This document shows, piece by piece, positions 1-64,000 of a DNA stretch of 64,000 nucleotides. The stretch spans positions 1-64,000 of the forward strand of contig NZ_CAJYGK010000096.1 in NCBI RefSeq assembly GCF_913773725.1, written 5' to 3'. The first letter of the stretch is position 1. Every line of letters starts with the position of its first letter. The notes beneath the pieces were generated by a model. It was not told the DNA's origin, ran no database searches, and was given only the letters and a program-made list of their open reading frames with translations. This DNA is from an uncultured Aquabacterium sp. Lineage in GTDB: Bacteria > Pseudomonadota > Gammaproteobacteria > Burkholderiales > Burkholderiaceae_C. Position numbers and translations under genes: made by a program.

Positions 1-1
1 C

Positions 2-622
2 CAGGCCGGGGTTCGGGTGGCTGGCGAGGCCTGGTTGCATGGTGATGGAGAGCGCCGCAACCTGTTTGCCCTGGAGGGGGCCGCACTCCATGAGGCGCGC
101 CGACAGGTGCAGATGGTGTTCCAGGACCCCTTCGCCTCGCTCAATCCCCGCATGCGCGTCAGCGAGATCCTGCAGGAAGGCCTCCAGACCCTGCGCCCCG
201 AGTGGTCCGCATCCGAGCGGCTCGACCGGGTTGTCGACCTGGTCGGGCGCGTGGGTCTGAGGGCCGATGCGCTCCCGCGCTTCCCTCACGAGTTCTCGGG
301 TGGGCAGCGGCAGCGGCTGGCCATTGCCCGGGCCCTTGCGGTGTCGCCGCGTGTGCTGGTGTGCGACGAGCCGACCTCGGCCCTCGACGTGTCCGTGCAG
401 GCCCAGATCCTCAACCTGCTGCGCGAACTGCAGTCCGAACTCGGTCTGGGGCTGCTGTTCATCACCCACAACATGGGTGTGGTCAGCTACCTCGCCGACC
501 ATGTGGCTGTGATGCAGCAGGGCCGGCTGGTCGAGCAGGGGCCGGCAGCCCAAGTGCTGCAGCAGCCCGCTCATGCTTACACCCGCACCCTGCTGGCTGC
601 GGTGCCGAAGCGGCCGTTCTGA
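2..622 (+). CDS. Oligopeptide/dipeptide-type ABC transporter ATPase, C-terminal part
   Basis: The gene enters from the left edge, so the start and Walker A are missing. The visible part has the Q-loop region (QMVFQDPFASLNPRMRV), the signature SGGQRQRLAIARAL, a Walker B ending in CDEPTSALD, and the H-loop (FITHN). The QDPFASLNPRM stretch and the tail HAYTRTLLAAVP are typical of the OppF/DppF family and of the second half of YejF-type fused ATPases. It should power peptide uptake from the cytoplasmic face of an inner-membrane permease. Whether it is a single or a fused ATPase cannot be decided from this fragment. Confidence 0.93.
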   Translation, partial: QAGVRVAGEAWLHGDGERRNLFALEGAALHEARRQVQMVFQDPFASLNPRMRVSEILQEGLQTLRPEWSASERLDRVVDLVGRVGLRADALPRFPHEFSGGQRQRLAIARALAVSPRVLVCDEPTSALDVSVQAQILNLLRELQSELGLGLLFITHNMGVVSYLADHVAVMQQGRLVEQGPAAQVLQQPAHAYTRTLLAAVPKRPF

Positions 623-625
623 CCG

Positions 626-916
626 TCAGATGCCCATCTTGCCCAGCGTGTCGAGCATGTCCCGCAGCGTGCTGGCCAGATAAGGGTGATCGGCTGCAAA
701 CCGGGCCTCGATGGCCTGTGCACGGGCGTTGAGCGAGTCGTCGTCGGCTGCCGTGGTCGGTGATTCTGTACCCGGCGTGGACGGCTTGGCGATGGCCTGC
801 TGGATGTCCCGGTCGAGGTCCTGAAGCAGCGCCTTCAACTCCGGTGCGACGGGTTGACCGCTTTCCAGTTCTCCCTTGAGTCGTTGCAGCAGGTTCTTCA
901 GTTTGGTGGCGTCCAT
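626..916 (-). CDS. DUF4404 family protein
   Basis: A 96-residue acidic helical protein, convergent with the ABC gene and only 3 nt from its stop. The pattern of an N-terminal LLQRLKGELESG helix and a C-terminal block ARFAADHPYLASTL...DTLGKMGI fits the DUF4404 family of small proteobacterial proteins of unknown function. I chose the ATG at 916 because upstream in-frame sequence does not look coding. No membrane segment or metal-binding motif is visible. Confidence 0.75.
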   Translation of the reverse strand: MDATKLKNLLQRLKGELESGQPVAPELKALLQDLDRDIQQAIAKPSTPGTESPTTAADDDSLNARAQAIEARFAADHPYLASTLRDMLDTLGKMGI

Positions 917-1050
917 GTGTGCTCCATCCATGCGTTGCTGAACACATTGTGCGACGGCCGCATGCCCCTTCCAAGTCACGGGCATCGAGGACTTGCCCGG
1001 GGCTGACGGGCATCAAGCCGCAGCGGGGCCTCGGTGTGGCGGGGCGCATG

Positions 1051-1076
1051 AAAAGGGCCGGCATGGAGCCGGCCTT
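1051..1076 (-). terminator. Intrinsic terminator of fabI
   Basis: GGCCGGC (1056-1062) pairs with GCCGGCC (1068-1074) around a 5-nt loop. Read leftward the stem is followed by CTTTT. It lies 34 nt past the fabI stop. Confidence 0.75.
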
Positions 1077-1109
1077 CTTGCAGGGGGGGCAGCTTGCGCC
1101 GTTCCCGCG

Positions 1110-1898
1110 TCAGGCGATGTCGCTCACGCCGCCCGTGACCTGGCTGAAGCCCGCGTCGACATAAGTGATCTCGGCGGTCACGCCGGCGGCCAGGTCCGAC
1201 AGCATGAAGGCGGCCACATTGCCCACGTCCTCGATGGTGACGTTGCGGCGCAGCGGCGCATTCTGCTCCACCACGTCCAGGATCTTGCCGAAGCCCTTGA
1301 TGCCCGATGCGGCCAGCGTCTTGATCGGGCCGGCCGAAATGCCGTTGACGCGGATGCCCTTCGGGCCCAGGCTGGCGGCGGTGTAGCGCACGCTGGCTTC
1401 CAGGGAGGCCTTGGCCAGACCCATGGTGTTGTAGGCCGGCACGATGCGCTCAGCCCCCAGGTAGGACAGCGTCAGCAGCGCGGCGTTCGGATTCAGATAG
1501 GGCAGTGCGGCCTTGGCCATGGCGGGGAAGCTGTAGGCGGAGATGTCGTGGGCGATGCGGAACGCTTCGCGCGACAGGCCTTCCAGGAAGTCGCCGGCAA
1601 TCGCCTCGCGAGGGGCAAAGCCGATGGAATGCACGAAGCCGTCGAACGTAGGCCAGACCTTGGCCAGATCGGCGAAGAGGGCAGCAATCTGCTCGTCATT
1701 GGCCACGTCGCAATCGAACACCAGCTCCGAGTCGAACTCCTTGGCGAACTCGGTGATGCGGTCCTTGAAGCGCTCGCCCACATAGCTGAAGGCAAGTTCA
1801 GCGCCTTCGCGCTTGCAGGCCTTGGCGATGCCATAGGCAATGGAACGGTTGGACAGCAGTCCGGTGATCAGCAGGCGCTTGCCGGCGAGAAAGCCCAT
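1110..1898 (-). CDS. fabI: Enoyl-[acyl-carrier-protein] reductase (NADH), FabI
   Basis: A 262-residue short-chain dehydrogenase/reductase that catalyses the last reduction of each fatty-acid elongation cycle. The N-terminal nucleotide-binding stretch [19 protein letters not shown] has the FabI-type spaced glycine/serine pattern instead of GxxxGxG. The catalytic Tyr and Lys are in [11 protein letters not shown] (Tyr-x6-Lys spacing), followed by [15 protein letters not shown]. Length matches the family (about 260). It is monocistronic and points away from rimP; a strong hairpin terminator follows. The presence of FabI makes this step a potential triclosan target, as known for the family. Confidence 0.97.
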
Positions 1899-2325
1899 AT
1901 GGTCTCCATGAAAAAAACAAGGGGTGAAGCAACGCCCACCCGCTCAACGATGAACGGATTTTCGCACGCATCGTGGTGTGGAGCAGAATTTCGCCTTCCA
2001 GCCTTGCCCGGGCGCTTTCCTCGGAGTAAAATGCGGGATTGGCTGCCTGATGTGGCCTCTTCGTCTTGCTGGCTGCGCCAGGGGGGGCGCAACGAGGGGA
2101 TGTCAGGCTGTGATGCCGAAGTGCCGGAGTCGCAGGGCGGATTGAGCCGAACACGCGTCGACCACGGGATTCTCGATGAGTCTGCGGGTTGTGTGTTGTG
2201 ACGGTCAGTGTCGCCGGGCTTGCGGGCAGTTCGTCTCGTGGATGTTCACGAATGGGCGGATCTTTCCAGCCCATTTTTTTTGCTCGACGTTTTTTATTGG
2301 GTGCGATCGTCGCCGGATTGACTGG
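1899..2325. other. Divergent intergenic region fabI/rimP
   Basis: 427 nt between divergent fabI and rimP. No convincing ORF or tRNA is seen. It must carry the promoters of both fabI and the nusA operon, but I cannot place a convincing -35/-10 pair. The rimP reading frame is open upstream to 2176, yet the added residues do not resemble RimP. Confidence 0.5.
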
Positions 2326-2985
2326 ATGAGTTGGCTGAAAGTCGTTGAAGACACCGTGACCGGTCTGGGTTACGAATTGGTGGACTGCGAACGCAGTTCG
2401 CATGGTTTGCTGCGCGTGTACATCGACCGACTGCCCGACCAGCCCTACGATCTGCCTGGTGATCTGGTCACCGTGGACGACTGCGAGAAGGTCACGCGCC
2501 AGCTGCAATATGCGCTGGAAACGATCGATGCCGACTACAGCAGGCTCGAAGTGTCCTCTCCCGGTGTCGACCGCCCGCTCAAGACCCCGGCGCATTTCGC
2601 GCGCTTCGTGGGTGAGCAGGTCGAGATCGCGCTCAAGCACCCTTTTCAGGGGCGCAAGAAATACAGCGGCGTGCTGTGCGTGTCGCAGGATGCCGAGCCC
2701 GCTCAGATCGAGTTGGGGCAGGCCTGGGGCCTCGTGCTGAAGGCGGCCGACGCCGACAAGCCGTTGTCGAAGACGGCGGCCAAGAAGCTGGCCAAGGCAC
2801 AGGCCAAGGGTGAAGCCCCCCCGGAGGCGGCGGATCAGGTTTTAGGTTTCACGCTCGATGAAATTCGCGAGGCACGCCTGGTGCCGGAAGTGAGTTTCAA
2901 GGGGCGTAGCCGTCGGGCGGCAACCCCGGCGGACGGTACGGTTGCCGTCGATGAGGCGCAAGATCTCGGAGGTCAGAAGAAATGA
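2326..2985 (+). CDS. rimP: Ribosome maturation factor RimP
   Basis: A 219-residue protein needed for maturation of the 30S subunit. The N-terminal domain carries the family signature [14 protein letters not shown]...LLRVYID and the segment [17 protein letters not shown]. The start at 2326 gives the usual RimP N-terminus; a longer frame exists but adds unrelated residues. It is about 65 residues longer than E. coli RimP because of an insertion rich in Lys/Ala (near residues 145-170) and a basic tail. Its stop overlaps the nusA start as ATGA, so the two are translationally coupled. Confidence 0.95.
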
Positions 2986-4457
2986 ATCGTGAATTGCTGA
3001 TGCTGGTGGACGCCATCTCGCGTGAGAAGAGCGTGGACCGTGAAGTGGTGTTCGGTGCGGTCGAATCCGCCCTGGCCTCCGCCACCAAGAAGCTCTATCA
3101 GGGCGAGGTCGACATCCGCGTCGCCATCGACCGCGAGACCGGCGTCTACGAGACTTTCCGTCGCTGGCACGTCGTGCCCAACGAGGCCGGCCTGCAGCTG
3201 CCCGATGCCGAGATCCTGCTGTTTGAAGCCCAGGAACAGATTCCCGACATCGAGGTCGATGACTACATCGAAGAACCCATCGAGTCCGTGCCCATCGGCC
3301 GCATTGGCGCCCAGGCGGCCAAGCAGGTCATCCTGCAGAAGATCCGTGACGCCGAGCGCGAGCAACTGCTCAACGACTTTCTGTCGCGCGGCGAAAAGAT
3401 CTTCGTCGGCACCGTCAAGCGTCTGGACAAGGGCGACATCATTGTCGAGTCGGGCCGCGTTGAAGGCCGTCTGAAGCGCGGCGAGATGATCCCGAAGGAA
3501 AACCTGCGCACCGGCGACCGCGTGCGCGCCTTCATGCTGGGCGTGGACACGCTGGCCCGCGGCCCGCAAATCATGCTGTCGCGCTCGGCGCCGGACTTCA
3601 TGATCGAGCTGTTCCGCCAGGAAGTGCCCGAGATCGAGCAGGGCCTGCTGGAGATCAAGAGCTGCGCCCGTGACGCGGGTTCGCGAGCCAAGATCGCCGT
3701 GCTGTCGCACGACAAGCGGGTCGATCCGATCGGCACCTGCGTCGGTGTGCGCGGTTCGCGCGTCACCGCGGTGACCAATGAACTGGCCGGCGAGCGCGTC
3801 GACATCGTGCTGTGGTCGGAAGACCCGGCCCAGTTCGTGATCGGTGCGCTGGCCCCGGCCAACGTGCAGTCGATCTTCGTGGACGAAGAAAAGCACGCCA
3901 TGGACGTGGTTGTGGACGAGGAAAACCTCGCCATCGCCATCGGCCGTGGCGGCCAGAACGTGCGCCTGGCCTCGGACCTGACGGGCTGGCGCATCAACAT
4001 CATGACGGCCGAGGAATCGGCCCAGAAACAGGCCGTCGAAAGCGACTCCATCCGCAAGCTCTTCGTCGAGAAACTCGACGTGGACGAGGAAGTTGCCGAC
4101 ATCCTGATCGCCGAAGGTTTCTCCAGCCTGGAAGAAGTGGCCTACGTGCCGCTGCAGGAAATGCTGGAAATGGAATCGTTCGACGAAGACACGGTCAACG
4201 AGCTGCGCACCCGTGCGAAAGACGCTTTGCTGACCATGGAAATCGCCAAGGAAGAAGAAGTCGAGGCTTTGTCGGAAAATCTCAAGGGTCTGGAAGGTCT
4301 GACCCCCGAGCTGATTGCGAAGCTGGCCGAAGCGGGCATCCACACCCGTGACGACCTCGCCGATCTGGCCGTGGACGAACTCACCGAGATCACCGGTGTG
4401 TCCGACGAACAGGCGCGCGCCCTGATCCTCAAGGCGCGCGAACACTGGTTCGCCTGA
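2982..4457 (+). CDS. nusA: Transcription termination/antitermination factor NusA
   Basis: A 491-residue NusA of the usual proteobacterial length. Domains in order: RNA polymerase-binding N-terminal domain (1-125), S1 domain (about 135-200, [19 protein letters not shown]), KH1 ([10 protein letters not shown]), KH2 ([15 protein letters not shown]), and two C-terminal acidic repeats (after about 360) of the AR2 type that contact the alpha subunit or lambda N-like factors. It regulates pausing, rho-independent termination and antitermination, and rRNA synthesis. It lies second in the rimP operon. Confidence 0.98.
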
Positions 4458-4531
4458 TCGCCCACGCTTCAGCCACCTGAGACGACCCACTCGACCTATT
4501 TACGCAAAAGCTCATCGCAAGGATCAACACA

Positions 4532-7500
4532 ATGGCCGTGACCACCGTCGCACAATTCGCCGCGGAACTGAATCGCCCGGCTGCGACACTGCTGGAGCAG
4601 CTTCAGTCTGCGGGTGTGCCCAAGGCCGCCCCTGAAGACGTGCTCACGGAGGCCGACAAAGAGCGTCTGCTCGACCACCTGCGCACCGCCCACGGTTCCA
4701 CCGGCGGCGACCGCAAGAAGATCACGCTGACCCGCAAGTCGACCACCGAAATCAAGCAGGCTGACGCATCTGGCAAAGCCCGCACCATTCAGGTCGAAGT
4801 TCGCAAGAAGCGCGTGTTCGTCAAGCGCGAGGACGGCGTCGATGAGGCGACCGCCAAGGCGCAGGAAGAAGCCGAGCTGGCTCGCCGCGAGGAAGAGGCC
4901 CGTGCCCAGGCCGAAGCCCTTCGCTTGCAGGAAGAGCAGCTGGCCGAAGCCCGCCGCCAGCGTGAAGAAGCGGAACGCCGCGAGCGCGAAGAGGCCGAAG
5001 CCCGCGCCCGTGCTGCCGCCGAGCAGGCTGCGCGTGAACAGGCCGAGCGTGAAGCCGCGGCCAAGGCTGCTGCGGCTGCCGCTGTTCCGGCGGGTGGCGA
5101 TGCCGATGACGCTGCAGAGCGGGAAGCCGCGGCTGCTCGCCGTGCGGCGGCCCAGGAAGCCGCCCGTGCGGAAGCCGCCGCCCTGACCGCCGCCGCACAG
5201 CGTGTGGCGCGTGGCGGCACGCTGCGTGCCGGTAGCAACAAGCCGGCCGCAGATGCCAAGCCGGCAGAGGCCGCCCCGGCCCCGGTTGCCGCGGCGCCCG
5301 CACCGGCTCCTGCGCCCGTTGCCGCGCCGACCATGCCGATTCAGGCCGACGCCCCCAAGCCGGGTGCCGGTGTGCGCGTGGTGAAGGCCGCCGACCGCGA
5401 AGCCGAAGAAAAGCAGCGCCTGGCCGACCTGGAGCGCCGTCGCAAGGCCGCGGAGGCCGAAGCGGCCGCGATCCGCGCCATGATGAACGCGCCCAAGAAG
5501 GTGCTGACGGCCAAGAAGCCGGAAGAAGCCAAGCCGGCGGACGCCAACAAGGAAGGCATCAAGGGCACCATCCACAAGCCGAAGGGCGCACCGGGCGCCA
5601 CGCCGGGTTCGACCACGGCAGGGGCCGGCGCCAAGCCGGGCGACAAGAAGTCGGTCAAGTCCGAGAAGCTGTCGTCGAGCTGGGCCGATGACGCCAAGAA
5701 GCGCGGTGGTCCCTCCAAGGGCCGTGGTGGCGACGCCGCCAGCAGCTCGCGCAACGGCTGGAAGGCTCCGGGCGGCAAGGGTGGCCGGCGTGGCGACCGC
5801 GGCGAAGGTGCTTCGACCTTCGTGCCGCCGACCGAGCCGCAGATCCTCGAGGTCCACATTCCCGAAACCATCTCGGTGGCCGACCTGGCTCACAAGATGT
5901 CGGTGAAGGCCACCGAGGTCATCAAGCAGATGATGAAGCTCGGCCAGATGGTCACCATCAACCAGCACCTGGACCAGGAAACCGCCATGATCGTGGTGGA
6001 AGAAATGGGCCACAAGGCGTTTGCCGCCAAGCTGGACGATCCGGATGCCTTCCTTGAAGAAGAACACGAGGATCAGGCCGCCGAGGCCAAGCCGCGCGCA
6101 CCGGTCGTGACCGTCATGGGTCACGTCGACCACGGCAAGACCTCGCTGCTGGACTACATCCGCACCTCGCGTGTGGCTGCGGGCGAAGCCGGCGGCATCA
6201 CGCAGCACATCGGCGCTTACCACGTCGACACGCCGCGCGGCATGATCACCTTCCTCGACACCCCGGGTCACGAGGCCTTCACGGCCATGCGTGCCCGCGG
6301 TGCCAAGGCCACCGACATCGTCATCCTGGTGGTGGCGGCCGACGATGGCGTCATGCCGCAGACGAAGGAAGCCATCCACCACGCCAAGGCGGCGGGTGTG
6401 CCCATCGTCGTGGCGATCAACAAGATCGACAAGCCCGGCACCAACCTGGATCGCGTGACCCAGGAGCTGATTGCCGAGCAGGTGGTGCCCGAGTCCTACG
6501 GTGGTGATTCGCCGTTCGTGCCGGTGTCGGCCAAGACGGGCCAGGGCATCGACGATCTGCTCGAGAACGTGCTGCTGCAGGCCGAAGTGCTGGAGTTGAC
6601 CGCACCGGTCGAATCGCTGGCCAAGGGTCTGGTGATCGAAGCGCGTCTGGACAAGGGCCGCGGCCCGGTGGCCACCGTGCTGGTGCAGTCGGGCACGCTC
6701 AAGCGTGGCGACGTCGTGCTGGCCGGTGCTTCGTATGGCCGTGTGCGCGCCATGCTGGATGAAGATGGCAAGGCCGCGACCGAAGCCGGTCCGTCCATCC
6801 CCGTCGAGATCCAGGGCCTCACCGAAGTGCCGTCCGCTGGCGACGAGTTCATGGTGCTGTCCGACGAGCGCCGTGCCCGTGAAATCGCCACCTTCCGTCA
6901 GGGCAAGTACCGCGACGTGAAGCTGGCGAAGCAGCAGGCCGCCAAGCTCGAGAGCATGTTCGAACAGATGGGTTCGGGCGCAGACGTGCAGACGCTGCCG
7001 CTCATCATCAAGGCGGACGTGCAGGGTTCCCAGGAAGCGCTGGCCGCTTCGCTGCTCAAGCTGTCGACCGAGGAAGTGCGTGTGCAGATCGTGCACGCCG
7101 CCGTGGGTGGCATCTCCGAGTCGGACGTCAACCTGGCGATCGCTTCGAAGGCCGTCATCATCGGCTTCAACACCCGCGCGGATGCCAACGCCCGCAAGGT
7201 GGCCGAGCACAACGGTGTCGACCTGCGCTACTACAACATCATCTACGACGCCGTGGACGATGTGAAGGCGGCGATGGGCGGCATGCTCGCACCCGAGCAG
7301 CGCGAGGAAGTCATCGGTTCGGCCGAGATCCGTCAGGTCTTCATCGCCTCGAAGATCGGCACGATCGCGGGCTGTATGGTCACCGACGGCGTGGTGCGTC
7401 GCAGCGCCAAGCTGCGCCTGCTGCGCGACAACGTGGTCATCTACACCGGCGAGCTGGAAGGCCTCAAGCGCTTCAAGGACGATGTCAAGGAAGTTCGCGA

Positions 7501-7600
7501 GGGCTTCGAGTGTGGTCTGAACATCAAGGGCTACAACGACATCAAGGAAGGCGACGTCCTCGAGTTCTTCGAAATCAAGGAAGTGGCCCGCACGCTGTAA
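4532..7600 (+). CDS. infB: Translation initiation factor IF-2
   Basis: A 1022-residue IF-2 that brings fMet-tRNA to the 30S subunit in a GTP-dependent way. An N-terminal IF2_N domain (about 1-50) is followed by a long Ala/Glu/Lys-rich linker (about 90-430, partly coiled coil) and a second IF2_N-like domain ([18 protein letters not shown]). The GTPase domain starts near residue 527 with [14 protein letters not shown] and NKID, then come the two beta barrels of the C-terminal half. The long low-complexity linker explains why IF-2 here exceeds the 890 residues of E. coli. Start chosen at ATG 4532, which begins with the conserved [13 protein letters not shown]. Confidence 0.98.
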
Positions 7601-7628
7601 GACAACGCGCCGGCTCCCGCCCTTGCAA

Positions 7629-7653
7629 CCCCGCCTGAGCCCAGGCGGGGTTT
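7629..7653 (+). terminator. Hairpin between infB and rbfA (terminator or attenuator)
   Basis: CCCCGCCTG (7629-7637) pairs with CAGGCGGGG (7642-7650), then TTTGTG. The poor T-tract suggests partial termination or mRNA end protection inside the operon. Confidence 0.55.
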
Positions 7654-7693
7654 GTGCTTGGAGGGAGCCGTCGGCTTTCAGCAGGAATTCACC

Positions 7694-8092
7694 ATGCGCC
7701 ATAAACGCTCCACCCCCAACCGCAGCAACCGGATTGCCGACCAGATCCAGCGTGATGTGGCCGAGCTGATCCGTGATCTGAAGGATCCGCGCATCGGCAT
7801 GGTCACGATCAGCCATGTCGAGGTGACGCCCGACTACGCCCATGCCAAGGTGTTTTTCTCGTTGCTGATCGGCAATCCGGAAGACACCGAAGCGGGCCTC
7901 AACGAGGCAGCCGGCTATCTGCGTAACTCGTTGTTCAAGCGCCTGCAGATCCACACGGTGCCGACGCTGCACTTCCACTTCGACCGCACCACCGAGCGTG
8001 CGGCCGAACTGAACGCCCTGATCAACCGTGCCGTGGCCGACAAGGCCAAGGACGGTGACGAGCCCGTGAGCGGGGAGGGTGGTCAGCCGTGA
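7694..8092 (+). CDS. rbfA: Ribosome-binding factor A
   Basis: A 132-residue cold-shock-related 30S assembly factor with a KH-like fold. Typical features are the start [17 protein letters not shown], the segment [23 protein letters not shown] and [18 protein letters not shown] 7694 gives the canonical N-terminus. The stop overlaps the truB start as GTGA, a coupling common in this operon. Confidence 0.97.
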
Positions 8093-9135
8093 GCGACCTG
8101 CAAGTCGGTCAGCGCGCAGACCTCGGTCAGCGGCCTCAGCGACCCCCGCGCCTGCCGCGGCGTGCGTTGCATGGCGTGATCCTGCTGGACAAGCCGCTGG
8201 GGCTGTCCAGTAACGACGCGCTGCAGAAGGTCAAGCGCCTGTTTCGCGCGGAGAAGGCGGGCCACACCGGCACGCTGGATCCGCTCGCCACGGGGCTGCT
8301 GCCCTTGTGCTTCGGTGCGGCGACGAAGTTTTCTCAGGTGTCGCTCGATGCCGACAAGCGCTATACCGCGACCGTGAAGCTGGGCGTCGTCACCACGACG
8401 GGCGATGCGGAAGGCGAGGTCGTGTCCACGCGCGACGTGACGCCGGACATGGTGGCACCGGATCGCGTGGCGGCGGCCTGCGCCACCTTCACCGGCGAGA
8501 TCGACCAGATTCCGCCCATGCACTCGGCCCTCAAGCACGAGGGGCGTGCCCTGTACGAATACGCCCGTGAAGGCGTCGAGATCGAACGGGCTGCCCGCCG
8601 CGTGACGATTCACGGCATCGACATCCTGCGCTGTGAAGATGGCGTGCTGGAGGTCGACGTGCGTTGCAGCAAAGGCACCTACATCCGTACCCTGGCGCAG
8701 GACATCGGCGAGCACCTCGGCTGCGGCGCGCACCTGATCGGTCTGCGCCGTACCGGCAGCGGCGGCGTGACGCTGGAAGGCGCCGTCACCCTCGATGAGC
8801 TGACTGCGCTGGACGAGGCCGACCGCGATGCCTTGCTGCAGCCTGCAGACGTGCTGCTGTCCGATTGGCCGGACGTGCTGCTCAACGAGCAGGACGCCAC
8901 CCGTTTCCTCACCGGTCTGCGCCGGCGAACAAAGCTGCCCGATGCACCGCAGGTGCGTGTGTACGGGCCCCATCCCGCGGCGCCCGCAGACGCCGCCCGC
9001 CGTGTGTTGCTGGGCAGTGCCCACATCCAGGGCGGCGAACTGATCCCCACCCGCCTGCTGAGTCCGGCCGAGGTGCAGGGCATGGTGCTGATGTGCCGGC
9101 CCGCCCGCGCTGCCGATCCGGCTGTGGCCCCCTGA
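8089..9135 (+). CDS. truB: tRNA pseudouridine(55) synthase TruB
   Basis: A 348-residue enzyme that makes Psi55 in the T-arm of tRNAs. The catalytic aspartate lies in [14 protein letters not shown] (Asp64), preceded by the family motif [14 protein letters not shown] and followed by RYTATVKLG and [15 protein letters not shown]. Translation starts at GTG 8089, overlapping the rbfA stop. The C-terminal PUA-like region (after about 250) is longer than in E. coli by some 30 residues. Confidence 0.97.
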
Positions 9136-9157
9136 ATCCGACCCTTGTGAGCTTTCT

Positions 9158-10990
9158 ATGAGCACCCAAATTCGCAACATCGCGATCATCGCCCACGTTG
9201 ACCATGGCAAGACCACGATGGTCGACCAGCTTCTGCGCCAGTCTGGCACCTTCGCCGAGCACGAGAAAGTCGTGGACACGGTGATGGACAACAACGCCAT
9301 CGAACGTGAGCGTGGCATCACCATCCTGGCCAAGAACTGCGCCGTGAGCTGGGAAGGCACGCACATCAACATCGTTGACACCCCGGGCCACGCGGACTTC
9401 GGCGGTGAAGTCGAGCGTGCGCTGTCCATGGTCGACGGCGTGGTGCTGCTGATCGACGCTCAGGAAGGCCCGATGCCGCAGACGCGCTTCGTGACCAAGA
9501 AGGCCCTGGCCCTGGGTCTCAAGCCCATCGTCGTGGTCAACAAGGTGGACAAGCCGGGTGCCAAGCCCGACGCCGTCATCAATGCTGCTTTCGACCTGTT
9601 CGACAAGCTGGGCGCGACCGACGAGCAGCTGGACTTCCCCGTGGTGTATGCCTCGGGCATCAACGGCTGGTCTTCGCTGGAAGAGGGCGAGCCGGGCGCC
9701 CAGTGGGGCCCCGACATGTCGGCCCTGTTCGAGACCGTGCTCAAGCACGTGCAGCCGCACAACGGCAACCCGGACGCCCCGCTGCAGCTGCAGATCTCGG
9801 CACTGGACTACAACAGCTTCGTGGGCCGCATCGGCGTCGGTCGCATCAATGCCGGCAAGATCAAGCCGGGAATGGACGTGGTCGTGATGGAAGGCCCTGG
9901 CGGCAAGAGCGTCAAGGGTCGCATCAACCAGGTGCTGACCTTCCAGGGCCTGGACCGCGTGCAGGTGACGGAAGCCGGACCGGGCGAGATCGTGTTGATC
10001 AACGGCATCGAAGAGATCGGCATCGGTGTGACCATCACCGATCCGGCCAACCCGACGCCGTTGCCCATGCTGAAGGTCGACGAGCCCACGCTGACCATGA
10101 ACTTCTGCGTGAACACGTCGCCGCTGGCCGGCCGTGAAGGCAAGTTCGTGACCAGCCGCCAGATCTGGGATCGCCTGCAGAAGGAATTGCAGCACAACGT
10201 GGCCCTGCGCGTGAAGGAAACCGACGAAGATGGCGTTTTCGAAGTGTGCGGCCGCGGCGAACTGCACCTGACCATCCCGCTGGAAAACATGCGTCGCGAA
10301 GGCTACGAGCTGGCCGTTTCCAAGCCGCGCGTGATGTTCAAGGACATCGACGGCGTCAAGAGCGAGCCGATGGAGCTGGTCACCGCCGACGTGGAAGAAA
10401 TCCACCAGGGCGGCGTGATGCAGGCGCTGGGCCTGCGCAAGGGCGAAATGATCAACATGGAGCCGGACGGCCGTGGCCGCGTGCGCCTGGAGTACCGCAT
10501 TCCGGCCCGAGGCCTGATCGGTTTCAGCAACGAGTTCCTGAACCTGACACGTGGTTCGGGCCTGATCTCGTCGATCTTCGACGGCTACGAAGCGCACAAG
10601 GGTGAAATCGGTGGCCGCAAGAACGGCGTGCTGATCTCGATGGACGACGGTGAAATCTTCACCTACGCACTGGGCAAGCTGGACGACCGTGGCCGCATGT
10701 TCGTCAAGCCGAACGACCCCGTGTATGAGGGCATGATCGTTGGCATCCACAGCCGCGATAACGACCTGGTGGTGAACGCCACCCGCACCAAGCAGCTGAC
10801 CAACTTCCGCGTCTCGGGCAAGGAAGATGCGATCAAGATCACCCCGCCGATCGAGCTGACGCTGGAATACGGTGTGGACTTCATCGACGACGACGAGCTG
10901 GTCGAGATCACACCGAAGTCGATCCGCCTGCGCAAGCGCCACCTGAAGGAGCATGATCGCAAGCGTGCTTCGCGCGAAGCCAACGCCTGA
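9158..10990 (+). CDS. typA: Ribosome-associated GTPase TypA/BipA
   Basis: A 610-residue translational GTPase of the EF-G superfamily that helps 50S assembly, notably in the cold. The G motifs are [15 protein letters not shown] (from residue 12), [14 protein letters not shown], and NKVDKPGA. The C-terminal half has the BipA-specific [20 protein letters not shown] block and the terminal [11 protein letters not shown]. It follows truB by 22 nt and has its own strong terminator downstream. Confidence 0.98.
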
Positions 10991-11003
10991 TCGACCCGCT
11001 GAG

Positions 11004-11028
11004 AAGGCGCCCTGCGGGGCGCCTTTTT
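11004..11028 (+). terminator. Intrinsic terminator of typA
   Basis: AAGGCGCCC (11004-11012) pairs with GGGCGCCTT (11017-11025) around a TGCG loop and is followed by TTTTTCG. A textbook stem with a T run 14 nt after the typA stop. Confidence 0.9.
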
Positions 11029-11083
11029 CGTTGTGACCCCATCATCAAGCCGGCGCGCGCTGGCGTGCGAGGAGCAGACCGAG

Positions 11084-12226
11084 ATGCGCAATGAAAGCCC
11101 GATCCTGACCGAGGTCGTGGGTGGACTGGGTGTGATCACCCTGAACCGGCCCAAGGCGCTGAACGCGCTCACCCTGGAGATGGTGCGCGAACTGGCGGTG
11201 GTGTTGCAGGGATGGGCGACCAACCCTGACGTTCTGGCCGTTCTGCTTCAGGGGTCGGCGCGTCCGCCGGTGGAGGGCAAGCCGGTGGCCCGGCACTTCT
11301 GCGCGGGCGGGGACATCCGCTTCATGCACGATGCTGCGCTGGTTGGCGACCCTGCGGTCGAGGACTTCTTCACGGAAGAGTACGCGCTCGATCATGCCCT
11401 GCACGTCTATCCCAAACCCACCGTGGCGTGGATGGAGGGCATCACCATGGGCGGCGGCATGGGTCTGGCGCAGGCCTGCGCCTTGCGCGTGGCGACGGCG
11501 TCGGTCCGCATGGCCATGCCTGAAACGCGCATCGGCCTGTTTCCGGACGTGGGGGGCGGACACTTTCTGTCCCGGCTGGTGGGGCATGCCGGTGAATACC
11601 TGGGCGTGGTGGGGCCTCATCTGCACGTGACCGACGCCCTGACGCTGGGATTGGCCGATGTGCATGCAGAGGCAGGTTGTCTGTCAACGTTTCTCGAAAA
11701 CCTCCGCAGCAGTGCGGCCCGCACGAGCGGGGAGCTCATCGCGAGGTTGCGGGCGCATGTGGACCTGCACCCGCTGACCCGGCTGCCGGACGCCACGGTG
11801 ACGGCACGGCTGGATGACATCGACAGGCATTTCGGCCTTCCGACCCTGCGCGACATCGTGGCGTCGCTGGAGGCCGCGCAGGCTGATGGGGATGCCTGGG
11901 CCGAGGAAACGCTGCATCACATGGCGGGCCACTCGCCCCTGATGATGGCCGTCACGCTGGAGCAGATCCGCCGCGCACGCAGCATGCCGCTGGCAGAGGT
12001 GTTTCGCATGGAGCGAACGATGGTGCGCCACTGCTTCCAGATCCGGACCGGCGCAGCCAGCGAAACCGTCGAGGGCGTGCGGGCGCTGGTGGTCGACAAG
12101 GACCATGCCCCTCGCTGGAATCCGCCGACGCTCGGCGAAGTCGGGGCCGACCAGGTGGAGGCCTTCTTCGAGGCCGTCTGGCCGCCTTACGCGCATCCGC
12201 TGCGCGATCTGCACGATCCGATCTGA
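11084..12226 (+). CDS. Enoyl-CoA hydratase/isomerase family, 3-hydroxyisobutyryl-CoA hydrolase type
   Basis: A 380-residue crotonase-superfamily protein. The length and the block MAMPETRIGLFPDVGGGHFLS match the HIBCH (ECH_2) branch, which hydrolyses 3-hydroxyisobutyryl-CoA in valine breakdown, better than the 260-residue hydratases. The oxyanion-hole segments are HFCAGGDIRFM and GITMGGGMGL. I prefer ATG 11084 (GGAG 12 nt upstream) over earlier in-frame codons. Substrate is inferred from the family; no valine-pathway genes are adjacent. Confidence 0.85.
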   Translation: MRNESPILTEVVGGLGVITLNRPKALNALTLEMVRELAVVLQGWATNPDVLAVLLQGSARPPVEGKPVARHFCAGGDIRFMHDAALVGDPAVEDFFTEEYALDHALHVYPKPTVAWMEGITMGGGMGLAQACALRVATASVRMAMPETRIGLFPDVGGGHFLSRLVGHAGEYLGVVGPHLHVTDALTLGLADVHAEAGCLSTFLENLRSSAARTSGELIARLRAHVDLHPLTRLPDATVTARLDDIDRHFGLPTLRDIVASLEAAQADGDAWAEETLHHMAGHSPLMMAVTLEQIRRARSMPLAEVFRMERTMVRHCFQIRTGAASETVEGVRALVVDKDHAPRWNPPTLGEVGADQVEAFFEAVWPPYAHPLRDLHDPI

Positions 12227-12241
12227 GCCTGCTTTTGTTTC

Positions 12242-13333
12242 ATGCCTGCGACCCGCATTCCCAAGACCGATCCCCGAACGGGGCTGAGCCCGTGGCGCGC
12301 CTGCGTTGCTCCGATGCTCGACTGGACCGACCGCCATTGCCGCTACTTTCATCGGCTGCTGACCCCGCATTCCCGGCTGTACACCGAGATGATCACCACG
12401 GGAGCGCTGGTGTACGGACAGCTGCATCGCTTCCTGGAGTACAACCCGTCGGAGCACGCGGTGGCCCTGCAACTGGGCGGGAGCGAGCCGGCTGACCTGG
12501 CGCATTGCGTCAAGCTGGCCGCACAGTTCGGCTATGACGAGGTGAACCTGAACTGTGGTTGCCCGAGCGAGCGCGTGCAACGGGGCGCATTCGGCGCCTG
12601 CCTGATGAACGAGGCCTCGCTGGTGGCCGACTGCGTGCGAGCCATGCTGGATGCCAGCGGCGGCGACCCGTCCATGCCGATCACCGTCAAGCACCGCATC
12701 GGGATCGACCAGAGCGAGTCCTACGACTTCGTGCGCGATTTCGTGGGAACGGTGGCCGAGGCAGGGTGCGAGGTGTTCATCGTGCACGCCCGAAATGCCT
12801 GGCTGAAGGGCCTGAGCCCGAAGGAGAACCGCGAGATTCCGCCGCTGCGCTACGAAGTGGTGCACCAGCTCAAGCGCGATTTTCCGGAGCTGGTGATCGT
12901 GCTCAATGGCGGTCTGGCTGACAACGCGGCCTGCGTGGCGCAATTGCAGCCGGGTGCCATGCTGGACGGCGTGGCGCTGGACGGGGTGATGGTGGGCCGC
13001 GCGGCCTATCACACACCCTGGATGATGGCCGAGTGGGATGACTGCCTGTTCGGGCAGGGCAAGCGTGCGGACGGGCTGACGCGTGAGGCCGTCGAGACCG
13101 AGATGGTCGCCTATGCCCAGCGCGAAATCGAACGCACGGCGGGGTGGGCCCACGGCGAGGTGCGCTGGCCGCAGGTCATGCGTCACGTGCTGGGCCTGTA
13201 CAACGGCCTGCCGGGGGCAAGACGATGGCGCCAGGTGTGGTCGGACCACACGCTGAAGAACCACATACCGGCCGAGGTCATGGTACTGGCTCACGCGCGG
13301 CCTCCCCGTCGCGAGGCCCCGCCATCGGTGTGA
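12242..13333 (+). CDS. dusA: tRNA-dihydrouridine synthase A
   Basis: A 363-residue FMN-dependent TIM-barrel enzyme that reduces U20/U20a in the tRNA D-loop. The DusA-specific CVAPMLDWTDRHCRYFHRLL start, the catalytic cysteine in NLNCGCPSERVQRGAFG (Cys107 of GCPS) and KHRIGID are present, and the C-terminal helical part keeps HVLGLYNGLPGARRWRQ. It lies 15 nt after the crotonase-family gene and converges with the response-regulator gene, only 7 nt apart. Confidence 0.96.
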   Translation: MPATRIPKTDPRTGLSPWRACVAPMLDWTDRHCRYFHRLLTPHSRLYTEMITTGALVYGQLHRFLEYNPSEHAVALQLGGSEPADLAHCVKLAAQFGYDEVNLNCGCPSERVQRGAFGACLMNEASLVADCVRAMLDASGGDPSMPITVKHRIGIDQSESYDFVRDFVGTVAEAGCEVFIVHARNAWLKGLSPKENREIPPLRYEVVHQLKRDFPELVIVLNGGLADNAACVAQLQPGAMLDGVALDGVMVGRAAYHTPWMMAEWDDCLFGQGKRADGLTREAVETEMVAYAQREIERTAGWAHGEVRWPQVMRHVLGLYNGLPGARRWRQVWSDHTLKNHIPAEVMVLAHARPPRREAPPSV

Positions 13334-13340
13334 GGGCGGC

Positions 13341-14366
13341 TCAGGCCGCGCGGTCCGGTCGCGTGCCGGCCACTGCGTGAAGCCTGCGGGCAACGAGGTC
13401 GCCCGTGTCGTGGCCGTGCTGCAGGCTGACAAAGCGTCCCCGGCCCCGCTGCTTGGCGGCATACAGGGCTTCGTCTGCATGTTGCAGCCAGTGGGTGCTG
13501 TCTTCCTGTTCGCCGGGAATGCCGCTGAGCATGCCGCCTGACAACGTCACATGCCCGGCCACCGGAGAGTCCGGGTGGTACAGGCTGTCCCGCTCTACAT
13601 GGTGCAGCAGGGCCAGCGCGAAGCTCAGCGCCCCCTCTGGTGGCGTGTGGGGCAACAGAAGCACGAATTCTTCGCCGCCGTAGCGTGCCGCGTAGTCGAG
13701 CGGTCGCCGGCACACCTGCTTGAGGATCTGGGCGATCTGCTGCAGGCACTGGTCACCTTCAAGATGGCCCAGCCTGTCGTTGTAGCGCTTGAAGAAGTCG
13801 ACGTCGCACAGGATCAGCGACAAAGGGCGCTGCTCGCGGCGGGCGTCGCCGATGTAGCGGGCCAGTCGGTCGTCCAGCCCCTTGCGGTTACCCAGCCCCG
13901 TGAGCTGGTCGTGCATGATCTGGCGGCTGAGCTGTTCGTTGGCGTGCTGCAGGGCTGTGGCCGCGGCAGTCAGTTCACGCCGGGCTTCCAGCAGGCGTTG
14001 CATGGCGTGCACCTTGGCCTTCAGCACCAGGGGCGATACCGGGTGCACCAGGTAGTCGTCGCCACCGGCTTCGATCGCTGCGGCAAGGTCATCCTCGCTG
14101 TCGAGGTGAGACAGGAAGATGATCGGTGCCCAGGGCCCGCGCGATCCCGCCCGGATCCGGCGTGCCAGCTCGAGTCCGCTGTCGTCAGGCAGCGACATGT
14201 CCAGCAAGAGCATGTCGGGGCGCTGTTCGTCGAACAGACGCCATCCCTGGTGGAACGACGTCGCTTCCAGGACCCGGTGGCCTTCCGCCTGGAGCAACTG
14301 GCTGATCCGTGCGAGCAGAAGGGGCTGGTCCTCGACGACGAGGATCCGGAGAGAGGCGGTGGGCAT
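13341..14366 (-). CDS. Response regulator with GGDEF (diguanylate cyclase) domain
   Basis: A receiver domain (about 1-120, ILVVEDQPLLLARI, phosphoacceptor Asp in MLLLDMSLP, Lys replaced by His in YLVHPVSP) is joined through a coiled linker to a GGDEF domain. The active site reads RYGGEEF, and RPLD five residues before it is a product-inhibition I-site. It should make c-di-GMP from GTP when phosphorylated. The usual conserved lysine of the receiver is histidine here, which may change its signalling. ATG 14366 is my choice; a GTG 24 nt earlier is possible. It lies 105 nt downstream of a paralogue in the same direction. Confidence 0.9.
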   Translation of the reverse strand: MPTASLRILVVEDQPLLLARISQLLQAEGHRVLEATSFHQGWRLFDEQRPDMLLLDMSLPDDSGLELARRIRAGSRGPWAPIIFLSHLDSEDDLAAAIEAGGDDYLVHPVSPLVLKAKVHAMQRLLEARRELTAAATALQHANEQLSRQIMHDQLTGLGNRKGLDDRLARYIGDARREQRPLSLILCDVDFFKRYNDRLGHLEGDQCLQQIAQILKQVCRRPLDYAARYGGEEFVLLLPHTPPEGALSFALALLHHVERDSLYHPDSPVAGHVTLSGGMLSGIPGEQEDSTHWLQHADEALYAAKQRGRGRFVSLQHGHDTGDLVARRLHAVAGTRPDRAA

Positions 14367-14470
14367 GTCGGGCAACTCGGTGGCGCGCACGTTTCGTGAA
14401 CGCTTTCACGGAGTGTGCCGCAGTTGCGTGGAATGCACCTCGGTAGGAACACGGGGCGACCGACTCGGGG

Positions 14471-15490
14471 TCAACCCGCTGTGCCGGCCCCATAAAGGTG
14501 TGTCACGGTGTCCACCTGCATCTCGAAGCTGAAAAACCGATTGCGACCTTGCGTCTTGGCGCTGTAGAGCGCTTCGTCGGCGCGCAACAGCAGGCTTTGC
14601 GCGGTGGTGCTGGCATCGGGGACCACGGTGGTGATGCCGCCCGACAGGGTCACGACGCCAAAGGCCGAGGTCGGATGGGGCTCGGCGCTGGCTGCCAGCA
14701 CATGTTGCAGGGCTCGGGCAAAGGTCATGGCGCCGGATCGAGGGGTGTTGGGCAGCACCAGTCCGAATTCTTCTCCGCCGTAGCGAGCCACATAGTCGAG
14801 CGGGCGGCGACACACCGTGCGGAGGACCTCGCCCACGCGCTTCAGACACGCATCCCCCTGCACGTGACCCAATGCATCGTTGTAGGCCTTGAAGTGGTCG
14901 ATGTCGCACAGCAACAGACTCAGCGGCTGCTGGTCGCGGGCACATTGCTGGACGCTGGCGTGCAGGCGCTCGTCAAAGCCGCGGCGGTTGCCCAACTGGG
15001 TGAGATCGTCCAGTGTGGTGAGGTGGGCCAGCCGTTCGTTGGCATCCCTCAGCGCTTCGGACGTGTCGATCAGCTGGCGCCGCATGCGCTGCAGACGCGA
15101 CATCGCGTGCAGCTTGGCGGCCAGCACGACCGGGGAGGCTGGCTTCACCAGGTAGTCGTCGCCGCCCGCCTCGATGCCCCGCCAGAGGTCGAGCTCGCTG
15201 TCACGGGCGGACAGGAAGATGATCGGGGTCCAGTCACTGCCTTCCACGCTGCGGATTTCGCGAGCCGCCCAGTAGCCGTCTTCCTCAGGCAGAACCACGT
15301 CCATCAGGACGAGGTCGGGTCGACCCCGTTTGAATGCCTCGATGGCTTCCCGGGCGGTTTCGGCCTCCAGGACCGTGTGCCCGTGGTGCTCGAGCTCCCG
15401 CTTCAACGAGGATCGAACCGAGAGCTGGTCTTCCACCAGCAGGATGTTCATCGGGGCGGCAGGCATGGCGGGGCGCAGAAAGGCAGACAT
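14471..15490 (-). CDS. Response regulator with GGDEF (diguanylate cyclase) domain
   Basis: Same architecture as its downstream neighbour: receiver domain (NILLVEDQLSVRSSL, phosphoacceptor Asp in LVLMDVVLP, conserved Lys in YLVKPASP), coiled-coil linker and a GGDEF domain with RYGGEEF and the RPLD I-site. Unlike the neighbour its receiver keeps the canonical lysine. The start is uncertain: ATG 15490 gives a 13-residue leader, ATG 15451 starts directly at the receiver. The two paralogues look like a tandem duplication and may act as a pair; no histidine kinase is adjacent. Confidence 0.88.
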   Translation of the reverse strand: MSAFLRPAMPAAPMNILLVEDQLSVRSSLKRELEHHGHTVLEAETAREAIEAFKRGRPDLVLMDVVLPEEDGYWAAREIRSVEGSDWTPIIFLSARDSELDLWRGIEAGGDDYLVKPASPVVLAAKLHAMSRLQRMRRQLIDTSEALRDANERLAHLTTLDDLTQLGNRRGFDERLHASVQQCARDQQPLSLLLCDIDHFKAYNDALGHVQGDACLKRVGEVLRTVCRRPLDYVARYGGEEFGLVLPNTPRSGAMTFARALQHVLAASAEPHPTSAFGVVTLSGGITTVVPDASTTAQSLLLRADEALYSAKTQGRNRFFSFEMQVDTVTHLYGAGTAG

Positions 15491-15541
15491 CACCTTATCG
15501 GCCACACCGTGAAGAACTGGAGGTGTTCCGACCACGCCATG

Positions 15542-15566
15542 AAAAAAGCACCCCGCAGGGTGCTTT
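15542..15566 (-). terminator. Bidirectional terminator between efp and the GGDEF gene
   Basis: AAAAAAGCACCC, loop CGCA, GGGTGCTTTG. Leftward it ends efp with a six-T run. It lies 41 nt behind the efp stop. Confidence 0.85.
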
Positions 15567-15606
15567 GTGTGCAGCATGCCTGCGAGGGCGCAGGCTGCCA
15601 ACGCAA

Positions 15607-16161
15607 TCAGACGCGCTTCTTGTATTCGTTGGTGCGGGTGTCGATTTCGATCTTGTCGCCCGATTCCACGAACAGGGGCACGGCGATTTCGAAGCCGGTG
15701 CCGACGATGCGGGCGGGCTTCATGACCTTGCCTGAGGTGTCGCCCTTGACGGCCGGCTCGGTTTCGATTTCGCGCACGATGGTGGTGGGCAGTTCGACCG
15801 AGATGGCCTTGCCGTCGTAGAACACCACTTCGACTTCCATGCCGTCGAGCAGGTAGTTCACCGAGTCGCCCATGTTCTCGGCTTCCACCTCGAACTGGTT
15901 GTATTCCGAGTCCATGAACACGTACATCGGGTCGGCGAAGTAGGAGTAGGTGCACTCCTTCTTGTCGAGGATGATCTGGTCCATCTTGTCGTCGGCCTTG
16001 AAGACCACTTCGGCGCCGCCGCCGTTCAGCAGGTTCTTCATCTTGATGCGGACGGTGGCTGCGCCACGGCCGCCGCGGCTGTATTCGGTCTTCAGGACGA
16101 CCATCGGGTCCTTGCCCTGCATGATCACGTTGCCGGCGCGGATTTCTTGTGCGAGTTTCAT
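15607..16161 (-). CDS. efp: Elongation factor P
   Basis: A 184-residue EF-P that rescues ribosomes stalled at polyproline. The KOW-like N-domain loop reads [11 protein letters not shown], placing an arginine at position 32, the residue that EarP rhamnosylates in beta- and some gammaproteobacteria, in place of the lysine of E. coli EF-P. The remainder follows the family ([30 protein letters not shown] end). ATG 16161 gives the standard [11 protein letters not shown] start. EarP lies directly upstream. Confidence 0.98.
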
Positions 16162-16325
16162 GGTGATTCCAGATGGAAAACTGGGGGTGCCGGGCCGTGG
16201 CGCACACTGCGCACCGTGGTCGGATCGGCTGTTCAGGCGCCGCTGGCTTTCAGGACAAGGTCGATCGAATGAAACGCATCCAGCTCGCGCCGACGCGGTT
16301 TCTGCCAGAAGCAAAGCTGCCGATT

Positions 16326-17480
16326 TTAGCCTGACCCTGTGACAAAAGCGATCAGCTGTGTGACAAGGTCTGTTTGCGTGCGCAACCGGTCCCGCGAAGA
16401 CAGGCTTGCACGGGCCCATCCCGTGGCATCCGGCCAGGCCGGCAGGGCGTCAGGCCAGGGGCCAAGGCGGTTCCACGCTTGCCACCACGCCCGCACGGAT
16501 GCCTGCAGCGACGCAGGCCAGTCCGCCGTCCACCGCGCCGTGAAGGCGTCGAGCTTGTCGGCATGCACGCCGTCATCCTGCTCGTAGATCTGCCAGACAT
16601 GCGGGCGGCCCGCCCACAGCGCGCGCACGGCCGAATCCTCGCCCCGGACCAGATTCAGATCGCAGCAGGCCAGCAGGTCATCGTAGCCGGGCTGGCTGAG
16701 CGGGGGGACGACGCTGAGCCGGAGGTGAGTCGGGAGGGGGCCCTGTGTGGCCTCCCACTGCGCCCGCCACGATGAACCGAGTTGCTGGGCGTGCCCCTGG
16801 GTCAGCACCACGTGCGTCGGTTCAGCGGGCGACCCGGCCAGCGCCGACAGCCACGTCCCCAGGGGCGCCGTGCCGTAGCAGAACACACTGGCCACGCGCT
16901 CTCCTGGCTGGTGGGCGACGCCCAGTTGCCCCAGCACGGCCTGGCGCCGCACGGCATCCAGTCGCAAGGCATCCTGCCGATCGATCAGCCCGGGCTCGCG
17001 CAGGAGTCCACCGGTGTCCGGCGTGAAGCCGGGGTAGAAAAAGTGCTTCGTCAGCCCCGATGCAGGGCCGCTCCACACCGGCGAACGCAGGCGGTGGCTG
17101 CGCGCCACGTAATCTTCCGCGCTGAGGTATTCCAGATTGATCCACCGGGGCGGCTCGGCGCGGGCGGCCATGCGCGCCAGGAAGGGATCCGGCGGGTTGC
17201 ACCCGAAGGCCTCGATCACCACGTCTCCGGGTTCGGGCACCGCGGCGGCATCGGCCGCCTGCGCCCAGGGGTGAACCACGATGCCGTCGTGCCCCCGTCC
17301 CTGGGGGTACGCCCCGGACGGCGTCCAGTCGACCTCGGGCGCCATCCAGGTCAGGGCGGACGGGTCGTCCACCCACAGGCGCACCGTGTGCCCTCGGGCG
17401 CTCAGGTCGCGCGCCAGACGCCAGCACACCCCGATGTCGCCGAAGTTGTCGATGACCTGACAGAAGACGTCCCATTGCAT
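16326..17480 (-). CDS. earP: EF-P arginine rhamnosyltransferase EarP
   Basis: A 384-residue GT-B glycosyltransferase that adds rhamnose from dTDP-rhamnose to Arg32 of EF-P. The N-terminus [20 protein letters not shown] holds the family's base-binding/catalytic Asp region, and the C-terminal domain has [26 protein letters not shown] with the substrate-binding glutamate and aspartate. The gene lies upstream of efp in the same direction, the usual arrangement, and the EF-P here has the matching arginine. Confidence 0.95.
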
Positions 17481-17541
17481 GGGGGCGGATTATGGCAACC
17501 CGCCTGCCGGGCCGCTGGCGGGTCGGGGACAATGCCGCCCC

Positions 17542-19671
17542 ATGAGCGCCCCGCATGACGATCCGATCCAGCCTGACGACAAGCCGATGGCCGAGCCGGC
17601 CCCGCCCGTGGAAGACCGGGAACAGACCTGGAACCGCCTGCTGTCCGAGGTGGCCTCGCTGCCCGGCTTGCCGGGTGTCTACCGCTATTTCGATGCACAG
17701 GGCAACGTGCTGTACGTCGGCAAGGCGCGTGACCTGAAGAGGCGGGTATCGAGCTACTTCCACAAGAACCACGGCGGCACCCGCATCGGCCACATGGTGT
17801 CGCGCATCGCGCGGATGGAAACCACCGTGGTGCGCAGCGAGGCCGAGGCCCTGCTGCTGGAAAACAACCTCATCAAGACGCTCAACCCGCGGTTCAACAT
17901 CCTGTTCCGCGACGACAAGAGCTACCCCTATCTGAAGATCGCCACGCACGCCTTCCCGCGCATGGCGTACTACCGCGGCGCCGTCGATCGCAAGCACCGC
18001 TATTTCGGCCCGTTTCCCAATGCCTGGGCCGTGAAGGAGACCATTCAGCTCCTGCAGAAGGTCTTCCAGATCCGGACCTGCGAGGATGCGGTCTACAACC
18101 ACCGCACGCGGCCCTGCCTGCTCTACCAGATCAAGCGGTGCAGCGGCCCGTGTGTCGACCTGGTGACCCAGGAGGACTACCGGGCGGCCGTGGCGCAGGC
18201 CGAGCGCTTTCTACTGGGCGAGCCCGAGGCCGTGCTGGAGGACCTGCAGAAGCGCATGATGGACCATGCCGAGCGCATGGAGTACGAGCAGGCGGCTGGC
18301 GTGCGGGACCAGATCGGGGCCTTGTCGAGGGTGCTGCACCAGCAGTCGGTCGACACGGTGATGGACAAGGACGTCGACGTGCTGGCTGTGAAGGTGGCCG
18401 GCGGGCGGGCCTGTGTGAACCTCGCCATGGTGCGAGGGGGGCGTCACCTGGGTGACCGGGCGCACTTCCCGGTGCACGTGCAGGATGCCGTCATGGCCCC
18501 GGACGAGGCCGACCCGGCTGCACAGGCAGACACGCCGGTCGAGGCGCATTCGGCCGAGTCGCTGCAGCAGCAGGCCGAGGTCAATGTGCTCGAGGCCTTC
18601 CTGGCCCAGCATTACCTGGGCGGCAGCGTGCCGGCCCTGCTGGTGCTCAGTCATCCGGTCGACCCGGCGCTGATCGAGGCGCTGGGCGAGCAGGGCGGCC
18701 GCAAGGTCACGGTGGTGCACCAGCCACGCGAGCAGCGCCGTGTCTGGCTCGAGATGGCGATCAAGGGCGCCGAGCTGTCGCTGACCCGATTGCTGGCCGA
18801 GGAGGGCTCGCAGCAGGCGCGCACCCGGGCGCTGGTCGAGGCGCTCAATCTGGATCTGGACCTGGACGCCCGCGAGGCGGGGTTGGCCGGAGAGCGGGAA
18901 GAGGGCGCCGAGGAGGGGGCGGAGGCCGGCGAGCAGGCCGAGCCCGCCGGCACCGTCACCGACGAGACCGCCCACGCCGAGGCCACCTCGCGCAGTGCAC
19001 CCCGACACGATCCCCTGGCCACCCTGCGCATCGAGTGCTTCGACATCTCGCACACGGCGGGCGAGGCCACCCAGGCCTCGTGCGTGGTCTACGAGGGACA
19101 CAAGATGCAGTCCGGGCAGTATCGGCGCTACAACATCACCGGCATCACCCCGGGCGACGACTATGCGGCCATGAAGCAGGCGCTGGAGCGCCGCTACAGC
19201 GCCGCGGGCACCAAGGCCGCCCGCGTGCCGGACATCGTCCTCATCGACGGCGGCAAGGGGCAGGTGGCGATGGCGCGCGAGGTGTTCCAGGCGCTGGGGC
19301 TGCCGCTGTCCCTCATCGTCGGGGTCGAGAAGGGCGAGGGCCGCAAGGTGGGGCTCGAGGAGCTGGTGTTTGCCGATGGCCGTCCGAAGCTTGCCCTGGC
19401 GCCGACATCGGCCGCGCTGATGCTGGTGGCCCAGATCCGCGACGAGGCCCACCGCTTTGCCATCACCGGCATGCGGGCCCGGCGAGCCAGTGTGCGGACG
19501 GGCGGCAGCCGGCTGGAAGACATCCCGGGCGTCGGTCCCAAACGACGTGCCCGTCTGCTGCAGCGCTTTGGCGGCGTCCGTGGCGTGACCGCTGCCAGCA
19601 TCGATGAACTGGCCAGTGTCGACGGCATCTCGCGTGAACTGGCGGAGGAGATTTACCGTGCCCTGCGTTGA
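17542..19671 (+). CDS. uvrC: Excinuclease ABC subunit C
   Basis: A 709-residue nucleotide-excision nuclease that makes both incisions at lesions. Domains: GIY-YIG N-terminal nuclease (about 40-125, [21 protein letters not shown]), cysteine-containing segment [19 protein letters not shown] motif (about 230-265), RNase H-like C-terminal nuclease with Asp in [13 protein letters not shown] and VLIDGGKGQ, and tandem helix-hairpin-helix at the end ([14 protein letters not shown]). An acidic low-complexity insert near residues 445-490 separates the halves. ATG 17542 is chosen; the frame opens further upstream into the earP promoter region. Confidence 0.96.
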
Positions 19672-20215
19672 CCTTGCACGGGGCCTGCCCCGCCCCGCTC
19701 GCCAGGAGACCCGGTGGGGTGTCATGGCCCTCGTCCTGCTGGCCCTGGCCGGCTGTGCCCTGCGCCCGCAGCAGGCGCCCGACGCCGCGCCCGAGGCGCG
19801 ACCGGGAGGCAGCGTGCCCGAACGGGCCGGCCAGGCCCCTTCACCTGCAAGCGCTCAGCCCGTGGCGCTGCCCCCGCCGGCCACGCCCCGCAACTGGCAG
19901 GAAGCCCGCCTGCAGGCTGCGCGGCGCATCGTCATGGCCAACCCGGGACAGACCTACAGCACGCCCACACCGGAGGTGCTGCTCGCCATCCCCGTGCTCA
20001 CCATCGAGCTGCACGCCGACGGACGGATCCGCAACATCGAGGTCATGCGCTACCCCAGCCAGGCCCGTGACACCGTCGAGCGTGCCAAGGAAGCGGTTCG
20101 CCGGGCGGCACCGTTCGGCGACGTCTCGAAGCTGCCGCGGCCCTGGAAGTTCAACGAGACCTTTCTGTTCGACGACAGCCGCCGCTTCAAGCCCATGACG
20201 CTGGACCGGCGCTGA
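19658..20215 (+). CDS. Predicted lipoprotein with TonB-C-like domain
   Basis: A protein of about 185 residues. The signal sequence [14 protein letters not shown] ends in a lipobox cysteine, so it is likely lipid-anchored. A proline/alanine-rich linker leads to a compact domain ([27 protein letters not shown]) that resembles the C-terminal TonB/TolA fold. GTG 19658 overlaps the uvrC end and has GGAGGAG upstream; ATG 19724 would leave a shorter signal peptide. The gene sits between uvrC and pgsA; its function is unknown. Confidence 0.7.
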
Positions 20216-20286
20216 GCGCCCCTCGCGGGCGACCCTTCGCGTGGCGTGCCGCGATCGCAGGCAGATCACAGGCACAATGACACCCC

Positions 20287-20853
20287 ATGTTCTGGACTCT
20301 GCCCACCTTGCTCACCTGGGCGCGGATCGTTGCGATTCCGCTGATCGTGGGCGTGTACCACCTGCCGGTGCCCATGCCGGAGATGAACCTCATCGCGAGC
20401 AGCCTGTTCGTCGTCGTCGCCCTGACCGACTGGGCCGATGGCTGGCTGGCGCGCCGGCTCAACCAGACCTCGGCCTTCGGCGCCTTTCTGGATCCGGTGG
20501 CCGACAAGTTCCTGGTGTGCGCGTCCCTGCTGATCCTCCTGGAGCTCGACAGGGTCAATGCGCTGATCTCGCTCATCATCATCGGCCGCGAGATCGCGAT
20601 TTCGGCTCTGCGCGAGTGGATGGCCCAGATCGGTGCCTCCCGCAGCGTGGCCGTGCACATGCTCGGCAAGATGAAAACGGCCTCGCAGATGCTGGCCATC
20701 GTGCTGCTGCTGTTCGACGGCACTCTGCCCGGCGGCTGGCATGCCGGGCAGATCGGCACCTGGCTCATCTATGTGGCAGCGGGCCTCACCATCTGGTCGA
20801 TGGCCTACTACCTCCAGAAGTCGCTGCCGGACATCCGCGCCAAGGCACGCTGA
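20287..20853 (+). CDS. pgsA: CDP-diacylglycerol-glycerol-3-phosphate 3-phosphatidyltransferase
   Basis: A 188-residue integral membrane enzyme making phosphatidylglycerol-phosphate, the committed step to PG and cardiolipin. The CDP-alcohol phosphotransferase motif is complete: [10 protein letters not shown], then [11 protein letters not shown] with both final aspartates. Several hydrophobic helices follow ([43 protein letters not shown]). The frame and length match PgsA. The genetic link uvrC-pgsA is common in proteobacteria. Confidence 0.95.
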
Positions 20854-20940
20854 CGCGCCCACATTTGTTCGGGGTCAATACCCGCTGTCAAGCGAACTTC
20901 TCCGTGTGGGGCCAGCGCTGTGCGCGCAGGGTCGCGGACA

Positions 20941-20946
20941 TAGAAT
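20941..20946 (+). promoter_or_regulatory. Candidate -10 box for the HU gene
   Basis: TAGAAT, five of six to consensus, 122 nt before the HU start in a 214-nt gap. No clear -35 box is seen at the right distance. Confidence 0.3.
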
Positions 20947-21067
20947 CTCCGACGCCGGCGCGTTCACCGGCCCTGGGCCGGAGGCCCACCTCCGCTGGCC
21001 GGTGCGGTGTTGCGTCCCTGGCCCTTGTGTGCAGTCATGCCCATGCATCTGGAGTAGGGGAGCATCC

Positions 21068-21340
21068 GTGAACAAGTCCGAGTTGATCGAGCACATCGCC
21101 GAACAGGCCGACATTTCCAAGGCGGCCGCTGGCCGGGCCCTGGAGGCCGTGATCGCCGGCGTGTGCAGTTCGCTGAAAAAAGGCCACGCCGTGACGCTGG
21201 TCGGTTTCGGCACCTTCAGCGTCAGCACGCGCGCAGCCCGCGAGGGGCGCAACCCCCGCACGGGCGACGCCATCAAGATCAAGAAGGCCCGCATCCCGAA
21301 ATTCCGCCCGGGCAAGGCCCTCAAAGACCATCTGAATTAA
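21068..21340 (+). CDS. HU-family DNA-binding protein
   Basis: A 90-residue nucleoid protein of HU length. It starts [26 protein letters not shown], has the beta-arm region [21 protein letters not shown] and ends in the DNA-binding tail [20 protein letters not shown]. Start is GTG 21068 with GGGGAG 7 nt before. HU dimers bend and wrap DNA. A tRNA-Val lies 30 nt downstream and ppiD next, a common betaproteobacterial order. Confidence 0.93.
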
Positions 21341-21370
21341 TCGGCTAGACTACGGCCTCCACAGTTCATC

Positions 21371-21446
21371 GGGTGCTTAGCTCAGTTGGTAGAGCGGCGC
21401 CCTTACAAGGCGTAGGTCGGGGGTTCGAACCCCTCAGCACCCACCA
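21371..21446 (+). tRNA. tRNA-Val (anticodon UAC)
   Basis: A 76-nt cloverleaf with encoded CCA. The acceptor stem GGGTGCT pairs with AGCACCC. The anticodon loop is CTTACAA (UAC) and the T-arm has GGTTCGAACCC. It may be co-transcribed with the HU gene. Confidence 0.97.
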
Positions 21447-21533
21447 CCGATGGGCATCAGAAGGCGAACCTCGGTTCGCCTTTGTGTTGTCTGCGACCCT
21501 GCGACCCGACTGGCGCTCGGCCAGTCCTCCGCC

Positions 21534-23480
21534 ATGTTCGATTTCGTTCGCAATAACACCCGCATCCTGCAACTCCTGCTTCTGGTGCTGATCCTGCCGT
21601 CCTTCGTGGTATTCGGCATTCAGGGCTATTCGCAGTTCACCGACCAGGCCGATACCGTTGCCAAGGTGGGCAGCCAGAAGGTGCCCCAGGCCGAGTGGGA
21701 CAACGCCCACCGCAACCTGGTGGAGCGTGAGCGCCAGCGCCGTCCCGACGCCGATGTGCGCCTGTTCGACACGCCTGAATTCAAGCGTCAGTCGCTTGAA
21801 AGCCTGGTGCGCCAGTACGTGCTGGCTGCCGCGGCGCAGGACCAGCACCTGACCGCTGCCGACGCGCGGGTTCAGCGCCTGTTTGCCAGCGATCCGCAGT
21901 TCGCTCAGCTGCGCAACCCCGATGGCACGTTGAACAAGGCGCTGCTGGAGGCGCGGGGCATGACCGCGAACCAGTTTGCGGCCCTGCTCCGTCAGGAATT
22001 GACCCTCAGCCAGGTGCTCTCCGGCGTGCAGATGACCGGCCAGACCTCGAAGGTGTCGAACCGCAACGCCGTGGACGCCCTGTTCCAGGTCCGTGAAGTG
22101 CAGTGGATGAAGTTCGAGCCCAAGGCCTACGCCGCCGGCCTGACCCCGACTGCCGAGCAACTGCAGGCCTTCTACAAGGACCCCGCCAACAGCGGCTGGC
22201 TGATGTCGCCTGAAAAGGCCGACGTCCAGTACGTTGTGCTGGATCTGGACAGCCTGAAGTCCCAGGTGTCGGTCAGCGAGGAAGAGCTGCGCAAGTCCTA
22301 CAAGGAAAACGCCAACCGCTTCACCACGCCGGAAGAACGCCGCGCCAGCCACATCCTGATCGGTTTCGATGCCCAGGCCACCGCCGACCAGAAGAAGGCC
22401 GCGCGGGCCAAGGCCGAGGCCATCCTGGCACAGGTGCGCAAGAACCCGGCGTCGTTCGCCGAGGTGGCCAAGGCCCAGTCGACCGACGAAGGCTCGGCCG
22501 TGAATGGTGGTGACCTCGACTATTTCGGCCGTGGCGCCATGGTCAAGCCCTTTGACGAAGCGGTGTTCAAGCTGAAGAACGGCGAGATCAGCGACGTGGT
22601 GGAAAGCGAATTTGGCTTTCACATCATCAAGCTGACCGACGTGCGCGGTGGCCAGTCCCAGCCGTTCGAGGCGGTGCGGGCCCAGCTGGAAGACGAAGCC
22701 CGCAAGCAACTGGCGCAGCGCCTGTATGCCGAGGCGGCCGAGAAGTTCTCGAACGGGGTGTACGAGCAGTCCGACTCGCTCAAGCCGGTGGCCGACGAGT
22801 TGAAGCTGACGGTCCAGTCCATGTCCGACGTGCTGCGTGTGCCGGGCACCCGCGACCAGGGCGTGCTGTCCAACCCCCGTCTGTTGCAGGCGCTGTTCGA
22901 TCCGGTCAACCGCGGCAAGGGACGCAACACCGAAGCGGTGGAAGTGGGCCCGAGCAAGCTCGTGTCTGCCCGCGTGGTGAAGTACAGCCCCGCGGCCATG
23001 CAGCCGTTTGACCAGGTTCAGCCGCTGCTGCGCGAGCGCTGGATTGCGGCCGAGTCCCGCAAGGCGGCCCGCGACGACGCCAACCGCAAGCTGGCGGCCT
23101 GGAGCAAGGCACCCGACCAGGCCCAGATGCCCGCGCCGGTCCAGATGTCGCGCCGTACCGTGTTCAACCAGCCGCCGGCGGTGCTGGATGCCGCGCTCCG
23201 CGTGCCGGCGTCCCAGCTGCCCGCCTGGAAGGTGGTCGACCTGGGGGCGGACGGTATGGCGCTGCTGAAGGTGACGAAGGCGATCCAGCCTGAGGTGTCT
23301 CCGCAGGAACTGCAGGAAACCGAAGCGCAGTTCGGTAGCTACTGGGGCCGCGCCGAGGCCGACGCCTACTACCAGGCCCTCAAGCGCAAGTACAAGGTGG
23401 AGTACATGCACGAGGGCAAGAAGGTGATGGATGGCAACAACAAGGCCGCCACGCAACAAAAAACCGACAGCCCCTCGTGA
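21534..23480 (+). CDS. ppiD: Periplasmic folding chaperone / peptidyl-prolyl isomerase PpiD
   Basis: A 648-residue inner-membrane-anchored protein. A single N-terminal helix (ILQLLLLVLILPSFVVFGI, about 11-29) anchors a periplasmic SurA_N-like domain, a parvulin-type PPIase domain near residues 285-390 (RASHILIGFDAQAT ... GSAVNGGDLDYFGRGAMVKPF ... FGFHIIKLTDVR), and a long C-terminal domain. It assists folding of proteins leaving the Sec translocon. ATG 21534 places the membrane helix at the usual distance from the start. Confidence 0.95.
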   Translation: MFDFVRNNTRILQLLLLVLILPSFVVFGIQGYSQFTDQADTVAKVGSQKVPQAEWDNAHRNLVERERQRRPDADVRLFDTPEFKRQSLESLVRQYVLAAAAQDQHLTAADARVQRLFASDPQFAQLRNPDGTLNKALLEARGMTANQFAALLRQELTLSQVLSGVQMTGQTSKVSNRNAVDALFQVREVQWMKFEPKAYAAGLTPTAEQLQAFYKDPANSGWLMSPEKADVQYVVLDLDSLKSQVSVSEEELRKSYKENANRFTTPEERRASHILIGFDAQATADQKKAARAKAEAILAQVRKNPASFAEVAKAQSTDEGSAVNGGDLDYFGRGAMVKPFDEAVFKLKNGEISDVVESEFGFHIIKLTDVRGGQSQPFEAVRAQLEDEARKQLAQRLYAEAAEKFSNGVYEQSDSLKPVADELKLTVQSMSDVLRVPGTRDQGVLSNPRLLQALFDPVNRGKGRNTEAVEVGPSKLVSARVVKYSPAAMQPFDQVQPLLRERWIAAESRKAARDDANRKLAAWSKAPDQAQMPAPVQMSRRTVFNQPPAVLDAALRVPASQLPAWKVVDLGADGMALLKVTKAIQPEVSPQELQETEAQFGSYWGRAEADAYYQALKRKYKVEYMHEGKKVMDGNNKAATQQKTDSPS

Positions 23481-23498
23481 TGACGCGATAAAACGCGA

Positions 23499-23504
23499 TA
23501 TACT
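23499..23504 (+). promoter_or_regulatory. Candidate -10 box of tRNA-His
   Basis: TATACT (five of six to consensus) 17 nt before the tRNA. A matching -35 is weak. Confidence 0.4.
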
Positions 23505-23521
23505 CTAAGTCTTCGCTCAAC

Positions 23522-23598
23522 GGTGGCTGTAGCTCAGTTGGTAGAGTCCCAGATTGTGATTCTGGTTGTCGTGGGTTCGAGTCCCATCAGCCACCCCA
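23522..23598 (+). tRNA. tRNA-His (anticodon GUG), likely phage attachment gene
   Basis: A 77-nt tRNA with the extra G at -1, anticodon loop ATTGTGA (GUG), T-arm GGTTCGAGTCC and encoded CCA. An integrase gene lies 560 nt downstream, and everything to the right of the tRNA is phage-like. The tRNA 3' half is therefore the probable attB/attL core. Confidence 0.96.
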
Positions 23599-23647
23599 CC
23601 GAATCAACGACTTACGCGATTCGTTAAGGATCGAGAAGGTCTGAAAA

Positions 23648-23673
23648 TTTCCCAAGTTTCCCAGCTTGGGAAA
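23648..23673. repeat. Inverted repeat next to the presumed attL
   Basis: TTTCCCAAG (23648-23656) and CTTGGGAAA (23665-23673) flank an 8-nt spacer, TTTCCCAG, which is nearly another copy of the arm. It could be an integrase arm-type or excisionase site; function is inferred from position only. Confidence 0.5.
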
Positions 23674-23711
23674 GCCAGTGAACGATAGTGAGCTGGTAGC
23701 CGAGAAAGCAG

Positions 23712-23746
23712 AAAGCCCCCGCGCCTCACGGCCGGGGGCTTTTTTG
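23712..23746. terminator. Bidirectional terminator at the prophage left end
   Basis: AAAGCCCCC (23712-23720) pairs with GGGGGCTTT (from 23734) and is followed rightward by TTTTTT. It would stop the leftward prophage operon before it enters tRNA-His, although the leftward T-tract is interrupted. Confidence 0.7.
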
Positions 23747-23757
23747 TCGTTTGGGGC

Positions 23758-24159
23758 TCAGGCTTGCGCCGAGATCCGCCGGATCAGCCGGTAGACCTGG
23801 CGCGCTTCCTCGATGCTGCGCAGGCTGGCCGTGTGGTACTTCCAGCCTAGCTCGGCGCTGATTGCCGCGTAGATCGCCCGGCGCGACATGCGCCCGCTCT
23901 GCCAGATCGGATCGAGCAGGGCGTGGATGTGCCGGCGGGCCTCTTTCAGCTCTGGCGTCGGGATGCAGCCCAGCGGCCTGGTTCGGTCTGCCGTCTTGTG
24001 GTGGCAGCCAACGAAGCCGCCGCAGGCATCGTGCCGCCAGAAGGGCAGGGCATGCAGGTCGGGCCGGTGCGGGTAGACCTCGCGGCCCGTGGTGAGCCTG
24101 GCGCTCACCTTGTCCTGACAGGCGCAACAGTAGATCAGGCGCGTGGCGCTCATGGCCAT
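23758..24159 (-). CDS. DUF3268 family zinc-finger-containing protein
   Basis: A 133-residue protein, last gene of the leftward operon. The N-terminus IYCCACQDKVSARLTTG and the later LPFWRHDACGGFVGCHHK give CxxC and C/H pairs expected for a zinc site, as in the DUF3268 family found in phages. The C-terminal half is helical with a possible DNA-binding segment (SRRAIYAAISAELGWK). The start ATG overlaps the integrase stop as TGATG. Its proximity to int would suit an accessory recombination role, but that is inference. Confidence 0.7.
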   Translation of the reverse strand: MAMSATRLIYCCACQDKVSARLTTGREVYPHRPDLHALPFWRHDACGGFVGCHHKTADRTRPLGCIPTPELKEARRHIHALLDPIWQSGRMSRRAIYAAISAELGWKYHTASLRSIEEARQVYRLIRRISAQA

Positions 24160-25208
24160 CACGCCAGCGGGCTGACCTCGACGGTCTTGCGCCGATCGTA
24201 GACCTTGCGCATGGTGGCCTCGTTGCGGTGCGTGTTCGGGTCGCGGTCCTGATCGAGCATCCGGCTGACGTAGAAGGCCCGCAGGTCGTGTGCGGTGAAG
24301 TGCTGGCCACCGGCTTTCATCCAGGCTTTCATGAGCTTGTTCCAGGTGCACTTGAACCCCTGATCGGTGTAGGGCGCACGGCCGCCGCGCACCGGGAACA
24401 GGTAGCGGCTCTCGACCGGGCGGATGCGTTTGACTTCCTCCAGGATCTGACGCAGCAGGGGCGACCACAGCACCAGGTAGTTGCGGTCAGCCTCGTAATA
24501 CTTGGTCTTGGCGTCGCGGGTGTCGATGCCCTCCGGCGTGAGCGCGTCGGCATCCAGGCGCAGCAGCTCGGCGCGGCGCCGGCCCGAGATCGCCACGGTT
24601 GCCCCGATCAGGGCGGCCATGTAAAGAGCCGTGCTCTGGTTCTTGGCAAACTGCATGAAAGCGTTGAACTCGACCAGGCCCACCTCGCGGTTGCGTGGCT
24701 TCTCGCGGTTGCGCTTGACGCCGTGGCAGGGGTTGGACTCCACCATGCCCTCGCGCATGCCGTAGTTGAACGCGCCCGACAGCGCGGCCATTTCCCGGTT
24801 GCCGCTCGTCGGCTGCCCCTTGACGCCCGCGCCGGGGTTGCCCTTGCGCCTGGCGGCCAGGTACTGAGCCGCGTGCATCGGGCGGAAGTCGGCGGCCCGC
24901 ATGTCGCCAAACACAGGGATGACGTGCCGCTCCAGGCAGCCGCTGTATTCCTCGATGGTGCGCTGGCCCAGGGCGTTGCTGTCGCCCTCCAGGCGCATCT
25001 GCCTCTGCTCGGCGATGAACCCTCGGCACATGGCCCGGATCGTGTCGTCGCGCTCACTGGTGCCGCGCAGCTCGGCGAGCTTTTTGCGGGCCTCATCGAG
25101 CTGGCGGCCCAGGGCGATGGTCTGCCCGTCAATCTTGGTGAAGTAGGACGTGACCCGGGCGCCCACGCGGGCATACAGGCCGTCCTCGATGGTGGTGTAG
25201 GTTGTCAT
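24159..25208 (-). CDS. Phage integrase, tyrosine recombinase
   Basis: A 349-residue site-specific recombinase. The core-binding SAM-like domain spans about 65-160. Catalytic residues are visible: Arg in ISGRRRAELLRLD, His and Arg in FTAHDLRAFYVS, and the nucleophile Tyr in MRKVYDRRKT near the C-terminus. It likely recombines attP with the 3' end of tRNA-His. The start is preceded by a variant of the start-associated sequence (25214-25226). Its position at the end of the leftward operon and next to the tRNA is standard for temperate phages. Confidence 0.93.
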   Translation of the reverse strand: MTTYTTIEDGLYARVGARVTSYFTKIDGQTIALGRQLDEARKKLAELRGTSERDDTIRAMCRGFIAEQRQMRLEGDSNALGQRTIEEYSGCLERHVIPVFGDMRAADFRPMHAAQYLAARRKGNPGAGVKGQPTSGNREMAALSGAFNYGMREGMVESNPCHGVKRNREKPRNREVGLVEFNAFMQFAKNQSTALYMAALIGATVAISGRRRAELLRLDADALTPEGIDTRDAKTKYYEADRNYLVLWSPLLRQILEEVKRIRPVESRYLFPVRGGRAPYTDQGFKCTWNKLMKAWMKAGGQHFTAHDLRAFYVSRMLDQDRDPNTHRNEATMRKVYDRRKTVEVSPLA

Positions 25209-25213
25209 GCTGC

Positions 25214-25226
25214 TCTCCGGTCGTTT
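25214..25226 (-). repeat. Start-associated sequence, variant copy (integrase)
   Basis: Reads AAACGACCGGAGA leftward, one base from the common form; the GGAGAG part is the ribosome-binding site of int. Confidence 0.65.
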
Positions 25227-25279
25227 TGCCGGCGATTCTGTTGGGCGCCCATGGTGGGCGCCACTGTTGGGCCCGCTGT

Positions 25280-25717
25280 TCAGGTCAGGCGCTCAAGGCG
25301 CTCGATGCCCGACAGGTCGAAGCCCTCGGCCTTGGCCCTGTCCCACAGTGCCGGCGGCAGGACCAGGGCCGGCTGGCTGACTTCGTTGACCGCACACAGG
25401 CTGGCCCAGGCTGCCGGCGTGATCGGGGCGTGTTCCTCCAGCCACGCGGGGCTGTTCACGTCGGCGCTGTCCACGGGGCGGCCGTCGATGCGCGCCAGCA
25501 CTTCCTCGACCATGGCGGCCTGTCGGATGACGCCGGGGGCTGTCTTGGTCATCACCCGCAGGGCGATCGCGCAGAAGGTTTCGACGTGGGCCAGGGCGTC
25601 GGCCTCGCCCACCATGGCGCGGATCTGCGCCAGCGCGGCCGTCAGATCCCGCCGGATCTCGCTCACGTCGGTGAGCTGGGTTGCGCGGCCCAGGTTGCGC
25701 TTGGTCTTGCGGCTCAT
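25280..25717 (-). CDS. Hypothetical phage protein
   Basis: A 145-residue soluble protein, not recognised. It starts with a basic tail (MSRKTKRNLGR) and continues with an amphipathic helical stretch (LTAALAQIRAMVGEADALAHVETF). The start overlaps the upstream stop as ATGA, so it is translationally coupled within the leftward operon. Confidence 0.75.
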   Translation of the reverse strand: MSRKTKRNLGRATQLTDVSEIRRDLTAALAQIRAMVGEADALAHVETFCAIALRVMTKTAPGVIRQAAMVEEVLARIDGRPVDSADVNSPAWLEEHAPITPAAWASLCAVNEVSQPALVLPPALWDRAKAEGFDLSGIERLERLT

Positions 25718-26103
25718 CGACGGCTCTCCCACGCTTCGGCCGCCGCCCGCCTGGCCAGCTCCACCTTGTTGTGCGCCGTTGCCTGGTCGGGTGCATGCCG
25801 GATGTGCTCGGCGGTGAGCTTGCGCACATCAATCAGCGCATCGGCTTCGCTCAGGCCGGCCAGGCCGCCCATGTGCGCGATGGCAGCCACATGGGCCAGG
25901 CGCTCGGCAAGGGCCAGGGCCAGGGGTGGCGACTGTTCCTCGGTTTCGCCCAGCGCGCAGTCGATGGCACGGCGCAGCTCGCGCAGCGCGGCCTCGCCAC
26001 AGACCGTCATGGCCGCGCCGAACGACAGCACGGACAGGTGCATGCCGCCGGGGCTGGCCAGCGCGGCCTGCGTGTCGGACAGGGGAAATGCGGCCTTGCT
26101 CAT
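25714..26103 (-). CDS. Hypothetical phage protein
   Basis: A 129-residue, largely alpha-helical protein with no recognised motif (helices LRRAIDCALGE, ALALAERLAHVAAIAHMGGLAG). Both ends overlap neighbours as ATGA. The coupling and codon use support it as a real gene. Confidence 0.75.
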   Translation of the reverse strand: MSKAAFPLSDTQAALASPGGMHLSVLSFGAAMTVCGEAALRELRRAIDCALGETEEQSPPLALALAERLAHVAAIAHMGGLAGLSEADALIDVRKLTAEHIRHAPDQATAHNKVELARRAAAEAWESRR

Positions 26104-26573
26104 GCTGCCCGCGCCTCCGGGTGATGTGCTGCGCCAGTCAGTGCGCGCTCCAACTCGGCCACGCGGGACAGGGCGGCATCCAGACGCTGCTGCAGATCCT
26201 TGGCCAGCTCACGGTAGTGCAGCATGCCCTCGATCACGGTGGCCTTGTCGGCGTCCTGTTCCTCGATGGCGTTGCGCATGTAGGCAGCCAGGTCCAGCAC
26301 CTCCTGATAGGCGTCCACCAGGCTCTTGCGGCCGTTGTTCGGCTGCAGCGGCGTGCCGTAGCGTGCGCGGCCGAGCTTGTCCCGGGCCTGCATGTCCTTG
26401 ACCACCAGATCCCAGGTGGCCGGGCCGTCGCTGGCCAGCGGCGCCGGCTGTTGCACGGTGGCAGGGCTGGCCTGCTGCTCCACGTAGTCGGCCAACTCGC
26501 GCAGGTCGTCGGCGAAGCCTTCCAGGGCTGTCCTGGCGGCCAGTTTGCGGATGCGGTTTGCGACTTCAATCAT
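26100..26573 (-). CDS. Hypothetical phage protein with MazG-like helix pattern
   Basis: A 157-residue protein. The middle block DKLGRARYGTPLQPNNGRKS followed by LVDAYQEVLDLAAYMR recurs in many phage early proteins; its acidic helix resembles the all-alpha NTP pyrophosphohydrolase fold, but I do not see a full set of metal ligands. A coiled C-terminus (AKDLQQRLDAALSRVAELER) follows. Both ends are coupled to neighbours. Confidence 0.7.
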   Translation of the reverse strand: MIEVANRIRKLAARTALEGFADDLRELADYVEQQASPATVQQPAPLASDGPATWDLVVKDMQARDKLGRARYGTPLQPNNGRKSLVDAYQEVLDLAAYMRNAIEEQDADKATVIEGMLHYRELAKDLQQRLDAALSRVAELERALTGAAHHPEARAA

Positions 26574-26797
26574 GGTGCGGTAACTCCAATGGCCTCCCAG
26601 CGGGGGCCTGCAGGTTCTTTCTTCCTCTTGGCGGCCGATGTGACGCCCTCGACCCTGGCGCGCACGACCCGGGGGTGGCCGGTGCGGCTGACGGTGTAGG
26701 GGATCCTGTCGGCCTTGAGCTTTTCGATCTGGCGCGACTTCTGCCGGAACCCGGTCAGGTCGATGATCTCCTGTTCGGTCAGCAGAAAGTCGCTCAT
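26570..26797 (-). CDS. DUF4224 domain protein
   Basis: A 75-residue protein with the DUF4224 pattern FLLTEQEIIDLTGFRQKSRQ, then a predicted short helix and IPYTVSRTGHPRVV. These proteins are widespread in phages, often near integrase, and may bind DNA through the N-terminal helix-turn-helix-like half; a directionality role is possible but unproven. Confidence 0.8.
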   Translation of the reverse strand: MSDFLLTEQEIIDLTGFRQKSRQIEKLKADRIPYTVSRTGHPRVVRARVEGVTSAAKRKKEPAGPRWEAIGVTAP

Positions 26798-27051
26798 GCG
26801 GCGCGCTCCATCAGCGGGTTCCAGCGCCCGTCGGCGAAGCGGCGCAACTGGCTGCGCCTCTTGGCCGCGGCCCGGAAGTCCGACGGCGTGGCCGACATGA
26901 AAATGTTGGCCACCAGGCCCTGCTGGTTGCGGCAGCGCAGCTTGATGTGATCGCCCTTGGTCAGCCCGGCCTCCAGGATCTCCACCCCTTCGGCCTCGGC
27001 CATCCTGCGGGCATCACGCATCACGGATGACTTGATGCCCATGTCGATCAC
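26794..27051 (-). CDS. Hypothetical small phage protein
   Basis: An 85-residue basic protein. The pattern VEILEAGLTKGDHIKLRCRN resembles small beta-alpha RNA- or DNA-binding folds of the HicA type, but the catalytic His of HicA is not clearly in place. Coupled by ATGA overlaps to its neighbours. Confidence 0.65.
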   Translation of the reverse strand: MIDMGIKSSVMRDARRMAEAEGVEILEAGLTKGDHIKLRCRNQQGLVANIFMSATPSDFRAAAKRRSQLRRFADGRWNPLMERAA

Positions 27052-27701
27052 CGTACGGTCAGACGGTAGCTGGTCGGCTCCAGGCGGGCGCCCGGGATGC
27101 TGTCGTGCGCCTCGCCCTCCGGCTTGGCCAGGTTGGCCTGGGCCACGGTCTTGAGGTCGGACAGCACGGCCTTCTTGTCCACCTTCACCTCGCTGTCGAA
27201 TGACTGCAGGCCCAGCACCTCGGGGTTGGCGTCCAGGATCTTGTGCACCTTCTCGGCCAGGCCCACGCTGCCCGACAGCGTGACGGTTTCGGTCTTGTAG
27301 AAGGCCGGCAGCAGGTCGGCGTTGACGATCTGGCTGGCCGGCGGGTTCTTGGTCAGGTTGACCGTGAAGCGGCGCGTGACCAGCGGCAGCTTGATGCCGG
27401 TGCGCTGCAGGGCGATCTGCACGTAGGTGTGCAGGTTCTCGACCTTGTTGGCCAGGGTCTTGGCCGATTTGGTCAGGCGCTCGGCCTCGGCCTTGCGGGC
27501 GTTGGCCATGGCCTCCAGGTTGGCCGCATAGGCCAGCACGGCGTCGATCTTGTCGGCCAGATCGCCCTGCATGCCTTCCAGCGTGTCGAAGACGACTTCG
27601 GGTGGCACGTCGGCATCACCCAGGATGGCCAGGCCCTCCAGATAATCGTCGGCCAGCGCGTGCAGGGTCTGCGTGGTGGCCGGGTTGGTGTTGGTGCTCA
27701 T
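27048..27701 (-). CDS. Siphovirus Gp157-family protein
   Basis: A 217-residue protein of the Gp157 family found in early regions of temperate phages. It has a coiled-coil central part (LAYAANLEAMANARKAEAER...LANKVENLHTYVQIAL) and a beta-rich C-terminal half (KLPLVTRRFTVNLTKNPPAS). The family is linked to phage resistance in Streptococcus thermophilus phage Sfi21 work, its molecular role is unknown. I chose ATG 27701; the frame runs further upstream but into the neighbouring gene. Confidence 0.8.
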   Translation of the reverse strand: MSTNTNPATTQTLHALADDYLEGLAILGDADVPPEVVFDTLEGMQGDLADKIDAVLAYAANLEAMANARKAEAERLTKSAKTLANKVENLHTYVQIALQRTGIKLPLVTRRFTVNLTKNPPASQIVNADLLPAFYKTETVTLSGSVGLAEKVHKILDANPEVLGLQSFDSEVKVDKKAVLSDLKTVAQANLAKPEGEAHDSIPGARLEPTSYRLTVR

Positions 27702-27711
27702 GGTGCGGCCC

Positions 27712-28149
27712 TCAGAACTTCTTTCCGCCTTCTGCCAGGCGGGCCTCGGGCTTGTGGTCGGCGCGGGTGGCGTTGAATTCCAGCTTCTCGGCGATGGCGC
27801 CGGCCACATCCAGGCCCAGGCCGCCGGCCATGTCGAAGATGCGGATAACGGCATCGGCCAGCTCGACCTCCAGCATGGAGCGGTGCGGCAGCTTGTCGTC
27901 CGCCAGGCCCTTGCGATGGCCCTCCATGCCCTCGCTGATTTCGCTGTGCACCAGGCACAGCAGCTCGCCCACGTTGCGCTTGGCGGGCTCACCGGGGTTC
28001 GTGGTCAGGTCGGCGCCACTGCCCAGGTCGTGCCACCAGCCGCAGGCGTAGGCCAGGCCGTGACACTGGTTTTGCAGGACTTCGGCGGCGTGCTTGACGC
28101 GGGCCGTGTGCAGGACGAATTGGCTGGGGAATGCCAGAACGGTGCTCAT
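27712..28149 (-). CDS. MazG-like nucleotide pyrophosphohydrolase
   Basis: A 145-residue all-alpha NTP-PPase-like protein. The metal-binding pattern is seen in CLVHSEISEGMEGHRK and VELADAVIRIFDMAGG (E-x2-E...E-x2-D). Such phage enzymes hydrolyse (d)NTPs or alarmones. It is preceded by a start-associated sequence and begins a translation block. Confidence 0.8.
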   Translation of the reverse strand: MSTVLAFPSQFVLHTARVKHAAEVLQNQCHGLAYACGWWHDLGSGADLTTNPGEPAKRNVGELLCLVHSEISEGMEGHRKGLADDKLPHRSMLEVELADAVIRIFDMAGGLGLDVAGAIAEKLEFNATRADHKPEARLAEGGKKF

Positions 28150-28153
28150 GGGA

Positions 28154-28164
28154 TCTCCGGTTGT
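28154..28164 (-). repeat. Start-associated sequence (MazG-like gene)
   Basis: Reads ACAACCGGAGA leftward, 5 nt before the ATG; the GGAG is the ribosome-binding site. Confidence 0.8.
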
Positions 28165-28191
28165 GGCGCCCGGCTCGGGGCCGGGCTGTTG

Positions 28192-28341
28192 TCATTGGCT
28201 GTTGCGCTGTTCGCGCTTGAATCGGGCTTCGTGCTGGGGGCTGCCTGTCACGTCCAAGCACGGCGCCCAATCTGGGTCGTACGCTGCGCCCGGCGGTAGC
28301 CTGTCCACCTCAAAGAGCGAATCGCTCTCGGGGTGGTACAT
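28192..28341 (-). CDS. Hypothetical 49-residue protein
   Basis: An open frame from ATG 28341, 17 nt behind the SSB stop, giving an acidic start (MYHPESDSLFEVDRLPPGA) and a basic end. It fills the gap between the SSB and MazG-like genes. No family recognised; it is kept because the frame is uninterrupted and fits the dense operon. Confidence 0.5.
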   Translation of the reverse strand: MYHPESDSLFEVDRLPPGAAYDPDWAPCLDVTGSPQHEARFKREQRNSQ

Positions 28342-28358
28342 CAGGCGGCGCCCCGGGG

Positions 28359-29048
28359 TCAGAAAGGGATGTCGTCATCCATGTCGTCAAAGCCGCTCGG
28401 CGCACGGCCCGACTGTTGGCGCGGGGCCTGGCCGCCGCCGTTGCCGCCGTTGCCGCCGCCGCTGTAGCCGCCGCCGTTGCGCGGCGCCGGGCGGTCGCCG
28501 GCCAGCTTGTCCTTGAGGGTGGCCACCAGCTTGGCCAGCGCCTCGGGCTTGGCGATGCGGTCCAGGATCTCCTTGGCCATCAGGTTGGTGCCGGCCTGGA
28601 AGACGGTGAACAGCACCATGCGCGACTTCTTGTCGCCTCCGTTGTTGGGCCAGTATTCCTCGCGCTGCAGCACCACGCCCACGCGCTTGCCCATCAGGGC
28701 CGGCAGCAGCTCGGCGGCGCGCTGGACCTCCTGACCCACCTTGCTGTCCCACACCTTGACGGTGCCCTGCGCGCTGTCCATGCTGCGCAGTTGCAGGCAG
28801 GCCATCAGGGCGTGCAGCACCTTCATGCCGCGCAGCTCCTGGCCCTCGCTGTTGGTGGTCCACAGCGTCAGATACCCGGCGCGGCTGCCGTCGTCGCCGA
28901 CGAAATCGAACTCCACGCCCTGCGTGCCGCTGTCGGATGTGACCAGCTCGGCGCGGGTGAAGGTGCCCACGTAGGCGCCGGATTGGACGATGCGGGCGGG
29001 GGCGTCAGCCTTGCGGGCGGCTTCGGCGTTCAGTGCAAAAGTGACCAT
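28359..29048 (-). CDS. Phage single-stranded DNA-binding protein with SSB-Ct tail
   Basis: A 229-residue protein. The N-terminal part (about 15-150) is beta-rich and could be an OB fold. It is followed by a Gly/Asn-rich flexible linker and an acidic tip DDMDDDIPF, whose last six residues equal those of E. coli SSB. The tip in SSB recruits RecO, RecG, PriA, exonuclease I and others, so this phage protein probably binds ssDNA and the same partners. It sits two genes from a Sak4-like ATPase; Sak4 recombinases commonly occur with a phage SSB. Confidence 0.82.
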   Translation of the reverse strand: MVTFALNAEAARKADAPARIVQSGAYVGTFTRAELVTSDSGTQGVEFDFVGDDGSRAGYLTLWTTNSEGQELRGMKVLHALMACLQLRSMDSAQGTVKVWDSKVGQEVQRAAELLPALMGKRVGVVLQREEYWPNNGGDKKSRMVLFTVFQAGTNLMAKEILDRIAKPEALAKLVATLKDKLAGDRPAPRNGGGYSGGGNGGNGGGQAPRQQSGRAPSGFDDMDDDIPF

Positions 29049-29054
29049 GTGAAA

Positions 29055-29065
29055 CTCCGGTTGTT
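29055..29065 (-). repeat. Start-associated sequence (SSB gene)
   Basis: Reads AACAACCGGAG leftward, 6 nt before the SSB ATG. Confidence 0.8.
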
Positions 29066-29120
29066 GAGGTGCCTGTTACGTTGTGGATCACGGCCGGGGC
29101 AGGCTCCCGGCATTGGGGAA

Positions 29121-29285
29121 TCAGGGTTTCAAGGTGGCAAGCCGCAGGGCTTCAGTCCAGGCGCACCCGGTCTGTTGCTGGATGCGCTTGGCCTCTGCGA
29201 TCTCGGCCTGGATGCGCAGGTCAAGCTCCTTCCTCTGCGCATCCATGCGTGGCGCGGCCAGGCAGGCGTGGGCCATGGCGCTCAT
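29121..29285 (-). CDS. Hypothetical 54-residue helical protein
   Basis: Begins ATG 29285, overlapping the Sak4-like stop as ATGA, and contains one long charged helix (QRKELDLRIQAEIAEAKRIQ). Position between the ATPase and the SSB suggests an early role; no family recognised. Confidence 0.6.
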   Translation of the reverse strand: MSAMAHACLAAPRMDAQRKELDLRIQAEIAEAKRIQQQTGCAWTEALRLATLKP

Positions 29286-29941
29286 GCTGCAGCCTCCATG
29301 CGGGCACCGATGCTGTAGTAGTCGCAGATGGCGGCATCGACGGCAGCCAGGTCGTTTTCGATGAGCTGTTCCGAGAACAGTCCCATGGGCGACTTCACCG
29401 TGTCGGTGCCGCTGTTGACGGTGGCGAAGTAGTAATGGCCATCCGACACGCGGGTGCGCAGCACGATGGTGAAAAGCCCCTCGGGGGTGATCTTCTCGTC
29501 CAGCAGCTTGCCGATGGTCTTGACGCGGGTGTTGCCCAGGTCGTCGGTCTGCGTGTGCGCCAGGATGTAGACGCGGCGATCGGGGGCCAGGTCGTTGGCT
29601 GCCATCAGCAGATCCCAGGCGTGGCGGCCGATCTCGGTGAACTTGTCGAAGCCCTTTTCACCGCTGCGGCGCATGAACTCGTTGGCCAGGATGTACTGCC
29701 AGTCATCGAGGATCACGATTTCGTGCGGCGACTGGCGCATGGCGCGCTCGATGAACACCGGGTCATCGCTGGTGATGAGGTTGCCGCCAGTCTTCGCGCT
29801 CCAGGGGCGCCAGCCGGCCGAACGGAAGGGCAGGGGCTTGCGCACGGCTTGAATCAGCAGGCAGCGCGCAGGGCTCAGGTTGCGCAGGCTGGTGGTCTTG
29901 CCGGTGCCGGACTCGCCCAGGATCAGGGTCGCAATGCTCAT
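29282..29941 (-). CDS. Sak4-like RecA-fold ATPase (recombinase/annealing protein)
   Basis: A 219-residue P-loop ATPase. Walker A is LGESGTGKTTSL at the N-terminus, Walker B is HEIVILDDWQYI, and YILAHTQTDDLGN fits a sensor/motif region. The size and organisation match the single-RecA-domain Sak4 group of phage single-strand annealing/recombination proteins; a generic AAA ATPase is the alternative. The neighbouring SSB supports the recombination role. Confidence 0.75.
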   Translation of the reverse strand: MSIATLILGESGTGKTTSLRNLSPARCLLIQAVRKPLPFRSAGWRPWSAKTGGNLITSDDPVFIERAMRQSPHEIVILDDWQYILANEFMRRSGEKGFDKFTEIGRHAWDLLMAANDLAPDRRVYILAHTQTDDLGNTRVKTIGKLLDEKITPEGLFTIVLRTRVSDGHYYFATVNSGTDTVKSPMGLFSEQLIENDLAAVDAAICDYYSIGARMEAAA

Positions 29942-29945
29942 GGTC

Positions 29946-30089
29946 TTAGCTCCAGAGAGTGGGGGCGGCCACGGCCACCAGGGCCAGGCCAGCGGCGCCG
30001 GACAGCAGGCCGGCAGGCGTGAACAGGTCGATGTGGGCCACGCGGCGCTTGGCGCGGTACGGGCCTTCAAGCGTGATCGGGGCAGGCAT
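29946..30089 (-). CDS. Small predicted membrane protein
   Basis: A 47-residue frame with a basic N-terminus and one hydrophobic segment (GLLSGAAGLALVAVAAPTLW). It overlaps the next upstream gene by 23 nt and stops 4 nt before the ATPase start. One transmembrane helix is predicted; the function is unknown. Confidence 0.5.
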   Translation of the reverse strand: MPAPITLEGPYRAKRRVAHIDLFTPAGLLSGAAGLALVAVAAPTLWS

Positions 30090-30228
30090 CGGGGCTCACC
30101 TTCTTGATGGTCAGGAACTGCGCGCCGTCGTTGTCGAATGCCGAGTCGATGGCGGCGTTGAGGTTTTCGGCCGGGACAAAGCGGGTGATCCGCTCCGCCT
30201 TGGCGTTGATGAACGTCAGGCGGAACAT
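30067..30228 (-). CDS. Hypothetical 53-residue protein
   Basis: Starts MFRLTFINAKAERITRFVPA and ends in a His/Cys-containing tail. Compact alpha/beta appearance. It overlaps the small membrane protein gene, suggesting coupling. Confidence 0.5.
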   Translation of the reverse strand: MFRLTFINAKAERITRFVPAENLNAAIDSAFDNDGAQFLTIKKVSPDACPDHA

Positions 30229-30289
30229 GGATCAGCCCCCCCGGCTATTGTTCGCAATGCGCGGATTCTGATAGCGGGGCGCCATGGTG

Positions 30290-30676
30290 TTACGCCTCCT
30301 GCTCGGCGTAGTCGTCGGCGTACCGCTGCGCCATGTAGCCGATGGCCTCGCGCAGCTTGGCCAGGGCGCCGGCCTCATCGCCGCGCAGCAGCAGGGACAT
30401 GGCCTGCACCACCTCCACGGCCTCGGCGGGCGGGGCTTCGTGCTGGTAGATCACTTCGGCCAGGGTGGCCTTGCCGCTGCGCTCCCAGGGCGCAGCAATG
30501 GGCGCCTCCGGGTGCAGCTTCAACTCGCGCAGGAAGGACGCTTCTGCGCGCTCGGCGATGCGATCGAATCGCTCATCGCGGGCGTCGCCTTCCTCTTGGG
30601 CGGCAAGGTAGGCAGAATCGTCGCCGGGGCACGGCGTCGATCTTCTCCAGGCAAGGGGGGTTGCTGTGTTCAGCAT
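30290..30676 (-). CDS. Hypothetical phage protein
   Basis: A 128-residue acidic, helical protein, not recognised. The start-associated sequence fixes the start at ATG 30676: a longer frame from 30697 would translate the ribosome-binding element itself (MKQPEIP). A 156-nt gap with several inverted repeats lies upstream, so this gene probably begins its own transcript. Confidence 0.7.
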   Translation of the reverse strand: MLNTATPLAWRRSTPCPGDDSAYLAAQEEGDARDERFDRIAERAEASFLRELKLHPEAPIAAPWERSGKATLAEVIYQHEAPPAEAVEVVQAMSLLLRGDEAGALAKLREAIGYMAQRYADDYAEQEA

Positions 30677-30681
30677 GGGAA

Positions 30682-30694
30682 TCTCCGGTTGTTT
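30682..30694 (-). repeat. Start-associated sequence (30.3-30.7 kb gene)
   Basis: Reads AAACAACCGGAGA leftward, 5 nt before the ATG. This copy decides the start of the gene. Confidence 0.85.
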
Positions 30695-30696
30695 CA

Positions 30697-30852
30697 CAGT
30701 GCGGCGCGGGGCTTATGCCCTCATCTGCCACAGGTCAAATTTTCCCAGCCTGACCAAAGCAATGCAACTGTTTTGCTAGCAATGTTGGGTAAATTGTTGC
30801 ATTCTTGCAACTGCACAAAAATGCAGCAGGTCAGGCCAGGAAAGGGGGGGTG
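30697..30852 (-). promoter_or_regulatory. Regulatory region with clustered inverted repeats
   Basis: Within 60 nt there are, on the leftward strand, CTGCA/TGCAG (6-nt spacer), GTTGCA/TGCAAC (4-nt spacer) and the palindrome TTGCTAGCAA, plus two AGCAATG-type half-sites. A TTGACC box lies 15-17 nt before ATAAG. It probably drives the gene ending at 30290. Confidence 0.5.
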
Positions 30853-31353
30853 TCAGACCTGAGCAGCCACTCCGGTGGACACGAACAGGTGCGACAGCGT
30901 GCGCTCGATGCCGGCAATGCGGCCGTCGATCTCGCGGCCGATCTCGGCTGCCAGGCGCTCGACCGTGCGCGGCGCCACGCCGAACTCGTCGGCTATGCCG
31001 GCCAGGGTGCGCCGGTTGGCGCGGCCCAGGTCAAGGTGGCGGCGGGCTACCTCGCGGCCCAGGTCGCGGTTGCGCGCCATCAGGCAGACCTCGCGCACCA
31101 CGGCGCGCACGCCAGCGCCTCGCATGGGGCCTTCGGCGAACAGCGCCAGGACCAGCGACAGCTCGGCGGGCTGCAGCCGGCGCTCGGCGGTCTGCCGGAT
31201 CCAGGCGGCTTGCGCCACGCGCTCCTGCACGGTCAGCCCGTCCAGGGTCGAAGCACGGCGCGGCGGCGGCGGCCCGTACTGCGGCGACTTGCAGAACGTG
31301 GCGTCCTCCATCTGCCAGGCCCAGCGCAGCGCGGCCTTCACTGTTGGGAACAG
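30853..31353 (-). CDS. Possible antitermination/regulatory protein with helix-turn-helix
   Basis: Roughly 160 residues; the start is uncertain because the frame continues upstream through a neighbouring gene in another frame. ATG 31305 or GTG near 31341 are candidates. The core TAERRLQPAELSLVLALFAE and the C-terminal helix-turn-helix block RTLAGIADEFGVAPRTVERL are visible. Proteins with this shape sit in phage early operons and some act like Q-type antiterminators or DNA-binding regulators. Family assignment is not firm. Confidence 0.5.
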   Translation of the reverse strand: MFPTVKAALRWAWQMEDATFCKSPQYGPPPPRRASTLDGLTVQERVAQAAWIRQTAERRLQPAELSLVLALFAEGPMRGAGVRAVVREVCLMARNRDLGREVARRHLDLGRANRRTLAGIADEFGVAPRTVERLAAEIGREIDGRIAGIERTLSHLFVSTGVAAQV

Positions 31354-31499
31354 GGGCGGCTCGTCCGCGGCTGTTCCTCGTAGCTGCGGCAGCGGCGCCC
31401 GTGCCGGTTGCCCAGGTCGCATGCCTTGCGGCCCCAGGCCGTGATCTCGTTCTTGCAGCCCTTGCATGTGCGTTCCTCTTTCTTCATCAGGATGACCAT
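31338..31499 (-). CDS. Small zinc-ribbon-like protein
   Basis: A 53-residue frame starting at ATG 31499 (or 31487). It has TCKGCKNEI and RKACDLGNRHGRRC, a CxxC plus two further cysteines and a histidine, consistent with a zinc knuckle, and a basic middle. The 3' end overlaps the start region of the next gene. Confidence 0.55.
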   Translation of the reverse strand: MVILMKKEERTCKGCKNEITAWGRKACDLGNRHGRRCRSYEEQPRTSRPCSQQ

Positions 31500-31534
31500 G
31501 GGATCTCGGAAGGATTGGTGACGGCCCCACATGG

Positions 31535-31921
31535 TCAGAATTCCTCCACAGCCCAGCCGCCGCCGGCCTTCTTGGCTTGCTTGGTGACGGCACAGAAGCG
31601 CACCGGGTACATGCCGGCGGCCACCTTGATCTTCACGCGGGCGTCGTCCTGCCAGTGCCCCTTGACTTCGTGTGCCTCCAGTTGGCCGCTGGACAGCATC
31701 ACAGCGAAGTCGGGGGTGTAGAACGTGCCGTCGGCCAGCCGGTACTTGATGCCCTCGAAGGCGTACCAGGCCACGCGGCCGGCGTTGCGCTCGGCCTCCA
31801 GGTGCTCGCAGTAGGCGGCTTCGGTCTTGTTCATCTGGCCCGGCTTGAGCCGGCCCAGGGCGCGGATGTTGTCGGGCAGGCCGCTGCGGCGATAGGCGCC
31901 CGTTGCTTTGGTCAGGGACAT
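31535..31921 (-). CDS. DUF1064 restriction-endonuclease-like protein
   Basis: A 128-residue protein of the DUF1064 family. The fold is PD-(D/E)xK-like: FEGIKYRLADGTFYTPDFAV followed by EAHEVKGHWQDDARVKIKVA gives Asp...Glu-x-Lys. Such phage proteins may act as structure-specific or junction nucleases. It ends the coupled block containing the Ref-like nuclease. Confidence 0.8.
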   Translation of the reverse strand: MSLTKATGAYRRSGLPDNIRALGRLKPGQMNKTEAAYCEHLEAERNAGRVAWYAFEGIKYRLADGTFYTPDFAVMLSSGQLEAHEVKGHWQDDARVKIKVAAGMYPVRFCAVTKQAKKAGGGWAVEEF

Positions 31922-32226
31922 TACAGCTTGTCCTCCAGGTGCAGTGTTTTGGCGATCTGTTCGATGGTCTTGGCCAGCAGCTCCAGCTCGCTGCCCCACA
32001 TGAGGCAGAACAGCTCGCGGTCGGCATGCAGGCCGGTGGCGCCCCGGTGGTGTTCGGGGCACAGGGGGATGGTCAGCGTGTCGGGTGCGCGCTGTGCGCC
32101 GCCCTGGCCGGTGCGGATGTGGTGCACTTCTGCCGGCGTGCCGGGTTGGCCGGCCAGCATGCAGACGATGCAGCCGACGGCCGCAACGCGGCCCAGCCAG
32201 CGCCCGATGTGGTCGGCCCGGCTCAT
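31921..32226 (-). CDS. Ref-like HNH endonuclease
   Basis: A 101-residue protein resembling the nuclease domain of phage P1 Ref. It has GRVAAVGCIVC (CxxC), EVHHIRTGQGGAQRAPD, IPLCPEHHRGATG and LHADRELFC. These provide a beta-beta-alpha-metal HNH site with a structural zinc. P1 Ref cuts at RecA-bound D-loops; whether this shorter protein also depends on RecA is inference. Confidence 0.78.
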   Translation of the reverse strand: MSRADHIGRWLGRVAAVGCIVCMLAGQPGTPAEVHHIRTGQGGAQRAPDTLTIPLCPEHHRGATGLHADRELFCLMWGSELELLAKTIEQIAKTLHLEDKL

Positions 32227-32450
32227 GCACCAGCCTCCGGGTCGGACGGCAGCACGTAGGCGGGCGCGGCCGGCTGCGGCTTGGATTCGGCCACCACGGC
32301 CAGGATGGGGCCTCGGGCCACGCGGCGCAGCATCAGCGCAGCGTCGCCGCGCAGGCGCTCGATCTGGTCGTGATCGACGCCAACGGCCTCCAGCATGGCC
32401 AGGCCCGCCCCCTTGCCCGACTTGCGGGCGTACAGGCGAAGGTCCATCAC
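32223..32450 (-). CDS. Hypothetical phage protein
   Basis: A 75-residue basic protein with a C-terminal Pro/Ala tail. Overlaps both neighbours by 4 nt. No family recognised. Confidence 0.65.
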   Translation of the reverse strand: MMDLRLYARKSGKGAGLAMLEAVGVDHDQIERLRGDAALMLRRVARGPILAVVAESKPQPAAPAYVLPSDPEAGA

Positions 32451-32674
32451 GCGGGCACCCCCTGCTGCGCGGCGCGGCGCAGGTTGGCCACCGCGCCCTG
32501 CAGCTCGCGCACGGTTGCGTCAGGCTTGGCCAGGATCTTGGCGGCGGCGGTGTTGACGGCCTGCCAGGCGCGCACGGCCTGGATCGAGCCGTTGGCCACG
32601 TGGCGCGGCACCTTGTGGACCAGCGCGGCCAGCTCGGCGCGCAGGCTTTCCTTGGTCTGTTGGTCTTCCTTCAT
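32447..32674 (-). CDS. Hypothetical phage protein
   Basis: A 75-residue helical protein (ESLRAELAALVHKVPRHVAN ...). Overlaps the downstream gene by 4 nt. No family recognised. Confidence 0.65.
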   Translation of the reverse strand: MKEDQQTKESLRAELAALVHKVPRHVANGSIQAVRAWQAVNTAAAKILAKPDATVRELQGAVANLRRAAQQGVPA

Positions 32675-32678
32675 GGCA

Positions 32679-33170
32679 TCAGGCGGTGACGGGTTGACGG
32701 TCGGCCATCCATTCGCGGTACATGGCCATCAGGCGGCGGAACAGCTCGGCGGCGTGCGCGCTGCTGTCCAGCTCGGCGCGGCTGTCGATCTCGCAGAAGC
32801 CCCGCAGGAACTGCGCGGCGCGCTCGCGGCGCTGCAGGTCGTCGCCGAGATCCACGCCAGTGCGGTGGGCCACGAAGTCCTGGAAGTCGCGGCTGTTGCA
32901 CACCAGCGCGGCCGACTTGGCCAGCGGGCCACCCTCGGCCTTGGGCTGTTCGCCCGATGCCGACACGGGGCGGTCCTGTTCGTCCAGCAGGACCAGCACG
33001 GCCATGAAACGCTGGCCGGCCGTGTTGCCCTTCTTGACGGTCATGTGACGGAAGGGCTCAAGCGCCTGGCTGTCGGGCAGCCAGAAGGTCACCTTGGCGC
33101 CTCCGGTGTGGGTTTCGTTCCAGCCGGCCAGCATCAGCTCGCCCTGGTACGCGGTCGGGATGTTGCTCAT
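32679..33170 (-). CDS. Hypothetical phage protein
   Basis: A 163-residue protein. The N-terminal half is beta-rich (GELMLAGWNETHTGGAKVTFWL ...RHMTVKKGNTAGQRFMAVLVL) and the C-terminal half is helical and acidic. Position beside replication and recombination genes suggests nucleic-acid metabolism; not recognised. Confidence 0.7.
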   Translation of the reverse strand: MSNIPTAYQGELMLAGWNETHTGGAKVTFWLPDSQALEPFRHMTVKKGNTAGQRFMAVLVLLDEQDRPVSASGEQPKAEGGPLAKSAALVCNSRDFQDFVAHRTGVDLGDDLQRRERAAQFLRGFCEIDSRAELDSSAHAAELFRRLMAMYREWMADRQPVTA

Positions 33171-33174
33171 GTGT

Positions 33175-33462
33175 TCATGCCTCCATGGCCAGGACGGCTT
33201 CCACGTCCAGGCTCGGGTCGGGTTCTGCGGGTGGCGGCAGGCGGCGACCTTCGCGCACGTAGCGGGCGAATGCGTCGCATGCCTTGGCGTAGCGGGCGCA
33301 GTGCGCCCGTGCGGTGCAGCCCTCACATGGCGCGGGCGGCAAGGCCGCAAAGCGCGCCAGCAGTTGCCGCAGCTCGCTGGGCGTGGGCTCGACGTGCGAT
33401 GCCTTGACGCTCACGAAGTGCTGCAACCGGGTGATGGCGTTGCCGGTTCCCATGTCGCGCAT
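33175..33462 (-). CDS. Hypothetical cysteine-containing protein
   Basis: A 95-residue protein. CEGCTARAHCARYAKAC gives a C-x2-C-x5-C-x6-C cluster that may bind zinc or an iron-sulphur centre. The ATG overlaps the upstream stop as TGATG, which fixes the start. Confidence 0.65.
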   Translation of the reverse strand: MRDMGTGNAITRLQHFVSVKASHVEPTPSELRQLLARFAALPPAPCEGCTARAHCARYAKACDAFARYVREGRRLPPPAEPDPSLDVEAVLAMEA

Positions 33463-33866
33463 CACTGCACTCCCGGGACATAGCGCCACAGCTTCGTGGG
33501 CCGGCCGTGCGCGTCAGGCGCCTGGCTGGTGACGTGCTCGCCAGTCCACTCGATGACGTGGCGCGAAGCCATGCGGCGGGTCAGGGCGCCCCAGCCGTTT
33601 TGATGGGGAGGCATGGGCAGCTCGCTGGCGACCGCGTGGGCCTTGAACTGTTCCATGGTGAAGGTGTCCACCTCGATGCACTCGGCCTGCAGCCAGGCTT
33701 TCAGGTGGGGCTCGATGCCGGCCAGCCAGTCGGCACATGTGTGCTCGACACGGGCGATGCCGTTGAGCTTGAGCTGCTGCCCCATGCGCGGGTTCTTGCG
33801 CGGGATCAGGGCGCTCATGTCGCGCTCGGGGGCGCGAAGGGTCGTGGTGTTGTTGTAGTGGTTCAC
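33462..33866 (-). CDS. Hypothetical phage protein, GTG start
   Basis: A 134-residue protein, start GTG 33866 preceded by a start-associated sequence. The C-terminal part (HVIEWTGEHVTSQAPDAHG...LWRYVPG) looks like a small winged-helix unit. Not recognised. Confidence 0.65.
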   Translation of the reverse strand: MNHYNNTTTLRAPERDMSALIPRKNPRMGQQLKLNGIARVEHTCADWLAGIEPHLKAWLQAECIEVDTFTMEQFKAHAVASELPMPPHQNGWGALTRRMASRHVIEWTGEHVTSQAPDAHGRPTKLWRYVPGVQ

Positions 33867-33872
33867 GATCTA

Positions 33873-33884
33873 CTCCGGTTGTTT
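33873..33884 (-). repeat. Start-associated sequence (33.5-33.9 kb gene)
   Basis: Reads AAACAACCGGAG leftward, 6 nt before a GTG start, which argues that GTG is used. Confidence 0.8.
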
Positions 33885-33892
33885 TGTGCTGG

Positions 33893-34495
33893 TCAGTCGG
33901 CTGCCAGCGTTTTGCTCACGTTCCACTTCTTCATCAGCCCGGCCAGTTGCTTGCGCACGTGATCGGGCATGTGCCGTCGCTCGGGCGGCGGCAGGTAGGC
34001 GGCCGGTGGATCTGGTACGGCCTCCCATTCGGTCTTGTCCATCTGCTTGGCCAGGATGCGCACCCACTTCGACTTGGCTGCAGGCCAGTCGCTGTGCGTC
34101 AGGTTGTAGGTGCCGAAGTCCACGGCCGCCCAATAGATCGCCGGGTGGCTCCAGGCGAAGGCCACGCCGCGCTCGCGCTGGCGGATGCCGTCCAGGGCCT
34201 CGTAGAAGGCGGCTTCCGCCTCGATGGGCGGGCGGCACAGGGCCGCGAACTCCGGCAGCGTGGGGGGCCACACGCGGGTGCGGCACGCATCCATGCCTCG
34301 GCGGATCTCGTCCGGGGTGAAGCCGGCCAGCTCGGCGGCCCACTCGGCCGTCAGCTTGTCTTGAGGCACGCCCTGCCACATGTCGGCGAACTTGGCGCCG
34401 TAGCGGGCGTGCAGCTTGCCCAGGATGGCCACCACAGTCTCGGTCTTGAGCCGGGTGGCGTCACTGGAGCGGGGTTGCCACAACGTCAATGACAT
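33893..34495 (-). CDS. Replication protein P-like (helicase loader)
   Basis: A 200-residue protein directly following the O-like gene. The segments FTPDEIRRGMDACRTRVWPP, LPEFAALCRPP and the C-terminal HVRKQLAGLMKKW match the phage replication protein P type that delivers DnaB helicase to the O-bound origin. ATG 34495 lies inside the end of the upstream gene. Confidence 0.72.
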   Translation of the reverse strand: MSLTLWQPRSSDATRLKTETVVAILGKLHARYGAKFADMWQGVPQDKLTAEWAAELAGFTPDEIRRGMDACRTRVWPPTLPEFAALCRPPIEAEAAFYEALDGIRQRERGVAFAWSHPAIYWAAVDFGTYNLTHSDWPAAKSKWVRILAKQMDKTEWEAVPDPPAAYLPPPERRHMPDHVRKQLAGLMKKWNVSKTLAAD

Positions 34496-35243
34496 CGGTT
34501 GCTCCTTGGAAGAAGGGCGCACGGTCAGCCGGCGCGGGCGTACCGTGCAGGAAGGTGGAGAAGGCGGCGCGGTGCAGCGTCTTCGTCGGCGCGTTCACGC
34601 GATGGCTGGCCGGGTTGGTCTTGACCTCGCGGTGGGCCTTGGACAGCCAGTTGTTGAGAAAGCGCAGGTAGTCCTCTTTCTCGCGCTTGGGGTTCGACAG
34701 CAGCCAGCACTCGGCCCGGCTGATCTCGGCTGCCACGTTCAAACCGTCGAAGGTCACAAGCCACTTGGCCATGGCGGCGTCGGGGATGCCCTCGATTCGC
34801 CCGGTAGCCCGGTTGAAAGTCGGCGCGGGCGCGCTCTCTTTCTTCTTCTTCTTAGATGACGGTTCTATGATGGTTTGGGTGCAATGGGTTGCACCCCCTT
34901 GTGCTGCGTTTTGCACCCCCGCAGAATCTGCACCCCCCGCAGCTTTTGCACCCCCAATGCCAGCGGCCGGGCGGCAGCGCAGCGCGTCGAGCTGCAGGAC
35001 GTAGGTGTTGCAGCCCTTGGGGCCAGTGCCGCGCTCAATGGCCAGCTCTCCGAAGCTGACCAGCTCCGACAGGGCGTATTGCGTCGTGCGCTCACTGACG
35101 CGGGCCTTGGTGGCCAGGGTTCCAACGGCGGGGAAGGCACGGCCCTCGTCGTCCGCGAAGTCGGCGATGGCAAGCGCCACCAACAGGGTGGAGCCGGCTG
35201 CCTTGCTGAACTTCCAGACCAGGGAAGTCGCATAGACGCTCAT
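34461..35243 (-). CDS. Replication initiation protein O-like, winged helix
   Basis: A 260-residue protein. The N-terminal domain (about 1-85) is a winged helix: LLVALAIADFADDEGRAFPA then LATKARVSERTTQYALSELV. A low-complexity linker with a Lys run (near residues 125-135) and a C-terminal domain follow. By position before the P-like gene and by architecture it should bind the phage origin, which in such phages lies within the O gene. The DNA of the linker holds three direct repeats of TGCACCCCC-type motif at 34880-34955 that could be origin iterons. Confidence 0.75.
   Translation of the reverse strand: MSVYATSLVWKFSKAAGSTLLVALAIADFADDEGRAFPAVGTLATKARVSERTTQYALSELVSFGELAIERGTGPKGCNTYVLQLDALRCRPAAGIGGAKAAGGADSAGVQNAAQGGATHCTQTIIEPSSKKKKKESAPAPTFNRATGRIEGIPDAAMAKWLVTFDGLNVAAEISRAECWLLSNPKREKEDYLRFLNNWLSKAHREVKTNPASHRVNAPTKTLHRAAFSTFLHGTPAPADRAPFFQGATDVIDVVATPLQ
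34879..34953. repeat. TGCACCCCC direct repeats inside the O-like gene (possible origin iterons)
   Basis: In the plus strand TTGCACCCCC occurs near 34890 and 34911, TGCACCCCCC near 34930, and TTGCACCCCC near 34946, with a related GTGCAATGG just before. Four close copies within 65 nt in the middle of the O gene is where lambdoid origins lie. They also encode the repeated peptide GVQ/GAK region, so a coding cause cannot be excluded. Confidence 0.55.
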
Positions 35244-35611
35244 GCTGCAAGTGCCTCCGATTCTTCGCGCAGGGCGTGCGGCAGGCCAGCGGCTCGGCGG
35301 CGCTCCTGATCGGCGATGAATTCGGGGGAGGGTTGCAGCGCCCCTTTGCCGGTGCGGCTGGGAGGCACGTCGCCCAGGCGCTCCATGAGGTAAACGAGAT
35401 CGGGCGCCCACCCCGGTGTGACCTTGGCGGCTGCCTCCACGATGCGTTTGGCCAGTCGATAACCGATCGGAGCATTGCTGTACGCAATGTTCTGGATGTG
35501 CCGGTAGCTGGTCTTCGCTTCTTGCGCCATGTTCTTCACGTTCTCCGTTCCTACGTGGTGCATCCAGGCGCGCAGGCCCAGGGTACCCACATTGCTGGTT
35601 TTTTGGTGCAT
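35240..35611 (-). CDS. Cro/YdaS-like helix-turn-helix regulator
   Basis: A 123-residue protein, first gene of the main leftward operon and divergent to the CI-like gene. The segment VKNMAQEAKTSYRHIQNIAY is the helix-turn-helix, followed by IGYRLAKRIVEAA. This position and fold match Cro-type early regulators. Start ATG 35611 is preceded by a start-associated sequence. Confidence 0.75.
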   Translation of the reverse strand: MHQKTSNVGTLGLRAWMHHVGTENVKNMAQEAKTSYRHIQNIAYSNAPIGYRLAKRIVEAAAKVTPGWAPDLVYLMERLGDVPPSRTGKGALQPSPEFIADQERRRAAGLPHALREESEALAA

Positions 35612-35616
35612 TTACT

Positions 35617-35629
35617 TCTCCGGTTGTTT
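35617..35629 (-). repeat. Start-associated sequence (Cro-like gene)
   Basis: Reads AAACAACCGGAGA leftward, 5 nt before the ATG. Confidence 0.85.
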
Positions 35630-35657
35630 TGGTTGCCCCTTGTCGGGGTCGTTCTTA

Positions 35658-35674
35658 GCTAGTGAAATGCTATC
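35658..35674. promoter_or_regulatory. Degenerate operator overlapping the cro -10 box
   Basis: GCTAGT-GAAAT-GCTATC shares the half-site and the spacing of the perfect palindromes at 36436 and 41086. Confidence 0.5.
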
Positions 35675-35695
35675 AATAAGCAAGGTTTGCCGCAA
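35667..35695 (-). promoter_or_regulatory. Candidate leftward early promoter (cro)
   Basis: Leftward TTGCGG (35690-35695), 17-nt spacer, TAGCAT (35667-35672). Weak -35, but the operator-like site covers the -10. Confidence 0.45.
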
Positions 35696-35825
35696 TTTTT
35701 ACCGCGTGTTGTCCTCCGACTTAGAGGGGTGGTTGATGGGGTGTCGAACGGTCGTTCACCCGTGGTGGCGGATCACCGCTTCGACGACTGGGGGCCGGTG
35801 TGTGGCCTATGTCACAAATTTCTAG

Positions 35826-35855
35826 TTGCAAGTAGATTGATTGCAGTGCTATCTT
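35826..35855 (+). promoter_or_regulatory. Candidate rightward promoter for cI
   Basis: TTGCAA (35826-35831), 18-nt spacer, TATCTT (35850-35855). Confidence 0.45.
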
Positions 35856-35972
35856 TGTGCATGCAATTAACGCCGCGTGTAACCGGCGCGGCGAGGTTGC
35901 CTAACTGCTCGTTCAACCCGGACGGGTGCTGTGTTTCCAAGAATCAGAAGACGACAGGGGAGTGAGAGAACA

Positions 35973-36431
35973 ATGGATATTCGCCAGATTCGACTTGCCA
36001 ATTACCGCGACCTGCTGGTTGCGTTCGCCAACAGCCCGGAAGAAGCCGGGGCCTCGGACTACGGGCGCCTGAAACGCTTTGCGACCAAGGCCGGTGTCAG
36101 TGACCGGATGCTTTCGCACATCAACAACGGCCGGGGGAACCTCGGCAGCGACCTGTGCCGTCGCATGGAGCAGGGCCTGGGTCTGCCATCCGGTTGGATG
36201 GACCAGATGCACGGGCTTGGAGATTCGGCTGGCGTGTCTGACGAGGAACAGAGCTTCTTGGAGCTGGCCCTGCAGATGTTTCGGGCAAACCCGTTGAGGG
36301 CCACCAAGCTGATGGCGGATCTGGCCTTGTCGTTAAATAGCGAGCGCGATTCGCACAGTGCTTCCGCAGCAATAGCAAAGGACGGCCAGGAATCAAACGG
36401 CCGCGGAGTCCACGGATTCACGGGTCGCTGA
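35973..36431 (+). CDS. CI-like phage repressor, DNA-binding domain type
   Basis: A 152-residue protein. An XRE-like N-terminal domain (about 20-80, LKRFATKAGVSDRMLSHINN with the Arg/Asn recognition region, then LCRRMEQGLGLPSGWMDQMH) is followed by an acidic helical region. There is no LexA/S24 self-cleavage domain, so induction would need another route than RecA-stimulated autoproteolysis. ATG 35973 has AGTGAGAG upstream. It is the only rightward gene between the two leftward operons. Confidence 0.78.
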   Translation: MDIRQIRLANYRDLLVAFANSPEEAGASDYGRLKRFATKAGVSDRMLSHINNGRGNLGSDLCRRMEQGLGLPSGWMDQMHGLGDSAGVSDEEQSFLELALQMFRANPLRATKLMADLALSLNSERDSHSASAAIAKDGQESNGRGVHGFTGR

Positions 36432-36435
36432 TACT

Positions 36436-36452
36436 GCTAGTGCAGAACTAGC
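36436..36452. promoter_or_regulatory. Perfect palindromic operator behind cI
   Basis: TGCTAGT and ACTAGCA arms around GCAGA (core 36436-36452). Same arms and 5-nt spacer as at 41086. It lies 4 nt after the cI stop and is centred about 49 nt before a predicted start site. Confidence 0.7.
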
Positions 36453-36457
36453 AATGC

Positions 36458-36486
36458 TTGTCACACTGCCGGTTCTGTGCTAGATT
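36458..36486 (+). promoter_or_regulatory. Sigma70-type promoter behind cI
   Basis: TTGTCA (36458-36463, five of six), 17-nt spacer, TAGATT (36481-36486, four of six). Together with the operator it would start a transcript near 36493. Confidence 0.65.
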
Positions 36487-36492
36487 TCCGGC

Positions 36493-36571
36493 ACCATCGG
36501 GTGATTGCACCTGACGGGTGTCTTGTTGTCATGTCTTCGCCAGTCGCCTTCACGGGTGGCTGGCTTTTTTT
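36493..36571 (+). ncRNA. Candidate phage small RNA (about 79 nt)
   Basis: Bounded by the promoter above and an intrinsic terminator at 36539-36571. No start codon with a ribosome-binding site opens a frame inside it. The 5' part can form small hairpins from GGTG/CACC segments (36500-36520). The set-up of operator, promoter, 45-nt body and terminator is that of a small RNA; expression is not shown. Confidence 0.5.
36539..36571 (+). terminator. Rightward intrinsic terminator behind cI
   Basis: GCCAGTCGCC pairs over ten positions (two G-U) with GGTGGCTGGC around a 6-nt loop, followed by seven T. Confidence 0.8.
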
Positions 36572-36644
36572 CTGCGCCGACGCGGAGCCATGGGCTTATC
36601 CGGGGGTTGTTGCAAAGTCCGCTGATCGGCGCAGAAAAAAAGCC
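36562..36644. repeat. Perfect 19-bp inverted repeat linking two terminators
   Basis: 36562-36580 (GGCTTTTTTTCTGCGCCGA) is the exact reverse complement of 36626-36644; a further GCGGA/TCCGC pair lies just inside. Each arm contains the T-tract of one of the convergent terminators. Confidence 0.85.
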
Positions 36645-36666
36645 CCGGCGAAAGATCGACCGGGGC
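36635..36666 (-). terminator. Leftward intrinsic terminator of the 40.8-36.8 kb operon
   Basis: Leftward GCCCCGG (36660-36666) pairs with CCGGGGC (36642-36648) around an 11-nt loop and is followed by seven T. Confidence 0.78.
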
Positions 36667-36811
36667 AAAGTGGTGAGCCGGGACGCATCCCGGTTCGTCA
36701 CTCTGCCCCAGCACAACCGGAGAGAAGGCTGGGCAGTGGCCGGACAGCCGGCCAGCGTGACGCCACGGGCGGGGATTTTCTCCCATGCTGGCGCCAGGCT
36801 GTTGCGTGCCG
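36667..36811 (-). ncRNA. Structured 3' UTR with an anti-leader hairpin loop (candidate regulatory RNA)
   Basis: Between the last leftward gene and the terminator lie three perfect hairpins: 36737-36754 (7-bp stem), 36707-36733 (stem CCCAGC/GCTGGG) and 36673-36701 (6-bp stem plus GTGA/TCAC). In the leftward RNA the middle loop (36713-36727) reads CTTCTCTCCGGTTGT, complementary over 11 nt to the start-associated sequence of the early genes. The 3' UTR could therefore pair with those ribosome-binding sites; this is inference from complementarity. Confidence 0.45.
36713..36723 (+). repeat. Start-associated sequence in opposite orientation, inside a hairpin loop
   Basis: ACAACCGGAGA on the plus strand; every other copy is on the minus strand. 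It forms the first 11 nt of the 15-nt loop between CCCAGC and GCTGGG. Confidence 0.8.
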
Positions 36812-37015
36812 TCACTTCGCGGCCACCATGCGCACGTACTGGCTGGCGGCGCATTCGCCTGCTGCGCGCAGGCGGTGGCGGCTGATGAAGGTGTCCGCCG
36901 CGATCACCAGCGTGGCCAGGCGGGCCGGGTCGGGCAGGTCGTCGTGGTCGTGTCGTCGCATCCATGCGCGGAATTTGTCCTTGAGTCGAATGGGGATCGG
37001 GTTGCTGCGGTTCAT
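36812..37015 (-). CDS. Hypothetical small basic protein
   Basis: A 67-residue protein, rich in Arg/His, preceded by GGAGGAAC. The sequence IPIRLKDKFRAWMRRHDHDD and the helix LATLVIAADTFISRHRLRAA may form a ribbon-helix type DNA-binding unit. Last gene of the second leftward operon. Confidence 0.6.
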   Translation of the reverse strand: MNRSNPIPIRLKDKFRAWMRRHDHDDLPDPARLATLVIAADTFISRHRLRAAGECAASQYVRMVAAK

Positions 37016-37080
37016 GTCGTGGTTCCTCCCTGGTTTGTTCGGGTCGGGTCAAAGGTTCAGGTGGTGGCGGGCGGTGGCGG

Positions 37081-37413
37081 TCATGCTGTCTTGGCCTCGG
37101 CTGCTGCGATGGCGCACAGGTGCGCGGTGGCGTCGTGCTCGGCGTCCTGCTGCTCCATGATGGCCACCATGTTGTCGATGGCCTTCTGGATGCGCTCGAT
37201 CTCCTTGTGGGCCAGGGCGATGGCTTGCATGAACTCATGCCCCTTGCCCTCGGCGCACCAGTCGGCGCCATCCTTGGTGCACGTGACAATCTCGCCGAAC
37301 GTGATCCCACCAAGGGTGTTTGTGTGCGGCCGGTGGTAGGTCACGCCATTGGGGATGCGGTAGGTGCGCGCCAGGCGCTGCTGCAGGGTGGTCTTCGGTG
37401 CTTGAACAGTCAT
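37081..37413 (-). CDS. Hypothetical phage protein
   Basis: A 110-residue protein with a beta-like N-terminal half (RTYRIPNGVTYHRPHTNT) and a long helix (ALAHKEIERIQKAIDNMVAI). The start overlaps the upstream stop as ATGA. Not recognised. Confidence 0.7.
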   Translation of the reverse strand: MTVQAPKTTLQQRLARTYRIPNGVTYHRPHTNTLGGITFGEIVTCTKDGADWCAEGKGHEFMQAIALAHKEIERIQKAIDNMVAIMEQQDAEHDATAHLCAIAAAEAKTA

Positions 37414-37649
37414 CGTTGTGTCCTTTCGTCAGTAGATGGCGCAGGGTTCTCCGGTTGTGTGGGTGCTTTGGTGCACTGGTGGCACATGCAGCGCATGCCG
37501 GCCAGCTTCTGCTTGGTGCCGGCGCGGTACGCCTCATCGGCCACGCGCTTGCTGATTCGGTTTTCGGTGTAGAGGCGCAGGAAGGTGCGCATGTCGGCGT
37601 GATAGCCGGCTATGCGCATCCAGGCCAGAACGTCGGCCCTGTTGCTCAT
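37410..37649 (-). CDS. Hypothetical small cysteine-containing protein
   Basis: A 79-residue protein. RCMCHQCTK provides a C-x-C-x2-C cluster after a helical N-terminal half. A copy of the start-associated sequence falls inside its 3' end and is translated there. Confidence 0.65.
   Translation of the reverse strand: MSNRADVLAWMRIAGYHADMRTFLRLYTENRISKRVADEAYRAGTKQKLAGMRCMCHQCTKAPTQPENPAPSTDERTQR
37448..37458 (-). repeat. Start-associated sequence inside a coding region
   Basis: Reads ACAACCGGAGA leftward, about 35 nt before the next start instead of at ribosome-binding distance. It may be a remnant. Confidence 0.6.
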
Positions 37650-37653
37650 CGCA

Positions 37654-38508
37654 TCAGTGCGCGGCGTAGGTCCACTTGCCGTCGGCCGTCTGGTTGCCCA
37701 GCGGCTCGCGCTTGATCTGGCCGTCCTCGCCGATGGTTTCGATGAAGGGGGCGGTGACCTCCACCGTCTTCGGGTGCAGCCACATGACGGTCTGTGACAG
37801 GCCCGCCAGGCCGTGCTCGCCCATGGGAATGTCCACCGGGCTCTCGCCGCTCGGGCGGTCGGCCACCAGCAGGATGCGGCCGGCCAGGGGCTCGGGGTAG
37901 AAGGGCGTCAGGCAGAACGACTGTTCGCTCCAGTCCTTCAACAGCCCTTCCTCGTCGATCCAGGCCGTCAGGCGGATCTGATCGGCGCCGCGGCCGGCGT
38001 GGCCCACGTCGATGGCCTCCACCCAATTGCAGCCGATGAGCTGATACAGCCCATCGGGGCCATCGAGCTGGCCTGTCGTGCGCACAAACTGAACAGCCCT
38101 GGCCACGGGGTCGATGAGCACGGCGCGCACCAGCTTGGTGCGAGATTCCCCCTCGTTTTGCGCTTCTAAGGGTTTACCCTGACCATCGCGGGACGCGCCA
38201 GAATCGCCAGGATCGCGTTTTTCTTGGTCAGGGGATGCCATGGCCTTGGCATGGTCAGAAAAACGCGCTGCAGGCTCGTTTTCGCTGCCTGCAAGGGTCG
38301 CCCCATGGTCTGCCAGGGCTGCAGTCACGCCCTTCTCTGCATAGGCTATGGCGTGTTTAATGCTGCGCGTACACCAATCGGGGTATTCAAACCCAGGCAC
38401 AGCCACAGCCAGGGCGTCGCGCAGCCGGCTGTCGTCGTCGTATTCGGTGCCGATCTCCAGGTCGGCCGGGTAGGTCTTGAGGGTCTGGATCGCTTCGTTG
38501 CGGTTCAT
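37654..38508 (-). CDS. Hypothetical phage protein with DUF3846-like C-terminal part
   Basis: A 284-residue protein. The N-terminal part is helical, the middle is a charged linker, and the C-terminal half (LVRAVLIDPVARAVQFVRTT ... LTAWIDEEGLLKDW ... RILLVADRPSGE) resembles DUF3846, a domain of unknown role in phages and mobile elements. Start ATG 38508 is supported by a start-associated sequence. Confidence 0.7.
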   Translation of the reverse strand: MNRNEAIQTLKTYPADLEIGTEYDDDSRLRDALAVAVPGFEYPDWCTRSIKHAIAYAEKGVTAALADHGATLAGSENEPAARFSDHAKAMASPDQEKRDPGDSGASRDGQGKPLEAQNEGESRTKLVRAVLIDPVARAVQFVRTTGQLDGPDGLYQLIGCNWVEAIDVGHAGRGADQIRLTAWIDEEGLLKDWSEQSFCLTPFYPEPLAGRILLVADRPSGESPVDIPMGEHGLAGLSQTVMWLHPKTVEVTAPFIETIGEDGQIKREPLGNQTADGKWTYAAH

Positions 38509-38514
38509 GTTGGA

Positions 38515-38527
38515 TCTCCGGTTGTTT
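38515..38527 (-). repeat. Start-associated sequence (37.7-38.5 kb gene)
   Basis: Reads AAACAACCGGAGA leftward, 6 nt before the ATG. Confidence 0.85.
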
Positions 38528-38561
38528 GATGGCGCCCCGGTCTTTGCCGGGGCTGTTGGGA

Positions 38562-39506
38562 TCAGGCGGCTTGCCGCTCCATTTCGTGCATCACGCGCAC
38601 GACGGCCAGGGCCGAGTCGATGGACTTCTGGCAGGCTGCTTTGGTCAGCACGTCGGCGCCGATGCGCAGCACCGGCTCGCCCAGCTCGCCAATGAGCTGC
38701 TGGTGCAGCCAGTCGCCCAGCAGCTCGCCGGCACCGCCCAGGGATTCGCATTGCGGCTGCCCCTCGGTGGCGAAGTGCCAGGGGTGCAGATAGCGGCGCT
38801 TGAAGCCAGGGGCCACCAGCACAGAAGCCAGTGAGCAAAGATCCAGCGGCGCGTCGTAGTGCTTGACGGGCACCACGGCTGCCACGCCCTCGTTGCCCTG
38901 CCGGCCATCGGCGTCGTTGACGCCCACCGCGCAGTTGACGGCCAGGATCTGCACCTGATAGCCGGCTTCCTCCAGGGCGTCGGACAGCTTGAGGGCTGCC
39001 ACGCCGCGCCACGCCAGGGCGTCGGCTTTCTGGAACCATGGGCACGACAGGTCGCACATCAGGGTGATGCGCCGGGGTGCGCGGCTCTGGCGCTTGCCCA
39101 TGCGGCTCCAGGCTGTGTCGAGCTTGCCGGCGTACACGCGGTGAATGTCCAGCTCGTCGCCCTGGTCGGCCCACTCGCGGCGGCGCTTGATGCTCACCGG
39201 CTCGGGCAGCTCGGCGGCAGCCAGTTGCGAGATCATCGCGGCGCCATCGGCCCAGCCCTCACGCATGCGCTGTTCCAGCGTCTGCAGGTCCGGCGCGCCC
39301 AGCCAGTCCTGGCGGTTCAGCGAGACTTTGCCCAGGCCAGGCACCTTGCCGCTGCGCTGTTCGCGGCTGCAGCTCTCCAGGGTGAGGGCCAACGCATATT
39401 GCGCGTTGTACTCATCCGGCAGTGGCGTGTTGACCGCATCGAGCAGGTCGGTGAAGCGGCGCAGCCGCACCTTGTAGCGGCCGGCCTTGTGTTCGGTTTC
39501 GATCAT
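38562..39506 (-). CDS. VWA-like (CobT-type) protein partnering the AAA+ gene
   Basis: A 314-residue protein directly after the AAA+ gene. The von Willebrand A-type fold is suggested by RRITLMCDLSCPWF, where the MIDAS pattern DxSxS is incomplete (last Ser is Pro), and by the alternating helix/strand pattern after it (LSDALEEAGYQVQILAVN). AAA+/VWA pairs of CobS/CobT or MoxR type remodel or load partners. The phage function is unknown. Confidence 0.65.
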   Translation of the reverse strand: MIETEHKAGRYKVRLRRFTDLLDAVNTPLPDEYNAQYALALTLESCSREQRSGKVPGLGKVSLNRQDWLGAPDLQTLEQRMREGWADGAAMISQLAAAELPEPVSIKRRREWADQGDELDIHRVYAGKLDTAWSRMGKRQSRAPRRITLMCDLSCPWFQKADALAWRGVAALKLSDALEEAGYQVQILAVNCAVGVNDADGRQGNEGVAAVVPVKHYDAPLDLCSLASVLVAPGFKRRYLHPWHFATEGQPQCESLGGAGELLGDWLHQQLIGELGEPVLRIGADVLTKAACQKSIDSALAVVRVMHEMERQAA

Positions 39507-39517
39507 GGTGTAGCCCC

Positions 39518-40836
39518 TCAGTAGGTGACGATCTTGGAAACTTCCTCGGCCTTCCAGCCCAGGAAGAAGGTGTCTTTGACTTCCTCCAGCGACTCGCCGG
39601 CTGCCATCAGCTTGGTGCTGTCGAGCAGGAACCGGGTGGACAGCACGCGGCGCATCTGGTTGCGGGTGATGCAGTCGCGCACCTGACGCGCCCAGGCCAG
39701 CAGCTCGGGGTTGACCGCCTGCTTCTCAAACTCGGCGTCGTAGTCCAGCGCCAGGGTGCCGGCGCGGAAACGGTCAATCGTTGCCTCGTCGAGCTGGTTG
39801 CGCCCGGCGTAGACCGACGTGCCGCCCTTGCCGTAGGTGTTCGCCGCGGCGATGCAAACGAAGTCGGGATGGCGGATCACTTCGGTGCGGCCCACGCGCT
39901 GCGGCAGGTTGAACCGGCCGTTGGCCAGCGCCTGGTTGAGCCACAGCAGCATGTTTTCGTCGGCCGCGTCGATCTCGTCGAGCAGGAACACGCCGCCGTT
40001 TTCGTAGATGCGCACGAAGTCGCTTTCCACGTACTCAAACGAGCCGCCGTCGCCGGTCGGCAGCAGCCAGCCCTGCAGGGCCGACTCGCTCATCCCGGCC
40101 GAGCACGAAACCGACGCGAAGGGGCGCTGCAGGGCTTGCGCAACCTGCGCGGCCAGGTGCGTCTTGCCGCAGCCGGCGGGGCCAGGTGCGTCTTGCCGCA
40201 GCCGGCGGGGCCGACCAGTAGCTGATTGACGCCAGCCGCTGCGCGGCGCAGCACCTTGGCGAATTCCGGCCGGGTGTAGCCGTCGAGCTTGACGGGCTCC
40301 AGGTCGTTGATCTTCACCACGACCTCACGCGCCGGCATGCCGTCGAGCTTGCGCTGCACCATGTCGAGGATGGCGCCGTAGTTCTTGGCGCCAAGATCCT
40401 CGGCCCGCTCCAGCACGTCGGCAATCATCGGCTCCACGATGGCCCGCACGTCGGACTCGCTCACGGTCGCCTTGCCCTTGCTCATGAGCTTGGCCAGCAT
40501 CGCGGCCACTTCGGTGACTTCGGGGGCGGGCTCGGCGGCCGTCTGGTCTTCCTCCCAATCGGCAGCGTCGGCGGTGACGTTGCCGGCCTCATCGACTGCC
40601 AGGCTCACTTCGTCGGCGTCGATCAGCCAGTCCTCGGCCACGAATTGCTCCGCCTCGGCTTCGCATGCACGCTTGGCAGCATCCAGCAGTTGCTCGGTCG
40701 TGAAGCCGCGCAGCATCGCCAGCAGCTCCGGCTTGGTCACTCGCGCCCAATCGCGCTTGATTCCAAGCTGTTGCGCAATTTGAATTGCGCCATCCTTGGT
40801 CATATTGCCGAAATCGAAAGTCTTGGTGTTTTGCAT
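39518..40836 (-). pseudogene. CobS/MoxR-like AAA+ ATPase, frameshifted by a 29-bp tandem duplication
   Basis: The gene starts at ATG 40836 and runs normally to the Walker A (LLVGPAGCGKTHLA). There a 29-bp unit is present twice in tandem (40152-40180 and 40181-40209), which shifts the frame and gives a stop at 40090. Removing one copy restores a single frame of exactly 430 codons (429 residues): Walker B GGVFLLDEIDAAD, sensor 1 CIAAANT and the C-terminal helical lid follow in the second piece. As read, the protein stops soon after Walker A. The unit is short enough that a sequencing or assembly slip is an alternative. Confidence 0.85.
40152..40209. repeat. 29-bp tandem duplication in the AAA+ gene
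   Basis: Two exact copies (40152-40180, 40181-40209), with the first 3 nt of a third. The unit encodes the P-loop GPAGCGKTHLA. Confidence 0.95.
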
Positions 40837-40842
40837 CTGATT

Positions 40843-40855
40843 TCTCCGGTTGTTT
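40843..40855 (-). repeat. Start-associated sequence (AAA+ gene)
   Basis: Reads AAACAACCGGAGA leftward, 6 nt before the ATG. Confidence 0.85.
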
Positions 40856-40870
40856 GAAAACATCCAGCGT

Positions 40871-40915
40871 CATTGCTGGTGCATGGGCATCACTGCTACC
40901 CATGCACAAGCAATG
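40871..40915. repeat. 17-bp inverted repeat in the AAA+ leader
   Basis: CATTGCTGGTGCATGGG (40871-40887) and CCCATGCACAAGCAATG (40899-40915) are complementary with one mismatch around an 11-nt loop. The second arm overlaps a further palindrome, AGCAATG-CACA-CATTGCT (40909-40926). Confidence 0.85.
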
Positions 40916-41082
40916 CACACATTGCTCGGGTCAATCTTGGCCACCGCCCCGTTGCCGGGTGGCGGGAGGGGATTTCATCCCTCCGGGCATAGGGCCGAAG
41001 CCCATCAAAGCCGTCCTTGGTGCGTCGCCGTCCCGGCGTTGCGTCGTGCTTCACAGCAGTTGGTGACTGAACTATGCCAGCA

Positions 41083-41105
41083 AATGCTAGTGGCGCACTA
41101 GCATT
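41083..41105. promoter_or_regulatory. Perfect 23-bp palindromic operator
   Basis: AATGCTAGTG-GCG-CACTAGCATT. Its core TGCTAGT-N5-ACTAGCA is identical in arms and spacing to the site behind cI, so the CI-like (or Cro-like) protein probably binds both. Confidence 0.75.
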
Positions 41106-41234
41106 GCACCCCATGAATGTGGGGTTTTGTTGCAAAAAACACACAAATTGGCCCTTTGTGGCCAGGAATTAAGGGTTAACCCCTGAATTTAGGGCTGATG
41201 CCAGGAAAAGGGGTTTTCTCGCCAGGGTGGGCAG

Positions 41235-41277
41235 ATACCCCCTGAAACACCGCCCGGCCGATGAATCGGTGGGGTAT
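41235..41277 (+). other. Leader hairpin before the basic-peptide gene
   Basis: ATACCCC (41235-41241) pairs with GGGGTAT (41271-41277) and encloses a CCGAT/ATCGG hairpin. It lies 58 nt before the start at 41336 and could influence translation. Confidence 0.4.
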
Positions 41278-41335
41278 TCGATCCGGGCTCATATTCCCCC
41301 GGTTTGTTTTCTCTGGATCTGAAAGGAACCCATAT

Positions 41336-41485
41336 ATGGCTATCGGCAAGAAGGCTGCAGCCCGCAAGGCCGCGAAGGCGCCGGCCGCAAAGAAGGCCAC
41401 CAAGGCCACGGTGTCGAAGAAGGCTGCCGGCGGCAAGAAGCCCGCAGGCCGCAAGGGCGGCGCCGCGAAGTCGAGCGACAAGTAA
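41336..41485 (+). CDS. Lysine/alanine-rich histone-H1-like peptide
   Basis: A 49-residue highly basic protein of repeated Ala/Lys blocks (KKAAARKAAKAPAAKKATKA) like the C-terminal tail of histone H1 or AlgP-type proteins. A good ribosome-binding site (AAAGGA) precedes ATG 41336. First gene of the rightward accessory operon. It probably binds nucleic acid non-specifically; which DNA is unknown. Confidence 0.75.
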   Translation: MAIGKKAAARKAAKAPAAKKATKATVSKKAAGGKKPAGRKGGAAKSSDK

Positions 41486-41529
41486 CCCATCCGGCCCGGC
41501 CAGTCCGGGCCTGACACACAGGAGCGAAC

Positions 41530-41697
41530 ATGCCCACCGCAACCGAACCGCGCCCGCAAGGCGCCAACCGCGCCCAGCGCCTGGCCAGTGCCAAGGCCCG
41601 CGGCGTGCCGTCGAAGTACATGACGCCCAACCCCAAGGCCGCACAGAAGAAGCTGGCCGGCAAGAAGGGCAAGGCCGCCAGCGGCTCCGACAAGTGA
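41530..41697 (+). CDS. Small basic protein
   Basis: A 55-residue Lys/Ala-rich protein with a basic C-terminal tail (KAAQKKLAGKKGKAASGSDK) that resembles its neighbour's tail; both end SDK. AGGAG lies 6 nt before ATG 41530. The two could be diverged copies. Confidence 0.7.
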   Translation: MPTATEPRPQGANRAQRLASAKARGVPSKYMTPNPKAAQKKLAGKKGKAASGSDK

Positions 41698-41705
41698 GCT
41701 AGGCC

Positions 41706-42398
41706 ATGGGAGTCAACGTCGAAAACACCATCGCGGACATGAAGCGGCTCGCCAAGACCCACGACCGTGTGTGCGTTGGCTTCTCTGGCGGCAAGGACAG
41801 CCTGGTGTGCCTGGATCTGGCTGTCCGTTTCTTCTCGGAGGTCGTGCCGTTCTGCATGTACCTGGTTCCCGATCTGGACTGCGACCGTCAGCGCACGGCC
41901 ATCGCCAAGGAACGCTATGGCCTGGATGTGCACTTCTTCCCGCATCCGGTGTCGCTCAACTACCTGCAAGGCGGCTACTACTGCGACTTCCTGCCCTTCC
42001 TCCAGGCGATGCCGGAGGTGCACCCCTGGACCTACTACAAGGGGATGATGGGGCGCATGGGCTGCACGCTCATGATCGACGGCATGAAGAAGGCCGACGG
42101 GTCGTTCCGCCGCCGCAAGCTGGCCACGGAAACCGAGGAGGAAAAGCGCATGACCTTCCGGCCGCTGAAACAGTGGCTCAAGTGGGAGGTGCTTTCCTAC
42201 CTCAAGGCCCGCGACATTCCGCTGCCCAAGAGTCACACCAACACGGCCGCCGGCAACAGCGGCACGTCGCTGCAGGTGCAGGAGGTGCTGACGCTGCACG
42301 ACTACTACCCGGCCGACTACGAGAAGGTGCGGGCGATCTTCCCCTACGTCGATGCCATCGTGGCTCGGCGTGAGTTCTTCGGACTGACCGATGGCTGA
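41706..42398 (+). CDS. IbrA-like PAPS-reductase-family protein
   Basis: A 230-residue protein of the phosphoadenosine-phosphosulfate reductase/ATP-pyrophosphatase superfamily. The PP-loop is VGFSGGKDSLVCL near residue 23. It lacks the C-terminal ECG..LH cysteine motif of true PAPS reductases. The following gene is ParB-like and overlaps by 8 nt, the arrangement of the IbrA/IbrB pair known from E. coli prophage-like elements, where it activates eib genes. Substrate unknown. Confidence 0.8.
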   Translation: MGVNVENTIADMKRLAKTHDRVCVGFSGGKDSLVCLDLAVRFFSEVVPFCMYLVPDLDCDRQRTAIAKERYGLDVHFFPHPVSLNYLQGGYYCDFLPFLQAMPEVHPWTYYKGMMGRMGCTLMIDGMKKADGSFRRRKLATETEEEKRMTFRPLKQWLKWEVLSYLKARDIPLPKSHTNTAAGNSGTSLQVQEVLTLHDYYPADYEKVRAIFPYVDAIVARREFFGLTDG

Positions 42399-43137
42399 AC
42401 GCAAACCCAAGGCCGACAAGGCCGACAAGCCCAAGTCGCTGGCCGAGGCCGGCCTGGAGCAGTTCAAGACCCGCGAGGTGCACCGCTCCCAGCTCAAGGG
42501 TGCGGACTACAACCCGCGCATCATCACCGACCAGGAACGCCTGAAACTCAAGAAGGCGCTGGCCAAGCATGGCCTGGTTGCCCCGATCACCTGGAACGAG
42601 CGCACCGGCAACATCGTCGGCGGCCATCAGCGCCTGTCCATCATGGACGCGCTCATGCGCACCAGCGACTACTCGATGACCGTGGCTGTCATCGACGTGG
42701 AGCCCGCACGCGAGAAAGAGCTGAATATCCTGCTGAACAACACCGCCAGCCAGGGCAGCTTCGACATGGACAAGCTGCGCGAGCTGTTCAAGGACGAGGC
42801 GGTGACCGTCGAGGGCTCGGGCTTCGACCTGGGCGACATTTACGACATGTTCGGCGATCAGGTCATCAACGAGCGCGAGCAGGATCTGAAAGAGTTTTCC
42901 GACCTGCTGTCGGGGATGAGCAAGGCTTACGACACCATCAGCGACCACAACCGGGCCAAGCTCGATGGCGAGTTCTTCTGTGTGCTGACCTTCCCCAACC
43001 GGGCGGCCATGCTGCGCATGTTCGACCACATCGGGGTGCGCGAGTCCCGTTACCAGAATGGCGAGCTGTTCGCCATGAAATTGGGGGTGCCCCTCGATGG
43101 CGAGGAAGACACCCCCGATGACGGAGAGCCGGACTGA
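42391..43137 (+). CDS. IbrB-like ParB/sulfiredoxin-domain protein
   Basis: A 248-residue protein with a ParB N-terminal domain: REVHRSQLKGADYNPRIIT, then LAKHGLVAPITWNERTGNIV and GGHQRLSIMDAL. The GGHQR motif is the nucleotide-binding (CTP/ATP) box of the ParB/Srx fold. It lacks the helix-turn-helix centre of chromosome ParB proteins. It follows and overlaps the IbrA-like gene, so both act together, plausibly in gene control or nucleic-acid modification. Confidence 0.82.
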   Translation: MAERKPKADKADKPKSLAEAGLEQFKTREVHRSQLKGADYNPRIITDQERLKLKKALAKHGLVAPITWNERTGNIVGGHQRLSIMDALMRTSDYSMTVAVIDVEPAREKELNILLNNTASQGSFDMDKLRELFKDEAVTVEGSGFDLGDIYDMFGDQVINEREQDLKEFSDLLSGMSKAYDTISDHNRAKLDGEFFCVLTFPNRAAMLRMFDHIGVRESRYQNGELFAMKLGVPLDGEEDTPDDGEPD

Positions 43138-43143
43138 GCCAGG

Positions 43144-43566
43144 TCAGCCAATGACCTCGGTCGGCTTCCACAGCTTCGGCTGCGGGCAGCCAAAGAAGGC
43201 GAACCCCACGCCCTCGGCGCGCAGCGGGTCGGCCAGGTGCCAGCCGTATTCGCCTTCTCCCAGATCCTCTATGCCGTCGATGCGCACGGACCCCACGATG
43301 ATGCGGATGGGCAGGCCCTCGCCACCTTCCTCATAGGTCGAGGTGGCGTAGATCCACACGCGCTTGCCCACCACGAAGTCGGGTGGCGTCCACGTGCGGT
43401 ATTCCATCGTCTTCTCGCCGGTCATGATCCGCTCGGCGTAGGGCTGGCGAACGCTCAAGGCATAGCCCAGCTCGACGCCGTGATCCTCCGGCATCACGAC
43501 CACCGGGGTGGCCGCTGCCTTCTGCCCCTTCTTGCGGATGAGCAGCTTGCTTACAGCGTTGGTCAT
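43144..43566 (-). CDS. ASCH-domain protein
   Basis: A 140-residue protein with a PUA-like ASCH domain: GYALSVRQPYAERIMTGEKT, MEYRTWTPPDFVVGKRVWIYAT and IIVGSVRIDGIED. ASCH folds bind RNA or modified nucleosides, and some hydrolyse N4-acetylcytidine. It is the only leftward gene between the accessory operon and the late genes, with its own promoter, so it looks like an independently expressed accessory gene. Confidence 0.8.
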   Translation of the reverse strand: MTNAVSKLLIRKKGQKAAATPVVVMPEDHGVELGYALSVRQPYAERIMTGEKTMEYRTWTPPDFVVGKRVWIYATSTYEEGGEGLPIRIIVGSVRIDGIEDLGEGEYGWHLADPLRAEGVGFAFFGCPQPKLWKPTEVIG

Positions 43567-43874
43567 CTGATCCTTTCGTGTGTGTGAGTGAGCCCCTGAC
43601 CTGTAGGGCAGGAAGGGCCAGCCCTACTTACACCACACCAGCAATGCAAGTTTCAACTGTTGTTGCTTGCATGCGACCAGTCGAACACGACAGCGCCAAC
43701 AGTCACATCCCCGCAGTGGGAACAGTCGCAGCGGCCTGATGGCTCGCGGCTGACGGCGCATCACACCACCCAAGCAATGCCAGCGCGCAGACAGCGATCT
43801 GCCTGCCTGGTGCCGTGCTGCCTGCAGGTGTGGGCAGCGTTTACCGGAACTAAAAAAGCCCAAAGGACGAGCCT
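43567..43874. other. ASCH/terminase divergent region
   Basis: 308 nt. It holds the leftward ASCH promoter, a GTAGGGC/GCCCTAC hairpin (43603-43627) in the ASCH leader, and two AGCAATGC half-sites (43641, 43773). A rightward late promoter is expected here but no convincing sigma70 boxes are seen, as often for activated late promoters. Confidence 0.5.
43627..43656 (-). promoter_or_regulatory. Candidate promoter of the ASCH gene
   Basis: Leftward TTGAAA (43651-43656), 18-nt spacer, TGTAAG (43627-43632). An AGCAATG half-site lies in the spacer. Confidence 0.5.
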
Positions 43875-44291
43875 ATGGGACGCCCAGCTTTCGAGCCCAC
43901 CAAGGAACAGCGCGACAACGTGCGCACCCTGTCGGGCCTTGGTATCCCGCAGGAGGACATGTGCCTGCTGGTCAAGGACAAGGCCGGCAAGCCCATCAGC
44001 GTGGACACGCTGGCCAAGTATTTCGCCGACGAGATCAAGGCGGGCGTGACGGAGGCCAACGCCAAGATTGCCGGCCGGCTGTTCAAGTCGGCCATGGAGG
44101 GCAATACCGCCTGCATGATCTTCTGGCTCAAGACCCGCGCCCGCTGGTCCGAGACACCGCAGAAGGTGGCCATCACCGATGCGGATGGCAAGGACAAGCC
44201 GGCAGCCGCCACCCTGGCCGACCTGTACGGGATCATGGCCAGCGTGGCCAAGCCCGAGGGCGCCGAGGGGGCTGCAGATGGGGGCGCGTGA
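43875..44291 (+). CDS. Terminase small subunit (probable)
   Basis: A 138-residue protein immediately upstream of the large terminase and overlapping it by 14 nt. The N-terminus (LSGLGIPQEDMCLLVKDKAG then VDTLAKYFADEI) forms a helix-turn-helix that would recognise the packaging site. It belongs to the short phage small terminases by position and fold. Confidence 0.78.
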   Translation: MGRPAFEPTKEQRDNVRTLSGLGIPQEDMCLLVKDKAGKPISVDTLAKYFADEIKAGVTEANAKIAGRLFKSAMEGNTACMIFWLKTRARWSETPQKVAITDADGKDKPAAATLADLYGIMASVAKPEGAEGAADGGA

Positions 44292-45522
44292 CCCGTTCAC
44301 ATTCCCCGAGGTCATGCGGCCCGTGCTGCTGCGCCCAGCCCGATACAAGGTGCTGCGCGGCGGCCGGGGCTCCGGCAAGAGCTGGGGCGTGGCCGAGGTC
44401 CTGGTGGTCCTGGCCAGCCTGATCCCGCTGCGCGTGCTGTGTGCGCGTGAGCTGCAAATCAGCATCGCCGACTCGGTGCACCGACTGTTGTGTGACTGGA
44501 TCGAGCGCAAGGGCCTGCTGTCAAAGTACGTCATCACCAACACGGCCATCAGTTGCCCATCGACCGGCTCGCTGTTCATCTTCAAGGGCTTGAAGCACAA
44601 CATCAGCGAGATCAAGTCGATGGAGGGCATCGACATTTGCTGGGTCGAAGAAGCGCAGCGGGTGTCCGAGTCGAGCTGGGAAACGCTCATCCCGACCATC
44701 CGCAAGGAAGGCTCCGAAATCTGGATCACCTTCAACCCGGACAGCGAGGACGACCCGACCTGGCTGCGCTTTGTGGCCAACCCGCCTCCAAGCTGCCTGT
44801 CTGCCGAGGTCAACTACATCCACAACCCCCATTTCCCGGACACGCTGCGCGCCGAAATGGAACACCTCATGCGGGTGGACTACGAGGCTTATCTGCACGT
44901 CTGGATGGGCCAGCCCAAGGGCCGCAGTAAGGCGCAAGTCCTGTTCGGGAAGTGGCGCGTGGATCGTTGGGACAGCCCGCCACCGGGCGCAGATGGGCCC
45001 TACTACGGGGCGGATTGGGGGTTCTCGGTCGATCCATCTGCCGGCGTGCGGTGCTGGCTCGATGGCCGGCGCCTGCTCATCGACTATGAGGTGGGCGGAG
45101 TCAACATCGAGCTGGACGATCTGCGCGGCGAGCTGGCCAAGCTGCCGGGCCTGACTGACGGCAACGGCCGCGTCATCCGCGGCGACAGCAGCCGGCCGGA
45201 AACCATCGCGCACCTGGCGCGCAACCGACCCGGCCAGCCCGGCCTGCGCCTCATCGCGGCCGACAAATGGCCAGGCTCGGTCGAGGACGGCATTGCCTGG
45301 CTGCGCGGCCTTGACGAGATCGTGATTCACGAGCGATGCACCAACGTCATCCAGGAGGCCCGGCTGTGGTCGTACAAGACCGACCGCCTCACCGACGACG
45401 TGCTGCCCGTGCTCAAGCCTGGCAATGACCACTGGTGGGATGCCGTGCGCTACGCGCTGCAGCCGCTCATCAAGAAGCGCGACCCGATCAAGGCTGTTCC
45501 CAACTTCCACATGGCCCGGTGA
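44278..45522 (+). CDS. Terminase large subunit, PBSX/Terminase_3 type
   Basis: A 414-residue DNA-packaging motor. Walker A is LRGGRGSGKSWGVAE, Walker B with catalytic Glu is IDICWVEEAQRVSE, and the nuclease domain begins with GADWGFSVDPSAGVRCW, giving an Asp metal ligand, then GDSSRPETI and the final Asp in DHWWDAVRYAL. ATG 44278 leaves a standard N-terminus ahead of the Walker A. This family usually packages by headful or cos mechanism; which one is not visible. Confidence 0.93.
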   Translation: MGARDPFTFPEVMRPVLLRPARYKVLRGGRGSGKSWGVAEVLVVLASLIPLRVLCARELQISIADSVHRLLCDWIERKGLLSKYVITNTAISCPSTGSLFIFKGLKHNISEIKSMEGIDICWVEEAQRVSESSWETLIPTIRKEGSEIWITFNPDSEDDPTWLRFVANPPPSCLSAEVNYIHNPHFPDTLRAEMEHLMRVDYEAYLHVWMGQPKGRSKAQVLFGKWRVDRWDSPPPGADGPYYGADWGFSVDPSAGVRCWLDGRRLLIDYEVGGVNIELDDLRGELAKLPGLTDGNGRVIRGDSSRPETIAHLARNRPGQPGLRLIAADKWPGSVEDGIAWLRGLDEIVIHERCTNVIQEARLWSYKTDRLTDDVLPVLKPGNDHWWDAVRYALQPLIKKRDPIKAVPNFHMAR

Positions 45523-45537
45523 CGGGCCTTCGTGCCC

Positions 45538-47040
45538 ATGGACTACCAACACTTCAAGACTGCCGTCTACAAGGCAGACCCCGATCTGCCTGCCCGTGCG
45601 CACGCCATCAACATGGCTACGCGGGTGCTCAACGGCTCGCTGTACGAGGCGCTGCCGTACCCATTCCACGTCGAGAAGAACGACGCCGGGGAGTACATCC
45701 CGCTGCGCACGCGCCGCCCCTCTGTTCGGTACAACCTGTGCCGCATCGTGGTGGACGACTCGGTGAGCCTGCTGTTCGGTGATGGCCATTTCCCCTCTGT
45801 CGAGTGCAAGGACGAGCCGACACGTGACATGCTGGCCAAGGTCATCGAGGACAGCGGCCTCAAGCTGGCCATGGTCGAGGCAGCCACGCAAGGCGCCACC
45901 GGCTCGGTGGCCATCGTCATGCGGGTGCTGTCCAACCGACTGTTCTGGTCTGTCATGCCCACGGCCTACCTGACGCCGACCTACAGCCGCCAGGCGCCCG
46001 ACACGCTCGATCTGGTGCGCGAGCAGTACAAGGTGGTGGGCTCGGTCCTGCGCGAATCGGGCTACAGCATCCCCGACGACAAGCTGGGCACGTGGTTCTG
46101 GTTCCGCCGGGACTTCACGGCCGTCGAGGAAGTCTGGTACCAGCCTGTCGAGATCGGATCCGAGCAGGCCAAGTCGGCCGAGTGGCCACGCGACCAGGCC
46201 AACACGACGCGGCACAGCCTGGGCTTCGTGCCTGTGGTCTGGATGCGCAACCTGCCGGCCGCTTCGGCGATCGACGGCGCCGCGACCTTCCCGCCGGAGG
46301 CCGTGGACACCATGATCGAGCTGGACTACCAGCTCTCGCAGGGCGGCCGGGCCTTGAAGTACCAGGGCGACCCCACGCTGATGATCCGCGAGCCGGCCGT
46401 GGACAACGACGGCAACCTGGTGCGCAGCGCGGGCAACGCTGTCGTGGTCGGCCCCGAGGGCGACGCCAAGCTGCTGGAGATCGGCGGCAGCGCCTCCGCG
46501 GCTGTTCTGGAGTACGTCCGGGCCTGCCGCGAGCTGGCACTGGAGCAGGCCCACGGCAACCGATCGAACGCCGACAAGCTGTCGGCCGCACAGTCGGGCC
46601 GTGCCATGGAGCTGCTGAACCAGTCGCTCATCTGGCTGACCGACAAGCTGCGCACCAGCTACGGCGACCGCGGGCTGTTGCCGCTGCTGCGCATGGTCAT
46701 CAAGGCCGCGGCCCGCATCGAGATCCGGCTGTCGGACGGCAGCAAGGTCGATGGCATGTCGGACGCGCCGGAGGCTGCCCTGTCGCTGCGCTGGCCGCAC
46801 TGGTACGCGCCCACCTACACCGACAAGCAGGCCGAGGTCACGACGCTGAACATGGCCACCGGAGGCCGCCAGCTTCTGTCGCAGGAAACGGCCGTCAAGT
46901 CCCTGGCGTCGAGCTACGACGTGGCCGACCCCGAGGACGAGCTGCGGGCCATCGAGGCCGACGGCCCCACGCCTGACCAGGCGGCCAAGGAAGCGGCGGC
47001 GAAAGCCAAGCAACAGCCCCCGCAACCGAAAGAGGAATGA
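45538..47040 (+). CDS. Portal protein
   Basis: A 500-residue protein following terminase, as expected for the dodecameric portal. Size and features (VRYNLCRIVVDDSVSLLFGD, ELDYQLSQGGRALKYQGDPT, a long helical part near 340-390, acidic/Gln-rich tail) fit the SPP1/P22-like portals. I prefer ATG 45538 over GTG 45532. Confidence 0.85.
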   Translation: MDYQHFKTAVYKADPDLPARAHAINMATRVLNGSLYEALPYPFHVEKNDAGEYIPLRTRRPSVRYNLCRIVVDDSVSLLFGDGHFPSVECKDEPTRDMLAKVIEDSGLKLAMVEAATQGATGSVAIVMRVLSNRLFWSVMPTAYLTPTYSRQAPDTLDLVREQYKVVGSVLRESGYSIPDDKLGTWFWFRRDFTAVEEVWYQPVEIGSEQAKSAEWPRDQANTTRHSLGFVPVVWMRNLPAASAIDGAATFPPEAVDTMIELDYQLSQGGRALKYQGDPTLMIREPAVDNDGNLVRSAGNAVVVGPEGDAKLLEIGGSASAAVLEYVRACRELALEQAHGNRSNADKLSAAQSGRAMELLNQSLIWLTDKLRTSYGDRGLLPLLRMVIKAAARIEIRLSDGSKVDGMSDAPEAALSLRWPHWYAPTYTDKQAEVTTLNMATGGRQLLSQETAVKSLASSYDVADPEDELRAIEADGPTPDQAAKEAAAKAKQQPPQPKEE

Positions 47041-47043
47041 CGA

Positions 47044-48168
47044 ATGGATATCACCATCATTGCCGACGGGGTGCCGGTCAACGGCCAAACCCTGAGCGCG
47101 GGCGCCACCGCGCAGATCCCCGACCCTGACGCCCTGGTGCTCATCGAGCGCGGCGTGGCCGTGCCATCGAACCAGGCCCGACAGCCTGGCACGGTGCCCG
47201 AGCCAGCCAACCCGGTCAGCCGCATCATCGGCTGGCTGGCCACCAGCGTGGCCAACTCGATCCAGGGCACTCGCCCGGTGGCCGCCTTGCGCGCCATCCT
47301 GGGCACGCAGTCCAACGTGGATGTGGCGATCGTGCCGCGAGGGCAGGGCGCACTGTCGCTGGCTGTCCCCGACAACGCCACGGCCGGCGGCAGCAAGCGC
47401 GGCGCCAACGCCATCGACCTGCAGTTGATCCGGTCGGCTGCCAGCCAGGTGGCCAGCGGCTCCAACGCGGTGGCCCTGGGCCTGCAGAACACGGCCAACG
47501 GCAACAACTCGGTGGCCCTGGGGCAGTCGAACACCACGTCCGGCCAGAACGCGCTGGCTGCGGGCCGCTCGCACACGGTCGGCGGCAACGACTCGGCCTG
47601 CCTGGGCGGCGCCAGCAGCACGGCTTCGGGCTCTCAGGCTGTCGTGGTCGGCGGCGCAAGCCACACCGCCAGCGGCAACAACTCGGCTGTGGTCGGCGGC
47701 GTCAACGGCACGACCAACGGCATCAACGGCCAGGTTGTCACTCCGCACAACAGTGATGCGGCCGGGCGCTATCAGCACTCGCTGACCGGCCTGCGCGCAG
47801 CCACCACGGGCGCCACCCTGACGCGGGCAACAGCCGACGGCGCGGCCGGCGGCACGAGCAACCAGCTCACCCTGCGCAACAACAGCGCGTTCCGCTTCGT
47901 GGCCCGCATCGTGGCCATGGACACGGTGACGCTGGACGCAAAGGAATGGGAGGTCGTGGGCCTCATCAAGCGCGGCGCCACGGCCGCCTCCACGGCCCTG
48001 GTGGGCTCGCCGAGCATCACCAGCAACTTCGCCGATGCGAACGCCGCGTCGTGGACTGTTGCCGTCGTGGCCGACACGACCAACGGCGCGCTGGGCATCA
48101 ACGTGCAGGGCGCCGGCACCAACTCGATCCGCTGGTCCTGCCAGGTGCAGGCCAACGAGGTCAACTGA
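47044..48168 (+). CDS. Virion protein with YadA-head-like repeats
   Basis: A 374-residue protein between portal and scaffold. Residues about 135-235 form at least six repeats of about 14 residues of the type GSNAVALGLQNTA, GNNSVALGQSNTT, GQNALAAGRSHT, the left-handed beta-roll repeat of the YadA/Hia heads of trimeric autotransporters. It is flanked by an N-terminal globular part and a beta-rich C-terminal domain. It is probably a trimeric head fibre or decoration protein; location in the head cluster supports a head, not a tail, role. Confidence 0.75.
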   Translation: MDITIIADGVPVNGQTLSAGATAQIPDPDALVLIERGVAVPSNQARQPGTVPEPANPVSRIIGWLATSVANSIQGTRPVAALRAILGTQSNVDVAIVPRGQGALSLAVPDNATAGGSKRGANAIDLQLIRSAASQVASGSNAVALGLQNTANGNNSVALGQSNTTSGQNALAAGRSHTVGGNDSACLGGASSTASGSQAVVVGGASHTASGNNSAVVGGVNGTTNGINGQVVTPHNSDAAGRYQHSLTGLRAATTGATLTRATADGAAGGTSNQLTLRNNSAFRFVARIVAMDTVTLDAKEWEVVGLIKRGATAASTALVGSPSITSNFADANAASWTVAVVADTTNGALGINVQGAGTNSIRWSCQVQANEVN

Positions 48169-48180
48169 TAGGGGCGCGCC

Positions 48181-48609
48181 ATGCCGACGTTCAACATCAC
48201 GCAGACACCCGGCGCCCTGGTGGCGCAGGTCAACCGTCCGCAGCTCGCGCAACGCTCGGAGCTGCACTACAACCCGCTGGCTCAGGCCGGCCTGGCTGTC
48301 AACGACACGGTGCTGGTCGATGCCGTCGTGCCCGACTGGTGCCGAACCATCGTGGTCAGCAAGCGCACGAACACGGCCAACGCCGACGTGCTGACGGTGC
48401 AGTGCCAAGACCCCAACCTGCCCATTGCGCCGACGCTGCCCATCAAGACCGCCAACCAGGTGCAGACGGGCGGCTCCACGGCCAACAACGCGGCCAACGC
48501 GGTGCTGATGCAGCTCTACCCGGTGGGCAACCTCATCCGGGTGTCGCTCACCTTCGTGACCTCGCTGCCCGCGCAGTGCCTGCTGTCCATCGGCTTCTAC
48601 GACGAGTGA
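48181..48609 (+). CDS. Hypothetical virion protein
   Basis: A 142-residue beta-rich protein (DTVLVDAVVPDWCRTIVVSK, LIRVSLTFVTSLPAQCLLSI) without signal or membrane segment. Size and beta content suit a small head decoration protein. A terminator-like hairpin follows. Confidence 0.65.
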   Translation: MPTFNITQTPGALVAQVNRPQLAQRSELHYNPLAQAGLAVNDTVLVDAVVPDWCRTIVVSKRTNTANADVLTVQCQDPNLPIAPTLPIKTANQVQTGGSTANNAANAVLMQLYPVGNLIRVSLTFVTSLPAQCLLSIGFYDE

Positions 48610-48634
48610 CAGCCTGATCCCCTTTCCCCAAACC

Positions 48635-48658
48635 GGGCCCGCTGATGCGGGCCTTTTT
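48635..48658 (+). terminator. Intercistronic terminator before the scaffold gene
   Basis: GGCCCGC (48636-48642), TGAT loop, GCGGGCC (48647-48653), TTTTT. Confidence 0.8.
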
Positions 48659-48684
48659 CATTTCCGCAACCAAGCAAAGGCCAG

Positions 48685-49311
48685 ATGCCTATGTACCTCT
48701 CCCGCTTCGCTCCCTTCGCCCGCAACCGCCTGGCTGTCCTGATGGAACAGGCCGGCGACGGCACGTCCGGCTCGTCCGGTGGTGGCGCTGCCACGCCGCC
48801 CGCCAACAGTGGCGGCCAACAGTCGCAACAGTCGCAGACCTTCTCTGCTGAGTACGTGCGCGAGCTGCGCGCCGAGGCGAAGGAATGGCGCGAGAAGTTC
48901 CAGGCCCTCAAGACCGAGAACGCCACGCTCAAGCAGGCCGCCGAGCAGGCAGCCAAGGACGCCGACGGCAAGGTGCAGGCAGCCGAGAAGGCCGCCAGCG
49001 ATCGCATCCTGCAGTCCGAGCTGAAAGCCCACGCCATCAAGGCCGGCCTGGTCGATCTCGATGCGCTGCGCCTGGCGGATCTGTCGAAGGTCAAGCTCAA
49101 CGACAAGGGCGAGGTGGAGGGCGCCGACGAGCTGTTCAAGACGCTCAAGGAATCGAAGCCCTACCTGTTCGGCCAGCCTGGCAACACGTCCACGCCGAAC
49201 AACCCGCCGCCGTCGAACGCCTCTGGCGACTTCAACGCCAAGCAGATCACCGACCCCAAGCAGTACGAGCGCGCCAAGGCCGATTTCCTGGCGCAGCAGT
49301 CGATCCGCTGA
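48685..49311 (+). CDS. Capsid scaffolding protein
   Basis: A 208-residue protein. A Gly/Ser/Gln-rich start leads to a long coiled coil (about 50-115, EYVRELRAEAKEWREKFQAL ... LKQAAEQAAKDADGKVQAAE) and a C-terminal region with basic tip. This architecture and the position before the major capsid gene are those of GP20-like scaffolds. No separate protease gene is seen, so scaffold removal may not involve one. Confidence 0.82.
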   Translation: MPMYLSRFAPFARNRLAVLMEQAGDGTSGSSGGGAATPPANSGGQQSQQSQTFSAEYVRELRAEAKEWREKFQALKTENATLKQAAEQAAKDADGKVQAAEKAASDRILQSELKAHAIKAGLVDLDALRLADLSKVKLNDKGEVEGADELFKTLKESKPYLFGQPGNTSTPNNPPPSNASGDFNAKQITDPKQYERAKADFLAQQSIR

Positions 49312-49344
49312 TCCCCGCCTGAACCCATCCCGCTTTTCTGACGC

Positions 49345-49367
49345 AAGCCCGGCTGATGCCGGGTTTG
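49345..49367 (+). terminator. Intercistronic hairpin before the capsid gene
   Basis: AAGCCCGGC, TGAT loop, GCCGGG, TTTGTCG. The same TGAT loop as at 48635. Confidence 0.65.
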
Positions 49368-49438
49368 TCGTTTCTGCGCTGCCAAAGGGCTGATGCCCGG
49401 ACGGGGCGACCTCTCTCAACCTTTGGAGTAACGACACC

Positions 49439-50788
49439 ATGCCTATCCAGAACATGCCCGCCGCCCTGCAAGCTGCAATCCAGCAGGGCTTCCTGGAAAC
49501 CGAGTTCCAGCAGGGTCTGACCTCTGCCATCGGTTACCGCGCCATCGCCGACCGCGAAAACTTCGCCATCAACGTCGGTGAAACCGTCACCAAGACCCGC
49601 GCCGGCCTCAAGGCGCCCGTGACCACGCCGCTGGCGCCCAACACCAACACCGGCCTGGACAACGGCCTGACGGCTTCGGCGTTCACGGTCGAGCAGTACA
49701 CGCTGGGCATCGACATGTACGGCGACACCATCGACCTGAACATTGTCACCAGCCAGGTCGGCATCGCCAACCAGTTCCTGCAGAACGCCCGCACCAACGG
49801 CGTGCAGGCCCGCCAGTCGCTCGACCGCCTGGCCCGCAACGCGCTGTTCAACGCCTACCAGGGCGGTCATACCCGCGTGCGCACCACGCTGGGCGCCGCT
49901 GCGGCCACCATCAGCGTGGACGACGTGCGCGGCTTTGAGCAGGCCCTGAGCAACGGCCGCATGCAGGCCGTGTCGCCGTCGAACACCGCCACCGTGCTGG
50001 TGGGCGGCAACACCTACACCCTGATCGGCACCAGCCGCGACGGCGCCAACGTGTCCACCACGTTCGGCGGCGTGTCGGGTACGCTGACTTTCAGCTCCAA
50101 CGTCACCGTGGGCGACGGCACCGCCGGCAACCGCGTCGTGCACGCCAATGCCCCGGTCATCGTTCGCCCCAACGGCAAGTGGGCTGACGGCAGCGCCTAC
50201 GGCAGCGCCACCAGCACCAACTCGCTGGTTGCTGCCGACATGCTCACCCTGGGCGTGATCGAGGACGCCGTGGCTGCCCTGCGCAACAACACCGGCATCA
50301 TCGACCAGATGTTCAACCTGTACCTGGACAACGTGTCGATGCGTCAGCTTTTCGCTGACCAGGATTTCAAGCTGATGTACCAGGGCCAGTACGGCGCCGA
50401 GGAAGTGCGCACCCTGCGCCCCTTCCAGCTCATCGGCGTGAACTTCATCCCGACGACCGAGGCCCCGGTGCAGAACCACGCCACCAACGCCGCGCTGCGC
50501 GTGCGCCGCCCGATCCTGGTGGCGCCTGGCGCGCTGGTGGAAGGCGACTACGCCGGTATGAGCCAGAAGGCTGCCGAGTTCGGCGGCGTCAACAGCGAGA
50601 TCCAGATGATCGACGGCATCGCCCAGGTCACTCGCGCTCCGCTGGACCGCCTGGCTCAGATCGTGGCGCAGTCGTGGTACTGGATCGGCGGTTTCGTGGC
50701 CCCCACGGACGTGACCGCCAACCAGCAGATCATCCCGACCGCTGGCAACCAGTACCTCAAGCGCGCCGTGGTGATCGAGCACGTCTGA
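49439..50788 (+). CDS. Major capsid protein
   Basis: A 449-residue protein right behind the scaffold, with a ribosome-binding site GGAG. It lacks a cleaved delta domain. Features such as ATRENFAINV-like N-arm (RENFAINVGETVTKTRAGLK), a beta-rich inserted segment (about 170-240) and the C-terminal APGALVEGDYAGM fit the HK97 fold. Assignment rests on size, position and composition. Confidence 0.85.
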   Translation: MPIQNMPAALQAAIQQGFLETEFQQGLTSAIGYRAIADRENFAINVGETVTKTRAGLKAPVTTPLAPNTNTGLDNGLTASAFTVEQYTLGIDMYGDTIDLNIVTSQVGIANQFLQNARTNGVQARQSLDRLARNALFNAYQGGHTRVRTTLGAAAATISVDDVRGFEQALSNGRMQAVSPSNTATVLVGGNTYTLIGTSRDGANVSTTFGGVSGTLTFSSNVTVGDGTAGNRVVHANAPVIVRPNGKWADGSAYGSATSTNSLVAADMLTLGVIEDAVAALRNNTGIIDQMFNLYLDNVSMRQLFADQDFKLMYQGQYGAEEVRTLRPFQLIGVNFIPTTEAPVQNHATNAALRVRRPILVAPGALVEGDYAGMSQKAAEFGGVNSEIQMIDGIAQVTRAPLDRLAQIVAQSWYWIGGFVAPTDVTANQQIIPTAGNQYLKRAVVIEHV

Positions 50789-50807
50789 TCGCCGATCTGA
50801 CGTGATG

Positions 50808-50830
50808 GCGGGGGCTTCGGCCCCTGCCTT
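50808..50830 (+). terminator. UUCG hairpin behind the capsid gene
   Basis: GGGGC (50811-50815), TTCG, GCCCC (50820-50824), extended by GGC/GCC, then TTTC. Confidence 0.65.
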
Positions 50831-50857
50831 TCGACACCTCGCAACTGGAGAGAAACG

Positions 50858-51094
50858 ATGCCCAAGGCACGCAACACCGAAACCGTGGCCGCCGAGGCCA
50901 CCGAAGTCCCTGCCGGCGAGCCGATCCCGACCGTGGATCGTGTGGTGCTGGAAAGCCAGTACGGCTTCTGGACGGACGACGAGCCGCCACTGCTCCGCAT
51001 GTGGCACCCCGGCCAGGAAGTCACCGACCCCGACGAGATCGAGCTGCTGATCTCGCGTGAGGCACCCGTCACCATCTACGGCAGCCTGGAGTAA
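50858..51094 (+). CDS. Hypothetical small virion protein
   Basis: A 78-residue acidic protein with VDRVVLESQYGFWTDDEPPL. It lies between capsid and connector genes and may be a head-completion or decoration protein. Confidence 0.65.
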   Translation: MPKARNTETVAAEATEVPAGEPIPTVDRVVLESQYGFWTDDEPPLLRMWHPGQEVTDPDEIELLISREAPVTIYGSLE

Positions 51095-51097
51095 GGG

Positions 51098-51478
51098 ATG
51101 GCCTTCACCGACGCCGAAAAGACCGAGATCCGGCGCTTTTGCGGTTATGGCGCCTATGGTGGTGGCCAGCCGCTCCCGGCGTCGGGCTATCGCTTTGCGA
51201 CCCGCTATGGCGCCATGGAGTACCGACTGAACACGCTGTCGGCCTCCGAGGAAGCCGTGGCGCGGCGCTACCTGACCGACCTGGCCGGCCTGGAGTCGGC
51301 CATTGTCGGGGCCAGCTCCAATCTGGACACCGACAGCGCGGCCGTGTGGAAGCGCAACCCCAACGAGGTGCGCGATCGCCGGCAACTGTTCAACCTGTGG
51401 CGCCGCGAGTTCTGCCGGTTCCTGGGCATCCCGCCCGGCCCCGGCCTGGGCGATGGCTCCCTGTGCATGGTGGTGTGA
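51098..51478 (+). CDS. Probable head-tail connector protein
   Basis: A 126-residue, mostly helical protein starting MAFTDAEKTEIRRFCGY. Size, helix content and position after the capsid gene fit the gp6/gp15-type adaptor that binds the portal. Confidence 0.7.
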   Translation: MAFTDAEKTEIRRFCGYGAYGGGQPLPASGYRFATRYGAMEYRLNTLSASEEAVARRYLTDLAGLESAIVGASSNLDTDSAAVWKRNPNEVRDRRQLFNLWRREFCRFLGIPPGPGLGDGSLCMVV

Positions 51479-51481
51479 CGC

Positions 51482-52147
51482 ATGGACGCCGCAACCCTTC
51501 AAGCCAAGCTGTACGCCGGCTATGGCAAGGCCGCTGCCGTCATGGGCTCGGACTTCCAGCTCTACCGGCCCAATGGCCCCAACAGCCCGCTGGCGCCCGG
51601 CAATCTGGTGCGCACGGTCAAGATGGCCCTGGACTCGGAGGCCAACTACCAATTCCAGCACCCCAACGAATACGGCGACGCGACCTGGTACGCGCTCACC
51701 GACGGCTCGGTGCTGCAGCCGGGGGACTACTTCCGCAACGGCCAGGGCACCTTCTTCGTGGCCGGCATGCAGCCGCTGCTGCCCGTGCTGATCGTGGAGT
51801 GCACCCGGCTCATCCGCATCGTGCGCCAACAGTCTCGCCAGCAGGTCGGCGCCGTGGGCTACGGCGGCATCCAGACGGCCAATGAGCTGGATGTGCTGGG
51901 CTCGGCCGACCCGGCAACACACTGGCCCGCCTCGGTGCTGCTGGGCGGCGGCGGCAGCATCCCGAACCTGGGGCTGCCAGGCTCCACCCCGGCGGCCTCT
52001 CGGCGCGTGCTGCTGCCGCCGTCCGTGCCGGTCAACCTGTTTGCCGGCGACATCATCATGGATGACCTGGGCCGCCGGCTGTCCATCATCGCCCCCGAGC
52101 TGACCGAGCTTGGCTGGCGGATCAATGTTGCGGAGATTCATGCCTGA
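51482..52147 (+). CDS. Hypothetical neck/tail-completion protein
   Basis: A 221-residue protein, beta-rich (GDYFRNGQGTFFVAGMQPLL), overlapping the next gene as TGATG. It belongs to the connector set by position; no family recognised. Confidence 0.68.
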   Translation: MDAATLQAKLYAGYGKAAAVMGSDFQLYRPNGPNSPLAPGNLVRTVKMALDSEANYQFQHPNEYGDATWYALTDGSVLQPGDYFRNGQGTFFVAGMQPLLPVLIVECTRLIRIVRQQSRQQVGAVGYGGIQTANELDVLGSADPATHWPASVLLGGGGSIPNLGLPGSTPAASRRVLLPPSVPVNLFAGDIIMDDLGRRLSIIAPELTELGWRINVAEIHA

Positions 52148-53007
52148 TGGCCGACCTGTCCGACGTTACGCAGGCCCTGGTGGCCTTGATCGCCTCTGCC
52201 GCCTACCCCAACGGCACGGCGCAGCCAGCGGCCACCGGAGCGCCCACCCGCATCTATGAGGGCTGGCCTGTTCCTCGCCATCTGGACGAGGAATTGCAGG
52301 CCGGCGCCATCAACGTGAGCGTCTACCCGCTGCCGGGTGAACAGCTCACGACCCGATACCTCAACGACGGCGAGGACGTGCTGTCGATCAGCACGCCAAA
52401 GCTGTCGGCCTCGGTGACTGGCCAGGTCATCACGCTGTCCGGGCAGATCCCTGCAGCCGATGACCCGCACACCCTGCTGGCCATCGTCAACGGCCAGCCG
52501 TACGAATACGCCATCAAGGCCACCGACACCATGGCGCAGGCCGCGGCCGGGCTGGCTGCCAGGATCGCCACGGGCGTGCCCGGCACGACCTCGGCTGGCG
52601 CGGCCATCACCGTGCCGGCCGCCGGCCGAATCCGGGCTGTGCGCGTGGCCGTCACGGGCTCCTTCGTGCGTGAGGTCCGGCGCCAGGCGCGCAACTTCCA
52701 GATCACCATATGGGCGCCCAGCCCCGAGCTGCGCGCCCAGGCCGCCGGGGCGATCGACCCCGTGCTGGCTGACACCGAGTTCCTGACCCTGCCGGACCAG
52801 AAGGCTCGACTGCGGTACGTGGCCAGCCCGATCTCCGACGGCGGCCAGCAAGACCGCGCCTGGCGCCGCGATCTGATCTACATGGTCGATTACGGCACCA
52901 CGGTGCAGCGCAGCACCACCACGGTGGCCAGCATGGCCATCAGTACGACGCCGGAGGGCGTCAACCCGGCCGTGGCCAACCTCAACGTCAACACCACCAA
53001 CCTGTGA
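52147..53007 (+). CDS. Hypothetical neck/tail-terminator-region protein
   Basis: A 286-residue protein. An N-terminal helix (DVTQALVALIASAAYPN) is followed by a beta-rich part (VIHLSGQ-type strands, NFQITIWAPSPELRA) and AYMVDYGTT-like end. Position just before sheath suggests tail terminator or gp17-like role. Not recognised. Confidence 0.65.
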   Translation: MADLSDVTQALVALIASAAYPNGTAQPAATGAPTRIYEGWPVPRHLDEELQAGAINVSVYPLPGEQLTTRYLNDGEDVLSISTPKLSASVTGQVITLSGQIPAADDPHTLLAIVNGQPYEYAIKATDTMAQAAAGLAARIATGVPGTTSAGAAITVPAAGRIRAVRVAVTGSFVREVRRQARNFQITIWAPSPELRAQAAGAIDPVLADTEFLTLPDQKARLRYVASPISDGGQQDRAWRRDLIYMVDYGTTVQRSTTTVASMAISTTPEGVNPAVANLNVNTTNL

Positions 53008-53015
53008 GGCATCAC

Positions 53016-53165
53016 ATGAAGCTGATCGTGACCGAGCCCTTTGCCGACTTCCAGCGCGGCGACGAGATCACCGACCCCGAGCTGGTGGCCGCCATCCTGG
53101 AAGACGAGCGCCAGTGCTGCGTCGTCCGGGCTGCCGAGCCGCAGCCGGAGCCCGACGCCGAGTAA
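53016..53165 (+). CDS. Hypothetical 49-residue protein
   Basis: Begins MKLIVTEPFADFQRGDEITD and ends in an acidic tail. Good spacing in the operon and a following terminator support it. Resembles the small Mu-like proteins found before sheath genes. Confidence 0.6.
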   Translation: MKLIVTEPFADFQRGDEITDPELVAAILEDERQCCVVRAAEPQPEPDAE

Positions 53166-53188
53166 TCGCAGCCCCCACCGCACGCAAG

Positions 53189-53211
53189 GCCCGCCACCCG
53201 GCGGGCTTTTT
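53189..53211 (+). terminator. Terminator before the sheath gene
   Basis: GCCCGCC (53189-53195), ACCC loop, GGCGGGC (53200-53206), TTTTTC. Confidence 0.8.
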
Positions 53212-53236
53212 CTTTGTCCACCCGTAGGAGCAACAC

Positions 53237-54763
53237 ATGCCTGTTGTGCAACAGGGCTCGATCAACACCACCGCGCTGATCGTCCCCGACCTCTACGTGC
53301 AGATCGTCCCGCCCTCGGTGACGCTGCTCAATGGCCTGCCCACCAACATCCTGGGCATCGTCGGCACCGCTTCGTGGGGCCCGCTGAACAACCCCGTGAC
53401 CATCGGCGACATGGCCGGCTATGCGCGGCAGTTTGGCGACATTCGCAACCGCAAGTTCGACGCCGGCACCGCCGTGGCTGCCGCTGTCCTGCAGGGCGCC
53501 AACAACATGCGCGTGGTGCGCGTGTCTGACGGCACCGACGTGGCCGCCTCCGTCGTGGTGCAGTCCAACTGCATCACCTTCACCTCTCGCTTCACCGGCA
53601 CCCTGGCCAACAGCGACCAGATCACGATCGCCGCCGGCACCCGGGCGAACACCTGGCGCGTGACCGTGGCCCGCCCCGGCCAGGTTCCCGAGGTCTTCGA
53701 CAACATCAGCGGCACCGGCAACGCGCTGTGGGTCAACATGGCCAGCGCGATCAACAACGGGGTCAGCGGCGTGCGCGCTGCCTCCGACTTCATCGTGGCC
53801 ACGGCCGGCGCCGGCACCGCCACGCCGACCGCGCAGACCTACACCCTCACGGGCGGCACCGACGGCGCCAACGTGACCAGCTCGGCCCTGGTGGGCGTGG
53901 ACACCTCGCCCCGCCGCGGCATGTTCGCCCTGCGCGGCACGGGCGCCAGCATCGGCGTGCTGGCCGACTGCGACGACAGCACCACCTTCTCCAACCAGGT
54001 GAGCTTTGCGCTGTCGGAGGGCATCTACATGATCGGCACCGGCCCGTCCGGCGAAACGATCAGCTCGGCCATCAGCGCGAAGAACACCGCCGGCATCGAC
54101 AGCTACGCATTCAAGCTCATGCTGGGCGATTGGGTGCAGTTCAACGATACGGTCAACGGCGTGATCCGCCTGGTCAGCCCGCAAGGCTTCATCGCCGGGC
54201 GCCTGGCCAACCTGTCGCCCGAACAGTCGAGCCTGAACAAGCCGATCTACGGGATCGTTGGCACCCAGCAGTCGTCCCGCGGCCTGGTGTACTCCGCCGC
54301 CGAGCTGCAGCAGCTTGGCCAGGCCGGCATCGACGTGATTACGAACCCCGCGCCGGGCGGCAACTACTTCGCTGCCCGCTTCGGCCGCAACACGTCGAGC
54401 AACGCTGTCATCCGAGGCGACAACTACACCCGGATGACCAATTACATCGCCTACACGCTGAACGCGGGCATGGGGCTGTTCATCGGCCGCCTGCACACCC
54501 CGCAGTTCCGCCTGGAGGCGGGCGCCACCGTGTCGTCCTTCCTCGATGGCATGTGGCAGCAGGGGATGATCGGCTCGGCCGACGGCTCGATCCCCTACAG
54601 CGTGCAAATCGACAACGCCAACAACCCGCAGGCCCGGGTGGCCCTGGGCTACGCGCAGATGGACGTGAAGGTGCGCTACCTGTCCATCGTCGAAAACTTC
54701 ATCGTCAACGTGGAGGGCGGCCAGTCGGTGCAGATCAACCGCCAGGCGATCGCTCAGAGCTGA
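53237..54763 (+). CDS. Tail sheath protein
   Basis: A 508-residue contractile sheath subunit, which defines the phage as a myovirus. The N-terminal IVPDLYVQIVPPSVTLLNGL and ILGIVGTASWGPLNNPVTIG and the C-terminal FIGRLHTPQFRLEAGA with LSIVENFIVNVEG are characteristic of phage sheaths. The variable middle (about 130-230) is an exposed domain. It follows its own hairpin terminator and precedes the tube gene. Confidence 0.92.
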   Translation: MPVVQQGSINTTALIVPDLYVQIVPPSVTLLNGLPTNILGIVGTASWGPLNNPVTIGDMAGYARQFGDIRNRKFDAGTAVAAAVLQGANNMRVVRVSDGTDVAASVVVQSNCITFTSRFTGTLANSDQITIAAGTRANTWRVTVARPGQVPEVFDNISGTGNALWVNMASAINNGVSGVRAASDFIVATAGAGTATPTAQTYTLTGGTDGANVTSSALVGVDTSPRRGMFALRGTGASIGVLADCDDSTTFSNQVSFALSEGIYMIGTGPSGETISSAISAKNTAGIDSYAFKLMLGDWVQFNDTVNGVIRLVSPQGFIAGRLANLSPEQSSLNKPIYGIVGTQQSSRGLVYSAAELQQLGQAGIDVITNPAPGGNYFAARFGRNTSSNAVIRGDNYTRMTNYIAYTLNAGMGLFIGRLHTPQFRLEAGATVSSFLDGMWQQGMIGSADGSIPYSVQIDNANNPQARVALGYAQMDVKVRYLSIVENFIVNVEGGQSVQINRQAIAQS

Positions 54764-54803
54764 CGCTACCCACCCCTTGACCCTGCCGTGAAAGCGGCAC
54801 CGT

Positions 54804-54838
54804 GAGCCCGCCAGGCCCTGCCGGCGGGCTCTTGTCTT
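54804..54838 (+). terminator. Hairpin between sheath and tube genes
   Basis: GAGCCCGCC (54804-54812) pairs with GGCGGGCTC (54823-54831) around a 10-nt loop, then TTGTCTTT. Confidence 0.7.
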
Positions 54839-54854
54839 TGTAGGAGAGCTACCC

Positions 54855-55286
54855 ATGCCCATGAACGGCTTTACCGTAGGCCGCGACGTGTCGCTGTCGG
54901 TTGTCACCGCCAACGGCCCGCTGCGCCTGACGCTCATCACTGGCTTCTCGGCCAAGCCCAACACCGCCGAAACCCGCGTCAAGGGTCTGGACGGTGTGAC
55001 GCGCTATCTGCGCTTCCCCGACGGCTGGTCGGGCTCGTTCGACGTGGAGCGCCAGGACAGCACGGTGGACGACTACTTTGCCCAGCTCGAAGCCAACTAC
55101 TACGCCGGCATCAACGAGCAGCCGGCAACCATCACCGAAACCATCACCGAGCCCAACGGCAGCGTCACGCAATGGCGCTACACGGGCGTGCTGTTGAAGC
55201 TGGAAGACGCCGGCACGTTCCAGGGCGATCAGACCGTCAAGCAGCGCCTGTCCTGGGTCGCTGCCCGCAAGATCAAGCTGGCCTGA
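54855..55286 (+). CDS. Tail tube protein
   Basis: A 143-residue protein after sheath, the place of gpFII/Mu gp40-like tubes. The beta pattern with TRVKGLDGVTRYLRFPDGW and RLSWVAARKIKLA fits a tube fold. GGAG 10 nt before ATG 54855. Confidence 0.85.
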   Translation: MPMNGFTVGRDVSLSVVTANGPLRLTLITGFSAKPNTAETRVKGLDGVTRYLRFPDGWSGSFDVERQDSTVDDYFAQLEANYYAGINEQPATITETITEPNGSVTQWRYTGVLLKLEDAGTFQGDQTVKQRLSWVAARKIKLA

Positions 55287-55322
55287 CGGCCGGCGCCACC
55301 CAACCCCCGGAGGTAGAACAAC

Positions 55323-55712
55323 ATGCAACCGACCGTCACCCTGAACCAGACCCCCAGCGCCCAGCTCATCGCGCATGCCGCGCAGGAGGGCGAAGTCACC
55401 GACGGCCTGGGCCGCGCCATCAAGCTGCGCAAGCCCGGCGTGCTCGCGCAGTTCCGCCTCATCGAAGCCGTGGGCGACTCGGCCAAGAATGAGGTCTACA
55501 TGGCCATGGTGATGCCACTGCTGTTCGTGGCGAGCATCGACGGCGAGGAAGTCGAGCCCATCGTGCGCAAGTCCGAGCTGGAGGCCCTTATCAACCGGCT
55601 GGGCGACGAGGGCGTGACCGCCGTTGTCTCCAAGGTGGCCGAAACCTTTGGTGCCCGCGATCCCGAGGCAGACAAGGCCGCGCTAAAAAAGCCGCAACAG
55701 CCGCCCCAATAA
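55323..55712 (+). CDS. Tail assembly chaperone (short product)
   Basis: A 129-residue protein, the lambda-gpG analogue. The segment LIEAVGDSAKNEVYMAMVMP is the helical core; the C-terminus ends soon after the Pro/Gln stretch. It coats the tape measure before assembly. A slippery heptamer at 55685-55691 near its end allows a -1 shift into the next frame. Confidence 0.82.
   Translation: MQPTVTLNQTPSAQLIAHAAQEGEVTDGLGRAIKLRKPGVLAQFRLIEAVGDSAKNEVYMAMVMPLLFVASIDGEEVEPIVRKSELEALINRLGDEGVTAVVSKVAETFGARDPEADKAALKKPQQPPQ
55685..55691 (+). other. Slippery heptamer A AAA AAG (-1 ribosomal frameshift site)
   Basis: In frame the site is CTA AAA AAG. A -1 slip continues as GCC GCA ACA GCC GCC CCA ATA AGG and stays open to the stop at 55862-55864, skipping the short product's stop. 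Confidence 0.85.
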
Positions 55713-55864
55713 GGGAGCGGCTGTGGCTGGTCAAGAACGGTGTGCCGTTCGATGTGGCGTTCTCGCTGGACGAGTGCACGGCCGCCGGCTGGTGCATCGC
55801 GTTCTCCGAAATGGAGGGCCACAAGTTCGACTGGAACACCATGTCCTTCAAGGATGAGCAATGA
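55692..55864 (+). CDS. Tail assembly chaperone extension, -1 frame (gpGT-like)
   Basis: After the shift the -1 frame encodes about 57 residues, ending KFDWNTMSFKDEQ. No independent start or ribosome-binding site is seen, so it should be made only as a fusion to the 55323 product, as for lambda gpG-T. It contains a tryptophan/cysteine-rich region (CTAAGWCIAFSEMEGHKFDW) and its stop overlaps the next start. Confidence 0.8.
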
Positions 55865-56373
55865 GCACACGCATTGCGCGGCCGCTGCCGCGAACACAAC
55901 AGTTCGGCAGCGTGACCGACTTCCTCACGCACATGTCCGTGGTGCACCAGCGCATCGAGCGCCACACCGAGCGGGGGCTGGAGCGCGTGGCCAAGGTGCT
56001 GGCCAAGGACATGCGCCAGCAGATCGGCCACTACCAGCCGGCTGTCGGGCCGTTCCCGTCGTGGGATGCGCTGTCGCCGACCTACGAGGCGCGCAAGGTG
56101 GCTGCCGGCTTCAAGGCTGGCGCCCCCTTGCTGCGCACCGGGGAAATGCGCGACAGCATCGGCTACGAGGTCAAGGGCGATCAGGCCGTCATCGGCGCCA
56201 AAGACCCCAAGGCGATCGCGCATGAGCTGGGCACGGCCAAGATCCCGCCGCGCCCCTTCATCGGGCCGGCGGTCTTTCGCAACCGCAAGCTCATCGAGCA
56301 GATCCTGGGGGACGCCCTGCGCGACGGCGTGCTGGGTGGCGAGCTGACGGACGCGGGCGGCTACTTCGACTGA
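55861..56373 (+). CDS. Phage virion morphogenesis protein-like
   Basis: A 170-residue protein. ERVAKVLAKDMRQQIG, LSPTYEARKVAAGFKAGAP, LLRTGEMRDSIGYEV and HELGTAKIPPRPFIGPAV match the phage virion morphogenesis (Mu gpG-like) family, usually linked to tail or head completion. Its unusual place behind the chaperones, not the capsid, is seen in several myoviruses. Confidence 0.82.
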   Translation: MSTRIARPLPRTQQFGSVTDFLTHMSVVHQRIERHTERGLERVAKVLAKDMRQQIGHYQPAVGPFPSWDALSPTYEARKVAAGFKAGAPLLRTGEMRDSIGYEVKGDQAVIGAKDPKAIAHELGTAKIPPRPFIGPAVFRNRKLIEQILGDALRDGVLGGELTDAGGYFD

Positions 56374-56377
56374 GGGC

Positions 56378-56629
56378 CTACAGGCCCAACAGGATCACGA
56401 ACAGGCTGAAAGCCCCGCCGATCAACACGACGCCGCCGAGCGCGACGAGCACCAGGCCGACCAGGCCAAGGATCAGGCGCGCCAGGAGCTGCCCCGGGCT
56501 CTGGGGCGGCTGCACGGCCTGCGCCTGGCGGCCGCTGACGGGCCGGATGTGCGGGTACTGCACAAAGCTGAAACGGTCTGCTGCCCATTCGTGCGCCCGC
56601 AGCTTGGCGCGTTCAAACCAACTTCTCAT
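56378..56629 (-). CDS. Small membrane protein encoded against the late operon
   Basis: An 83-residue protein on the opposite strand between tail genes. A basic N-terminal half (WFERAKLRAHEWAADRF) and a Pro/Gln linker lead to a strongly hydrophobic C-terminal half (ARLILGLVGLVLVALGGVVL then FSLFVILLGL), one or two membrane helices. It ends 5 nt before the upstream gene's stop and starts 12 nt before the tape-measure start. An isolated, reversed membrane gene is typical of lysogenic-conversion or superinfection-exclusion genes; function is inferred. Confidence 0.7.
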   Translation of the reverse strand: MRSWFERAKLRAHEWAADRFSFVQYPHIRPVSGRQAQAVQPPQSPGQLLARLILGLVGLVLVALGGVVLIGGAFSLFVILLGL

Positions 56630-56640
56630 GGTGCTGTTCT

Positions 56641-58470
56641 ATGTTTGAAGCCTACGCGATCGGCATCCGGCTATCGCTCATCAACAACGTCACCAGCGGG
56701 CTGACCTCGATCATTGGCCAGTTCCAGACGTTCAACGGCCACATCGGCCGCACACAGGGTCAACTGTCCGCGCTGGAAAGTCAACTGTTGCGGATCTCGC
56801 GCCTGACCCTGGCGGGCGGCGCGCTCAGTGGCGTGGGTCTGTTCGGCCTTGGCATGTTCAAGGGGCCGCTGGATGCAGCGCGGGAGTATGAAACAGCCTA
56901 CGCCCGCTTCAAGACCCTCAACCTGGGGGATGTTGTCAACGAGCAGGCCGACAGCTTTGCCCGCGGTGCACACAAGTTCGGCACCAGTGCGGCGCAGATG
57001 ATGGACACGTTCCGCGAGTCCTACGCCTTCTTCGGCAACATGAAAGACGCGCAGGAGGCGGCCGGCAAGATCGCCGAGCTGAACGCGGCCAACAGTGTCC
57101 TGTTCGGCGGCCAGGTGCGTGCCATCGACAGCACCGCCACCCGGGCGCTGATGCGCTTCGCCGACATGCGCGGCGCCACCAACAGCCCCAAGGCGTTTTT
57201 CAGCACTCTCGACCTGGCGCAGCGCATGGTCACGGGCTCTGGCGGCGCCCTGCAGTTCAACGACCTGGAGCAGTTCGCCAAGACCGGCGGCACGGCCTTC
57301 AAGACCCTCTCCGACGAGGGCCTGATTAACCTGGCGTCGGCCATGCAGGAAATGGGCGGCTCCCGCACGGGTACGTCGCTCATGACGATGTACCAGAACC
57401 TTGTCGCCGGGCGCGCTACGCAGCAGGCCAAGCTGGCCTGGGCGGATCTCGGCCTGGCCACCCTCAAGCAGATGAAGATCGGCGAGGTGGGTGGCAAGAA
57501 GCAGACGCGCAACGTCATCGAGGTGAACCCCGAGTTCCTGTCGATGATGCGCACCGACCCGGTGATGGCGCTATCCAAGTTCATGATGCCGGCCATCGAG
57601 CGCAAGCTGGGCCCTGGCGCCACGGACGACGCCAAGGCCAAGGTCATCAACGACCTGTTCAGCGACCGCACCGGCTCCAGCCTGGCCAGCGGCGTGGCCC
57701 TGCAGATGGTGCAGGTGCTGCGCGACGCGAAGTTCATCAAGAACGCCAAGGGCGTGGATGGCACGATCTCCGATGCCAAGAACACGACCGACGGCGCCCT
57801 GGTGGATCTGCAAGCGAAGTGGAAGGACACGCTCAAGGAGCTGGGCGTGGTGGTGCTGCCCATCGCCACGAAGGCCGCCCGAGAGCTGACCAACATCCTC
57901 AAGTCGGCGCAGGAGTTCGTCAAAGAGTACCCGGGCCTGACCAAGACCATGGTGGTGGCCGGCGGCATCCTGTCCACGCTGGCGATCATGGGCGGCGGCC
58001 TCATGCTGCTGCAAGGCGGCCTGCTGGCTGTGCGCACCGCCCTGGGTGTGGGCGCGGCCGGCTCGGTGGGCGCCATGCTCACGGGTGCAGCCACGGGCCT
58101 GGGCCTCCTTGCGGCCAAGGTGGCGCTGCTGGGCGGCGCGCTGTACCTCGGCACCAAGGCGGGCGACTGGATCAACGACAACCTCGTTAACCCCGGCGTG
58201 GAGCGCCTGACTGGCCAGAAGGGGCAGACCCTGGGCGGCTGGATCTACGACCTGTTCAACGACGACCCGATGGCCAAGCCGGACAAGCACATCCGCTCCG
58301 GCCCGGCGCGCACGGTGCAGGTCAACACGCAGATCAACCTCGACGGCAAGAAGGTGGCCAGCGTTGTCTCGCGCCACCAGGCCGACGCAGCGCGCAAGCC
58401 CATGGCCAGCGGCTCGCAGTTCGACCCGAATTTCGGGCTGCCGCCGATGTACCTCACCAACCTCCGGTAA
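56641..58470 (+). CDS. Tail tape measure protein
   Basis: A 609-residue protein at the tape-measure position. It has helical repeats, a chaperone-interacting N-terminus and a hydrophobic zone (MVVAGGILSTLAIMGGGLML, GAMLTGAATGLGLLAAKVAL) at residues about 440-515 that may cross the host membrane during DNA entry. The TMP is short for a myovirus, suggesting a tail near 90 nm using the usual 1.5 A per residue. Confidence 0.88.
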   Translation: MFEAYAIGIRLSLINNVTSGLTSIIGQFQTFNGHIGRTQGQLSALESQLLRISRLTLAGGALSGVGLFGLGMFKGPLDAAREYETAYARFKTLNLGDVVNEQADSFARGAHKFGTSAAQMMDTFRESYAFFGNMKDAQEAAGKIAELNAANSVLFGGQVRAIDSTATRALMRFADMRGATNSPKAFFSTLDLAQRMVTGSGGALQFNDLEQFAKTGGTAFKTLSDEGLINLASAMQEMGGSRTGTSLMTMYQNLVAGRATQQAKLAWADLGLATLKQMKIGEVGGKKQTRNVIEVNPEFLSMMRTDPVMALSKFMMPAIERKLGPGATDDAKAKVINDLFSDRTGSSLASGVALQMVQVLRDAKFIKNAKGVDGTISDAKNTTDGALVDLQAKWKDTLKELGVVVLPIATKAARELTNILKSAQEFVKEYPGLTKTMVVAGGILSTLAIMGGGLMLLQGGLLAVRTALGVGAAGSVGAMLTGAATGLGLLAAKVALLGGALYLGTKAGDWINDNLVNPGVERLTGQKGQTLGGWIYDLFNDDPMAKPDKHIRSGPARTVQVNTQINLDGKKVASVVSRHQADAARKPMASGSQFDPNFGLPPMYLTNLR

Positions 58471-58476
58471 TCGACC

Positions 58477-59433
58477 ATGCAACCTCTGACCAAGCTCAAG
58501 CTGGGGGACTTCACGTTCTCCGGCACCGAGATCCCCGAGGCCATCGTCTTCGGTGGCCAGCAGGCGCTCGTCGTCCACCGGCTCGTCGGCGGCCGCCGCA
58601 TCATCGACGCCATGGGCCGCGACGATGCGGCGCTGGACTGGTCGGGCGTGCTGTTCGGCTCCGAAGCCCTGGCGCGTGCCCGGTACCTCGACTGGCTGCG
58701 CATCAGCGGCCAGCAGCTCGACCTGTCGTGGTCGGAGCTGTCTTACCGGGTGGTGGTGCGCTCGTTCTCGGCGCGCTACCAGCTTGCCAACCACATCCCC
58801 TACAGCATCAGTTGCGAGGTGGTGGAGCAGACCAGCCAGCCGGTGCGCGCCGCACCCCCTGCGGGCGCTGACGTGGCGATCCAGCAGGACATGGCCGAGG
58901 CCAGCCGGCTGGGCGCGCAGATTGGCGACGGCCCGCTGTCGCAGGCGCTGGCTTCGCTGGATTCGGCCATCAAGGCAGTCTCCAGCTTTGCCGGCGCGGC
59001 GCAGTCCACCATCGGCTCGGTGGTCGCGCCCATCCAGGCCGTGCAGGCCCGGGTGCAGGTGCTGGTGGGTGCGGCTGGCTCGACGCTGGCCAACGTGACC
59101 ACGCTGGGCGGCATCGTTCCCAACAACCCCATCAGCCGCCAGGTGGCCGCCCTGGCTGGCCAGGCAGCCGCCATGCAGCAAACCCCGCTGCTGCTGCAAC
59201 TGCAGGCCGTCACGGCACGCATGCAGGACAACGTGGCGCTGGCCAGCTCCGGCCAGTCGATCACCACGGCCGGCGGCAACCTGTTCAAGCTGGCCGCCGA
59301 CCTGTACGGCGACGCGGCCGAGTGGGCCACCCTGGCCCGTGCGAACAAGCTGTCCGACCCGGTGCTGACCGGCGTGCAGACCCTGACTGTTCCGGCCAAG
59401 CCGGACGGCAATGGAGGCGTACCCCGTGCCTGA
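58477..59433 (+). CDS. Tail protein with LysM-like C-terminus
   Basis: A 318-residue protein. An N-terminal domain (LKLGDFTFSGTEIPEAIVFG, a DNA-circularisation/gp53-like type) is followed by an Ala/Val-rich helical region and a C-terminal LysM-like unit (LFKLAADLYGDAAEWATLAR ANKLSDP region). It probably joins tube and baseplate hub. Confidence 0.78.
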   Translation: MQPLTKLKLGDFTFSGTEIPEAIVFGGQQALVVHRLVGGRRIIDAMGRDDAALDWSGVLFGSEALARARYLDWLRISGQQLDLSWSELSYRVVVRSFSARYQLANHIPYSISCEVVEQTSQPVRAAPPAGADVAIQQDMAEASRLGAQIGDGPLSQALASLDSAIKAVSSFAGAAQSTIGSVVAPIQAVQARVQVLVGAAGSTLANVTTLGGIVPNNPISRQVAALAGQAAAMQQTPLLLQLQAVTARMQDNVALASSGQSITTAGGNLFKLAADLYGDAAEWATLARANKLSDPVLTGVQTLTVPAKPDGNGGVPRA

Positions 59434-60535
59434 CCTCATCACCAACACCCCACAGGTGCGCTCGCCTCGCGGCGCCGTGCTGGTCAACGACGTGCCGGTG
59501 GAATGGGAGTCGTGGAGCGTGTCCAACAACGCCACGTCCGACGCCGACGAGTTCTCGGTGTCGATCCCTGCCAGCGCGCTGCCCGCCGAGCTGCCGCTGG
59601 CGCAGATCCTGGACGGCCGCAGCTTGCGCGTGGAGATCCGCGCCGGGCTGTTCACCGACCCGACCAAGGCCACGCTGTCGGCCATGGCCACGCTGATCGT
59701 GGGCCGCACCGACGACGTGGTGTTCGACCCCGTGCGCGGCTCCATCGACCTGGCGGGGCGCGACTTCACCGGCCTGCTGATCGACCGCAAGACCTCGGAG
59801 AAGTTCGGCAACCTCACGGCCAGCCAGATCGCCACCAAGCTGGCCGCCCGAGTCGGCCTCATGCCCCGAGTGACCGACACCAAGGCGCTGGCCGGGCGCT
59901 ACTACGCCATCGACCACGCCCTGAGCACCCGGGAGGTCAGCGAGTGGGATCTGCTGCAGTGGCTGGCCCAGCAGGAGGACTTCCTGGCGGTCGTGCGCGG
60001 CAACGAGCTGTATTTCGGCCCGAAGCCCAAGGGCGGCGACCCTTACGTGCTGCAGTGGCGGCAAGGGCAGGGCGGCCCGTCGTCGTTCGATGGCGAGCGG
60101 CTTTACCTCAAGCGCAACCTGACCGTGGCCAAGGACGTGACCGTGACGGTGCGGAGCTGGAACCCCAAGTCCAAGACCGTGATCGTGGCGACCTACCCGC
60201 GCAGCAAGGCCAAGGGCGCGGCGCCTGGCACCAGCGGCGCGGCCGTCCCCGACGGCTTCGTGCGCAACATCCCCGGGCTCACGCAGGAGCAGGCGCTGCA
60301 GCGCGCTCAGGCCCTGCATGCCCAGCTCACGGCCCACGAAATGCGCATGGAGGCCACCGTGCCAGGCGACACCGTGCTGACCGTGCAGACGCCCATCGCG
60401 CTGCGCGGCACGGGCACGGCCTTCGATCAGACCTACTACCCCGAGGCCATCCAGCGAAGCATGAGCTTCACGGATGGCTTCCAGATGACCGTGCGCGCCA
60501 AGAACCGGGCGCCCGGCAACGAGGTGAACCTGTGA
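59426..60535 (+). CDS. Baseplate hub protein, gpD-like
   Basis: A 369-residue late-control D/gp44-like hub. TLIVGRTDDVVFDPVRGSID and AGRDFTGLLIDRKTSEKF and YAIDHALSTREVSEWDLLQW are family features. GTG 59426 is chosen because GGAGG lies 8 nt before it; it overlaps the preceding gene by 8 nt. Confidence 0.86.
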   Translation: MPDLITNTPQVRSPRGAVLVNDVPVEWESWSVSNNATSDADEFSVSIPASALPAELPLAQILDGRSLRVEIRAGLFTDPTKATLSAMATLIVGRTDDVVFDPVRGSIDLAGRDFTGLLIDRKTSEKFGNLTASQIATKLAARVGLMPRVTDTKALAGRYYAIDHALSTREVSEWDLLQWLAQQEDFLAVVRGNELYFGPKPKGGDPYVLQWRQGQGGPSSFDGERLYLKRNLTVAKDVTVTVRSWNPKSKTVIVATYPRSKAKGAAPGTSGAAVPDGFVRNIPGLTQEQALQRAQALHAQLTAHEMRMEATVPGDTVLTVQTPIALRGTGTAFDQTYYPEAIQRSMSFTDGFQMTVRAKNRAPGNEVNL

Positions 60536-61206
60536 ACGAATTGCTCCACGCCATGCGGCTGCAGGCGCAGATCGCCATGTCCGGCGGCGGCGCCTCGCGC
60601 CTGGCCACCGTGGCCAGCTTCAACCCCGACAACTACACCGTCAAGGTCGTGATCCAGCCCGAGGGCGTGGAGTCCGGCTGGCTGCCCCTGGCTTCGGCCT
60701 GGGTGGGCAACGGCTGGGGCATGTTCTGCCCGCCCATGCCTGGCGACATGGTGCAGGTGGACTTCATGGAGGACAGCCCGGACGCCGGGGTGGCGACTGT
60801 TCGACTGTTCAACGACCAGGACCGCCCGCTGCGCTGCCCGGCCGGCGAGCTGTGGCTGGTGCACCAGTCGGGCGCCTTCTTCAAGCTCACCAACGACGGC
60901 GCGGCCACGTTCTCCGATGGCCAGGGCGCGACCGTGCAGCTCAAGGGCGGAAACATCACCAGCCAGGCAAGCAACTGGACGCACACCGGGCCCATGACCA
61001 TCGACGGCGTGACCACGATCCGCCAGCGGCTCATCGGCCAGGGCGGCATGGCCATCAGCGGCGGCACGGGCGGCGCAGCCGCAACGATCAGCGGGAACCT
61101 GCAGGTGTCCGGCGGCGACGTGACGGCCGACAGCATCGGGCTCAAGACCCATCGACACACCGGCGTCCAGGGCGGCACCGGAACCAGCGGAGGCCCAACC
61201 CCGTGA
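60532..61206 (+). CDS. Baseplate spike, gpV-like
   Basis: A 224-residue membrane-piercing spike. The OB-fold part (about 20-105) is followed by a beta-helix region and the metal-binding tip LKTHRHTGVQGGTGTSGGP, whose HxH binds iron in P2 gpV. Start GTG 60532 overlaps the upstream stop as GTGA. Confidence 0.86.
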   Translation: MNELLHAMRLQAQIAMSGGGASRLATVASFNPDNYTVKVVIQPEGVESGWLPLASAWVGNGWGMFCPPMPGDMVQVDFMEDSPDAGVATVRLFNDQDRPLRCPAGELWLVHQSGAFFKLTNDGAATFSDGQGATVQLKGGNITSQASNWTHTGPMTIDGVTTIRQRLIGQGGMAISGGTGGAAATISGNLQVSGGDVTADSIGLKTHRHTGVQGGTGTSGGPTP

Positions 61207-61568
61207 ACGACCTCACCCATGTGATCTTCGGCGACCTCAAGCCTGGCCCGTCGGGCGACCTGGCGGTGTCCGGCGACCTCGACGCAGGCCGCGAGCGCGT
61301 GCTGCGCCGACTGCTGACCAACCCGGGCGACTACCCGTTCCACCCGGACTATGGCGCCGGCCTGGCGCGCATGGTCGGCGACACGGCCGACGTGGGCCGC
61401 ATCAAGGCCGCAATCCGCGGCCAGATGCTGCTGGAGCAGGCCGTGGCCCAACAGCCCGAGCCGATCGTGGACGTGGCGCTGATCCCCCGCGGCGTCACGT
61501 GCTCGATCCGCTACACGGACGCGGCCACCGGCCAGCCCGCCGTCCTTTCCTTCAACGTGACTGTCTGA
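61203..61568 (+). CDS. Baseplate wedge, gp25/gpW-like
   Basis: A 121-residue protein. The gp25-like features are LRRLLTNPGDYPFHPDYGAG and the final beta strands. GTG start overlaps gpV's stop. It forms the wedge core with the next protein. Confidence 0.83.
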   Translation: MNDLTHVIFGDLKPGPSGDLAVSGDLDAGRERVLRRLLTNPGDYPFHPDYGAGLARMVGDTADVGRIKAAIRGQMLLEQAVAQQPEPIVDVALIPRGVTCSIRYTDAATGQPAVLSFNVTV

Positions 61569-61572
61569 TGCC

Positions 61573-62661
61573 ATGCCACTGACCACCTACGACTTCAACA
61601 GCCTGGTGCGCCAACAGGCCACCACCATCCAGTCCGCTGCCAAGGCCCTGGTGGACGTGACGGTGGGCTCCATCACCCGAGCCCTCATCGAAGCCAACGC
61701 CAGCCTGCTGCTGTGGCTGCAGGGCCTGCTGCTGGGCATCCTGGTCAAGACCCGGGCGGCCACCAGCGAGGGCGCCGACCTCGACAGTTGGATGGCGGAT
61801 TTCGGGCTGGTGCGACTGTCGGCACAGAAGGCGGCCGGCGTCGTGACCTTCACGCGCTTCTCGCAGGGCTCGACCGTTGCCATCCCCGCCGGCACGACGG
61901 TGCAGACCTCCGACCGGGCCTGGCAGTTCGTGACAACCGCCGATGCCTCGATGGCGCCCACGCAGACCTCTGTGCAGGTGCCTGTGCAGGCTGTTGCGCC
62001 AGGCGAGGGCGGCAACGTGGCAGCCGGCGGCGTCACCATGCTGGTGGGCAGCCTGCCGGGTGTGGACACCGTGGCCAACGCGGCCGCGTTCGTGGGTGGC
62101 CTGGATGCAGAAACCGACCAGGCGTTCCGCGCTCGCTTCATCACTTGGGTGAACGGTCTGTCGAAGGCGACGGGATCGGCCATCGGCGCGGCCATCAGCT
62201 CGGTGCGCGCCGGCCTGACCTACACCATCACCGAGAACGTGACCTATGCCGGCACCAGCCAGCCGGGGCACTTCTTCATCGTGGTGGACGACGGCACGGG
62301 CTCGCCATCTGCGCAGCTACTCGACAGCGTGCGCGCTGCTGTGGACGCCAGCCGGCCGCTGACCTCCAGCTTTGCCGTGTTCGCGCCCATCGTGGTGCAG
62401 GCCAATGTGGCCGTCATCGTGACGGTGGGGCAGGGCTACGACCCCGCCAGCGTGCGCGCTGCCGTGTCGGCCGCGCTGGTGTCCTTCCTCAACAGCCTGG
62501 CGCTCGGCCAGGCGCTGCCCTACACCCGGCTGTCTCAGGTGATCTATGGCGCCTCGCCCGGCGTGGTCAACGCCACGACCCTGACCCTCAACGGCGGCAC
62601 GGCCGACCTGAGCGCAACCAGCCGCCAGGTCATCAAGGCCGGCACCGTCACCGTTTCGTGA
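61573..62661 (+). CDS. Baseplate wedge, gpJ-like
   Basis: A 362-residue protein of the gpJ/Mu gp47 family: FTRFSQGSTVAIPAGTTVQT and GEGGNVAAGGVTMLVGSLPG and DQAFRARFITWVNGLSKATG. It carries the baseplate arms. Confidence 0.9.
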   Translation: MPLTTYDFNSLVRQQATTIQSAAKALVDVTVGSITRALIEANASLLLWLQGLLLGILVKTRAATSEGADLDSWMADFGLVRLSAQKAAGVVTFTRFSQGSTVAIPAGTTVQTSDRAWQFVTTADASMAPTQTSVQVPVQAVAPGEGGNVAAGGVTMLVGSLPGVDTVANAAAFVGGLDAETDQAFRARFITWVNGLSKATGSAIGAAISSVRAGLTYTITENVTYAGTSQPGHFFIVVDDGTGSPSAQLLDSVRAAVDASRPLTSSFAVFAPIVVQANVAVIVTVGQGYDPASVRAAVSAALVSFLNSLALGQALPYTRLSQVIYGASPGVVNATTLTLNGGTADLSATSRQVIKAGTVTVS

Positions 62662-62668
62662 GGCGCCC

Positions 62669-63328
62669 ATGCCTGGAGATCAAGCTGACATGCTCTCGCG
62701 GCTCAAGGCCGTGCTGCCGCGATGGTTCCCCGATGCCTCGCCCATCCTCGATGCCGTGCTGGCGGGCTGGGCTTCGGCTCACGCGGCCGTCTACGACCTC
62801 ATCCGCTTCGGCGAGCTGCAGGCGCGCATCCGAACGGCCACCGACGGCTGGCTGGACATGATCGCCTCCGACTTCTTCGGCAACACCCTGGTGCGCGCCG
62901 TGGGGCAGTCGGATCGCTCGTTTCGCACCCGCATCCTGGTCAACCTGCTGCGCGAGCGCGCAACGCGCAATGCGCTGCGTCAGGTGCTGCTGGACGTGAC
63001 CGGGCGCGAACCCGTCATCATCGAGCCCACCCGGCCCGCCGACTGCGGCGGCTATGGGATCTCGGCGTGCGGCTACGGCGCTGCCGGCGCCTACGGCAGC
63101 CTGTCCTTGCCCTTCCAGTGCTTCGTGCAGGCCAAGCGCCCCGCCTCGTCGGGCATCCCCATGGTGGGCGGCTACGGCACACCAGCCCTGGCTTACACAA
63201 CCCCCAGCAGCAGCAAATACGCCTCCATCAGCGAGGCCGCTGCATCCGCCTCCGATGCCGACATTTACGCGGCCATCGACTCCGTGCGCCCCGCCGGCAC
63301 GACCGTGTGGGCGAACATCAGCACATAA
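62669..63328 (+). CDS. Tail protein I-like
   Basis: A 219-residue protein following gpJ, so P2 gpI/Mu gp48-type by position. GELQARIRTATDGWLDMIAS and FRTRILVNLLRERATRNALR are typical, with a Gly/Tyr-rich C-terminal part (CGGYGISACGYGAAGAYGSL). Confidence 0.8.
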   Translation: MPGDQADMLSRLKAVLPRWFPDASPILDAVLAGWASAHAAVYDLIRFGELQARIRTATDGWLDMIASDFFGNTLVRAVGQSDRSFRTRILVNLLRERATRNALRQVLLDVTGREPVIIEPTRPADCGGYGISACGYGAAGAYGSLSLPFQCFVQAKRPASSGIPMVGGYGTPALAYTTPSSSKYASISEAAASASDADIYAAIDSVRPAGTTVWANIST

Positions 63329-63366
63329 TCCGATCATTGCGAGTGAATCGCTAGCAAAGGCATTCC

Positions 63367-64000
63367 ATGGATCGCGTCATCAACTACCCCGGTCAGATCC
63401 CGCTTGAGACTGACCTGTTGCGCACCAACCGCAACATCATGGTGGCCATCGGCAAGATGGCCCACGCGCTGTTTGGCACCTCGACCATCGTCAACGGCCT
63501 GACCGTCACGCAAGACACGCCGGCCTCGATGCGGGTGGCTGTCGGCCCGGGCGAAATCTACGCGCTGGCCAACCTCGACAGCACGGCCTACAGCTCGCTG
63601 CCGGCCGACACGGCCCGCCAGGTCGTCAAACAGGGCGTCAACCTCGACACCACGTTCCTGACCCTGGCCGCCCCGGGCACGGCCGGCCAGTCGATCAACT
63701 ATCTGATCCAGGCCACTTTGACCGAGGTGGATCTGCTCCCGACGGTCCTGCCGTACTACAACAGCGGCAACCCGGCCGTTGCGTTCAGCGGGCCGAACAA
63801 CACCGGGCAGCCGCAGGCCACCGAGCGCGATGTGATCGTGACGCTTTCGGCCAAGGCCGGCGCGGCCGCGGCCACCGGCTCGCAGCAGACCCCGAGCCCG
63901 GACGCCAACTACGTGGGCCTTTACGTGGTGACGGTGGCCAACGGCCAATCCTCGATCACCAACGCCCACATCAGCCTGTTCCCTGGCGCGCCCATCCTGC
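63367..64000 (+). CDS. Tail protein, 5' part only
   Basis: Open from ATG 63367 to the edge (at least 211 residues). Start DRVINYPGQIPLETDLLRTN, then a beta-rich region with TLAAPGTAGQSINYLIQATL. Position and fold suggest a baseplate-attachment protein of the tail-fibre region. The end is outside the window. Confidence 0.75.
   Translation, partial: MDRVINYPGQIPLETDLLRTNRNIMVAIGKMAHALFGTSTIVNGLTVTQDTPASMRVAVGPGEIYALANLDSTAYSSLPADTARQVVKQGVNLDTTFLTLAAPGTAGQSINYLIQATLTEVDLLPTVLPYYNSGNPAVAFSGPNNTGQPQATERDVIVTLSAKAGAAAATGSQQTPSPDANYVGLYVVTVANGQSSITNAHISLFPGAPIL

Follow-up and report, generated by a model that had tools for sequence, protein, structure and literature searches.

A hairpin loop complementary to a leader shared by many phage genes, in the 3'UTR of a prophage operon: a candidate multitarget antisense RNA

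Introduction

What is a prophage doing with a single inverted copy of the leader that stands before many of its own genes, placed in the loop of a hairpin at the 3' end of an operon? The antisense RNAs lambda OOP and P22 sar, as treated in PMC12197685, act on one phage mRNA each (cII and ant, respectively), and long pairing is given there as a general property of cis-encoded RNAs; the passages of that paper on OOP, sar, PreS, and others describe no single RNA that addresses a shared phage leader. Among the passages of PMC13402561 that contain RNA terms, none was relevant.

Shared leaders of this kind have been described as Start-Associated Sequences (SAS). In Cluster K mycobacteriophages, as outlined in PMC3203893, the SAS is a short conserved sequence at the ribosome-binding sites of many non-structural genes, with conservation extending beyond the Shine-Dalgarno sequence. 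An SAS has also been reported in Cluster EF (PMC7302621) and an SAS-like repeat in Citrobacter phage Mordin (PMC4611695). In the passages that deal with it, the function of the SAS was left undetermined in 2011 (PMC3203893, which allows for a host or phage binding product, “either RNA or protein”), is given as not known in PMC11373665, and is merely described as proposed regulatory in PMC12699233. The same passages propose no antisense RNA for the SAS, and those of PMC3203893 propose no antisense role for the Cluster K SAS; among the papers listed on the SAS of mycobacteriophages and other phages, titles and abstract beginnings likewise contained no such proposal.

Results

The analyzed stretch of DNA, here called the window, covers bases 1 to 64000 of contig 96 in a draft genome of 4.5 Mb and has 66% G+C. 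Its prophage has the non-structural genes in leftward orientation, beginning near 41 kb and ending with the integrase gene at 25.2 to 24.2 kb. The nearest relatives of its Sak4 protein among named genomes are in Rubrivivax (70%) and a Burkholderiales metagenome-assembled genome (MAG) (64%), so that the host probably belongs to the Burkholderiales. An INPHARED search gave no near-identity DNA match to the query. On the minus strand, CAACCGGAG occurs eight times (six copies of ACAACCGGAGA and two of ACAACCGGAGT, which ends in T), and in seven of these the GGAG lies 5 to 7 nt from a start codon (ATG or GTG). The integrase gene has a one-mismatch copy, with GGAG 6 nt before its ATG. These leaders, all on the minus strand, are as follows.

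40843 to 40853, minus strand: leader of the CobS-like ATPase ORF (ATG at 40836)
38515 to 38525, minus strand: leader of a 284-aa ORF (ATG at 38508)
37448 to 37458, minus strand: displaced exact copy in the 3' coding end of ORF 37410-37649
35617 to 35627, minus strand: leader of the Cro-position ORF (ATG at 35611)
33872 to 33882, minus strand: leader ACAACCGGAGT of a 134-aa ORF (GTG at 33866)
30682 to 30692, minus strand: leader of a 128-aa ORF (ATG at 30676)
29054 to 29064, minus strand: leader ACAACCGGAGT of the SSB gene (phrog_743; ATG at 29048)
28154 to 28164, minus strand: leader of a 145-aa ORF (ATG at 28149)
25214 to 25224, minus strand: one-mismatch leader ACGACCGGAGA of the integrase gene (phrog_1; ATG at 25208)

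The GGAG of the displaced copy is 35 nt upstream of the next ATG (37413); its counterpart in the closest relative (see below) is 10 nt before a start codon. Three of the copies (ending at 40853, 38525, and 37458) are on the upstream operon, and five of the eight, together with the integrase leader, lie beyond its terminator. The leader genes are presumably early genes. Their leaders are short pre-start repeats before many non-structural genes and are conserved beyond the Shine-Dalgarno sequence, which is how a Start-Associated Sequence is defined, and their sequence, ACAACCGGAG(A/T), does not match the cluster K consensus GGGATAGGAGCCC. Judged by sequence, the window leaders work like an SAS without belonging to the cluster K set.

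The only plus-strand copy of CAACCGGAG in the window lies between the upstream operon and a convergent cI-like gene, in the following setting.

about 41.0 to 36.64 kb, minus strand: upstream leftward operon, ending at a T7 terminator
36812 to 37015, minus strand: last ORF of this operon (67 aa, stop at 36812)
36668 to 36811, minus strand: 3'UTR of the operon (144 nt), which bears the element
36704 to 36735, minus strand: anti-leader hairpin, stem TGCCCAGC/GCTGGGGCA with one bulged G (from sequence and fold)
36713 to 36727, minus strand: 15-nt loop CUUCUCUCCGGUUGU, of which 11 nt (UCUCCGGUUGU) are complementary to leader ACAACCGGAGA
36635 to 36666, minus strand: leftward intrinsic terminator, GCCCCGG...CCGGGGC and then T7 (from sequence and fold)
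36539 to 36573, plus strand: rightward terminator-like site 3' of the cI-like gene, ending before the anti-leader element
35973 to 36431, plus strand: cI-like HTH gene (PF01381), convergent with the leftward operon

The 67-aa ORF has no PHROG or Pfam match and no relative was found for it in IMG/VR. The PF01381 match of the cI-like gene (E value, 0.003; 18 bits) is below the curated score of 23, and homologues stand at the same place in four relatives (39 to 56% identity). As an earlier note on this DNA had claimed, the plus strand at 36713 to 36723 is an exact ACAACCGGAGA at the start of the loop of a CCCAGC/GCTGGG hairpin, and the leftward operon has a terminator at 36635 to 36666. The loop lies exactly between CCCAGC (36707 to 36712) and GCTGGG (36728 to 36733), and the terminator consists of a stem at 36642 to 36666 and T7 at 36635 to 36641. 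The minus-strand RNA of the hairpin reads UGCCCAGC-CUUCUCUCCGGUUGU-GCUGGGGCA. The terminator, about 37 nt downstream of the hairpin, forms in the predicted fold of the 3'UTR and is absent from a simple terminator scan because its loop is longer than 8 nt; leftward transcription would be expected to pass through the element.

The stability of the small hairpin alone is not unusual (z score of 0.03 for 46 nt and −1.63 for 36 nt), and the whole 3'UTR plus terminator has a z score of −4.19 and folds better than 200 of 200 shuffles. Parts of the loop are predicted to pair weakly within the loop as well, and in the fold models it is only partially accessible. The plus strand can likewise form a hairpin, with the leader in sense in its loop. 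Being intergenic, in a 3'UTR, and on the same strand as all of its putative targets, the element is not of the OOP/sar cis-encoded type. Its 15-nt loop is complementary to several initiation regions encoded elsewhere (the eight CAACCGGAG sites), and within its 3'UTR it precedes a Rho-independent terminator that has a U tract (T7), as does the element of one relative, L274 (see below); in two others, T runs follow the element at 51 to 52 nt (closest relative) and 146 to 147 nt (L272). A search of the window with Rfam 15 at the gathering score returned two tRNAs only and no family match for the element.

Could the inverted copy be a chance match, or a recent inverted duplication of the leader without function? 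The window has just one inverted copy, as such a reading would have it. A first-order Markov model, on the other hand, predicts 0.0099 exact plus-strand 11-mers per window and 2e-5 in the 144-nt 3'UTR, and an element occupies the corresponding position in phages that share roughly 27 to 88% identity in matched protein segments. We give this reading next to no weight; comparative data, taken from sequence, already disfavor it.

Sequence searches placed the element in a narrow group. In its own 4.5-Mb genome the exact 11-mer has nine copies, seven in the window and two elsewhere, and a reversed control pattern has two. When two mismatches were allowed, 17 copies were found versus 13.67 expected from shuffles, which is not significant; we therefore rely on exact matches and on comparison. 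Among 399 genomes of the order, the loop 16-mer was present only in its own. In IMG/VR, the 15-mer occurred in 34 stretches, with three or more leader copies besides only at the locus of the closest relative; the others, which have fewer, look like chance. The leader pattern itself matched at least 120 IMG/VR stretches, which are a sample. A DNA search with the 3'UTR region matched 14 of the 42 genomes of the same genus, including its own; the other 13 matches were short and weak (mostly inside the last ORF, one over the terminator) and were set aside. Of 61 genomes, 6 matched a generic hairpin pattern, all with unrelated loops; the own genome was missed because the stem has a bulge. Locus L042 was rejected because its three CAACCGGAG copies are all within long ORFs.

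The closest relative, IMGVR_UViG_2837173148_000001, was the top match for SSB (62% identity) and Sak4 (81%) and was found without use of the motif. Its early region is syntenic, with matched protein segments 35 to 88% identical. In this 43.5-kb record, ACCGGAG occurs 12 times on one strand, 10 times as a CAACCGGAG leader with a start codon 5 to 10 nt on and twice elsewhere in unrelated sequence. On the opposite strand it occurs twice, both times as CAACCGGAG: one copy is in unrelated sequence at 36489, and the other, the only ACAACCGGAGA there, is in the syntenic 3'UTR before a terminator. The 19-mer GCCTTCTCTCCGGTTGTGC around the loop is identical in the two phages, and blastn aligned nothing else of this 3'UTR with the window. 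The hairpin form in the closest relative is poor: in the predicted fold, CUCCG is hidden in a local pair with CGGAG and the stem that closes the loop is short, so that the loop would not be cleanly presented. Overlapping ORFs of just 57 and 61 codons can be placed over its element.

Two more-diverged relatives, L272 (IMGVR_UViG_3300037502_001885; Sak4 67%) and L274 (IMGVR_UViG_3300020811_000133; Sak4 66%), have the ATPase genes, the cI-like gene, and the Cro-position gene in the order of the window, and a convergent cI-like gene faces the element in the closest relative (56% identity), L272 (46%), and L274 (43%). In L272 and L274, a search for sequence complementary to the phage's own leaders led to the element, which was then recognized by its place; among the duplex matches in 12 kb, the two elements ranked third and first, respectively. 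In L272, the element is 9 nt past the stop of the last ORF (5026-5355), in the syntenic place, where a 14-bp stem of unrelated sequence (TGCAGGGCCGGTGA/TCGCTGGCCCTGCA) encloses a near-identical 15-nt loop, CTTCTCTCCGATTGA. Pairing of this loop with any of the four L272 leaders would include a C.A mismatch. In L274, where the last ORF is 4099-4497, the element follows its stop by 50 nt, precedes a strong terminator at 4584, and has TTTTACTTTCCGGTTTGATCG within a predicted hairpin.

The L274 leaders differ from those of the window, and its loop differs with them. Its four leaders, CAAACCGGAG, read CAAACCGG where the window has ACAACCGG, and its loop reads CCGGTTTG where the window loop reads CCGGTTGT. 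Counted leftward from CCGG, the leaders have A, A, C, A in the window and A, A, A, C in L274; counted rightward from CCGG, the loops have T, T, G, T in the window and T, T, T, G in L274. Both partners of two pairs have thus changed in L274, the one phage in which loop and leader co-changed.

Predicted duplex energies bear this out for some of the phages. The window loop gave a mean of −20.5 kcal/mol with its own leaders (−23.2 kcal/mol with the integrase leader ACGACCGGAGA) and −15.6 with those of L274, and the L274 loop gave −17.7 with its own leaders and −13.0 to −13.5 with the others. The L272 loop had no cognate advantage (−10.9 with its own leaders and −11.0 to −12.0 with others). For comparison, the 16S tail with the window leaders gave −7.2. 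Among 2,000 base-shuffled loops, none reached the observed energy for the window, the closest relative, or L274, and the fraction for L272 was 0.0005. Energy alone is not specific, since 3 of 300 other early-strand start sites (integrase apart) gave −17.9 to −20.0 with the loop.

Overall, the element is present in three of the four relatives with the clearest uniform leaders, or in four of five phages counting the window. The exception is L275 (IMGVR_UViG_3300044984_002597), in which we searched for a comparable anti-leader element and found none; its leader GAGAGGAA has nine copies in the 20-kb locus, and CGAGAGGA occurs 13 times in the 21.9-kb record and never on the opposite strand. This Sak4 relative has a wholly different uniform leader, CGCGAGAGGAAA, and a cI-like gene of 39% identity. 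Six further loci on five contigs, related by Sak4 or SSB and with weaker leaders of three to four copies (L162/L297, which are one contig, L164, L308, L311, and L314), had no antisense leader copy in a hairpin with up to one mismatch. The earlier note had looked to related phages for co-variation of loop and leader and had held that relatives with the leaders and no matching loop would speak against its proposal. The comparison came out mostly in its favor, given the presence of the element in three of four relatives and the changed loop of L274, with L272 and its C.A mismatch on the other side; relatives of the unfavorable kind do exist (L275 and the six weaker-leader loci).

Two further candidates among relatives were not counted. 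L394, a distant relative of the 79-aa neighbor, has no uniform leader. L313 (IMGVR_UViG_3300042124_000024) has, at 6560 to 6579, upstream of or near Sak4, an antisense copy of its three-copy leader GCAAGGAGC in a hairpin (gcgtgg-CTCCTTGC-ctgcgc); this may be chance, and it was left out because at least seven further near-matches lie elsewhere.

Proposed mechanism and alternatives

The element is real and conserved, and its interpretation as antisense, which draws on sequence, is well supported; the comparative evidence is the decisive part of the case. We hypothesize that an antisense RNA is encoded in the 3'UTR of the leftward operon, which runs from about 41.0 to 36.64 kb, and that the loop CUUCUCUCCGGUUGU of this RNA would pair with the common leader ACAACCGGAG(A), masking the Shine-Dalgarno GGAG and the six bases upstream of it. 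The leader would be a shared address and the loop its key. A 3' fragment would be released by processing and accumulate when the operon is expressed, and initiation would then fall on all leader genes. About eight targets (ATPase, the Cro-position gene, SSB, integrase, and others) would have their translation lowered together, including three genes of the operon itself (negative feedback) and the operon of Cro, SSB, and integrase. That a 3'UTR-derived antisense RNA represses many phage genes via one shared leader is, on balance, probable. Within this model, processing, stability, Hfq involvement, an effect in trans, and the negative rather than positive direction of that effect are presumed; the terminator, with its T7, is of the kind found in Hfq-bound 3'UTR RNAs. 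The antisense-in-trans reading of the earlier note is partly supported.

The main rival is a purely cis role, in which the 3'UTR loop pairs with the leaders of its own polycistronic mRNA (those ending at 40853, 38525, and 37458) in a closed loop that adjusts how this transcript is translated or decays; no RNA would be released, and the operon of Cro, SSB, and integrase would not be affected in trans. The upstream operon does bear three leader copies, and the element is at the 3' end of this operon in four of four phages; matching would not, however, be required on the downstream operon, where five of the eight leaders and that of integrase lie, and we regard a cis role as unlikely. A different possibility is that the address is read by a protein, as a RegA-like translational repressor would do, or that the leader is a plain strong initiation module, the inverted copy being a vestige or part of another structure. 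Uniform leaders without an anti-copy in the stretches searched of Mordin, AnnaSerena, L275, and TM4 fit such a reading, as does the speculation, in the passage of PMC11373665 concerned, that gp51 of the cluster K phage Adephagia acts on SAS genes. It leaves unexplained why four diverged phages keep an inverted copy in the same position of the 3'UTR while the stems change, and why loop and leader co-changed in L274, and we hold it to be distinctly improbable. Because the plus strand also forms a hairpin with the leader in sense, a rightward transcript could show the leader ACAACCGGAGAGAAG in its loop and act as a decoy that titrates a leader-binding phage or host factor. This is very unlikely: a rightward terminator-like site (36539 to 36573) lies between the cI-like gene and the element, the closest relative has terminator-like inverted repeats in both directions at its element (by eye), and the L272 loop is not an exact leader in sense.

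Compared with known systems, the proposed antisense RNA shares with OOP and sar, as these are treated in PMC12197685, that it is phage encoded and pairs with phage mRNA (blocking it, for OOP and sar); OOP and sar are antisense to one target, whereas the prophage RNA would be encoded apart from its targets and pair over 11 to 13 nt with many genes. Lambda PreS/LPR1, an Hfq-dependent phage sRNA whose target described there is host dnaN (PMC12197685), resembles it as a phage sRNA with a target gene encoded elsewhere and differs in that its description involves no shared phage leader. If the proposal holds, one RNA would act on many genes through an identical leader, a regulon controlled without a protein, and leader and loop would evolve as lock and key; the phage antisense RNAs described in the relevant passages of PMC12197685 (OOP and sar) act, by contrast, on one mRNA. 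Bacterial sRNAs with C-rich anti-Shine-Dalgarno loops recognize diverse host mRNAs via the core Shine-Dalgarno sequence. The prophage loop is like them in its complementarity to the Shine-Dalgarno region and its several targets, and unlike them in that its match spans a phage-specific leader and co-changes with it in one relative.

Shared leaders and inverted copies in unrelated phages

Cluster K1 mycobacteriophages have the same two components. Like the prophage leaders, the Cluster K SAS is a short conserved repeat at ribosome-binding sites, with an opposite copy in a hairpin loop in Cluster K1; its sequence, GGGATAGGAGCCC, and the phages are unrelated to those of the window. In Anaya, Angelica, and CrimD, the strand that carries the SAS genes has the inverted SAS as a 10-nt loop, CCTCCTATCC, closed by a GCGCGG/CCGCGC stem, and this Cluster K1 loop can pair with the SAS. 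The site is at 45867 to 45888 in L355 (Anaya) and 33631 to 33652 in L356 (Angelica). The hairpin sits close to the right end of the genome, and the gap that contains it spans about 380 to 420 nt where measurable. The anti-SAS region is present in 162 phage records, which often duplicate one phage, and in many of the 60 listed a hypothetical ORF is annotated under the match, so that the non-coding status of the region is not beyond doubt.

We aligned 15 of the 162 records. All 15 phages have SAS copies in the stretch examined, and the loop sequence is intact in six (Anaya, Angelica, CrimD, Murucutumbu, Niklas, and LilPharaoh). Five of these six have a clear hairpin; the Murucutumbu stem is shortened and does not fold so. 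No annotated gene covers the intact loop in five of the six, and in Angelica it is inside annotated gp92. Four phages have C/U-rich replacement loops (Amgine, Amohnition, Krueger, and Phrank), and no such loop was found in the remaining five aligned phages (Yuna, Marshawn, SirPhilip, ShedlockHolmes, and Pixie). Against 500 shuffles each, the loop variants gave fractions of 0.002 (Amgine), 0.01 (Krueger), 0.056 (Amohnition), 0.36 (Marshawn), and 0.28 (SirPhilip), a test that covered these five phages and, of the K1 copies, Anaya. In TM4, seven SAS matches lie between 35.0 and 52.8 kb, a stretch whose gene strand has no anti-SAS.

We scanned 362 loci de novo for k-mers that recur before start codons and have an antisense counterpart in a hairpin. 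At a k value of 9 and with four or more leaders, the scan found 21 places in 13 loci, where the reversed control gave 3 places in 2 loci and the complemented control 8 in 3; at a k value of 8, also with four or more leaders, the contrast was weaker (70 places in 21 loci versus 35 in 16 and 30 in 11). These counts are a guide and not a P value, because the loci are not independent (one contig is present five times and cluster K several times) and some were included because they have the motif. Weaker window matches (e.g., at 7733) and one at L355:37266 were taken as chance and dropped. The scan recovered the known cases and one new case, L138 (IMGVR_UViG_3300020682_000004; 33% G+C). Its leader, ACGGAGCAA, occurs 14 times on one strand of the 59.9-kb record and never on the other, and at 8655 to 8805, in the gap after an ORF ending at 8630, there are three consecutive hairpins whose loops (with CTTGCTCC, CATGCTCC, and TTGCTCC) are complementary to the leader over 7 to 9 nt. 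By eye, many of the L138 leader genes have a promoter-like box of their own. A match to L138 in L372 (GSW6) covered its terminator only and was dropped.

On this comparison of sequences, the unrelated phages (Cluster K1 and L138) appear to show the same anatomy as the prophage by convergence. The arrangement may have arisen or been reinvented in the prophage group, in Cluster K1 mycobacteriophages, and in the AT-rich L138. Whether SAS-type leaders in unrelated phages are generally addresses for dedicated anti-leader RNAs, with one hairpin RNA per regulon, is a more tentative proposition, to which we assign somewhat less than an even chance; the generalization is promising and has clear exceptions. 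In AnnaSerena, which has SAS-like leaders, no anti-copy was found in 20.0 to 56.7 kb with up to two mismatches. In the whole Mordin record, with up to one mismatch, there are 18 forward matches and one reverse match (at 71246, with a mismatch in the Shine-Dalgarno core); three short anti-motifs are absent around the leader cluster, and no anti-copy was found. If the wider reading is true, it answers what the SAS is for, a question left open in the passages on it in the literature from 2011 to 2025, and the element offers a direct and cheap test of SAS function.

Two other records have repeated leaders. In L104 (IMGVR_UViG_3300017963_000190), a 260-kb phage record, the leader CAACCGGAG(G) stands before at least 11 ORFs of the locus, and ACCGGAG occurs 41 times on one strand and 15 times on the other. 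In L115 (IMGVR_UViG_3300000363_000104), a leader with AACCGGAGTCGCAAATG is repeated before ORFs on both strands and can itself fold (a GCAAC/GTCGC-type stem); what looked like anti-leader hairpins there are the leaders of the opposite strand and were rejected.

Further features of the prophage locus

The CobS-like ATPase gene appears as two ORFs (40836-40090 and 40093-39518), both with a phrog_249 match, and has a 29-base direct tandem duplication at 40153 to 40210 of the window, which may be either a mutation or an assembly artifact. The convergent terminators share a long inverted repeat (GGCTTTTTTTCTGCGCCGA/TCGGCGCAGAAAAAAAGCC) at 36562 to 36580 and 36626 to 36644 of the window, and the closest relative has a similar inverted repeat of terminators with a different sequence (by eye). 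Finally, the operon is flanked by similar palindromes, CTAGTGCAGAACTAG and GCTAGTGGCGCACTAGC, at 36437 and 41086 of the window, which are candidate repressor operators.
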